From Actinotalea ferrariae (GTDB taxonomy: Bacteria; Actinomycetota; Actinomycetes; Actinomycetales; Cellulomonadaceae), in assembly GCF_019733465.1 (NCBI RefSeq), contig NZ_JACVQL010000150.1:1-32920 (forward strand): a DNA stretch of 32,920 nt. Reading direction: 5' to 3'. Each line of letters starts with the position of its first letter. The stretch's first letter is position 1. This document shows positions 1 through 32,920 of the stretch, in pieces. Made by a program: the position numbers and the translations under genes. Under the pieces are notes generated by a model. That model did no database searches. It saw nothing but the letters and a program-made list of their open reading frames with translations, and had not been told where the DNA came from.

Positions 1-198
1 GGCCGAGGCCTCGGCCTGTGCCCGCCGCGCGCCGGTCCCGCCGGATGCGGCGGGCGCCGCCCACCCGGCCCCGGGCGGCGGGGCGGCGTCGTACTCGGGG
101 TCGTAGGGCGGCTCGTCGTCGTACGAGACGTCGTACGGCAGGTCCTCGGGCGGCGGCCCGGCGTCTCTCGGACCGGACGACTGGGGGGACGACAGCAC
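1..198 (-). CDS. Partial unknown protein, N-terminal part only
   Basis: An open frame runs from a GTG at 198 leftward off the window edge, giving 66 residues. An in-frame TAG at 208-210 lies just upstream, so the start must be between it and the frame; GTG 198 is preceded by a weak AGGGTGG ribosome site. The visible part is rich in Pro, Asp, Tyr, Ala and Gly, with tyrosine-acidic runs such as YDDEPPYDPEYD, and looks disordered. No folded domain is visible, so the function cannot be given. Such acidic tyrosine-proline tracts occur in linkers of actinobacterial DNA-metabolism and envelope proteins, but that is only a resemblance. Codon third positions are almost all G or C, which supports real coding. 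Confidence 0.5.
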   Translation of the reverse strand, partial: MLSSPQSSGPRDAGPPPEDLPYDVSYDDEPPYDPEYDAAPPPGAGWAAPAASGGTGARRAQAEASA

Positions 199-263
199 CC
201 GACCACCCTACGTGCCGCCACCGACGCGCTCGCGGCCTCCACAGCGGCCTTCCCCAGCGGTCA

Positions 264-320
264 GGCCTGCGAGTTCTGGCACCGATCCGGCGGCCGGACC
301 GCGGATCCCGTTCCAGAACC
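264..320. repeat. Dispersed palindromic repeat, family D copy 1
   Basis: An imperfect inverted repeat with outer arms GTTCTGG (273-279) and CCAGAAC (313-319) and an inner GATCCG/CGGATC match. It sits just past the stop of the GyrI-like gene. The left flank GGCCTGCGA plus the TTCTGG arm recur at 1461-1515, so this is one of two related copies. It could act as a terminator for the GyrI-like gene, which is transcribed leftward, or be a REP-type element. Confidence 0.55.
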
Positions 321-335
321 GGAGATGAGGCGCCG

Positions 336-947
336 CTACGCGCGGGCGACGGGCTGGCGGAGGATCGTCCGCAGCCGCTCGGGCGCGGAGCGGCGCGGGT
401 CGCCGAGGTAGACCTCGTGGTGGCGGCCCGTCATCCGGAGGCCCTCGCCGGGGATGAACTCGTCGTGCATCGCCGCGAGCACCGGGCCCTCGTCGTCGTA
501 CGGGCCGACGTGCAGCGTCTGCACGCACAGCCCCTCGTCGAGGAGCTCGTGCCGGACGGCGTCGAGCACCGGCGCGGTGCCCTTGCGCGCGACCTGCTCG
601 CGCGCGGCGTCGACGTGGTCGGTGGTGATCCAGTCCGGGACCGCGATCATCATCGTCCAGCTCCAGCGCGCCTTGTCGCGTGCGCTGGTGAAGGTCGACA
701 TGTCGTCGGCCCACCACAGGCCCTCGAGCGGCATCACGGTGTGGTCGCGGCCCAGCTCGCGCCTGCTGAGGAACTTCAGCGTGTACGCCATGGGGTACAG
801 CGACGCGAGCGCGTCCGCGTGGGCCGGGGCGGTGTTCGGGTCGCCGCGGCCGTCGACCATGAGGTAGTGCAGCGGCGGCACGGTGACGACGTCGAACCGC
901 CCGCGCCGGGCGCCGTAGGCGGGTATCTCCTTCTTGAGGTCGATCAC
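336..947 (-). CDS. GyrI-like small-molecule-binding domain protein
   Basis: A 203-residue protein resembling GyrI-like (SOUL/AraC-effector-binding) proteins. Supporting segments are the N-terminal DLKKEIP and YGAR, the VPPLHYLMVDGRGDPN strand-turn, the WWADD segment, and the C-terminal LHVGPYDDEGP and YLGDPRR motifs. The family is a stand-alone ligand-binding fold found in transcription activators and sometimes in hydrolases acting on cyclopropanoid compounds; no DNA-binding domain is present here. I chose GTG 947 because homologous-looking sequence begins at VIDLKKE and the residues encoded upstream are low-complexity. Its right neighbour on the same strand is a tiny acidic protein about 230 bases upstream. 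The natural ligand is unknown. Confidence 0.85.
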   Translation of the reverse strand: MIDLKKEIPAYGARRGRFDVVTVPPLHYLMVDGRGDPNTAPAHADALASLYPMAYTLKFLSRRELGRDHTVMPLEGLWWADDMSTFTSARDKARWSWTMMIAVPDWITTDHVDAAREQVARKGTAPVLDAVRHELLDEGLCVQTLHVGPYDDEGPVLAAMHDEFIPGEGLRMTGRHHEVYLGDPRRSAPERLRTILRQPVARA

Positions 948-1181
948 CGCGCCAGTATCCAGCCAGGTGAGCGCTACGGGGCGTCGTCGTGGTTCTCGGG
1001 CGGCGATCCCCTCGAGGTGGACGGCCCGCTCACCGTGCTCGGTCCGTGGCACAGCGCCCGGGGGGTCCTCCGCGGGACGTACGTCGACCCCTGGCGGGGC
1101 ACGCGCGCGCCGTGCTCGTCACGGCGGACGGGCTGGTCGCGGACGGGGCGGCGGCCCCATCCCTGACGTGGGGCGCGACGG

Positions 1182-1352
1182 TCAGCGGTCGTCCGCGTCC
1201 TCGACCGGCAGCTGGTCCGGGTCCCCGCCCGAGAGCGTCGCGCGGAGCTCGTCCGGGGCATCGTCGGGGAGACCCGAGAGCGTGGGCCGGTCCTCGCGGA
1301 TGCGCGGGTCGGTCGGCTCCGGCAGGTCGCTGTGCGGGTCGACGGGCGTCAC
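1182..1352 (-). CDS. Small acidic hypothetical protein, 56 residues
   Basis: A short frame from GTG 1352 to TGA 1182, preceded at good spacing by GGAGG (bases 1358-1362 on the plus strand, read in reverse). The product begins VTPVDPHSDLPEPTDP, ends LPVEDADDR, and contains repeated TLSG motifs (RPTLSGLPDD and RATLSGGDPD). It is rich in Asp, Pro and Glu with no hydrophobic core segment, so it is probably disordered and cytoplasmic. No family is recognised. The ribosome site, the strongly biased third codon positions and the internal TLSG duplication argue that it is real. It could belong with the GyrI-like gene downstream on the same strand, though 230 bases separate them. Confidence 0.6.
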   Translation of the reverse strand: MTPVDPHSDLPEPTDPRIREDRPTLSGLPDDAPDELRATLSGGDPDQLPVEDADDR

Positions 1353-1460
1353 GGTGGCCTCCAGCGGTCGCGGTGGGCGTGCGGGCTGATCCCGACCGTA
1401 GGCCGGACGGCGCCGACGCGCGCCCGGAGCGTCGGTCAGGGCGGCGAGGCTCCGCCTCCG

Positions 1461-1515
1461 GGCCTGCGACTTCTGGAACAGAGGCGACGCTGGGGCGTCG
1501 CTTCGGTTCCAGAAC
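1461..1515. repeat. Dispersed palindromic repeat, family D copy 2
   Basis: Inverted repeat with arms TTCTGGAAC (1471-1479) and GTTCCAGAA (1506-1514) and a perfect inner stem GCGACGC/GCGTCGC around TGG. The left flank GGCCTGCGA and the outer arms match the element at 264-320. It lies in the 309-base gene-free stretch 1353-1661, upstream of both the small acidic gene and the short-chain dehydrogenase. Nothing else in that stretch looks coding; it also holds the LacI-type operator at 1550. Confidence 0.6.
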
Positions 1516-1549
1516 TGCGGCGCCCGACGACGACGCGCTGCCGCAAGCG

Positions 1550-1563
1550 GGAAAGCGCTTGCC
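1550..1563. promoter_or_regulatory. LacI-type operator upstream of the SDR operon
   Basis: GGAAAGCGCTTGCC is a 14-bp near-palindrome with one mismatched pair and a central AGCGCT core typical of LacI-family operators. It lies 98 bases before the dehydrogenase start. A weak promoter candidate overlaps it: TTGCCG at 1559-1564, an 18-base spacer, then CAGGAT at 1583-1588, so binding would cover the -35 region. Close relatives occur at 10230-10243 and 19949-19962. Confidence 0.65.
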
Positions 1564-1661
1564 GAACGCGCGGCGCGCGTGCCAGGATCGGGGCCGAGGC
1601 GGCAGCCCGCACCGCGGTGCGACTCCGAGGCGCACCGCCCCACGAGCACACGGAGGTCTCG

Positions 1662-2456
1662 ATGCCGCGCACCGCGCTGGTCACGGGCGGCAACCGCGGC
1701 ATCGGCCTCGGCATCACCCGCCGCCTGCTCGTCGACGGCTTCGCCGTCTCGATCCTCGCCACGCGCGAGGAGCCGGCCGACGTCATGGCCGAGCTCCGCG
1801 ACCTCGCGGGGGACCCGGCCCTCGTCCGCTACGTGCGTGGCTCGGTCGCCGAGCCCGACGACCACGTCCGCTATGTCGACGACGCCGTCGACGCGTGGGG
1901 CCGCCTCGACCTCCTCGTCAACAACGCGGGCGTGGCACCGACGGTCCGCGCCGACATCCTCGAGGCGACGACCGAGAGCTTCGACCGCGTGCTCGGCATC
2001 AACCTGCGCGGCCCGTACTTCCTCACGCAGACCTTCGCGAACCGCGTCATCGCGCTGCGCGGGCCGCTCGACGCGCTGCCCGAGCCGCCGTCGGGCCCGG
2101 TCGCGACCGTGGTCAACGTGTCCTCGATCTCGGCGACCACGGTCTCGACCAACCGTGGCGACTACTGCGTCTCCAAGGCCGGCGTCGCGATGGCGACGCA
2201 GCTGTGGGCGGCGCGGCTCGCGCCCGAGGGGATCGTCGTGCACGAGGTGCGTCCCGGGGTGATCGCGACCGACATGACGTCGGCCGTCACCGAGCGGTAC
2301 GACGCGCTGTTCGAGGGCGGCATCGCACCGATCGCGCGGTGGGGCCGCCCGGCCGACGTCGCGGGCGCCGTCGCGATCCTCGCGTCCGGCCAGACGCCGT
2401 ACTCGACGGGTGAGGTCTTCCACGTCGACGGCGGCATGCACATCCCCCGCCTCTGA
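1662..2456 (+). CDS. Short-chain dehydrogenase/reductase (FabG-type)
   Basis: A 264-residue classical SDR that should reduce a ketone or oxidise an alcohol with NAD(P)(H) in the cytoplasm. The nucleotide-binding motif TGGNRGIG is at residues 8-15, NNAG at 87-90, the catalytic Ser at 154/155 and YCVSK with Tyr168 and Lys172. Automated tools often call this type 3-ketoacyl-ACP reductase, but the neighbours (FAD oxidoreductase, SGNH hydrolase, LacI-type operator) suggest a sugar or sugar-derived alcohol. ATG 1662 is preceded by GGAGG at the right distance, and Met-Pro-Arg-Thr leads straight into the first beta strand, so longer frames are not used. It is first in a likely three-gene operon, with 37 bases to the next gene. 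The substrate cannot be read from sequence. Confidence 0.9.
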   Translation: MPRTALVTGGNRGIGLGITRRLLVDGFAVSILATREEPADVMAELRDLAGDPALVRYVRGSVAEPDDHVRYVDDAVDAWGRLDLLVNNAGVAPTVRADILEATTESFDRVLGINLRGPYFLTQTFANRVIALRGPLDALPEPPSGPVATVVNVSSISATTVSTNRGDYCVSKAGVAMATQLWAARLAPEGIVVHEVRPGVIATDMTSAVTERYDALFEGGIAPIARWGRPADVAGAVAILASGQTPYSTGEVFHVDGGMHIPRL

Positions 2457-2493
2457 CCTCCCCGCCCGAGGACCCCGACCTGGAGCCGCACCC

Positions 2494-4590
2494 GTGACCA
2501 CGCACGAGCCTGCACCCACCCACGAACCGGTGACCCTGCGCATCGCCGGCCGGGAGGTCCCGGTCGTCACGGCGACCACCGTCGTCGTGGGCACGGGATC
2601 CGCCGGGTTCTGCGCGGCCGACCGCCTGTGGGAGCTGGGCCATGACGACGTCGTCATGGTCGCGGACAAGGTCAACGCGGGGTCGAGCCGCAACGCGGGC
2701 TCGGACAAGCAGACCTACTACAAGCTCACGCTCTCCGGGGGCGACGGCGACTCGGTGCGCGAGATGGCCGAGACGCTGTACTCCGGTGGCGCGATGGACG
2801 GTGACAACGCGCTCGCGGAGGCCGCGCTCTCCGCACGGGGCTTCCTGCGCCTGTGTGACCTGGGCGTGCCGTTCCCGCAGAACCGGTACGGCGAGTTCAT
2901 CGGCTACAAGACCGACCACGACCCCCGCCGCCGGGCGACGTCGGTCGGGCCGTACACGTCGCGCTCGATGGTCGAGCAGCTCGAGAAGAAGGTGCACCGC
3001 AACGGCACGCGCATTTTTGACGAGTGCCGCGTGGTCGAGGTGCTCACCCGGCCGGCGCCCGACGGCGGCCGCGAGGTGACGGGCCTGCTCGTGCTCCGGA
3101 CGGACGTGCACGTGGACCCCGCGGACCCGACGGCGTCGCCGTTCCTGCTCTTCCGCTGCTCGAACCTCGTCTACGCGACGGGCGGCCCGGCCGGGATGTA
3201 CGCGACGCGCGTGTTCCCCAACGGTCAGTGGGGCGCGTCCGGCGCGGCGTACCGGGCCGGCGTGCACGGCAAGAACCTCACCGAGTGGCAGTTCGGCCTC
3301 GCGTCGACCAAGCCGCGCTGGAACGTCTCGGGCACGTACATGCAGGTCATCCCGCGCTTCGTCTCGACCGACGCCGACGGCGGCGACGAGCGCGAGTTCC
3401 TCACCGAGGCGATCCCCGACTACGGCCGCCTCATGTCGCTCGTCTTCCTCAAGGGCTACCAGTGGCCCTTCGACATCCGGAAGGCGGTCGACGGGTCCTC
3501 GCTCGTCGACCTGCTCGTCTACCGCGAGACGGTGCTCCGCGGGCGCCGCGTGTTCCTCGACTTCCGCCGCAACCCGGTGCGCGACGAGTTCGACCCCAGC
3601 GCGCTCTCGCCCGAGGCGTACTCCTACCTCGAGCGCGCGGGCGTGCTCTTCGGCACACCGATCGAGCGCCTGCGGCGCATGAACGAGCCCGCCTACCAGT
3701 TCTACCTGGGCAAGAACCCGTACGTGGACCTGGAGCAGGAGATGCTCGAGGTCGACGTGTGCGCGCAGCACAACAACGGGGGCCTCCTCGTCGACGCGTG
3801 GTGGCACTCGAACGTCACGGGCTTCTTCCCGGTCGGCGAGGCGGGCGGCGCGCACGGCGTCTACCGGCCCGGCGGCGCGGCGCTCAACAGCGGGCAGGTC
3901 GGCGCGACGCGTGCGGCGCAGTTCATCGCGGCCCGGCGCGGCCCCGACGTCGTCCCGCCGGGGGAGGGGTTCGACGACACCGCCGCGGCCGCCGTCGAGG
4001 GAGCGCACGGCCTGGTCGCCGCGGCCACGGCGCGGGCGGCGTCGGGCGTGCCCGACAACACCGGCGACCTCCTGCGCGACGTCGGCGTGCTCATGAGCGC
4101 CAAGGCCGGCCCCGTGCGCTCACCCGCGTCGGTGCGCGAGGCGCTCGAGCAGGTCACGGCGTGGCTGGGGGAGTACTCGGACCTCGTCTCGGCCGACGGC
4201 GGCTCGCGCCGGGCGGTCAACCGCACCTTCCTCGTGCGCGACATCCTCACGACGGCGTACGTCTACCTGCACGCGATGGTCGACTACGTCGAGCACGGCG
4301 GGCGCTCGCGCGGGTCGGTGCTCTACACCGACCCCGACGGCTCGCTGCCGCACCGCGGGTACGGCCCCGACGCCGACGCCGAGCTCGACCTGCCGGAGAT
4401 CTTCCGGTTCCGGCTCGACGGCGGTGCGCTCGACGACGAGGTCCAGGAGGCGTCGTGGTCGCCCGACGGCGGCTCGGGCGAGGAGGGCGCGACGACGCTC
4501 CGGTGGCGGCCGCGTCGCCCGATCCCCGAGGACGACGACTTCTTCGAGAACGTGTGGCGCGAGTTCCGCGAGCACGGCAACGTCCACTGA
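2494..4590 (+). CDS. FAD-binding oxidoreductase, fumarate reductase/aspartate oxidase flavoprotein type
   Basis: A 698-residue flavoprotein. The Rossmann dinucleotide motif GTGSAG is at residues 33-38 after a short N-terminal strand, followed by AGSSRNAGSDKQ, matching the flavin-attachment region of the succinate dehydrogenase/fumarate reductase/aspartate oxidase superfamily. Toward the C-terminus, FFPVGEAGGAHGVYRPGGAALNSGQVGA is the expected second FAD-contact segment, followed by a helical domain. No signal peptide, haem site or iron-sulphur cysteines are visible, so it is probably soluble. GTG 2494 was chosen because it opens the first plausible strand; the ATG far upstream lies inside the SDR gene. 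Together with the SDR and SGNH protein it probably oxidises a carbohydrate-related compound, which is inference. It is longer than aspartate oxidase (about 540), so it is unlikely to be NadB. Confidence 0.85.
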   Translation: MTTHEPAPTHEPVTLRIAGREVPVVTATTVVVGTGSAGFCAADRLWELGHDDVVMVADKVNAGSSRNAGSDKQTYYKLTLSGGDGDSVREMAETLYSGGAMDGDNALAEAALSARGFLRLCDLGVPFPQNRYGEFIGYKTDHDPRRRATSVGPYTSRSMVEQLEKKVHRNGTRIFDECRVVEVLTRPAPDGGREVTGLLVLRTDVHVDPADPTASPFLLFRCSNLVYATGGPAGMYATRVFPNGQWGASGAAYRAGVHGKNLTEWQFGLASTKPRWNVSGTYMQVIPRFVSTDADGGDEREFLTEAIPDYGRLMSLVFLKGYQWPFDIRKAVDGSSLVDLLVYRETVLRGRRVFLDFRRNPVRDEFDPSALSPEAYSYLERAGVLFGTPIERLRRMNEPAYQFYLGKNPYVDLEQEMLEVDVCAQHNNGGLLVDAWWHSNVTGFFPVGEAGGAHGVYRPGGAALNSGQVGATRAAQFIAARRGPDVVPPGEGFDDTAAAAVEGAHGLVAAATARAASGVPDNTGDLLRDVGVLMSAKAGPVRSPASVREALEQVTAWLGEYSDLVSADGGSRRAVNRTFLVRDILTTAYVYLHAMVDYVEHGGRSRGSVLYTDPDGSLPHRGYGPDADAELDLPEIFRFRLDGGALDDEVQEASWSPDGGSGEEGATTLRWRPRRPIPEDDDFFENVWREFREHGNVH

Positions 4591-4608
4591 GCGCCGGCTG
4601 ACATCCTC

Positions 4609-5874
4609 GTGGGCGTGATGCGCGACGTGCCGCTCGGCGGCGTGGCCGGGGGCAGTGGTCCCGTCGCCGTGCCCGTGGAGGTGCGGGGCGTGGCCGAGGT
4701 CGAGCAGACGTCGGACGGGCTCGTGCTGCACCGGCTGCCGCCCGCCGCCCGCGCCCAGATGCCCGACGACTTCGTCCGCATGTGCGAGGAGCAGCCGTCC
4801 GGCGTGCGGCTCGCCTTCCGGACGGCGGCGCGCCGCGTCGAGCTCGACGTCCGGCTGCGGCGGACCCTGTCGGTCAACCGGCCGTCCGGCGAGCCGGGCG
4901 TCGTCCCGCCCGCGCAGGCGTGGGAGGCGGTGGCGGACGGCGTCGTCGTCGACACCGTCGTGCCGGGCGACGGGCACGGACTGGTCGAGATGGACTACGC
5001 CACCCGCCGCGGCCGGTGGACGCCGGCGCCCGTCGAGACGCTCTCGTTCGACCTGCCGGCGGGCGAGAAGGACGTCGAGCTGTGGCCGGCCTTCGGCGAG
5101 GTCGTGACGCTCGTCGCGCTGCGGGCCGACGACGACGTCGCGACGTCTCCGCCCGCCCCCCGCCCGCGCTGGGTGCACCACGGCAGCTCGATCAGCCACG
5201 GCGCCTCGGCGGACCGGCCCACGGGCACGTGGCCCGTCGTGGCGGCGAGGTCGCTCGGGCTCGACCTGGTGAACCTCGGCTTCTCGGGCAACGCCGTGCT
5301 GGACCCGTTCGTGGCACGCGCGATCCGCGACCAGCCCGCGGACCTCATCACGCTCAAGCTCGGGATCAACGTGGTCAACCACGACGTCATGCGGCTGCGC
5401 GCGTTCGTCCCGGCGGTCGAGGGGTTCCTCGACACGATCCGCGAGGGGCACCCGACGACGCCGGTCGCCGTCGTCTCGCCGATCCTGTGCCCGATGGTCG
5501 AGGACTGCCCGGGCCCGACGTCGATCGACCCGGCCTCGCCCGCGACGGCGCCCGTGTTCCGCACGACCGGACGGCCCGAGGAGCTCGCCGAGGGCAAGCT
5601 GAGCCTCGGGGTGATCCGCGAGGCGCTCGCGGAAGTGGTCGCGCGGCGCTCGCCGTCGGACCCGCACCTGAGGTACCTCGACGGCCTCGAGCTCTTCGGC
5701 TGGGCGGCGTGGGACGCGATGCCCATGCCGGACCTGCTGCACCCCGACGCGGCCGGCCAGCGCCACATGGGCGAGCGCTTCGCCGAGCTGCTGCCGCAGC
5801 TGCTCCCCGGGCTGGTCCCGGCCGTGCTCCCGGCACGGGCCGGCGGGCGGCCCGCCACGACCCACGCCGGGTGA
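4609..5874 (+). CDS. SGNH/GDSL hydrolase with N-terminal beta domain
   Basis: A 421-residue predicted esterase. Residues 1 to about 180 form a beta-rich domain like the N-terminal part of SsfX3-type enzymes; the rest is an SGNH hydrolase. Block I is HHGSSISHG (Gly192-Ser193-Ser194, Ser194 the likely nucleophile), block II GFSGNA supplies the Gly, block III KLGINV supplies the Asn, and block V DLLHPD supplies Asp375 and His378. Family members remove acetyl or acyl groups from sugars or natural products. There is no signal peptide, so it would act in the cytoplasm, as expected for deacylating an imported saccharide. The GTG start at 4609 lies 18 bases after the FAD gene; ATG 4618 is an alternative nine bases in. 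Probably the last gene of the SDR-FAD operon. Confidence 0.85.
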   Translation: MGVMRDVPLGGVAGGSGPVAVPVEVRGVAEVEQTSDGLVLHRLPPAARAQMPDDFVRMCEEQPSGVRLAFRTAARRVELDVRLRRTLSVNRPSGEPGVVPPAQAWEAVADGVVVDTVVPGDGHGLVEMDYATRRGRWTPAPVETLSFDLPAGEKDVELWPAFGEVVTLVALRADDDVATSPPAPRPRWVHHGSSISHGASADRPTGTWPVVAARSLGLDLVNLGFSGNAVLDPFVARAIRDQPADLITLKLGINVVNHDVMRLRAFVPAVEGFLDTIREGHPTTPVAVVSPILCPMVEDCPGPTSIDPASPATAPVFRTTGRPEELAEGKLSLGVIREALAEVVARRSPSDPHLRYLDGLELFGWAAWDAMPMPDLLHPDAAGQRHMGERFAELLPQLLPGLVPAVLPARAGGRPATTHAG

Positions 5875-5955
5875 ACTTCAGGCCCGTCCCCCGCACGGCC
5901 GGTCCCGGCGCGCGTCCCCGCAGGTAGCGTCCCGCTCGACGTCACGGGAGGCCGC

Positions 5956-6660
5956 ATGTCGGTGTACGGGTACGGCCCCTCGGCCGGAGTGCAGCAGCGG
6001 GTCGGTCCGCCACGGGTCGAGCTGGTCGGTCCCCCCGTGCCGCACCAGCCGTGGTCGACGGTCGTCATCGTGCTCAACGGCTTGGGCATCCTCGCGGGCG
6101 TCGTCACGACGGGCGCCGGGATCGCCCTCGCCGTGGCGGACAGCTCGGCCAGCTCGTCGCAGGCCGTCTTCGCGGGCCTGGGGATGATGATCGCCGCGGT
6201 GATCACCGTCGTGGGCCTCGCGGTGCTCGCCGTCGCCGTGCTCGTCACCGTGCTCACCGTGCGCGGCCGCCGCGCGGCCGAGCGCGGGCGCTCGGGCCAG
6301 CTGCTGGCCGTCGCGATCATCCACGTCGCCCTCGGTGCGTCCGGAGTGCTCGGGCCGCTGAGCTCGGGCGACGTGTCGACGGCGCTCATGGGGAGCCTCC
6401 CCCCGGTCCTCTACGGGCTCCCGGGCGTCATGCTCCTACGGCTGATCCGCTCGGCCACCCGCCCGCTGGCCCGCTCCGGGCCGTACGGGTACCCGCCGTC
6501 GGGCCCCGGACCGTACGGGTACCCGCCGTCGGGCTACGGGCCGCAGGACCACGTGCCGTACGCCTTCGCGCCGCAGGACGACGCCCCGCGCACGTTCACG
6601 CCGCAGGACGACGCCCCGCGCACCTTCACGCTGGAGGACCCGGAGCCGCGGGGGTACTGA
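5956..6660 (+). CDS. Small integral membrane protein with repetitive Pro/Gly/Tyr tail
   Basis: A 234-residue protein with a short cytoplasmic Gly/Tyr/Pro N-terminus and about four hydrophobic segments (roughly residues 35-61, 70-102, 114-133 and 144-162), then a soluble tail from about 170. The tail consists of 10-residue units: two of PYGYPPSG type, then three of PQDxxPxxF type, encoded by 30-base repeats. This organisation is common among uncharacterised actinobacterial membrane proteins with low-complexity tails. No catalytic motif is visible, and the function is unknown. ATG 5956 has GGGAGG just upstream. It appears to be its own unit, 81 bases after the SGNH gene and 21 bases before endonuclease IV. 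Confidence 0.8.
   Translation: MSVYGYGPSAGVQQRVGPPRVELVGPPVPHQPWSTVVIVLNGLGILAGVVTTGAGIALAVADSSASSSQAVFAGLGMMIAAVITVVGLAVLAVAVLVTVLTVRGRRAAERGRSGQLLAVAIIHVALGASGVLGPLSSGDVSTALMGSLPPVLYGLPGVMLLRLIRSATRPLARSGPYGYPPSGPGPYGYPPSGYGPQDHVPYAFAPQDDAPRTFTPQDDAPRTFTLEDPEPRGY
6481..6630 (+). repeat. In-frame 30-base tandem repeats
   Basis: Five consecutive 30-base units. Units at 6481 and 6511 share an identical 24-base core; units at 6571 and 6601 differ by one base, and 6541 is a diverged copy of them. All keep the reading frame of the membrane protein and encode 10-residue units, so copy number can change without breaking the gene. Confidence 0.85.
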
Positions 6661-6681
6661 CCGCTCGTCTAGCCTGGCGGC

Positions 6682-7443
6682 ATGGCACTGATCGGAGCGC
6701 ACGTACGCGACGAGGACCCGGTCGCGGCCGGGACCGAGGTGGGCGCGGAGGCGGTGCAGTTCTTCCTCGCGAACCCGCAGGGCTGGAAGAAGCCGGTCCC
6801 GCGCGAGGACGCGGCCGACGTCGTCGCGTCCGGCCTGGGCGTCTACGCCCACGCGCCGTACCTGGTGAACGTCGCGTCGACCAACAACAAGATCCGGATC
6901 CCGAGCCGCAAGATGATCGCGGAGCACGCCGCCGCGGCGGCGACGCTCGGCGGGAAGGGGCTCATCGTCCACGGCGGCCACGTGGGCGACGGCGACGACA
7001 TCGCGGCGGGCGTCGACAACTGGCGCAAGACGTTCGAGCGCGCGACGTTCCCCGTGCTGGTGCTCGTCGAGAACACCGCGGGCGGCGAGAACGCGTGCGC
7101 GCGGACGCTCGACCGGATCGCGATGCTGTGGGACGCCATCGGCGGGTACGACGTCGGCTTCTGCCTCGACACCTGCCACGCGTGGGCCGCGGGCGAGGAC
7201 CTCGAGACGATCGTCGACCGTGTCAAGGCGATCACCGGACGCATCGATCTCGTGCACGCCAACAGCTCGCGCGACGAGTTCGGGTCGAGCCGGGACCGGC
7301 ACGCCAACTTCGCGACCGGCACCATCCCGCCCGAGCTCATCGCCCACGTGGTGCGCGAGGCGGGCTGCGACGCGCTCGTCGAGACGCCCGCCGAGCGTCA
7401 GGCCGAGGACATCGCGTTCCTCCGGGCGGCGCTCGCGGGCTGA
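6682..7443 (+). CDS. nfo: Endonuclease IV (AP endonuclease)
   Basis: A 253-residue TIM-barrel AP endonuclease of the endonuclease IV family, which cuts DNA 5' to abasic sites in base-excision repair using a cluster of zinc ions. The IGAHV start, the metal-ligand segments YAHAPYLVN, VHGGH, VENTAGG and CLDTCHAW, the HANSSRDEFGSSRDRHAN loop with the paired Asp/His ligands, and the final VETP Glu are all present, so it should be active. It is near the short end for the family (E. coli Nfo is 285). ATG 6682 follows 21 bases after the membrane-protein stop. A hairpin at 7496-7522 ends the unit. It has no obvious link to the surrounding sugar genes and is probably a core gene. Confidence 0.93.
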   Translation: MALIGAHVRDEDPVAAGTEVGAEAVQFFLANPQGWKKPVPREDAADVVASGLGVYAHAPYLVNVASTNNKIRIPSRKMIAEHAAAAATLGGKGLIVHGGHVGDGDDIAAGVDNWRKTFERATFPVLVLVENTAGGENACARTLDRIAMLWDAIGGYDVGFCLDTCHAWAAGEDLETIVDRVKAITGRIDLVHANSSRDEFGSSRDRHANFATGTIPPELIAHVVREAGCDALVETPAERQAEDIAFLRAALAG

Positions 7444-7495
7444 GGGTCGTCGCCCTACCCGTCGCGCGCCCCCGGCACCCTCGCGGGACGACGAA

Positions 7496-7522
7496 GGCCG
7501 CCCCCGGCGAGCGGGGACGGCC
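7496..7522. terminator. Bidirectional hairpin between nfo and the HesB-like gene
   Basis: GGCCG-C-CCCCG, a five-base loop, then CGGGG-A-CGGCC: an 11-bp stem with one C/A mismatch between two convergent genes. There is no T-run, as is common in high-GC actinomycetes. It could stop transcription from both sides. Confidence 0.65.
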
Positions 7523-7538
7523 TGCGACGACGTGCGGG

Positions 7539-7823
7539 TCAGACCTGGGCGGCGAGCAGGAAGCCCGGGCCCTCCTCGGACTGGACCGCGTCGAGCTGCT
7601 GGTCCGCGAGCACGGCAGCCGTCTCCGGCTCGACGTAGACGTGCGCGCCCTCCGTGGCCGCGATGACGTCGTCACCGGCCGGGGGCTCCGCGACGAGGGA
7701 CAGCTCGAACGAGCCGTCCTGGGCGGGGGACTGCGCGATGCGCAGGCCGCCCTGCTCCGGCAGCCCCGCGCGCTCGGCGATGTCCTGCACGGCGTGGCGG
7801 GCGTTGTCGGTCAGTGTGAGCAC
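7539..7823 (-). CDS. HesB/IscA-fold protein without cysteines
   Basis: A 94-residue protein with the beta-rich HesB/IscA-type layout: LTLTDNARHAVQDIA helix, GGLRIAQSP strand, ELSLVAEPPAGDDVI, HVYVEPETAAVL and a GPGFLL end. True A-type iron-sulphur carriers have three conserved cysteines, one in the middle and a C-terminal CxC. This protein has none, so it cannot carry a cluster in the usual way, and the common label 'Fe-S assembly protein' is probably misleading. GTG 7823 is preceded by AAGGAG, a strong ribosome site, and starts exactly at the conserved strand; the ATG at 7940 would add an unrelated tail. It is a single gene, convergent with nfo. Role unknown. Confidence 0.8.
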   Translation of the reverse strand: MLTLTDNARHAVQDIAERAGLPEQGGLRIAQSPAQDGSFELSLVAEPPAGDDVIAATEGAHVYVEPETAAVLADQQLDAVQSEEGPGFLLAAQV

Positions 7824-7953
7824 GAGGCTCTCCTTCGGTTCGTCGTCGATGCCGCGTGCGGCATCTCGGGCACCTCCACCGTCACAAGGGCGGGCGGCCC
7901 GTGGCAAACGGCGGTCCCACCCAGCGGACGTGTCGATCATGGGCAGTGCCCCG

Positions 7954-7987
7954 GCCCCGCCCTCCGTGTGGTGCCGGAGGACGGGGC
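7954..7987 (-). terminator. Hairpin downstream of the isomerase-Gfo operon
   Basis: Left arm 7954-7966 and right arm 7975-7987 pair over 13 positions with a single C/A mismatch and an eight-base loop. It lies about 55 bases past the isomerase stop in the direction of transcription. No T-run follows. Confidence 0.55.
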
Positions 7988-8042
7988 GGTCCGGGCGGTC
8001 GCTGCCGGGTCCGTGCCGGTGTCCGTGGAGGTCAGCGCGGGT

Positions 8043-8975
8043 TCACAGGAACGGCAGCACGTGCCGCCGGTAGCGCTCGGCGACGGTCGCGACGACGTCG
8101 TCCGCGGGCTGGTCCCAGATCCCCTGGTTGAAGATCTCGACCTCGACGTCGCCCGTGTAGCCCGCGGCGGCGACCCACCGCGTGATCGACGCGAAGTCGA
8201 CGTACCCGTCGCCCATGTAGCCGCGCGAGAGCAGGGCGTCGGCGGCGAGCGGGAGGCTCCAGTCGCACACCTGGTACGACGCGATGCGACCCTCGGCGCC
8301 CGCGCGCGCGACCTGGCGCTCGAGGTCCGGGTCCCACCACACGTGATACGTGTCGACCACGACGCCGACCGTCCCGGGCGGGAAGGGCGCCGCGAGGTCG
8401 AGGGCCTGGCCGAGCGTCGAGATGACCGCGCGGTCCGCCGCGAACATCGGGTGCAGCGGCTCGAGGACGAGCCGCACGTCGTGCTCCTGCGCGAACGGCA
8501 CGAGGTCGGCGATGCGGTCGGCGACGCGCTGCCGGGTCGCGACGAGGTCGCGGGCCGGGTCGACGTCGGCCGGGTACGGCGCGGCCGGGCCGCCCGGCGC
8601 CGTCGCCGCCGGGAGCCCGCCGACGACGAAGACCAGCTCGCGCGTGCCGAGCGTCGCCGCCTCCACGATCGCGGCCCGGTTGTCCTCGAGCGCCGCGGCG
8701 ATGCCGGCGTCGTCGGCGGCCGTGAGGAAGCCCCCGCGGCAGAGGGACGAGACCCGAAGGCCCGCATCGGCGACCAGCCGCGCGGCCTTCTCGACGCCGG
8801 CCTCCTGGACGCGGTCACGCCACAGGCCGACGGCCGGCAGGCCGGCGCGCACGGCGGCGTCGACCGCCTCGGCGAGCGTGAGCGCCTTGGTCGTCGCGGT
8901 GTTGAGCGACAGGCGCGCGAGGTCGCCGTCGGCCCCCTCCGCCGACGGTGGCGTCGGCGCCGTCGCGCTCGTCAC
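8043..8975 (-). CDS. Sugar phosphate isomerase/epimerase (xylose-isomerase-like TIM barrel)
   Basis: A 310-residue member of the AP-endonuclease-2/xylose-isomerase-like barrel family, which isomerises or epimerises sugars, or in some branches cleaves or hydrates keto-sugars, using a divalent metal. Matching segments are SLNTATTK, GLPAVGLWRD, RVSSLCRGGFL, ELVFVVGGL, LVLEPLHPMFA with the metal-ligand Glu and His, VVVDTYHVWWDPD with Asp and His, SYQVCDWSLP and the final VEVEIFNQGIWDQP with the last Glu. GTG 8975 overlaps the stop of the upstream Gfo gene by four bases (GTGA), so the two are translationally coupled. That pairing is typical of inositol and keto-sugar pathways. The substrate is not assigned. 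A hairpin at 7954-7987 closes the unit. Confidence 0.88.
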   Translation of the reverse strand: MTSATAPTPPSAEGADGDLARLSLNTATTKALTLAEAVDAAVRAGLPAVGLWRDRVQEAGVEKAARLVADAGLRVSSLCRGGFLTAADDAGIAAALEDNRAAIVEAATLGTRELVFVVGGLPAATAPGGPAAPYPADVDPARDLVATRQRVADRIADLVPFAQEHDVRLVLEPLHPMFAADRAVISTLGQALDLAAPFPPGTVGVVVDTYHVWWDPDLERQVARAGAEGRIASYQVCDWSLPLAADALLSRGYMGDGYVDFASITRWVAAAGYTGDVEVEIFNQGIWDQPADDVVATVAERYRRHVLPFL

Positions 8976-10135
8976 AGCGAGATCGCGGGGATCTCGAGGC
9001 GACGGCCCTCGGCCGAGGACTGCAGGCCGAGCTCCGCGAGCTGCACGCCGCGCGCGGCGGAGAGCAGGCCGTAGCGGTGCTCGCGCCCGGCGACGACGTC
9101 GCGCAGGAACTCCTCCCACTGGAGCTTGAAGCCGTTGTCGAGGTCGCCGTTGGCGGGCACCTCGAGCCACTGGTCGCGGAAGGGCTCCGTGACGGGCAGG
9201 TCGGGGTTCCACACGGGCTTGGGCGTGTGCGCGCGCTGCTGGGCGACGCACTTGCGCAGCCCCGCGACGGCCGAGCCGTGCGTCCCGTCCACCTGGAACT
9301 CGACGAGCTCGTCGCGGTAGACGCGCACGGCCCACGACGAGTTGATCTGCGCGATCACCGGGTCGCCCGCCGGCGTCTCGACCTCGAAGATGCCGTAGGC
9401 GGCGTCGTCGGCGGTCGCGGCGTACTCGCGACCCTGCTCGTCCCAGCGGCGGGGGATGTGCGTCGCCGTCCTCGCCGTGACGGCCTTGACGTCGCCGAGG
9501 ATGCCCTCGAGCACGTAGTTCCAGTGGCAGAACATGTCGACGGTCATGCCGCCGCCGTCCTCGCTGCGGTAGTTCCACGAGGGGCGCTGCGCGGGCTGGA
9601 CGTCGCCCTCGAACACCCAGTACCCGAACTCGCCGCGCAGCGACAGGATCCGGCCGAAGAAGCCCTCCTCGACGAGCCGGCGCAGCTTCACGAGACCGGG
9701 CAGGTAGAGCTTGTCGTGCACGACGCCGGCCGTGATCCCGGCGTCCTTCGCGGTGCGGGCGAGCTCGACCGCCTCGTGCAGCGTCTCGGCCGTCGGCTTC
9801 TCGGTGTAGATGTGCTTGCCGGCCTTCATCGCCTGGGTGAGCGCGGCGGCGCGACGCGACGTCACCTGCGCGTCGAAGTAGATGTGCACGTCGGGGTCGG
9901 CCAGGACGCCGTCGACGTCGGTGGTCCAGTGCTCGACGCCGTGCTGCTCGGCGATCTCCCGGATCTTCGCCTCGTTGCGCCCCACGAGCACCGGCTCGAC
10001 CTGGACGCGCGTGCCGTCCGCGAGCTCGACGCCACCCGCGTCGCGGATGGGGAGGATCGAGCGCACGAGGTGCTGGCGGTACCCCATCCGCCCGGTGATG
10101 CCGTTCATCGCGATGCGCAGGACGGGGGTCGCCAT
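8972..10135 (-). CDS. Gfo/Idh/MocA family oxidoreductase
   Basis: A 387-residue NAD(P)-dependent sugar dehydrogenase. The N-terminal Rossmann domain starts MATPVLRIAMNGITGRMGY, an unusual variant of the glycine motif. IYTEKPTAET carries the family EKP signature whose Lys is catalytic, and the C-terminal beta-sheet domain contains DGGGMTVDMFCHWNYVLEG with the expected Asp and His near the active site. Such enzymes oxidise or reduce hydroxyls on sugars or cyclitols. ATG 10135 is preceded by GGAG; extensions upstream are low complexity and cross the promoter. It is first in a two-gene operon with the isomerase, with a clear promoter and LacI-type operator about 100 bases upstream. Substrate unknown; a 3-keto-sugar route is plausible. 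Confidence 0.9.
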   Translation of the reverse strand: MATPVLRIAMNGITGRMGYRQHLVRSILPIRDAGGVELADGTRVQVEPVLVGRNEAKIREIAEQHGVEHWTTDVDGVLADPDVHIYFDAQVTSRRAAALTQAMKAGKHIYTEKPTAETLHEAVELARTAKDAGITAGVVHDKLYLPGLVKLRRLVEEGFFGRILSLRGEFGYWVFEGDVQPAQRPSWNYRSEDGGGMTVDMFCHWNYVLEGILGDVKAVTARTATHIPRRWDEQGREYAATADDAAYGIFEVETPAGDPVIAQINSSWAVRVYRDELVEFQVDGTHGSAVAGLRKCVAQQRAHTPKPVWNPDLPVTEPFRDQWLEVPANGDLDNGFKLQWEEFLRDVVAGREHRYGLLSAARGVQLAELGLQSSAEGRRLEIPAISL

Positions 10136-10229
10136 GGTGTCTCCGTGCGGGTCGAGGCGGCCGCGGGCGGCCGGGGAGCGGGTGGTGCGAGCCTTCACGC
10201 AAGACCACGCCGACGTCGTCGTCGAACGC

Positions 10230-10274
10230 GGAATGCGCTTTCCCAACCGTAGGAGCGAACCCTGGATGCGTCAA
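10230..10274 (-). promoter_or_regulatory. Promoter and LacI-type operator of the Gfo-isomerase operon
   Basis: On the minus strand TTGACG (10274-10269), a 17-base spacer and TACGGT (10251-10246) make a good sigma-70-like promoter. Right after it lies GGAAAGCGCATTCC (10243-10230), a 14-bp near-palindrome with one mismatch, placed where a repressor would block the start of transcription. It is almost the same as the sites at 1550 and 19949. Confidence 0.75.
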
Positions 10275-10293
10275 GACGCCCCTCCATGCGCCT

Positions 10294-10364
10294 GCCACCC
10301 CGACGCGAATGGCCACCCCCACGCGCACGGCCACCCCACGCACACCGCCAACCCCACGCAGACC
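10294..10364. repeat. Four-copy 17-18-base tandem repeat
   Basis: Units begin at 10294, 10312, 10330 and 10347 with consensus GCCACCCC(C)ACGCRNACN. The array ends exactly where the long hairpin at 10365 begins. It lies in the 334-base gap 10136-10469, which otherwise holds only the Gfo promoter and the hairpin. A plus-strand reading gives a His/Thr/Pro/Ala run, but I see no ribosome site or continuation, so it is probably noncoding. Confidence 0.7.
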
Positions 10365-10411
10365 GGAGCGTTCTCGTGGTGACACGCGGGCGTGCCGCAC
10401 GAGAACGCTCC
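10365..10411. terminator. Long perfect hairpin, probable terminator of the reductase gene
   Basis: GGAGCGTTCTCGTG (10365-10378) and CACGAGAACGCTCC (10398-10411) are perfect 14-bp inverted arms; inside them CACG/CGTG adds a short second stem. It is 59 bases past the stop of the leftward mannitol-dehydrogenase-family gene, so termination is the simplest role. The lack of a T-run and the perfection of the arms also fit a REP-like element. Confidence 0.6.
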
Positions 10412-10469
10412 AGTGTGCGTACCCCGGGGGCGGGTGCCGAGGCGGGTACCGGCGGGTGGGTGGGGTAGG

Positions 10470-11951
10470 TCAGGGGATGGTGCGGAGGAGGTCGCGGACC
10501 TCCGTGCGGAGGGCCTCGCGGAAGCGGGGGTCGTCCGCGACCTGCTCCGGGAAGACGGCGCGCAGGGCGAGCATGCGGTCGGCCAGGCCGGCGTCGTCGC
10601 CCGACGCCGCCTCGCGCAGGCGGTCGGCGAGCGGGTCGTCGAGCGGGAGCTCGCGTCCCTCGACGTCGCGCCCGCGAGCCACGAACGCGATCCAGGCCGC
10701 CAGCGTCCGGACGGCCGCCGCGGGGACCGTCCCGGCGGCGAGCCGGTCCGCGACCGTGCCGAGGATGCGCATCGGCAGCTTCTGCGACCCGTCGCCCGCG
10801 ACCTGCAGCGTCGTGTAGCCGGTCGCGGGGTTCGCGAAGCGCTCGAGGATCGAGTCGCGGTACTCGGCGAGGTCCACGCCCTCGGGCGCCTCGAGCGTGG
10901 GCATGACGTCCTCGTCCATGAGGCGTCGGGCGAGGCCGAGCACCTCGGGGTCGCCGAGCGCCTCGTCGATCATGCGGTGCCCCCGCAGCGCGCCGAGGTA
11001 GGCCACGGCCGAGTGCGTGCCGTTGAGCATGCGGAGCTTGGCGCGCTCGTAGGGCCGGACGTCGCGCGTGAGGACGGCACCGGCGAGCTCCCAGCGCGGA
11101 CGCGGGCCGGCGAAGTCGTCCTCGACGACCCACTGGCGGAACGGCTCGGCGACGACGAGGCCCTCGTCGCGCAGGCCGAGCAGCGCGGTGGCCTCGGCGT
11201 GGTGCGCCTCGGTCGTCGCGGGCGTGATCCGGTCGACCATCGTCATCGGGAAGCGCACGGCGTCGTCGAGCCACGTCCGCAGCTCCGTCGCACCGGCGGC
11301 GTCGAGCAGGTCCTCGACCAGGCCGCGCAGGACGTGGCCGTTGTCGACCATGTTGTCGCAGCACACGACCGTGATCGGCGTCCCGTGCCCCGCCCGGCGC
11401 AGGAGCCCGCGCGCGATCGCGCCGACCGGCGTGCGCGCCGCGTCGTCCGACGTCGTGCCGCCGACCTCGGACCGGAGCGTCGCGACGTCGGCCGCGACGG
11501 CGTCGTCGGCGAGGTCGAGGCGGCCGTCGTGCGCGCGGTGGTAGCCCTTCTCGGAGACGGTCGTCGAGACGACGTGCGTGGTGGGCGCCGCGATCGCTGC
11601 GAGCACGTCGGCGCTGCGGCTGCCGAGGTGGGCGACGTCCCGCATCGAGCCGATGACCTGGAGCGACGTGCTGCCGGCACCCTTGGTCAGCACCGAGTAG
11701 AGCCCGCCCTGGGGCTCGAGCTGGTCGACGACGCGCCGGCTGCGCGGAGTGACGCCGAAGATGCCCCAGTGCGACTCGCCCGCAGCCGCGGCGGCGGCTT
11801 CGGTGAAGACCGCCTGGTGCGCGCGGTGGAAGGCGCCCACGCCGAGGTGCACGACGCCGACCGTGGTCGCCCCGGGGTCGACGGCCGGGCCGCTGACGTC
11901 GGCGCGTCCGGCGGCGTGCGCGAGCGTGGTCGGCGAGAGCCGGTCGGTCAT
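10470..11951 (-). CDS. uxuB: Mannitol dehydrogenase family reductase, probable fructuronate reductase
   Basis: A 493-residue long-chain polyol dehydrogenase, probably reducing D-fructuronate to D-mannonate with NADH in hexuronate catabolism. The N-terminal GVVHLGVGAFHRAHQAV, with the family's VHLGVGAFHRAHQ pattern, is the nucleotide-binding start. TTVSEKGYHR and CCDNMVDNGHVL follow, and KLRMLNGTHS holds the conserved catalytic Lys, Asn and His. The length fits UxuB and mannitol 2-dehydrogenase. It does not match the UxaB (tagaturonate reductase) start pattern. ATG 11951 has a weak ribosome site (GGG at its upstream side). The LacI gene is 74 bases upstream on the same strand and UxaC is divergent beyond it, so a uronate role is likely; mannitol or arabitol oxidation remains possible. 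Confidence 0.82.
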   Translation of the reverse strand: MTDRLSPTTLAHAAGRADVSGPAVDPGATTVGVVHLGVGAFHRAHQAVFTEAAAAAAGESHWGIFGVTPRSRRVVDQLEPQGGLYSVLTKGAGSTSLQVIGSMRDVAHLGSRSADVLAAIAAPTTHVVSTTVSEKGYHRAHDGRLDLADDAVAADVATLRSEVGGTTSDDAARTPVGAIARGLLRRAGHGTPITVVCCDNMVDNGHVLRGLVEDLLDAAGATELRTWLDDAVRFPMTMVDRITPATTEAHHAEATALLGLRDEGLVVAEPFRQWVVEDDFAGPRPRWELAGAVLTRDVRPYERAKLRMLNGTHSAVAYLGALRGHRMIDEALGDPEVLGLARRLMDEDVMPTLEAPEGVDLAEYRDSILERFANPATGYTTLQVAGDGSQKLPMRILGTVADRLAAGTVPAAAVRTLAAWIAFVARGRDVEGRELPLDDPLADRLREAASGDDAGLADRMLALRAVFPEQVADDPRFREALRTEVRDLLRTIP

Positions 11952-12025
11952 GGGTCCCCCTGGGAAGGTGCGGCTGGCGTCCTGCTGGTCTGCGGCTGGT
12001 GCGGGTCGTGGTCCGGGTGCTGGCC

Positions 12026-13042
12026 TCAGGCGTCGGCGGCGCGCACGGGGCCGCTCGACGCGCGGACGACGAGCGAGACGGCCATGCGCTGCGTGCGCGG
12101 CTCGTCGTCGTCCAGGTCGGTCGCGATGTCGACCGTGCCGGTCGCGCCGTGGTCCACCTCGTCGAGGAGCAGGTCCACCGCGGCGCGGCCGAGCAGGCGC
12201 AGCGGGACGGCGACCGTCGTGAGCGCGGGCGAGACCTGCGTCGCGGCCGGGATGTCGTCGAAGCCGACGACGGAGACGCGCCCGGGGACGTCCGTGCCGC
12301 GCGAGCGCAGGCGGTCGAGGATCCCGAGCGCGACGAGGTCGTTGTGCGCGACGACAGCCGTCGCGCCGCTCGCGGCGACGAGGTCCGCGGCCGCGACGCC
12401 GCCCGCGAAGACGGTCGGGAAGTGGCCGAGCTGGACGAGCTCGACGCCGTCGGTGGCGTGCGCGGCGATCTCGAGGCCGCGGCGGCGCTCGCGGTCCGAC
12501 CACGAGCCCCACTGCCCGCCGGCGTAGGCGATGCGCCGGTGGCCGAGGGCGTGCAGGTGGGCGACGGCCTGCCGGATGCCGTCCTCGTTGTCGATGACGA
12601 CCGAGCGCAGGTGCTCCGACTCCCGGTTGACCAGGACGATGCGCGGCGACTGCGGCAGGGCGGCGAGCGCCTGGTCGGGCATGCGCGGCGAGCACAGCAC
12701 GATGCCGTCCACCTCGGACGTCATCTGGTGCACGAGCTCGGTCTCGAGCCGCGGGTCTTCGTCGGCGTCGGCGACGACCACGGTGAGGCCGGCCGCGCGG
12801 GCGCGGTGCTGGACCCCCTTGGCGATGCCCGAGAAGAAGGGGTTCTGCATGTCGGGGACGATGAGCCCCAGCCGCCGCTGGCCGGCCGGCTCGTCGCGTC
12901 CGGCCCGGTAGCCGAGCTCGGCGACGGCGGCGTGCACGCGCTCGCGCTTGCCCGCCGAGACGCTGGCCGGGTTGGCGAGCGCACGCGACGCGGTCGCGGG
13001 GGAGACGCCGGCAGCTCGGGCGACGTCGCGCAGCGTGGGCAC
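12026..13042 (-). CDS. LacI family transcriptional regulator
   Basis: A 338-residue repressor. An N-terminal helix-turn-helix (TLRDVARAAGVSPATASRAL, residues 3-22) and hinge are followed by a periplasmic-binding-protein-like effector domain (LGLIVPDMQNPFF, DGIVLCSPR, VVIDNEDG, HRRIAYAGG, AVVAHNDLVALGIL, VVGFDDIPAA). It probably senses a sugar or uronate intermediate and controls the neighbouring reductase and uxaC. I chose GTG 13042 because the helix-turn-helix begins immediately after it and GAGAGAGG lies at suitable spacing; the ATG at 13105 adds 21 atypical residues. It is divergent from uxaC across a 202-base region with GTGAARC half-sites. It is the only LacI protein in the window and is therefore a candidate for the three GCGCTT operators. 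Confidence 0.92.
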   Translation of the reverse strand: MPTLRDVARAAGVSPATASRALANPASVSAGKRERVHAAVAELGYRAGRDEPAGQRRLGLIVPDMQNPFFSGIAKGVQHRARAAGLTVVVADADEDPRLETELVHQMTSEVDGIVLCSPRMPDQALAALPQSPRIVLVNRESEHLRSVVIDNEDGIRQAVAHLHALGHRRIAYAGGQWGSWSDRERRRGLEIAAHATDGVELVQLGHFPTVFAGGVAAADLVAASGATAVVAHNDLVALGILDRLRSRGTDVPGRVSVVGFDDIPAATQVSPALTTVAVPLRLLGRAAVDLLLDEVDHGATGTVDIATDLDDDEPRTQRMAVSLVVRASSGPVRAADA

Positions 13043-13244
13043 GGTCCCCACCTCTCTCCACCGGGGCGGATCGGCTGTGAAACAGGATGATCGAGAGTGC
13101 AGCACGCTTCACGGCGTGGGCGCAAGAGGCGCGCGCCCGGCACGGGGCACGGTGCTCGCAGGGCCCCGAGGGTTGGCATCGACGCACGCACGGCGCAAGG
13201 ATGGGCGCGGATCACGTTTCACGCTGTCTCATCAGGAGGCCCCG
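13043..13244. promoter_or_regulatory. Divergent control region between lacI and uxaC
   Basis: This 202-base region holds three similar half-sites: GTGAAAC at 13077-13083 (plus), GTGAAGC reading left from 13112 to 13106, and GTGAAAC reading left from 13222 to 13216. None is a full palindrome. The last lies just before the uxaC ribosome site CAGGAGG. They may be operators for the divergent LacI protein. No reading frame here looks coding. Confidence 0.45.
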
Positions 13245-14687
13245 ATGTCCGCTCCGTCCTCGGCGCGCTGGACGCTCCACCCCGACCGCGCGCTGCCGGC
13301 GGACCCGGCCACGCGTGACGTCGCGCGCGACCTCTACGCGCAGACGAAGGACCTGCCGATCGTCTCGATGCACGGTCACGTGGACGCCGCCGTGCTCGCG
13401 GCGGACCAGCCGTTCGGGGACCCGGCCGAGGTCTTCGTCGTGCCCGACCACTACCTCGTCCGGATGCTCGTCTCCCAGGGGGTGCCGCACGACGCGCTGG
13501 GCGTCCCGCGCCTCGACGGCGGCCCGGTCGAGACGGATCCGCGAGCCATCTGGCGCACGTTCTGCACGCACTGGAAGCTCTTCCGCGGCACGCCCACGCG
13601 GTACTGGATGGAGCACGTGCTCGTCGAGGTGTTCGGCGTCAGCGCGCCGCCGTCGGCCGCGACGGCCGACCAGCTCTACGACGAGGTGCAGGCGAAGCTC
13701 AGCACCGACGCGTTCCGTCCGCTCGCCCTCGTGGACAGCCTCGGCCTCGAGATCCTCGCGACCACCGACGCCGCGACCGCGACGCTCGCGGACCACGCCG
13801 ACCTCGCGCAGCGGGGCTGGGGTGAGCGCATCGTCCCGACGTTCCGGCCGGACGCGCTGCTGCACGTCGACCGCCCGGTTTGGCGGGACGACGTCGCACT
13901 CCTCGCCGAGCGCTCGGGGGTCGACGTCGGCTCGTACGAGGGCTTCGTGCGCGCGCTCGAGCAGCGTCGGGCCGCGTTCGTCGAGCGCGGGGCGCGTGCG
14001 ACGGACCACGGCCACCTGCGCGCGGACACCACGCCGCTGAGCGCCGCGGAGGCGGGCCGGATCTTCGACGCGGCCCTGCGCGGCGAGGCGTCGTCGGCCG
14101 ACGCCGACGCGTTCAGCGGGCACATGCTGCACGAGATGGCGCGCATGTCCGCCGAGGACGGCCTGGTCATGCAGATCCACCCGGGTGTGCTGCGCAACCA
14201 CGACGCGCGCGTGTTCGGCGAGCGCGGCCCCGACGTCGGCTACGACATCCCGGTGGCGGCCGAGTACACGCGCGCGCTGCGTCCGCTGCTCGAGTCGTTC
14301 GGGCACCACCCCGGGCTGCGGCTCATCGTGTTCACGGTCGACGAGACCGTCTTCGCGCGCGAGCTCGCACCCATGGCCGGGGTCTACCCGGCGATGAAGC
14401 TCGGCGCGCCGTGGTGGTTCCTCGACACCCCGGACGGCATGCGGCGCTTCCGCGAGCTCGTCACCGACTCGGCCGGGTTCTACAACACGACCGGGTTCGT
14501 CGACGACACGCGCGCGTTCTTCTCGATCCCCGCGCGGCACGACCTGGCGCGCCGGATCGACGCGGGCTACCTCGCGCGGCTCGTCGCCGAGCACCGCCTC
14601 ACGGCCGACGAGGCGGCGGAGACCGCGGTCGAGCTGGCCTACGAGCTGCCCAGGCAGGCGTACCCGAAGCCCACCCCCCGCCCGTAG
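13245..14687 (+). CDS. uxaC: Glucuronate/galacturonate isomerase
   Basis: A 480-residue uronate isomerase (amidohydrolase superfamily), which converts D-glucuronate to D-fructuronate and D-galacturonate to D-tagaturonate, the first step of hexuronate catabolism. The metal-binding HxH is in SMHGHVD (His43, His45). FCTHWKLFRGTPTRYWMEH, TTDAATATLADH, IVPTFRPD, HPGVLRNHD, FTVDE and KLGAPWWFLDTPDGMRRFRE are characteristic family segments, and the FVDDTRAFFSIPARHD segment closes the barrel. Length matches E. coli UxaC (470). ATG 13245 has a strong CAGGAGG ribosome site. It is divergent from the LacI gene and the reductase, consistent with one control region for both directions, and ends convergent with the cupin gene 39 bases away. 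Confidence 0.95.
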   Translation: MSAPSSARWTLHPDRALPADPATRDVARDLYAQTKDLPIVSMHGHVDAAVLAADQPFGDPAEVFVVPDHYLVRMLVSQGVPHDALGVPRLDGGPVETDPRAIWRTFCTHWKLFRGTPTRYWMEHVLVEVFGVSAPPSAATADQLYDEVQAKLSTDAFRPLALVDSLGLEILATTDAATATLADHADLAQRGWGERIVPTFRPDALLHVDRPVWRDDVALLAERSGVDVGSYEGFVRALEQRRAAFVERGARATDHGHLRADTTPLSAAEAGRIFDAALRGEASSADADAFSGHMLHEMARMSAEDGLVMQIHPGVLRNHDARVFGERGPDVGYDIPVAAEYTRALRPLLESFGHHPGLRLIVFTVDETVFARELAPMAGVYPAMKLGAPWWFLDTPDGMRRFRELVTDSAGFYNTTGFVDDTRAFFSIPARHDLARRIDAGYLARLVAEHRLTADEAAETAVELAYELPRQAYPKPTPRP

Positions 14688-14726
14688 CTGCTGGTCACCC
14701 GCGGCCGGCCCGACACCACCTCGGCG

Positions 14727-15065
14727 CTACTCGAGGTTCTCCTGGATCATCCGCGGCGAGCCGTGGATGCACGCCATGCGCAGCGGACCGGTGCCCGTCG
14801 CGACGAACTTGTGGTGCGTGCCGGCGCCCACCACGAGGATGTCGCCGGCCGCCGCGTGGTGCTCCTCGCCGTCGGCCGTGACCGTGGCCTCACCCTCGAG
14901 GACGACCCACGTCTCGGTGTACGGATGACGGTGCAGCGACGGCCCCTGGCCCGGGTCGGAGTCGACGAGGAAGAACGAGACCTCGGACCCGTATTCCTCG
15001 CCCTCGAACCTGCTCGTCCGGCCCGTCCCGATCCGCAGCTCCGCGGCGGTGACCCTGCTCAGCAT
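14727..15065 (-). CDS. Small single-domain cupin protein
   Basis: A 112-residue single cupin beta-barrel. The first cupin motif is SLHRHPYTETWVVLEGEATV, with two His and a Glu as metal ligands; the second, GDILVVGAGTHHKFVATG, supplies the last His. Proteins of this size often bind a metal and act on small molecules or sugars, or simply bind ligand; no specific activity can be assigned. ATG 15065 follows GAGGGGAG. It is divergent from the SRPBCC-ArsR pair and shares the 132-base intergenic region containing two palindromic operators, so ArsR could control it too. Confidence 0.85.
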   Translation of the reverse strand: MLSRVTAAELRIGTGRTSRFEGEEYGSEVSFFLVDSDPGQGPSLHRHPYTETWVVLEGEATVTADGEEHHAAAGDILVVGAGTHHKFVATGTGPLRMACIHGSPRMIQENLE

Positions 15066-15119
15066 GTGCGCTCCCCTCGAGGTCGTCGTCAGCGCGTCCC
15101 AGCGTGCCGCACGACGTCG

Positions 15120-15172
15120 GTGCAACCAAGGGGTTGCGCTGGTCGGGATCGAGTGCAACTCTGAAGTTGCAC
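15120..15172. promoter_or_regulatory. Twin 20-bp palindromic operators
   Basis: Site 1 is GTGCAACC, four bases, GGTTGCGC (15120-15139), with one mismatch. Site 2 is GTGCAACT, four bases, AGTTGCAC (15153-15172), perfect. The centres are 33 bp apart, about three helical turns, so two dimers could sit on the same face. They lie between the cupin start and the SRPBCC start and match the shape of ArsR-family operators. Confidence 0.75.
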
Positions 15173-15197
15173 GTCCACCACCAGCGAGGAGACGACG

Positions 15198-15689
15198 ATG
15201 ACCGAGACGACGGCGGCCGGGAGCCCGGCCGGGACCACGGAGCCCATCGAGGCCGAGGTGAGGATCGAGGCGCCGATGGAGCGGGTCTGGGACGTGATCA
15301 CCCAGGCCGAGCACGTCGGCACGTGGTTCGCCGACGCGGGTGGCGAGGTGGACCTGCGCCCGGGCGGCGCCATGACCCTGCGCTGGGCCGAGTACGGCAC
15401 CTACCGGGCACGGATCGACGTCGTCGAGCCGCCGACCCGGCTCGTCGTGCGCTGGAGCGAGGCGCCCGACGTCGAGCCGGAGCCCGGCAACCAGACGCAG
15501 ATCGAGTTCACGCTCCGGGCCGACGGCGACGCGACGCTGCTGCGCGTGGTCGAGTCCGGCTTCGACACGCTCGAGATGTCCGCCGAGCGGCGGGCCGAGC
15601 ACCGCGCGGGCAACGTCGAGGGCTGGCAGCAGGAGCTCGGCGAGCTCACCCGGTACGTCGCCGGCCTCAGCGCCGACGCGCAGCCCTGA
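15198..15689 (+). CDS. SRPBCC (AHSA1/activator of Hsp90-like) domain protein
   Basis: A 163-residue START-like SRPBCC protein of the AHSA1 type. Segments IEAEVRIEAPMERVWDVIT, HVGTWFAD, GGEVDLRPGGAMTLRW and VESGFDTL, ending with a long C-terminal helix around GWQQELGELTRY, define the fold, a deep hydrophobic pocket. The family binds hydrophobic small molecules; enzymatic activity is rarely shown. ATG 15198 has GAGGAG upstream. An ArsR regulator follows by 12 bases, a common actinobacterial pairing in which the regulator controls its own operon. Twin palindromes lie directly upstream. Confidence 0.88.
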   Translation: MTETTAAGSPAGTTEPIEAEVRIEAPMERVWDVITQAEHVGTWFADAGGEVDLRPGGAMTLRWAEYGTYRARIDVVEPPTRLVVRWSEAPDVEPEPGNQTQIEFTLRADGDATLLRVVESGFDTLEMSAERRAEHRAGNVEGWQQELGELTRYVAGLSADAQP

Positions 15690-15701
15690 CCCGGGACGAC
15701 C

Positions 15702-16094
15702 GTGCCCCCTGAACCGTCGGTCCCCTCGATGCCGCCAGGACCTGGAGCGCCCTCGGACACCCCGCAGCCGCCGGCGCCCCACGACCCCGTCGACGACGTC
15801 CTCGTCGCGCTCGCCGACCCGACGCGCCGGGCCGTCCTCGACGCCGTCGCGGGCGGGCCGGGCAGCGCGACCGCGATCGCGGCGGGGCTGCCGGTCAGCC
15901 GGCAGGCCGTGGTCAAGCACCTCGCGGTGCTCGAGCGCGCGGGGCTCGTGGTCGCGACCCGGACCGGCCGCGAGGTGCGCTACGAGGTGCGCCCCGAGCC
16001 GCTCACGACGACGGCGCGCCGCCTGACCGCCCTCGCGGCGACCTGGGACGCCCGCCTGGCGACGATCAAGCGCATCGCCGAGCAGCGCGACTGA
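15702..16094 (+). CDS. ArsR family winged-helix regulator
   Basis: A 130-residue (from GTG 15702) or 121-residue (from ATG 15729) regulator. After a Pro-rich N-terminus, DDVLVALADPTRRAVLDAV is the usual first helix, followed by ATAIAAGLPVSRQAVVKHLAVLERAGLVV, the helix-turn-helix, and a wing with GREVRYEV. No metal-binding cysteines are visible, so it belongs to the non-metal group that often partners SRPBCC proteins. It probably represses its own operon, and perhaps the divergent cupin, through the two palindromes at 15120-15172. The exact start is uncertain because the N-terminal extension is unstructured. Confidence 0.88.
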   Translation: MPPEPSVPSMPPGPGAPSDTPQPPAPHDPVDDVLVALADPTRRAVLDAVAGGPGSATAIAAGLPVSRQAVVKHLAVLERAGLVVATRTGREVRYEVRPEPLTTTARRLTALAATWDARLATIKRIAEQRD

Positions 16095-16107
16095 CCGCCG
16101 CGGTCAG
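16091..16107. terminator. Palindrome covering both convergent stop codons
   Basis: CTGACCGC, one base, GCGGTCAG: a perfect 8-bp inverted repeat that contains the ArsR TGA on the plus strand and the UxaA TGA on the minus strand. As RNA it could form a six-pair stem with a five-base loop in either direction. A compact bidirectional terminator is possible. Confidence 0.45.
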
Positions 16108-17654
16108 GTGACCGTGCCGAGCTGCCAGGGGATGAACTCGTCCTGGCCCAGGTCGAGCTCCTCGCTGACCGTCGTCTCGCCGCTCGCGACGCGCAGGATC
16201 TTGTCGAGGATCTCCTGCCCGACCTGCTCGAGCGTCGCGGTGCCGTCGACGATGCGCCCGGCGTTGAGGTCCATGTCCTCGGCCATCCGCAGGTACATCT
16301 GCGTGTTGGTCGCGACCTTGATCGACGGCGTCGGCTTGCAGCCGAGCACCGAGCCGCGCCCGGTCGTGAACACGACGACGTTCGAGCCGCCCGCGACCAG
16401 CCCGGTCACGGACACGGGGTCGTACCCCGGGGTGTCCATGAACCCGAACCCGGGCTCCGAGATGGGCTCCGCGTACTGGTAGACGGCGGCGAGCTCGGCC
16501 GTGCCGCCCTTGGCGACCGCCCCGAGCGACTTCTCGAGGATCGTCGTCAGGCCGCCGGCCTTGTTCCCGGGGGACGGGTTGTTGTCGAGCGAGCCGCCGC
16601 CCTGCTCGGCGTACGCGCGCCACCAGTCGATCCGGTCGAGCAGCCGCTGCCCCACCTCGGGCGACACCGCGCGCCGGGTCAGCAGGTGCTCGGCGCCGAA
16701 CACCTCGGGCGTCTCCGCGAGCACCGACCGCGCGCCCCACGCGACCAGCCGGTCGGACGCCCAGCCGAGCGCCGGGTTCGCCGTGATCCCCGAGTACCCG
16801 TCGGACCCGCCGCAGTTCAGGCCGAGCACGAGCTCGCTGACGTCGCACTCCTCGCGCCGGCGCGCGTCGAGCTGGGGGAGCATCGCCTGGATCGCCTCGA
16901 CCCCCGCACGCACGGTGCGCCGGATGCCGCCGCTCTCCTGGATGGTCAGCTGCTGGACGAGCGTGTCGCTCGGGATCTCGACGCCGCCGAGCACCTGGTC
17001 GACCTGCAGCATCTCGCAGCCGAGCCCGAGCACGAGCAGCCCGGCGACGTTGGGGTGCGTCGCGTACCCGCGCAGCGTGCGCAGCAGCATCTGCCCGCCC
17101 TCCGACGTCGGCACCATGCCGCAGCCCGAGGTGTGGGTGAGCGCGACGACGCCGTCGACGTTCGGGAAGGCGTCGAGCACCGGCCCGCGGAACTGGTCCG
17201 CGATGAGCTTCGCGGAGCTCGCCGAGCAGTTCACGGACGTGAGGATCGCGACGTAGTTGCGCGTGCCCACGCGCCCGTCGGCGCGGCGGTAGCCCTGGAA
17301 CGTCGGCCGCGGTCCCTCGGGCGCGGGCGGGACGACGCGCGCGGTGCCGAACTCGTAGTCCTGGTCGACGTCGGCCATCCCCAGGTTGTGCGTGTGCACG
17401 TGGTCGCCGACGGCGATCGGCACGGTGGCCCGGCCGATCGACTGGCCGTACTTGTGCACGGGCGCGCCCGCGTCGACCGGCCGGACGGCGAGCTTGTGGC
17501 CGCGCGGCACGCTCTGCGTGACGGTCAGCGGCGCGCCGTCGTCGAGCAGCAGCACCGTGCCCGACTGCAGGTCGCGCGTCGCGACGGCGACGTCGTCGTC
17601 CGGTCGCAGCAGCAGCGTGGCGTCGGCCAGGGCGGTGGCGGCGTCGGTGGTCAT
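16104..17654 (-). CDS. uxaA: Altronate dehydratase family protein
   Basis: A 516-residue UxaA/GarD family dehydratase, expected to convert D-altronate to 2-keto-3-deoxygluconate in galacturonate catabolism. The N-terminal SAF-type domain (about residues 10-105) contains VHTHNLGM. The large C-terminal part contains RADGRVGTRNYVAILTSVNCSAS, THTSGCGM, LVLGLGCEM, LNCGGSDGYSGITANPALG, NPSPGNKAGGLTTILEKSLG and GCKPTPSIKVATN, all characteristic, with the conserved cysteines for the iron site. Length matches one-chain UxaA (495 in E. coli). ATG 17654 overlaps the upstream DUF6807 stop as ATGA, so it is the third gene of a coupled operon. Galactarate dehydratase activity is the main alternative. Confidence 0.9.
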   Translation of the reverse strand: MTTDAATALADATLLLRPDDDVAVATRDLQSGTVLLLDDGAPLTVTQSVPRGHKLAVRPVDAGAPVHKYGQSIGRATVPIAVGDHVHTHNLGMADVDQDYEFGTARVVPPAPEGPRPTFQGYRRADGRVGTRNYVAILTSVNCSASSAKLIADQFRGPVLDAFPNVDGVVALTHTSGCGMVPTSEGGQMLLRTLRGYATHPNVAGLLVLGLGCEMLQVDQVLGGVEIPSDTLVQQLTIQESGGIRRTVRAGVEAIQAMLPQLDARRREECDVSELVLGLNCGGSDGYSGITANPALGWASDRLVAWGARSVLAETPEVFGAEHLLTRRAVSPEVGQRLLDRIDWWRAYAEQGGGSLDNNPSPGNKAGGLTTILEKSLGAVAKGGTAELAAVYQYAEPISEPGFGFMDTPGYDPVSVTGLVAGGSNVVVFTTGRGSVLGCKPTPSIKVATNTQMYLRMAEDMDLNAGRIVDGTATLEQVGQEILDKILRVASGETTVSEELDLGQDEFIPWQLGTVT

Positions 17655-18649
17655 CGGTGGTCCTTCCGGTGCCCGGGGGCGAGGGCGGCCTCGACGGCGT
17701 GGTCGGGCAGGCGCCCGTCGGCGAACACCCAGGTGAACGTCCGGCGCACCGGAGATCCTTCCCCGACGAGGAGCGGACGGTCCCAGGCGAGCGCCGACCC
17801 GATGCCCGGGTAGGACGAGACCCGCACGAACCACGGGTCCTGCGCCGTCACGTCGTCGCCCGGGGCGACGGCGACGGTCACGGGCCGGTCCTCGACGGTC
17901 GCCCGCCAGGCGAGCCAGTGCGCGCCGTCGGCCGGCCGGCTGCCGTGCACGGCGTCCTCGCCCGAGCCGAGCGGCGTCGTGACCTCGACGTCGCGGCACG
18001 GCGCGAGCCGGCAGAACACGCCGCCGTACCCGGCCTGCGCGCGACCGTTGCTGCCCGGGCTGCCGAGCGCGACCGGCTCGCGCTCGTCGGCGTTCGGCGG
18101 ACCGGCCGGCAGGCGGAGCGTCACGCCGAGGTGCAGGCGCCACGTCGCGTCGTCGACGGCGGACCAGGACAGCTCGCGCTCCTCCTGGAGCAGGGGCGTG
18201 CCGGCGGGGTCGAGCCACGTGAGCAGGTGCGCGACGGTTCCCGGCATGCGGCGCAGCCACGAGCGGTGCACCACGCGTCCGTGGTCGTGCCGCCACGTGT
18301 ACCCCTGCTCGGGCAGGTAGGTGCGGCCACCCCAGAGGTTGGTGCCGTCGACGTCCTGCACGCCGACCGACAGACCGAGGTGCCACGTGTGGTCGCGCGG
18401 GCTCGCGTCCGTGAGCACGACGCCGCCGCGCGTGCGCAGCGGGTGCAGGTGCGGCCGCGGCGCGTCGAACGCCGGGCTGCCCGTGCCGTCGGTGTACCGG
18501 AGCACCTCGGTCGCACCCATGTGGACGGCGAGCAGGTCGTGGTGCCGGGACCAGCGCGGCTGCGGCTCCCACGGCGGCGCCTTGACGGGCGCGTCCGGCC
18601 CGACGGCGGCGGGCGGTGGCGTCACGTCGGCGTGCACGACGGCGGTCAT
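17651..18649 (-). CDS. DUF6807 (PmoA-like) family protein
   Basis: A 332-residue protein resembling the PmoA/DUF6807 family, a beta-sandwich seen near sugar oxidoreductases. Typical segments are RPHLHPLRTRGGVVLTD, SPRDHTWHLGLSVGVQDVDGTNLWGGRTY, QEERELSW, GYGGVFCRL, the DPWFVRVSSYPGIGSAL segment and a final RRTFTWVFADGRL. No enzymatic activity is established for the family as far as I know. Many conserved His and Asp residues suggest carbohydrate binding or catalysis. No signal peptide is visible, so it is probably cytoplasmic. ATG 18649 overlaps the stop of the upstream Gfo gene by four bases, and its stop overlaps the UxaA start the same way, so the three proteins are probably made in fixed ratio. 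Confidence 0.82.
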   Translation of the reverse strand: MTAVVHADVTPPPAAVGPDAPVKAPPWEPQPRWSRHHDLLAVHMGATEVLRYTDGTGSPAFDAPRPHLHPLRTRGGVVLTDASPRDHTWHLGLSVGVQDVDGTNLWGGRTYLPEQGYTWRHDHGRVVHRSWLRRMPGTVAHLLTWLDPAGTPLLQEERELSWSAVDDATWRLHLGVTLRLPAGPPNADEREPVALGSPGSNGRAQAGYGGVFCRLAPCRDVEVTTPLGSGEDAVHGSRPADGAHWLAWRATVEDRPVTVAVAPGDDVTAQDPWFVRVSSYPGIGSALAWDRPLLVGEGSPVRRTFTWVFADGRLPDHAVEAALAPGHRKDHR

Positions 18650-19860
18650 GCGCGGTCCTCCAGGTCGGGTCGGGGTGCGTCGGAGGCGTGGGCTGAGGGG
18701 TGGGTGGCTGAGGCGTGGACCTGCCCGCGCGCCCAGGGTGCGCCGAGCTCGGCGAACGTCCGGCCCTCGGCCGCGACGCGTGCGCACCAGGCCTCGACGT
18801 CGTGCACGACGCGGTGGGTGCCGGCGTCGTCGGTGACGCGCTCGACGTGCTCCGCCGGCACGGGCGTCGGGTCCGGGGCCGCGCGCACGGCGTCGAGCAC
18901 GCGCATGAACGCGCCCGTGCCGCGCAGCGGCGACAGCAGGGGCACGGACGGGTCGTCCCGGTGGTCCAGCAGGTTGGTCAGCAGGTGCGTGCGCTCGGCC
19001 GCGACGGTCCGCTCGCCGTCGGCCGTGCGGAACGTGACCGTGTCGGCGTAGTAGTCGAGCGTCGCGGTGCCCGCGGTGCCGCGCACGGTCACCGTCGGGA
19101 CCGAGTGCGTGGCCGCGCACAGCGTCAGCCCGAGCACGACCCGCACGCCCCCCGACGTCACGACCCGCACCGCGGAGGTGTCGTCGGCCTCGATGTCGTT
19201 CGCGCGGTACTGGTCGAGCTCGACGCTCACGACGTCGTCGGTGGTGCGCGCGCCCGCGAGGTGCAGGGCGGCGGCGACGGCGTGCGCGAGCGGGTTGGTC
19301 ACGACGCCGTCGACGACGGCGCGTCCGCCGAGCGTGCGCCGGCCCGCCCACTCGCTGCGCGTGAAGTAGGACTCGGGTCGCACCCACGTGCCGACGACGT
19401 CGACCGACCGCACCTCGCCCAGCTCGCCCGCCGCGACCGCGTCGTGGATGACGTCGAGGGCCGCGGAGCCGAACGTCTGGAAGCCGACCTGGACCTCCCG
19501 GCCCGTCTCGGCGACCGTGCCGAGGAGGCGGTCGAGCTCCTCGAGCGACGCCGTCGGCGGCTTCTCGAGCAGCACGTCGCAGCCCGCGCGCAGGGCGAGG
19601 GTCGCGAGGTCGGTGTGGGTGTGGATCGGCGTCGCGACGACGACGACGTCGGGCCGGGCCGTGTCGAGCATCGTGCGCAGGTCGGGGAACCAGGGCACCG
19701 CCGTCTGCGGCGCGCCGTCGGACGGGTCGTCCGGCGGCACGGGGTCGGCGAGGCCGACGAGGCGCGCGCGTCCGGCCGCCTCGTGCTCCTCGATCGCGCG
19801 CCGCTGGTGCACGCCGTAGCCGTGGATGCCCACGAGGGCGACCCGGGGCAGATCGGGCAC
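18646..19860 (-). CDS. Gfo/Idh/MocA family oxidoreductase
   Basis: A 404-residue NAD(P)-dependent dehydrogenase. The Rossmann start is RVALVGIHGYGVHQRRA, a variant glycine motif, with VVVVATPIHTHTDLA and the EKP signature in CDVLLEKPPTAS. The C-terminal domain includes GGRAVVDGVVTNPLAHAVAAALHL, where Asp and His occupy the usual active-site places. GTG 19860 has GGGAGG just upstream. It is the first gene of the Gfo-DUF6807-uxaA operon, divergent from the CUT1 transporter across a 213-base region with a strong promoter and LacI-type operator. It probably oxidises or reduces a sugar acid or keto-sugar intermediate; the exact substrate is unknown. Confidence 0.9.
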   Translation of the reverse strand: MPDLPRVALVGIHGYGVHQRRAIEEHEAAGRARLVGLADPVPPDDPSDGAPQTAVPWFPDLRTMLDTARPDVVVVATPIHTHTDLATLALRAGCDVLLEKPPTASLEELDRLLGTVAETGREVQVGFQTFGSAALDVIHDAVAAGELGEVRSVDVVGTWVRPESYFTRSEWAGRRTLGGRAVVDGVVTNPLAHAVAAALHLAGARTTDDVVSVELDQYRANDIEADDTSAVRVVTSGGVRVVLGLTLCAATHSVPTVTVRGTAGTATLDYYADTVTFRTADGERTVAAERTHLLTNLLDHRDDPSVPLLSPLRGTGAFMRVLDAVRAAPDPTPVPAEHVERVTDDAGTHRVVHDVEAWCARVAAEGRTFAELGAPWARGQVHASATHPSAHASDAPRPDLEDRA

Positions 19861-19902
19861 GCCGCCTCCCTCGATCCGGCGACGTCGGAGGACGCCGCCT
19901 GG

Positions 19903-19962
19903 TTGACACCGCTTCGTCGCGGCGGTTACAAAGAGGGTATACGAAGATGGATAGCGCTTTCC
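19903..19962 (+). promoter_or_regulatory. Promoter and LacI-type operator of the CUT1 transporter operon
   Basis: TTGACA (19903-19908), an 18-base spacer and TACAAA (19927-19932) form a good promoter on the plus strand. GGATAGCGCTTTCC (19949-19962), a 14-bp near-palindrome with one mismatch, lies over the expected initial transcribed region. This matches the operators at 1550 and 10230. The region also separates the divergent Gfo gene, so one repressor could control both directions. Confidence 0.75.
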
Positions 19963-20015
19963 ACCTTCAGTTCATCCCAGCTCGGTCCATCAAGGGCGAT
20001 CACCGAGGAGATCCC

Positions 20016-20090
20016 ATGCCGGACGTCATGACCCCCGCGGTGCGCGGCACGCACCCCGCCACGAGGGGGTGCCATGTCAGCACTCGGTGA
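20016..20090 (+). CDS. Possible 24-residue leader peptide before the permease
   Basis: ATG 20016 follows an excellent ribosome site, GAGGAG, and opens a 24-codon frame that ends at TGA 20088-20090, overlapping the start of the permease in another frame. Translation through it would carry ribosomes across the permease start at 20074, so it may couple or tune expression. No function or homology is recognised. It may instead be a chance frame after a ribosome site. Confidence 0.35.
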   Translation: MPDVMTPAVRGTHPATRGCHVSTR

Positions 20091-21015
20091 GCTCGCGACC
20101 ATCCGCAAGAGCAAGGGCGTCAAGGCGACGAAGAGCCCGGCGGAGCGCGGCGACAACAAGGCCGCGATCTTCTTCCTCGCGCCGTGGTTCGTCGGCCTGT
20201 TCCTCATCACGGCCGGCCCGATGATCGCCTCGCTCTACCTGTCCTTCACGGACTACAGCCTCCTCCAGCCGCCGAGCTGGATCGGGATCGAGAACTACGC
20301 CCGGATGCTCGAGGACGTGCGGCTGCACAACTCGCTCAAGGTGACGGCCACGTACGTGTTCGTGTCGGTCCCCCTGCAGCTGGCCGCGGCACTCGCGCTC
20401 GCGCTCTTCCTCGACCGCGGCCTGCGCGGCCTGGCGCTCTACCGCTCGGTGTACTACCTGCCCTCGCTGCTCGGCGGCTCGGTCGCCATCGCGATCCTGT
20501 GGCGGCAGATCTTCGGCACGAGCGGCCTCATCAACCAGGTGCTCGGGTTCTTCGGCATCCAGGGGCAGGGCTGGGTGTCCCACCCGGACTACGCGCTCGG
20601 CACGCTGATGATCCTCAACGTCTGGACCTTCGGCGCTCCGATGATCATCTTCCTCGCAGGGCTGCGGCAGATCCCGGAGATGTACTACGAGGCGGCGCAG
20701 ATCGACGGCGCCGGACGCCTGCGGCAGTTCGCGAGCATCACGCTCCCGCTGCTCACGCCGATCATCTTCTTCAACCTCGTGCTGCAGCTCATCGGCGCCT
20801 TCCAGTCCTTCACGCAGGCGTTCGTCGTCAGCGGCGGCACCGGCGGCCCGGTCGACTCGACGATGTTCTACACGCTCTACCTGTACCAGCGCGGGTTCAC
20901 GAACCTCGACATGGGCTACGCCTCGGCGATGGCCTGGCTGCTCGTGGTCATCATCGCCGCCCTGACGGCCGTCAACTTCCTGCTCTCCAAGTACTGGGTC
21001 TTCTACAATGACTGA
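20074..21015 (+). CDS. CUT1 carbohydrate ABC transporter permease, first subunit
   Basis: A 313-residue inner-membrane permease of the MalF/UgpA/LacF type. Six hydrophobic segments are visible, the first around AAIFFLAPWFVGLFLITAGP (residues 28-47), and the cytoplasmic EAA loop EAAQIDGAG starts at Glu206 to contact the ATPase. ATG 20074 follows GAGGGGG. It overlaps the next permease by eight bases. No ATPase gene is present, as is usual in actinobacteria where one MsiK-type ATPase serves several sugar importers. Together with the binding protein it would import a saccharide, judged by context to be uronate-containing or oxidised, but specificity cannot be read from sequence. Confidence 0.93.
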   Translation: MSALGELATIRKSKGVKATKSPAERGDNKAAIFFLAPWFVGLFLITAGPMIASLYLSFTDYSLLQPPSWIGIENYARMLEDVRLHNSLKVTATYVFVSVPLQLAAALALALFLDRGLRGLALYRSVYYLPSLLGGSVAIAILWRQIFGTSGLINQVLGFFGIQGQGWVSHPDYALGTLMILNVWTFGAPMIIFLAGLRQIPEMYYEAAQIDGAGRLRQFASITLPLLTPIIFFNLVLQLIGAFQSFTQAFVVSGGTGGPVDSTMFYTLYLYQRGFTNLDMGYASAMAWLLVVIIAALTAVNFLLSKYWVFYND

Positions 21016-22060
21016 GCGCGACAGCGGCGTCCCGATCCGCACCCCCGAGGGCCCGGCACCGGACCACGAGGCGGGCGGCATCCAGGACCGCGCCTTCCCC
21101 GCACCCCCGTCCGACGGCTCGACGGCGTACCCGTCGGCGAGCGTCGTGCCGGTGCCCGTGCCGATGGGCACGCAGGACGACGAGACGGGTCCCGCGGCGC
21201 CGGCGTCGCACCGCCGGGTCCAGCGCACGGGCGCGTCCCGGCTGCGCAGCGTGGGCAAGCACCTGGTGCTCCTCGTGGTGGGCTTCGTGATGCTCTACCC
21301 GCTGCTGTGGATGCTCTCGAGCTCGTTCAAGCCGACGTCGCTCATCTTCCGCGAGCCGGGGCTCATCCCGTCCGAGCTGGACTTCGGCAACTACACCGAC
21401 GGCTGGACCGCGCTGCTGCACCCGTTCAGCCACTACCTGATGAACTCGTTCATCATCGTGGCCGGGTCGGTCGTCGGGAACCTGATCTCGTGCTCGCTCG
21501 CGGCCTACGCGTTCGCGCGGCTCAACTTCCGCGGTCGGCGGATCTGGTTCGCCATCATGCTCATGACGATCATGCTGCCGATCCACGTCGTGATCGTGCC
21601 GCAGTACATCCTGTTCTCCGAGCTGGAGTGGATCAACACCTACCTCCCGCTCATCGTGCCCAAGCTGCTGGCCACGGACGCGTTCTTCATCTTCCTCATG
21701 GTCCAGTTCTTCCGCGGGATCCCGCGTGAGCTCGACGAGGCGGCGCGCATCGACGGCGCCGGCCACGCCCGGATCTTCTTCCAGGTGATGATGCCGCTCG
21801 CCACGCCGGCGCTCGCGACCACCGCGATCTTCACGTTCATCTGGACCTGGAACGACTTCTTCAGCCAGCTAATCTTCCTGACCAACCCCGACATGTACAC
21901 GGTGCCCGTGGCGCTGCGCACGTTCGTCGACTCGACGGGCGAGAGCTCCTGGGGACCGTTGTTCGCGATGTCCATCGTGTCGCTCGTCCCGGTGTTCCTG
22001 GTCTTCCTCTTCGGCCAGAAGTACCTCGTCAAGGGCATCGCCACGACCGGCATCAAGTAG
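21008..22060 (+). CDS. CUT1 carbohydrate ABC transporter permease, second subunit
   Basis: A 350-residue permease of the MalG/UgpE type. An N-terminal cytoplasmic extension of about 75 Pro/Ala/Gly-rich residues comes before the first hydrophobic segment (HLVLLVVGFVMLYPLLWMLSS); five more follow. The EAA loop EAARIDGAGHARIFF begins at Glu244. The long disordered extension is common in actinobacterial homologues and may reflect a false early start, but ATG 21008 lies at an eight-base overlap with the preceding gene, which supports it. It forms a heterodimer with the upstream permease. A 9-bp perfect hairpin follows at 22069. Confidence 0.93.
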   Translation: MTERDSGVPIRTPEGPAPDHEAGGIQDRAFPAPPSDGSTAYPSASVVPVPVPMGTQDDETGPAAPASHRRVQRTGASRLRSVGKHLVLLVVGFVMLYPLLWMLSSSFKPTSLIFREPGLIPSELDFGNYTDGWTALLHPFSHYLMNSFIIVAGSVVGNLISCSLAAYAFARLNFRGRRIWFAIMLMTIMLPIHVVIVPQYILFSELEWINTYLPLIVPKLLATDAFFIFLMVQFFRGIPRELDEAARIDGAGHARIFFQVMMPLATPALATTAIFTFIWTWNDFFSQLIFLTNPDMYTVPVALRTFVDSTGESSWGPLFAMSIVSLVPVFLVFLFGQKYLVKGIATTGIK

Positions 22061-22068
22061 CCGCACGA

Positions 22069-22092
22069 CGGCGGGGCAGCGACGCCCCGCCG
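22069..22092 (+). terminator. Intercistronic hairpin after the permeases
   Basis: CGGCGGGGC and GCCCCGCCG pair perfectly over nine bases with a six-base loop, eight bases after the permease stop. It may slow or stop transcription, or protect upstream mRNA, so that permeases and binding protein are made in different amounts. Confidence 0.6.
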
Positions 22093-22218
22093 GCACCTCC
22101 ACCGCACGCAACCACGCAGGAGCAGGACCTCGGAGCCGGCCGAGCACCACCCCCGGTGCAGTCCCCGCACGCCCGTGCACAGCCAGACACATCGATCCGA
22201 ACACCACTGAGGAGCACG

Positions 22219-23583
22219 ATGTCCCACCACACCCGCACCCGGACCGGGGGAGCGCGCGGCACGCGCGGCCTCCTGCGCTCGGCCGCCGTCGTCGTCGCCG
22301 CCGGCCTCGCGCTCACCGCCTGCGCCCAGGAGGCGCCGGACAACTCGCCCGAGGCCCCCGAGGCCGAGGAGTCCGTCGACCCGGACGCGCCGGTCACCAT
22401 CAAGTTCTCGTGGTGGGGCTCGGACACCCGCCACGAGCTCACGCAGCAGGTGCTCGACAACTTCATGGAGAAGCACCCGAACATCACGGTCGTGAGCGAC
22501 TTCACCGACTGGAACGGCTACTGGGACAAGCTCGCGACGACGGTCGCGGCGAGCGACGCGCCGGACGTCATCACGCAGGAGGAGCGGTACCTGCGCGACT
22601 ACGCGACGCGCGGGGTCCTCGCCGACATCACCGAGTACAGCGACATCATCGACCTCGAGAACATGGACGAGTCGATCCTCGCGTCGGGCGAGATGGAGGG
22701 CGGCCAGTACGGCCTCCCGACGGGCGTCAACGCCTACGCGATCCTCGCCAACACGTCGGTCTTCGAGCAGGCGGGCGTCGAGCTGCCCGACGACGAGACG
22801 TGGACGTGGGACGACTACGTGGACGTCGCGACGGAGATCAGCGAGAAGGCGCCCGAGGGCATGTACGGCACGCAGGACTACGGCTTCAACGAGCCCGGGT
22901 TCGCGATCTTCGCCCGCCAGCGCGGCGAGGCGCTCTACAACGAGGACGGCTCGCTCGGCTTCAGCGAGGAGACCCTCGCCGAGTGGTGGGAGATCTCGCT
23001 GCAGCTGCGCGACCAGGGCGCGACGCCGCCCGCGGCCGAGACGGTCGAGGTCGACGCCGGTGGGCCCGAGCAGTCGCTCGTCGGCACCAACCGCGGCGGT
23101 ATGGCGTTCTTCTGGACGAACCAGCTCGGCGCCGTGACGAACGCGTCCGGCCAGGACATCCAGCTGCTGCGCCACCCGGGCGAGTCCGAGCACGAGCGCA
23201 CCGGGATGTACTTCAAGCCCGCGATGTTCTACTCGATGTCCGCGAACTCCGAGCACCCCGAGGCGGCCGCGACGCTGATCGACTACCTCCTCAACGACCC
23301 GGAGGCTGCCGAGGTCATGCTGTCCGACCGCGGCCTGCCTGCGAACACCGAGGTGCGCGCCGCGGTGATCGACCAGTTCTCCGACGTCGACAAGCAGGCG
23401 GCGGACTTCCTCTCCGACCTCGAGGACGAGATCGTCGACGGGCTGCCCGTGCCGCCCGTCGGTGCCGGTGAGGTCGCGGAGATCATCCGCCGCATCAACG
23501 CCGAGGTGCTGTTCGACCGGCTCTCGCCGGAGGACGCCGCGGCGCAGTTCGTCCAGGAGGTCGAGGCCGCGACCGGCCAGTGA
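22219..23583 (+). CDS. CUT1 solute-binding lipoprotein
   Basis: A 454-residue extracytoplasmic sugar-binding protein. The signal peptide has basic residues, a hydrophobic stretch (AAVVVAAGLAL) and a lipobox LTAC, so Cys35 is lipidated and anchors it to the membrane. The mature part begins with an acidic linker, then VTIKFSWWGSDTRHELTQQV, TDWNGYWDKL, YGLPTGVNAYAI, ETWTWDDYVDVA and ANSEHPEAAATLIDYLLNDPEA, typical of extracellular solute-binding family 1. ATG 22219 follows GAGGAG and gives a proper signal peptide, unlike the earlier in-frame ATG. It lies after the permeases, whereas many such operons place it first, and is flanked by hairpins. Confidence 0.93.
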   Translation: MSHHTRTRTGGARGTRGLLRSAAVVVAAGLALTACAQEAPDNSPEAPEAEESVDPDAPVTIKFSWWGSDTRHELTQQVLDNFMEKHPNITVVSDFTDWNGYWDKLATTVAASDAPDVITQEERYLRDYATRGVLADITEYSDIIDLENMDESILASGEMEGGQYGLPTGVNAYAILANTSVFEQAGVELPDDETWTWDDYVDVATEISEKAPEGMYGTQDYGFNEPGFAIFARQRGEALYNEDGSLGFSEETLAEWWEISLQLRDQGATPPAAETVEVDAGGPEQSLVGTNRGGMAFFWTNQLGAVTNASGQDIQLLRHPGESEHERTGMYFKPAMFYSMSANSEHPEAAATLIDYLLNDPEAAEVMLSDRGLPANTEVRAAVIDQFSDVDKQAADFLSDLEDEIVDGLPVPPVGAGEVAEIIRRINAEVLFDRLSPEDAAAQFVQEVEAATGQ

Positions 23584-23601
23584 CGGCCCGATGACCGCGA
23601 C

Positions 23602-23649
23602 GGTCCCCCGCGCGGCGCGCGCTCCTCGTGCGCGCCGCGCGGCGGGACC
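23602..23649 (+). terminator. Strong hairpin between binding protein and Gfo gene
   Basis: A 13-bp perfect stem (23608-23620 with 23630-23642), extended by GGTCCC/GGGACC (23602-23607 with 23644-23649) after one bulged C, and a nine-base loop. Nineteen pairs in total make it the most stable hairpin in the window. It probably ends or reduces transcription into the next gene. Confidence 0.75.
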
Positions 23650-23701
23650 CGGCCGGACCTGGTAGGCATCGGCGGCAGGTGAGCAGGGAGGACGGACCAC
23701 C

Positions 23702-25051
23702 ATGGGTGGATCGAGGGGCGAGGGCCCCGGACGGCGTCGCTACGCCGTCGTCGGCACGGGCCACCGCGCCCAGATGTACGTCGACGCGCTGCTCGGCCCG
23801 CACGCCGAGGTCGGCGAGCTGGTCGCGTGGTGCGAGCCCAACCCGGCGCGCATGGACTTCTACGACGACGTCGTCCGCGCGGCGGGTGCGCCGCTGCCGG
23901 CGCGCTACGCGCCCGAGGACCTCGACAAGATGATCGACGTCGAGCAGGTCGGGACGGTCATCGTCACGAGCCCCGACCACACGCACGCCGAGGTCGTGGT
24001 GCGCGCGATGGACGCGGGCGCCGACGTCGTCCTCGAGAAGCCGCTCACGACCGACGTCGCGGGCTGCCGCCGGATCATCGACGCGGTCGAGCGCACCGGG
24101 CGCTCGCTCGTGCTGACGTTCAACTACCGGTATTCGCCGCGCAACACCGCGCTCAAGGAGGTCATCGCCTCGGGCGAGATCGGCGACGTGACGAGCGTGC
24201 ACTTCGAGTGGGTGCTCGACACCATGCACGGCGCCGACTACTTCCGCCGCTGGCACCGCCGCAAGGACCTGTCCGGCGGGCTGCTGGTGCACAAGGCGTC
24301 CCACCACTTCGACCTCGTGAACTGGTGGATCGGGGACCTCCCGTCGCGTGTCTACGCGAGCGGGTCGCTGCAGTTCTACGGCGCGTCCAACGCCCGGCGC
24401 CGTGGACTCATCCGGCGCCCGGCGCGCGGCTCGAACCGCACCACGCGCAACGACCCGTTCCTGCTCGACCTGCGCGACGACGAGCGCCTCAAGCGCCTCT
24501 ACCTCGACGCCGAGCAGCACGACGGGTACCTGCGCGACCGCGACGTGTTCACGTCGGGCATCACGATCGAGGACAACCTCTCGGTGGTCGTCGACTACGC
24601 GCGCGGCGCAACCCTCACCTACTCCCTCAACGCGCACAGCCCGTGGGAGGGCTACCGGGTCTCGGTCAACGGCACGGCCGGCCGCGCGGAGCTCGAGGTC
24701 GTCGAGCGCGAGGCGGTGCTCGTGGGCAAGGACGGCCGCGTCGTCGTCGACCCCAGCGCGGTGACCGACGCCGCCGCGGGCGGCGCGCGCCCGCGCGGTG
24801 AGCGGCTCGTGGTGCAGAAGCACTGGGCCACCGCCGAGGAGGTCGAGATCCCTGCGGGCGAGGGCGCCCACGGCGGCGGCGACGAGAAGATGCTCCGCGA
24901 CCTGTTCCGCGGCGCCGAGCAGGACCCGCTGGGACGCGCGGCCGGGCTGCTCGACGGCGTCCGCAGCGTCGTCGTCGGCGTGGCGGGCAACGTGTCCCTG
25001 GAGACGGGCCTGCCGGTCCGGACGGCGGACCTGCGCCTGGGGCTGGGGTAG
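23702..25051 (+). CDS. Gfo/Idh/MocA family oxidoreductase
   Basis: A 449-residue dehydrogenase, third of its type in the window and the longest. The Rossmann motif is YAVVGTGHRAQMYVDAL, with VIVTSPDHTHAEVVVRAMDAGADVVLEKPLTTD carrying the EKP signature, and LTFNYRYSPRN and GGLLVHKASHHFDLVNWWIGD at the active-site side. An internal basic stretch around residues 228-250 (RRRGLIRRPARGS) and the long C-terminal part distinguish it from the other two. ATG 23702 follows GGGAGG. It is 118 bases after the binding protein, beyond the strong hairpin, so probably co-transcribed at a lower level. It is likely to oxidise or reduce the imported sugar; substrate unknown. Confidence 0.9.
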   Translation: MGGSRGEGPGRRRYAVVGTGHRAQMYVDALLGPHAEVGELVAWCEPNPARMDFYDDVVRAAGAPLPARYAPEDLDKMIDVEQVGTVIVTSPDHTHAEVVVRAMDAGADVVLEKPLTTDVAGCRRIIDAVERTGRSLVLTFNYRYSPRNTALKEVIASGEIGDVTSVHFEWVLDTMHGADYFRRWHRRKDLSGGLLVHKASHHFDLVNWWIGDLPSRVYASGSLQFYGASNARRRGLIRRPARGSNRTTRNDPFLLDLRDDERLKRLYLDAEQHDGYLRDRDVFTSGITIEDNLSVVVDYARGATLTYSLNAHSPWEGYRVSVNGTAGRAELEVVEREAVLVGKDGRVVVDPSAVTDAAAGGARPRGERLVVQKHWATAEEVEIPAGEGAHGGGDEKMLRDLFRGAEQDPLGRAAGLLDGVRSVVVGVAGNVSLETGLPVRTADLRLGLG

Positions 25052-25130
25052 CCGGAGCGCTCCGCCTGCGATCGGGGGCGCTGGGAGACCCGGGCCACCG
25101 TGCTCCCGAGCTACGCGGCTCGGTCGGTCG

Positions 25131-25179
25131 TTCTTGGGGATGTTCCGCGTCGGCATGCGACGCAGATCTTCCCCAGGAA
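25131..25179. repeat. Palindromic repeat, family A copy 1
   Basis: Arms of 22 bases (25131-25152 and 25158-25179) match at 18 positions around a five-base loop; the inner CGCGTCG/CGACGC stem and outer TGGGGA/TCCCCA are the best parts. The core GGGAAGATC(C/T)GCGTCG, read from either arm, recurs at 31537-31575. Confidence 0.65.
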
Positions 25180-25294
25180 TCGGTCGAGCCGGTGGATCAG
25201 CGCCGCATTGCGGGCCTGTGTCGTACCCCTGGCCGTCCCGGGGCGCGGGTCGCGGCCGAGCACGGCGTCCCCGCGCCAGGGTCGGCCGCCGTAG

Positions 25295-25333
25295 GTCGTG
25301 ACTTCGCGTCGCCATATGACGCCAGGTCACCAG
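25295..25333. repeat. Palindromic repeat, family B copy 1
   Basis: A 39-base element: 16-base arms (25295-25310, 25318-25333) matching at 12 positions around GCCATAT. The same 39-base layout with a nearly identical loop and inner GCGTC/GACGC stem occurs at 31218-31256. Confidence 0.65.
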
Positions 25334-25424
25334 TGAGCGCTGGACGCGGAGGAGAGGCATCCGCAGCGGGGTGTTGTCGGCGGTCCTCGACGAGGATCAT
25401 GGGTTCGCCGAGCGGAGGTGTGGC

Positions 25425-26231
25425 ATGACGCAGGACGAGCGCGTCGCCGAGTTCCGCCGTCTGCACGAGGACGGCTGCTTCGTGATGCCGAACCCGTGGG
25501 ACGTCGGCACGGCACGCGCGCTGGAGCAGCTGGGCTTCCCCGCTCTCGCCACGACGAGCTCCGGCTTCGCGTGGACCACGGGTCGGCCGGACACCGTGGT
25601 CCCGCTCGACGAGGTGCTGGCGCACCTGCGTGCCGTGGCGAGCGCCGTGGGCGTTCCGGTCAACGCGGACTTCGAGGGCGGCTACGCGGTCGACGCGGAC
25701 CAGGTCCACGACAACGTGGCGCTCGCCGTGGGCACGGGCATCGCCGGCCTCTCGATCGAGGACTCGACCGGCGACCCGGACGAGCCGCTGCACGACGTCG
25801 ACCTCGCCCTCGACCGCATCCGCGCTGCGCGCGCGGCGATCGACGCGAGCGGTACGGGTGTCGTCCTCACCGGCAGGTCGGAGGGCCTCGTCGCCGGACG
25901 TCCGGACATCGACGAGATCGTGCGTCGCCTGCGCGCCTACGCCGAGGCCGGCGCCGACTGCCTCTACGCGCCGCGCGCGACCGAGGTCGAGCACATCAGG
26001 GCGATCATCGCGGCGGCCGGGCCCAAGCCGGTGAACCTGCTGATCAACGCGCCGTTCATGACGATGGCGGAGGCCGCGGAGCTGGGCGTGCGGCGGATCA
26101 GCGTCGGCGGGACGCTCGCCCGTGCGGCGTGGGGCGGCTTCCTCGCGGCGGCGCGCGAGATCGCGGACGCCGGAACCTTCACTGCCTTCACCGGCCTGCC
26201 CGACGTCGACGGGCTGATGAGCCCGGGCTGA
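25425..26231 (+). CDS. Isocitrate lyase/PEP mutase family protein
   Basis: A 268-residue TIM-barrel protein of the PEP mutase/isocitrate lyase superfamily, whose members make or break C-C or P-C bonds next to a carboxylate using magnesium. The metal and substrate segments are VMPNPWDVGTARAL, TTSSGFAWTTGRPD, NADFEGGYA, GLSIEDSTGD, VLTGRSEGL and LYAPRATEVEHI. This short form lacks the KKCGH-type catalytic loop of isocitrate lyase, so it is not AceA. Oxaloacetate decarboxylase, 2-methylisocitrate lyase-like or carboxyphosphonoenolpyruvate mutase-like activity are all possible; genomes carry many uncharacterised copies. ATG 25425 has GGAGG upstream, and an upstream in-frame ATG at 25371 would add unrelated residues. 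It stands alone. Confidence 0.88.
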   Translation: MTQDERVAEFRRLHEDGCFVMPNPWDVGTARALEQLGFPALATTSSGFAWTTGRPDTVVPLDEVLAHLRAVASAVGVPVNADFEGGYAVDADQVHDNVALAVGTGIAGLSIEDSTGDPDEPLHDVDLALDRIRAARAAIDASGTGVVLTGRSEGLVAGRPDIDEIVRRLRAYAEAGADCLYAPRATEVEHIRAIIAAAGPKPVNLLINAPFMTMAEAAELGVRRISVGGTLARAAWGGFLAAAREIADAGTFTAFTGLPDVDGLMSPG

Positions 26232-26285
26232 ACGCGTCCGGCGCCCGTTCGTCGTTCGCCTGCCAGGGGAGCCGCGCACCACGGC

Positions 26286-26422
26286 CGGTCAGCCGCCCGA
26301 CCGGCGGTCGATGCCGAGGGTGGCGATGAGGTCCTCGTGCAGCTCGAACCAGACGCGGTGGCACGAGTCGACGTCGGTGCCGTCGACCCAGCCCGGCTCG
26401 CCCGCGCGCGCGCGGCGGAGCG
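26286..26422 (-). pseudogene. Duplicated 3' end of the HTH-type gene at 27927 (direct repeat, left copy)
   Basis: These 137 bases match 27924-28060 with six substitutions (about 96% identity) and in the same orientation. They encode the same C-terminus (GEPGWVDGTDVDSCHRVWFELHEDLIATLG, then I or V, DRRSGG) with the same stop. Upstream sequence in this copy does not match the intact gene, so it is a 3' fragment. Three of the differences cluster in the last 20 bases of the match. With the copy at 27924 it brackets a segment of about 1.5 kb. Confidence 0.8.
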
Positions 26423-26739
26423 GCATCGAGAAGGCGCGCGGTGCGGAGCAGGATCCGCTGTGAGCGCGGTTGGTTTGTTTAACAGCGTACGGACAGTTTC
26501 CTCGGCGCCGCCGGGCGGGGAGAATTGGCAAGAAGCGGCTGTCGGTCAGGATCGGCCGACTTCTGCCCCGAGCTCGGGTAGCAGCAGGCGCCGGGCACCG
26601 GCCTGATCCGCAGGTCTATCGCCTCGCCTGTGACACTCCAACCGCCGGTCGATCACGACGCTGAGGTGCTCCGAGCACGATTCGGCCGCCCCACGGGCAT
26701 GATGCTCCAAAAGGGCCCGCTGCCCGCATCAGAGGAGGC
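26423..26739. other. Gene-free left part of the insert
   Basis: This 317-base stretch has no reading frame with coding character. Its composition is less GC-biased (for example GGTTGGTTTGTTTAACAG). Near its right end, read leftward, GGGC, five bases, GCCC and TTTT (26725-26709) form a weak terminator for the three-gene operon. I see no integrase or transposase fragment. Confidence 0.5.
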
Positions 26740-27012
26740 TCACGGCCGCTCGATCTGCCTCCACAGGTCATGGACGAGTTTTTTTCCGCCTCCGTCTTCA
26801 ACGCCGTGATAGATTCCGCGCATGAACGCCATGGTCGCGGCTGCGGCGCCATCGATTTCCCACTTGCAGTCGGCAAATTCGCAGCCCTCGATGCCCACCT
26901 GGCTACTGCCGCTGTACACGAGCGTGCACCGTTCGAAGTGACACTCCACGAACCGCTTCTCGTCGAGTTCGATCCTGGCGTCTTCGAAGCGTGCGCCCCT
27001 AAATTCCTGCAT
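26740..27012 (-). CDS. Pentapeptide-like beta-solenoid small protein
   Basis: A 90-residue protein with rungs such as FRGARFEDARIELD, KRFVECHFERCTLVYSG and GIEGCEFADCKWEIDG, i.e. F/C/L at every fifth or so position, followed by a helical end TMAFMRGIYHG...LVHDLWRQIE. This pattern belongs to a widespread family of short uncharacterised beta-solenoid proteins often found on plasmids and islands (family resemblance from memory, not searched). Cytoplasmic, no signal. ATG 27012 begins one base after the stop of the preceding gene and has GAAGGAAGG upstream. It is the third gene of a three-gene operon within the low-GC insert. Codon use is markedly less G/C at third positions than in neighbouring genes. 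The function is unknown; protein binding or phage/plasmid-related protection are guesses. Confidence 0.8.
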   Translation of the reverse strand: MQEFRGARFEDARIELDEKRFVECHFERCTLVYSGSSQVGIEGCEFADCKWEIDGAAAATMAFMRGIYHGVEDGGGKKLVHDLWRQIERP

Positions 27013-27013
27013 G

Positions 27014-27451
27014 CTAGCCTTCCTTCGTCTCACGAGTTGGCGGGTCCGCACGGTGACGGTTCCCTCGTGCAATCACCGTTGCTTCACCATTGTTCTCAAT
27101 GGCGATGGGCCCGTTGAACCAATTTCGGTCTGCCACGACGGTCGCTCTACTGCCCGGCTCGATTACCAGCCCGCCACCATTTATTACATTCCCGACCATT
27201 TGCAGATTGCCGTCACCGACGACGCGCAGAACGCCCGGCCCGTGCGTGCCTGACGAGCTCTGCGCGGGCGCCGAATCCGACTCGGACTTCAGCCTCGCGC
27301 GCGCGCGTCCCGTTATGCCAGCGAACATCGGAACCAAGGCCGCAATCCCGCCGCAAGTTCCGCAGGTTGAGGTCTCATGCCGTCGGGCAATGGGCCGGCT
27401 CTCCTCAAAGCGATGGCCACCGTCGATGCAACGATACTCATACAGGGGCAT
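27014..27451 (-). CDS. FmdB-like zinc-ribbon protein with C-terminal solenoid
   Basis: A 145-residue protein. Residues 1-40 (MPLYEYRCIDGGHRFEE, then STCGTCGG) resemble the FmdB zinc ribbon. Canonical members have two CxxC pairs, but here the second Cys of the first pair is Gly11, leaving Cys8, Cys30, Cys33 and possibly His13. A disordered Ser/Ala/Gly linker (about residues 55-70) follows, then a repetitive GNLQMVGNVINGGGLVIE, RATVVADRNWFNG and EATVIARGN stretch that looks like beta-solenoid rungs. ATG 27451 directly abuts the TAA of the preceding gene, so translation is coupled. It sits in the middle of the three-gene operon in the insert. A zinc-ribbon joined to a solenoid suggests a nucleic-acid or protein-binding adaptor; this is inference. 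Confidence 0.75.
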   Translation of the reverse strand: MPLYEYRCIDGGHRFEESRPIARRHETSTCGTCGGIAALVPMFAGITGRARARLKSESDSAPAQSSSGTHGPGVLRVVGDGNLQMVGNVINGGGLVIEPGSRATVVADRNWFNGPIAIENNGEATVIARGNRHRADPPTRETKEG

Positions 27452-27781
27452 TTACCGCTCCCGCCGCGGCGCGCGTCGTTGGCGGTTGCGCCGGAAGGTC
27501 GAGTTTCGCGCCTCCCCATGGATGAACCCATCCGTTCCTTCCGACTCATTGTCTTCGAACAATGAGTCATGGAACTTTCCCTTAGCAAAAAAGGATGGGG
27601 CGGCGGGGTCGGCTTCTCCCTTGCGTCCGGCGAGTAGCCCGATCGCCGACAAGGCGAAAAAGACCACGGAGACTACAAGCAGCAACCAGAACATGCTCCC
27701 TTCAGCAACGAAGATAGCAAATAGGAAGCTAGGGATGGCTAGAAGAAGCGGCGAGAGCCTACCCAGCGTCTGAACGGTCAT
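27452..27781 (-). CDS. Two-helix membrane protein with short solenoid-like tail
   Basis: A 109-residue protein with two hydrophobic segments (LLLAIPSFLFAIFVA and MFWLLLVVSVVFFALSAIGLLAG, about residues 11-27 and 30-52), so probably a hairpin in the membrane, followed by a soluble tail FFAKGKFHDSLFEDNE, GFIHGEAR and NSTFRRNR. The spacing of F, S and N in the tail echoes the beta-solenoid pattern of its two operon partners. It is the first gene of the operon; ATG 27781 lies just inside the insert. Codons such as TCA, TTG, GAA, AAT and CGA are used freely, unlike the surrounding genome, suggesting horizontal origin. No family or function is recognised; a membrane anchor for the other two proteins is plausible. 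Confidence 0.75.
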   Translation of the reverse strand: MTVQTLGRLSPLLLAIPSFLFAIFVAEGSMFWLLLVVSVVFFALSAIGLLAGRKGEADPAAPSFFAKGKFHDSLFEDNESEGTDGFIHGEARNSTFRRNRQRRAPRRER

Positions 27782-27923
27782 GCGACGACGCTAGCGCGGC
27801 GCGATGTCGCCCAACAGAGTGTCTTGGTGCCTTGTCGCCGTCTCCTCGACGTGTGTCGCTCCGCGGTCTTGTCGGGAGGGGCGGGAGTAGAAGCGCCAGG
27901 CTGTCAACCACGTGAGCCAATGA

Positions 27924-28060
27924 CGGTCAGCCGCCCGACCGGCGGTCGACGCCGAGGGTGGCGATGAGGTCCTCGTGCAGCTCGAACCAGACACGGTGGC
28001 ACGAGTCGACGTCGGTGCCGTCGACCCAGCCCGGTTCGCCGACGCGCGCGAGGCGGAGCG
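27924..28060 (-). repeat. 137-bp direct repeat, right copy
   Basis: This is the intact 3' end of the HTH-type gene at 27927 and matches 26286-26422 at 131 of 137 positions, same orientation. Together the two copies bracket the low-GC segment, as happens when an element integrates at a gene end and restores it, or after a partial duplication. Confidence 0.8.
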
Positions 28061-28574
28061 CCGCGGAGTAGCGGGCGTCATAGCCCTGCAGCCGGACCAG
28101 CACGGCGCCGAGGCGCTCGGCGAGCGGTGCGAGGGAGCGGTCGATGTCGGCGAGCTCGTCGAGCACGCGCGCGTCCCAGGCGCTGTCGGCGTGGTCGTTG
28201 ACGGCGAGCGCGTCGCCCCCGGCGGGACGGAGCTGCCAGTCCGTGCACGCGCGCTGCAGCCGGGCGTTGAGCGGCAGGAAGGCGCCGTGCACGTCGCGGA
28301 CGTCGTCGGCGCCCTCCACCGAGGCGAGCTCGGCTGCGAGCCGGCGCTCGTCCTCCGCGCGCCCGCGGTCGGTCAGGGACCAGCCGCTCAGGTCGCCGAA
28401 GGCGGAGTGCTGCACCCAGCCGCGCGCCTCGGCGTCGAGCAGGTCCTCCTCGGTCTCCGCGGGGTCGAGCCCGAAGCGCCGCGCGACGACGTCTGCGGTG
28501 CCGAACCCCGTGATGCGGACCGCGTGCAGCACGAGCAGGTCGCGCGGCGACGTCGCGGGCGTGCGGGCACTCAT
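27927..28574 (-). CDS. Winged-helix transcriptional regulator-like protein
   Basis: A 215-residue protein. Residues about 10-75 (DLLVLHAVRITGFGTADVVARRFGLDPAETEEDLLDAEARGWV, then DLSGWSLTDRGRAEDER) form a winged-helix domain; the rest is helical, ending HRVWFELHEDLIATLGVDRRSGG. It is probably a regulator or nucleic-acid-binding partner of the PEP-synthase-like gene that lies divergent beyond the next gene. ATG 28574 overlaps the stop of the upstream HTH gene as ATGA, so they form a coupled pair. Its last 137 bases are duplicated at 26286, across the insert. The gene is intact here. Confidence 0.8.
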   Translation of the reverse strand: MSARTPATSPRDLLVLHAVRITGFGTADVVARRFGLDPAETEEDLLDAEARGWVQHSAFGDLSGWSLTDRGRAEDERRLAAELASVEGADDVRDVHGAFLPLNARLQRACTDWQLRPAGGDALAVNDHADSAWDARVLDELADIDRSLAPLAERLGAVLVRLQGYDARYSAALRLARVGEPGWVDGTDVDSCHRVWFELHEDLIATLGVDRRSGG

Positions 28575-28990
28575 GAGCTGCCGCCCTGCCGTGCCGTCAG
28601 CCGGGAGAAGTGCTGGTGGCACGCCTGCGGTGAGTTGAAGCCCATGGCCTCGGCGATCTGCGCCCACGTCAGTCCCGCGCCGCGTGCGGCGAACAGCAGG
28701 CCGGCCTCGAGGCCGTCCGCCTCGGCCCGCGCCGCGGGGAGGAGCGCAAGCGACTCGAGGAGGTCGTCGGGCGCCAGCTCCGCCGACCGCCACAGGGCGA
28801 AGTGCGCGAGGTCGGTCGCCGACGGCGGCACGGGCCGCGGCCGCCACGGCCGCGGCTCGAGCCCGTCCGCGCCGAGCGCGAGGAGCCGGCGGCTCGCCTG
28901 GCGCTCACGCTCCGCGCGCGCTCGGTCCGCCCTAGCCAGGTCGGCCTTGTCCGCGTGCGCGCGGTGGGCGTCGTCGTCCTTGCTCTGCAT
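28571..28990 (-). CDS. Small HTH protein
   Basis: A 139-residue protein: a charged helical N-terminus (KDDDAHRAHADKADLARADRARAERERQ), then a helical domain, and a C-terminal helix-turn-helix-like GAGLTWAQIAEAMGFNSPQACHQHFSRL. It probably binds DNA. ATG 28990 was chosen because the next gene starts at its stop by ATGA overlap and the upstream frame extends into the PEP-synthase-like gene. It is divergent from that gene by 56 bases, with palindromes between them, so it may regulate it. The pair of HTH genes and the divergent PEP-synthase-like gene look like one functional module. Confidence 0.8.
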   Translation of the reverse strand: MQSKDDDAHRAHADKADLARADRARAERERQASRRLLALGADGLEPRPWRPRPVPPSATDLAHFALWRSAELAPDDLLESLALLPAARAEADGLEAGLLFAARGAGLTWAQIAEAMGFNSPQACHQHFSRLTARQGGSS

Positions 28991-29007
28991 GGCGCGATCC
29001 TCCAGAC

Positions 29008-29036
29008 TCGACGCGTCGATGTCAACGAAACGTTGA
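29008..29036. promoter_or_regulatory. Two palindromes between the HTH genes and the PEP-synthase-like gene
   Basis: TCGACGCGTCGA (29008-29019) is a perfect 12-bp palindrome and TCAACG, AAA, CGTTGA (29022-29036) a perfect 6-bp inverted repeat. They occupy the 56-base divergent gap, so a dimeric regulator bound here could control both directions. Confidence 0.55.
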
Positions 29037-29046
29037 GGGGTGCCCG

Positions 29047-30255
29047 GTGATCGTCGAGCTGCGTGACGCCGTCGTGCCGACGTGCGGCGGCAAGGCCGGC
29101 GCGCTCGGGGCGCTGGTGCGCGCGGGGCTGCCCGTGCCGGACGGCTTCGCCGTGCCGCTCGACGTGCATCGCGCCGCCGCTCGGCAGGGTGCTGACCGCT
29201 CCGTCCCGCCTCGCGCGGGCGACGACGCACCGGAGTCGCTCCCGCTCCCCACCGGGTTGGTCGAGGCGCTCGCGGGCGGCCTCCGGGCGCTCGGTGACGT
29301 CCCGGTGGCCGTCCGGTCGTCCGCCATGGGCGAGGACACGGCCGAGGCCTCCGCGGCCGGCCAGCACGAGAGCGTCCTCGCCGTGAGCGGTGTCGACGAC
29401 GTCGTCCTGGCGGTCCGGGCGTGCTGGGCGTCACTCGACTCAGAGCGCGCGGCGGCCTACCGCGACGCGGCGCGCGGGGCGCCGTCGGCGGGGATGGCTG
29501 TGCTGGTGCAGCGCCTGGTGGACGCGGAGGTGTCGGGAGTGATGTTCACGGCGGCGGACCCGCGCGGCGAGACGCGGATCGAGGCGTCGTGGGGACTCGG
29601 CCCGAGCGTCGTCGGCGGCGTCGTGACGCCCGACGCGTACCGGGTCGCGGCCGACGGCGCGGTGACGCGCACGCTCGGCGACAAGCGCACGCGGCTCGAC
29701 CGCGTGGGCGGCGAGCTCGTGACCAGCGCCGTCGCCCACACCCGTCGGCACGCGCTCGACGACTCGACCCTGCGCGCGCTCGTGGCGCTCGGTCGGCGGA
29801 TCGCGACGCTGCTCGGCCGGCCGCAGGACGTGGAGTGGGCCCTCGCGGGCGGGACGCTGTGGGTGCTCCAGGCCCGTCCGGTCACGGCTGCGCCGCCACC
29901 GCCCGCGGCAGCCGTGCCGACCGCCACGGGCGGGGTGCTCACCGGGACGCCCGGCAGCGCCGGGACGGTCACAGGCCCGGCGCGGGTCGTGCGCGGCGCG
30001 ACCGACTTCCACCGCGTGCGGCCGGGTGACGTGCTCGTGTGCCCGTACACCGACCCGGCGTGGACGCCGCTGCTGCGGATCGTCGCCGGCGTGGTGACCG
30101 AGACGGGCGGGGTGCTGTCCCACGCCGCGATCGTGGCGCGCGAGCTGCGCATCCCCGCCGTCCTCGGCGTCACCGACGCGACCACGCGGGTCGACGACGG
30201 CGTGCACCTGACCGTCGACGGCGCCGCCGGCACCGTCACGCCCCGCGTCACGTGA
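29047..30255 (+). CDS. Two-domain PEP synthase-like protein (ATP-grasp plus swivelling His domain)
   Basis: A 402-residue protein with the N-terminal nucleotide-binding domain of PEP synthase/PPDK (GGKAGALGALVRAGLPVPDGFAV, VAVRSSAMGEDTAEASAAGQHES with Arg90, VSGVMFTADPRG-like segment, VEWALAGGTLWVLQARP) and the PEP-utiliser mobile domain (TETGGVLSHAAIVARELRIPAVLG, phospho-acceptor His359). The C-terminal barrel that binds PEP/pyruvate or, in rifampin phosphotransferase, the drug-binding layout is missing, so it is about half the size of those enzymes. It may phosphorylate a small molecule or its His domain may pass phosphate to a partner. GTG 29047 starts at the conserved strand. Divergent from two HTH genes. 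Substrate unknown. Confidence 0.87.
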   Translation: MIVELRDAVVPTCGGKAGALGALVRAGLPVPDGFAVPLDVHRAAARQGADRSVPPRAGDDAPESLPLPTGLVEALAGGLRALGDVPVAVRSSAMGEDTAEASAAGQHESVLAVSGVDDVVLAVRACWASLDSERAAAYRDAARGAPSAGMAVLVQRLVDAEVSGVMFTAADPRGETRIEASWGLGPSVVGGVVTPDAYRVAADGAVTRTLGDKRTRLDRVGGELVTSAVAHTRRHALDDSTLRALVALGRRIATLLGRPQDVEWALAGGTLWVLQARPVTAAPPPPAAAVPTATGGVLTGTPGSAGTVTGPARVVRGATDFHRVRPGDVLVCPYTDPAWTPLLRIVAGVVTETGGVLSHAAIVARELRIPAVLGVTDATTRVDDGVHLTVDGAAGTVTPRVT

Positions 30256-30280
30256 GCGGCACCCTTGGCGCCGGGACCGG

Positions 30281-31123
30281 TCAGCCCGCCATGATCGGCG
30301 GCGCGGCGTCGGTGTCGAGGAACGTCGTCACGGCGTCGACGACCATCGTCGTGCGGCTCAGGCCGAAGAAGTGCGTCGTGCCCGGGAAGACGGCGAGCTG
30401 CGACGTCGGCACGCCGTCGAAGTCGCCGTTGACGTCCCCGCCGCGCAGCTGGAGGAAGCGGACGGCGTGCTCGAGCCGCACCATGTCGCAGTCCCCGACC
30501 GTGATGAGCGTCGGGGCGGCGATCCCGCGGATGGCGTCGTCCGACCAGCCCGCGAAGCCCTCGTCGAAGTGGCTCAGCTTGGTCAGCAGGTCCTGCAGCT
30601 TCTCCGGGTGCGGCGACTTCGCGCGGTACGCGGCCTCCATCGGCGTGCCCGCGATCATGTCGACCGTCATCTCGGCGACGGCCTCGGTGTTCTCGCCGCG
30701 GTCGCCGTCCGGGTGGAACGAGACGGACGAGACGACGAGGCGCCGCACGAGCTCCGGGTGCTCGACGGCCAGGTGCAGCGCGACCGCGCCGCCCACGCTG
30801 AAGCCGAACACGTCGACCTGCGCGAGGCCGAGGTGCTCGAGCAGGCCGACGACGTCGGCCGCGAGACCTGCGGCGGTCAGCGGGCGGTCGGCGTCGTTGG
30901 TGCGTCCGTGGCCCTGGAAGTCCGCGGCGACGACCTGCCGGCCCTGCGCCAGGTGCGGGATGAGCGCGCCGAACTGCTGGTCGATGTCGAACAGCCCGCC
31001 GTGGAGCAGCAGGAGCGGGGTGCCGCCCGAGCCGTGGATCTCGTAGTACATCTGCAGGCCGTTCACGGGCGCGTACCCCGTCGTGGGGGCCTGCGTCGGG
31101 GTGGTGCTGGTCTGCTGCGTCAC
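30281..31123 (-). CDS. Alpha/beta hydrolase
   Basis: A 280-residue alpha/beta hydrolase. The oxyanion-hole segment LLLHGG is at residues 38-43, the nucleophile elbow GFSVGG places Ser at 109, and the acid and base are in LITVGDCDMVR and FPGTTHFFG. It would hydrolyse an ester or similar bond in the cytoplasm; no signal peptide. GTG 31123 has AGGAGG upstream; the Thr/Gln/Pro-rich first 16 residues look like a flexible tail. It is convergent with the PEP-synthase-like gene and alone on its strand. The substrate is not predictable. Confidence 0.88.
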   Translation of the reverse strand: MTQQTSTTPTQAPTTGYAPVNGLQMYYEIHGSGGTPLLLLHGGLFDIDQQFGALIPHLAQGRQVVAADFQGHGRTNDADRPLTAAGLAADVVGLLEHLGLAQVDVFGFSVGGAVALHLAVEHPELVRRLVVSSVSFHPDGDRGENTEAVAEMTVDMIAGTPMEAAYRAKSPHPEKLQDLLTKLSHFDEGFAGWSDDAIRGIAAPTLITVGDCDMVRLEHAVRFLQLRGGDVNGDFDGVPTSQLAVFPGTTHFFGLSRTTMVVDAVTTFLDTDAAPPIMAG

Positions 31124-31217
31124 TGCGTCCTCCTGGTCGGTAGCGGCATCACGTCCGACTGTCGACCATGGGAGATCTCATCGGCCAGCTCGAATGCTGC
31201 TCCCGGCGCCTGCTTCG

Positions 31218-31256
31218 CTGGTGACCTTGCGTCGCCATGTGACGCGAGATCACCAG
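31218..31256. repeat. Palindromic repeat, family B copy 2
   Basis: Sixteen-base arms CTGGTGACCTTGCGTC (31218-31233) and its near complement (31241-31256), two mismatches, around GCCATGT. Same size and layout as 25295-25333. It lies between the hydrolase start and the 58-residue gene. Confidence 0.7.
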
Positions 31257-31327
31257 CCAAGGGGCCGCTGGCGGGCCGCCGCAGGTGGGGGCTGTGGTCC
31301 GGGCGGTCGGCGGCCTACGGTCGGGGC

Positions 31328-31504
31328 ATGAGGATCACCCTGGACATCGACCTCGACAAGGTTCCCGAGCCGAAGGGCGAGGAGGTCGGCCGCATCCTGC
31401 GCTACTGGGGCGGCGCCGCCAAGCAGCTCGACCTCGCGACCGAGGCGGAGATGCCGCTCATGGACAGCGCGTACCAGCAGGTCGGCACGCTGCGCATCGG
31501 CTGA
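31328..31504 (+). CDS. Small conserved-looking hypothetical protein, 58 residues
   Basis: A 58-residue frame from ATG 31328: MRITLDIDLDKVPEPKGEEVGRILRYWGG, then AKQLDLATEAEMPLMDS and VGTLRIG. The mix of a beta strand, helix and end strand suggests a small folded domain and not noise, and third codon positions are strongly G/C. No family is named. It is flanked on both sides by palindromic repeats (family B at 31218, family A at 31537). The ribosome site is weak (GGTCGGGGC). Probably a cytoplasmic protein that stands alone. Confidence 0.7.
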   Translation: MRITLDIDLDKVPEPKGEEVGRILRYWGGAAKQLDLATEAEMPLMDSAYQQVGTLRIG

Positions 31505-31536
31505 CGCCCCGCGGCCGGGGCGCGACGGCACCGCAC

Positions 31537-31575
31537 CGGGAAGATCCGCGTCGCTCGGCGACGCAGACCTTCCCG
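31537..31575. repeat. Palindromic repeat, family A copy 2
   Basis: Arms of 17 bases (31537-31553 and 31559-31575), 15 matching, around a five-base loop. The core GGGAAGATCCGCGTCG matches the arms of the element at 25131-25179. It lies 32 bases after the 58-residue gene. Confidence 0.7.
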
Positions 31576-31580
31576 AAGAG

Positions 31581-31598
31581 GCCCCACGTCTGTGGGGC
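31581..31598 (+). terminator. Hairpin after the 58-residue gene
   Basis: GCCCCAC, four bases, GTGGGGC: a perfect 7-bp stem about 76 bases past the stop, right next to the family A repeat. It may end the short transcript before the TPM-domain gene. Confidence 0.5.
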
Positions 31599-31642
31599 GG
31601 CCCGGCGTTGCTCTCAGGCATGCCGCACGGGAGGATCCGCAC

Positions 31643-32920
31643 GTGCTGCGCCCCCGACGGTCCTTCGCCACGCCCCGCGCCCACGCGCTCGCGGCCCGCG
31701 GGGTTGCGGCCTTCGCGCTCACCGGCACGCTCGTCACCGGCGTCCTCGCTGCCGGGCCTGCGGCTGCCACGCCGCCGATCGACCTCGCGGACGAGCTGAC
31801 GGACGCGGCCGGCGTCCTGGGCGTGGCCGAGGAGCGCGCGGTCGAGGACGCGCTCGACCGGCTCGCGGACGAGACGCCGTACCAGCTCTTCGTCGTCTTC
31901 GTCGACGACTTCGACGACCTCGACGCCGTCACCTGGGCCCACGAGACCGCGTCGATGTCGGGCCTCGGCCGGGACGACCTCCTGCTCGCCGTGGCGGTCG
32001 AGGCCCGCGAGTACCGGGTCTCCGCCCACGACGACCTCGCGCTCACCGACGCCCAGCTCGACGAGGTCGAGGCCGAGCGGATCGAGCCTCAGCTGCGCGA
32101 CGACGACTGGGGCGGCGCGGCCATCGCCGCGGCCGACGGCTACCGCGCCGCCGCGACGACGAGCACGAGCCCGTGGCCGTTCCTGCTCACCGTCGTCGTC
32201 GGACCGCTCGTCGTCGGGCTGCTCCTCTGGGCGGCGCACCGGCGTCGCGTGGCGAGGCGGGCGGCGGCGGTGGGGGACATCGGGCCCGCGGGCCTCACGC
32301 TCGAGGAGCTCGAGCAGCGCGTGGGTGCCTCGCTCGTCGCGGTCGACGAGGCCGTGCGCGCCTCCGAGCAGGAGCTCGGCTTCGCCCAGGCGCAGTTCGG
32401 CACCGAGGCCACCATGACGTTCGACGACGTCATCGCGAAGGCCAAGAGCACGCTGACCCAGGCCTTCGCGCTCCGCCGCACGGTCGACGACATGGACCGC
32501 GACGCGGCGCGCGAGCGGCGCGAGGCCCTCGTCGAGGTGCTGCGCCTGTGCGACGAGGTCGACGACGCCCTCGACGCGCAGAAGGAGGCGTTCGACGCGC
32601 TGCGCGACCTGCACGCCCGCGCGCCCGAGACGCTGGCCGAGCTCGAGCGGCGCGCGACCGAGCTGGAGCAGCGGCTGCCGGCCGCGCGGGCCACCCTCGC
32701 GACGCTTGCCGCGACCTACCCACCAGCGGCGCTGACCTCGGTCCAGGGCAACGCCGACGCCGCGCAGGCCGTGCTGTCCCAGGCGCGCGCGTCGGTCGCG
32801 CAGGGACAGGCCGCGCTCGACACGGACCGCGCCAAGGCCGTCGCCCTCGCGCGCAGCGCCGAGGACGCCGTCGTCCGGGCCGGCTCCCTGCTCGCCGCGG
32901 TGCACGGCGCGGGCGACGAG
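31643..32920 (+). CDS. TPM-domain membrane protein, partial at the right edge
   Basis: GTG 31643, preceded by GGGAGG, opens a frame that stays open to the window end (426 codons). The N-terminus is a signal peptide: basic RPRRSFATPRAHALAARG, hydrophobic VAAFALTGTLVTGVLAAG and an Ala-rich cleavage region before TPPIDLAD. Residues about 45-165 form a TPM domain (DLADELTDAAGVLG, LFVVFVDDFDDLD, DDLLLAVAVEAREYRVS, DDDWGGAAIAAADGYRAA). A hydrophobic segment (PFLLTVVVGPLVVGLLLWAA) follows, then long helical, coiled-coil-like sequence. The TPM domain thus faces outside and the coiled part inside. Related actinobacterial proteins continue beyond this point. Possible role in envelope or membrane protein quality; uncertain. 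Confidence 0.88.
   Translation, partial: MLRPRRSFATPRAHALAARGVAAFALTGTLVTGVLAAGPAAATPPIDLADELTDAAGVLGVAEERAVEDALDRLADETPYQLFVVFVDDFDDLDAVTWAHETASMSGLGRDDLLLAVAVEAREYRVSAHDDLALTDAQLDEVEAERIEPQLRDDDWGGAAIAAADGYRAAATTSTSPWPFLLTVVVGPLVVGLLLWAAHRRRVARRAAAVGDIGPAGLTLEELEQRVGASLVAVDEAVRASEQELGFAQAQFGTEATMTFDDVIAKAKSTLTQAFALRRTVDDMDRDAARERREALVEVLRLCDEVDDALDAQKEAFDALRDLHARAPETLAELERRATELEQRLPAARATLATLAATYPPAALTSVQGNADAAQAVLSQARASVAQGQAALDTDRAKAVALARSAEDAVVRAGSLLAAVHGAGDE

Follow-up and report, generated by a model that had tools for sequence, protein, structure and literature searches.

A small cluster of three genes in Actinotalea ferrariae raises the question of whether its members belong together and, if so, what they might do. 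We therefore examined a 32,920-nucleotide stretch of this genome (the window), in which the original prediction had described a tight operon with foreign codon use and bracketing repeats and had proposed that it encodes small solenoid-like proteins forming a selfish or defense module. All three of these structural features were confirmed. The genes run along the (-) strand from position 27781 to 26740 with gaps of only 0 and 1 base, as the TAA stop of gene 1 touches the ATG of gene 2, while the junction of genes 2 and 3 reads TAG-C-ATG (Table 1). Genes 2 and 3 are preceded by GGGAG and AAGGAAGG, respectively, unlike gene 1, which has no purine-rich sequence in front of its start, and a promoter and terminator scan found nothing. 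Each of the frames is open, tightly coupled, and exhibits a coding-type codon-position pattern. Their composition is clearly foreign. GC3 values were 0.67, 0.67, and 0.75, compared to 0.93-0.99 for 14 other window genes, and a CAI-like codon index yielded 0.18-0.29 versus 0.695-0.867 for the same 14 genes, which also served as its reference set. The three genes take up ~1,040 of the 1,490 bases located between the repeat cores, and this interval has a GC content of 62.3% compared to 73.9% for the rest of the window.

The repeat flanking the module is a direct repeat of 155 nt at 91% identity, with a core of 137 nt in which 131/137 positions are identical (left core, 26286-26422; right core, 27924-28060). 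It corresponds to the 3' end of a neighboring gene (28577-27930) together with a very short stretch past it, and the second copy lies on the opposite side of the module. Since the same-genus copies of this gene are at best 77% identical, the duplicate is either recent or derived from a close strain. In the same-genus comparison, two genomes (G008 and G018) retained the other-side neighbors of the duplicated gene; the PEP-mutase gene lay outside the stretches examined, so that no clean empty site could be seen. The surroundings of the module in the window are ordinary high-GC sequence with no adjacent phage genes. A PEP-mutase-family gene flanks it on one side (25371-26231; PF13714, 2e-70) and a PPDK_N/PEP-utilizer gene on the other (29047-30255; PF01326, 7.5e-60).

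Table 1. Positions of the features in the window and of the fused two-transmembrane-helix (2TM) proteins in other loci. PRP, pentapeptide-like protein.
Feature	Source	Position	Strand	Remarks
Gene 1	window	27452..27781	(-)	109 aa; ORF and translation
Gene 2	window	27014..27451	(-)	145 aa; ORF and translation
Gene 3 (PRP)	window	26740..27012	(-)	90 aa; ORF and translation
Left repeat copy	window	26279..26433		incomplete copy of the gene 28577-27930 3' end
Right repeat copy	window	27917..28071		overlaps the gene 28577-27930 3' end and runs slightly past it
Neighboring gene	window	27930..28577	(-)	without a Pfam match; its 3' end recurs on the other side of the module
Fused 2TM protein	L160	2501-3412		phage F116
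Fused 2TM protein	L161	2480-3397		RHEph21
Fused 2TM protein	L162	2501-3376		V. campbellii plasmid
Fused 2TM protein	L163	2483-3307		Paracoccus plasmid
Fused 2TM loci and second-profile matches	L166-L200			IMG/VR

Gene 3 encodes the PRP (P0003), which matched phrog_26297 over nearly its full length (E 9e-25; residues 1-89 align with positions 1-88 of the 93 in the profile), while its matches to two pentapeptide models were below their cut-offs. An AlphaFold2 model built from 19 aligned sequences (mean pLDDT 93.0, pTM 0.76) predicts a three-coil beta-solenoid of nine short strands, followed by a C-terminal hairpin of helices 55-70 and 72-88. A search with this fold returned two viral models at E<=0.001 and no PDB chain at that level. 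The first PDB matches were the luminal domains of SV2 (E 0.023 and above), which we set aside as generic solenoid matches, and AlbG, QnrB1, MfpA, and HalA were found at E 0.11-0.15, with AlbG at 0.11. Solenoid folds had been proposed for all three proteins, and it is gene 3 alone for which a confident model now predicts one. Gene 2 has an FmdB-type zinc ribbon (PF09723, 39.1 bits with a cut-off of 34.4, E 7.8e-10; it also matches TIGR02605) and a beta-rich tail after the ribbon. The ribbon reads C8xxG11 and C30xxC33, such that Gly replaces one of the four Cys that make up the two CxxC pairs of FmdB ribbons, and the structure model of the protein was poor (pLDDT 49) and too low for a fold search. 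Gene 1 encodes a protein with two predicted TM helices (9-27 and 33-51, by hydropathy) and an N/G/F-rich tail, which matched no family above its curated cut-off and no PHROG. Peptide-pattern scans, which miss distant relatives and covered a thin sample of genomes, detected no relative of gene 1 (P0001) in viral contigs and, with P0003 alone, none of the PRP in genome or viral contigs. In plasmids, tblastn with the gene 2 protein (P0002) found nothing at the limits used.

Relatives of the PRP did emerge from other searches. By tblastn, we identified a single phage record, EKP1, in which the PRP gene overlaps a gene for a 103-aa two-TM protein near lysis genes and an integrase. Three IMG/VR scans recovered 7, 15, and 14 loci, largely on the same contigs, and a genome scan recovered nine (three Phycisphaerales, one Pirellulales, three Enterobacterales, one Nitrospiraceae, and one Aurantimonas). 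All 19 members of the resulting PRP alignment (A7) match phrog_26297, as does P0003. We then scored 29 PRP loci with a hydropathy script, with the window included and L082, L086, and L088 left out; several of the 29 are close relatives and do not represent independent events. In 18 of these, a membrane-protein gene ends within 90 bases of the PRP start, and 17 of the encoded proteins have two predicted TM helices (the other, L033, has one). In L031, the PRP is itself fused to a TM helix; in the window, gene 2 lies between the 2TM gene and the PRP gene; and L046 has a downstream gene that appears by eye to be two-TM, which lies outside the hydropathy scoring. Eight scored loci showed no membrane partner (L016, L025, L038, L039, L040, L041, L042, and L085), one of which (L025) is at a contig edge. 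The homologues are thus not always unlinked, and solitary PRP genes also occur. The cluster is more than a chance arrangement: homologues of both the PRP and the zinc ribbon exist elsewhere, and PRP relatives are often found beside membrane-protein genes. As a separate observation, the same-phylum relative in L016 (1492-2300) is located downstream of a gene that looks HicB-like by eye, rather than a membrane-protein gene. Five further same-family genomes (among 221) also gave PRP hits, which we rejected as ordinary pentapeptide proteins, given E-values of 1e-4 to 1e-3 and ORFs of 209-497 aa; four of these matches were partial and one spans residues 4-88.

The pairing was also apparent from the membrane side. 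A profile of seven phage-type 2TM proteins (alignment A8), all of which match phrog_26238, identified 35 IMG/VR loci, and in 34 of them the PRP gene starts no more than 60 bases from the 2TM stop, with 27 distinct 2TM tails represented, though an ascertainment bias remains since the query was built from PRP-linked genes. The 2TM hits nevertheless included proteins with as little as 51% identity, and the weakest match among the linked PRPs had an E-value of 6e-18. In the 35th locus (L155), the two genes are separated by 1,917 bases (3297-5214), the edges of which resemble what we take to be IS1 ends. In phages, the PRP family thus regularly has a membrane protein at its side. For gene 1 of the window, profile comparison revealed no detectable homology to this phage 2TM family, as hhalign assigned a probability of 0.5% and gene 1 was absent at E<=10 from the search with the phage 2TM profile. 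Accordingly, the membrane gene of the window operon can be compared to the other cases only by analogy.

The same 2TM domain also exists in a second form, in which it is the N-terminal part of a longer protein. The phage 2TM profile matched four such fused proteins at E 3.8e-32 to 2.1e-41, and a second profile built from fused proteins again identified 35 IMG/VR loci. These divided cleanly: all 17 short 2TM genes have an adjacent PRP and are on contigs from the first 2TM search, all 17 long fused genes (F116 and H66 themselves included) have no adjacent PRP, and one further locus has no ORF. The fused proteins measure 274-305 aa, or 264-358 residues when counted from the NPLT motif. Their tails share 'FDA...VEVK' and related patterns, and 11 of 19 aligned tails (L171 was omitted from the parse) have a D..(E/D)xK-like pattern, presumably a PD-(D/E)XK motif, with the catalytic-type Lys lost in some. 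Neither Pfam nor the PDB contained a match for the tails, and the phage 2TM domain similarly has no PDB relative. We therefore refer to the tails as nuclease-like by motif only.

The PRP relatives mostly reside in mobile elements, as illustrated by EKP1, E. coli prophages, and the L145, L152, L153, and L156 contigs. A DNA search with one Citrobacter pair found matches in 38 of 5,426 E. coli genomes, all chromosomal, and 35 of these cover >=80% of the query. At the two of the 38 places that were read (N196 and IH5), the pair is in a prophage between holin/endolysin genes and the terminase. DNA methyltransferase genes are found in L152 and L156, and tail fiber and endolysin genes in L153. Most carriers look like tailed phages. 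The exception is L145, in which genes for Zot (phrog_197, 2.2e-93) and a minor head/receptor-binding protein (phrog_1698) are beside the pair and mark the contig as inovirus-like. The recorded host of EKP1 is Elizabethkingia, and its 2TM protein and PRP are 60-82% identical to those of enterobacterial-looking prophage contigs, so this host label may deserve a check. Thus, of the selfish or defense module originally proposed, the mobile-element context of the relatives is evident, while PADLOC had no profile match for P0001-P0003 and none for P0005, P0006, P0008, or four fused proteins (P0010-P0014); a role in defense is suggested by gene location.

From these results, we propose that the window operon is foreign cargo, which is tied through its PRP, and more loosely through its ribbon, to a temperate-phage module. 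The core phage form consists of a two-TM protein and a PRP produced from touching or overlapping genes. The 2TM protein would sit in the inner membrane, probably as an oligomer, and the PRP may form a rigid cap by docking onto the cytoplasmic tail of this protein. It appears to take the place of the nuclease-like domain that is present in the fused form, and the module might sense nucleic acid, or act upon it, at the membrane through which the DNA of rival phages enters. The window and one Nitrospiraceae genome additionally encode a zinc-ribbon protein that has a beta-rich tail, and gene 1 may perform the same job as the phage 2TM protein. Overall, we would assign a probability of roughly 0.4 to a membrane-tethered mobile-element module that detects nucleic acid, or works on it, at the inner membrane, with superinfection exclusion or abortive defense as its likeliest roles. 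A membrane-tethered function on nucleic acid or on proteins bound to DNA, most simply the exclusion of rival phages, is favored by the mobile carriers, the recurrent membrane partner, the location among accessory genes of prophages, and the replacement of the PRP by a nuclease-like tail. The TM helix fused to the PRP in L031, the HalA matches of most PRPs, and the three-gene set of the Nitrospiraceae genome are further points in favor, whereas the lack of a PADLOC match, the eight loci that show no membrane partner, and the closer profile match of the PRP to the topoisomerase-related AlbG than to HalA count against it.

Two small touching or overlapping genes on mobile elements, with the toxin-like membrane protein first and with frequent co-occurrence of both products, are also what would be expected of a toxin-antitoxin pair, in which membrane damage by the 2TM protein is prevented through direct binding of the PRP, and the module persists by addiction. 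We consider this unlikely. Addiction pairs are usual on plasmids, but tblastn with either P0003 or P0006 found no PRP in 72,556 plasmid records at the limits used. The solitary PRP genes and the Pantoea locus (L042), which keeps a PRP together with a 61-aa 2TM remnant, also speak against an antitoxin, as do the fused nuclease-like forms, which have no adjacent PRP. Among the solitary genes, those of three Phycisphaerales MAGs (L038-L040) all follow the same type of gene, presumably dCTP-deaminase-like, and have no membrane partner.

Solitary chromosomal PRPs, which are found in Phycisphaerales, Pirellulales, and a further planctomycete-side genome, suggest a use without a 2TM partner and raise a different prospect, namely a membrane scaffold or modulator of host functions that has no part in defense or addiction and whose PRP would attach to a protein of the host in the way that Qnr and MfpA bind gyrase. 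The best PDB sequence relatives of the PRP profile are AlbG and MfpA (AlbG, 2xt4, was first at 2.5e-4). The sporadic distribution of the family speaks against such a host function, as does the exchange for a nuclease-like tail. Besides the 38 E. coli genomes, PRPs were detected in 2/396 genomes of the window's phylum (its own included), 2/295 Nitrospiraceae-side genomes (the source and one weak, partial match), 1/337 Aurantimonas-side genomes (the source itself), and 5/198 Pirellulales-side genomes (the source included; one weak). A scaffold or modulator therefore strikes us as quite unlikely, and the exclusion reading remains our preference.

The location of the pair also bears upon the possibility that it regulates lysis, with a holin- or antiholin-like 2TM protein and a PRP that controls timing. 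The pair is beside holin, endolysin, or Rz genes in EKP1 and E. coli and beside an endolysin gene in L153, and gene 1 has a weak holin-like match (PF07332, E 0.081, far under the cut-off). However, separate holins are annotated in both EKP1 and E. coli N196, the inovirus-like L145 also carries the pair even though an inovirus would not lyse its host, and the window copy has no adjoining phage genes. Lysis control consequently seems improbable compared to a module acting at the membrane on incoming nucleic acid.

A second genome provided further insight into the zinc ribbon. The Nitrospiraceae genome UBA8639 (L045) has, directly one after the other and preceded by an HNH-like gene, the genes for a zinc ribbon, a 2TM protein of the phage type, and a PRP, which supports the linkage of all three components outside of the window, although the gene order differs (2TM-ribbon-PRP in the window and ribbon-2TM-PRP in L045). 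The L045 ribbon protein (P0008) matches PF09723 at 2.8e-9 and has a beta-helix-like tail (PF13229, 1.5e-5, just under the cut-off); it aligns with P0002 at E 2e-9 and 26% identity over 130 columns, most strongly in the ribbon. In 295 further genomes from the window's phylum, with up to 13 candidates scored per genome, no listed ribbon match extended past column 85 of 155, and none reached E 1e-10 in 197 other L045-side genomes. P0008 had two matches in viral contigs, both in the ribbon half alone. The trio of ribbon, membrane protein, and PRP is therefore based upon two cases. The HNH-like protein directly before the L045 cluster (751-1500) has relatives in eight plasmid and two phage records; the annotation tables read, from four of these ten records, list neither a PRP nor a 2TM gene. 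The HNH-like protein was left out as a fourth member. One could still argue that the three window genes came together by coincidence, as a foreign remnant with no joint function, given that gene 1 shows no relationship to the phage 2TM proteins, the gene 2 ribbon is short of one Cys, and FmdB ribbons are common (63/296 genomes), but the intact and tightly coupled coding frames and the recurrence of the set in L045 make this very unlikely.

If the exclusion reading is correct, it would describe a very small system common to both tailed and filamentous phages and would provide a frame for reading the three-gene foreign island of the window. In any case, two phage families of 'unknown function' are near-constant partners, and the membrane family alternates with a nuclease-like fusion. 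The function of the pair can be tested in E. coli K-12 with a gene pair of just 0.57 kb.

With regard to known systems, phrog_26297 and phrog_26238 are both listed as 'unknown function' and are not paired in PHROGs, and we found no description of a 2TM-PRP pair in the literature searched. AlbG, MfpA, and Qnr share the fold type and the repeat of the PRP, but they are ~180-217 aa in the PDB, whereas the PRP has only 90 aa, three coils, a helical hairpin, and a gene for a membrane partner. HalA is a membrane protein with a DNA-binding part and the effector of the Hailong anti-phage system. PRP residues 13-64 align without gaps to residues 81-132 of the HalA model (NF051894; PDB 9nyi) at E 1.1e-5, and it is the NCBIfam model hit by most PRPs (9/12 at E<=0.01). 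Nevertheless, the PRP scored 24.8 bits compared to a cut-off of 250, its fold matched HalA at E 0.15, and its profile matched the HalA PDB sequence at E 0.84. An identity of the PRP with HalA is rejected, as the score is a tenth of the cut-off and no PDB relative was found for the 2TM domain; a HalA-like mode of action serves as a lead. In the neighborhoods that were read by eye, we noticed no gene for HalB, the Hailong partner nucleotidyltransferase. One speculative extension, rather unlikely in our estimation, is a split, nucleic-acid-gated membrane effector in which a single 2TM anchor would be combined with either a nuclease-like domain or a detached mini-solenoid gripping nucleic acid or a DNA-bound protein. 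Such an effector would follow HalA-like logic with no nucleotidyltransferase, and the window and the Nitrospiraceae genome would have a three-protein version with a zinc-ribbon solenoid. The closest counterparts on the membrane side are the fused proteins of F116, H66, RHEph21, and two plasmids, which have the same 2TM domain as the phage pair, but as one protein with a tail that is PD-(D/E)XK-like by motif and, in the IMG/VR loci, no adjacent PRP.
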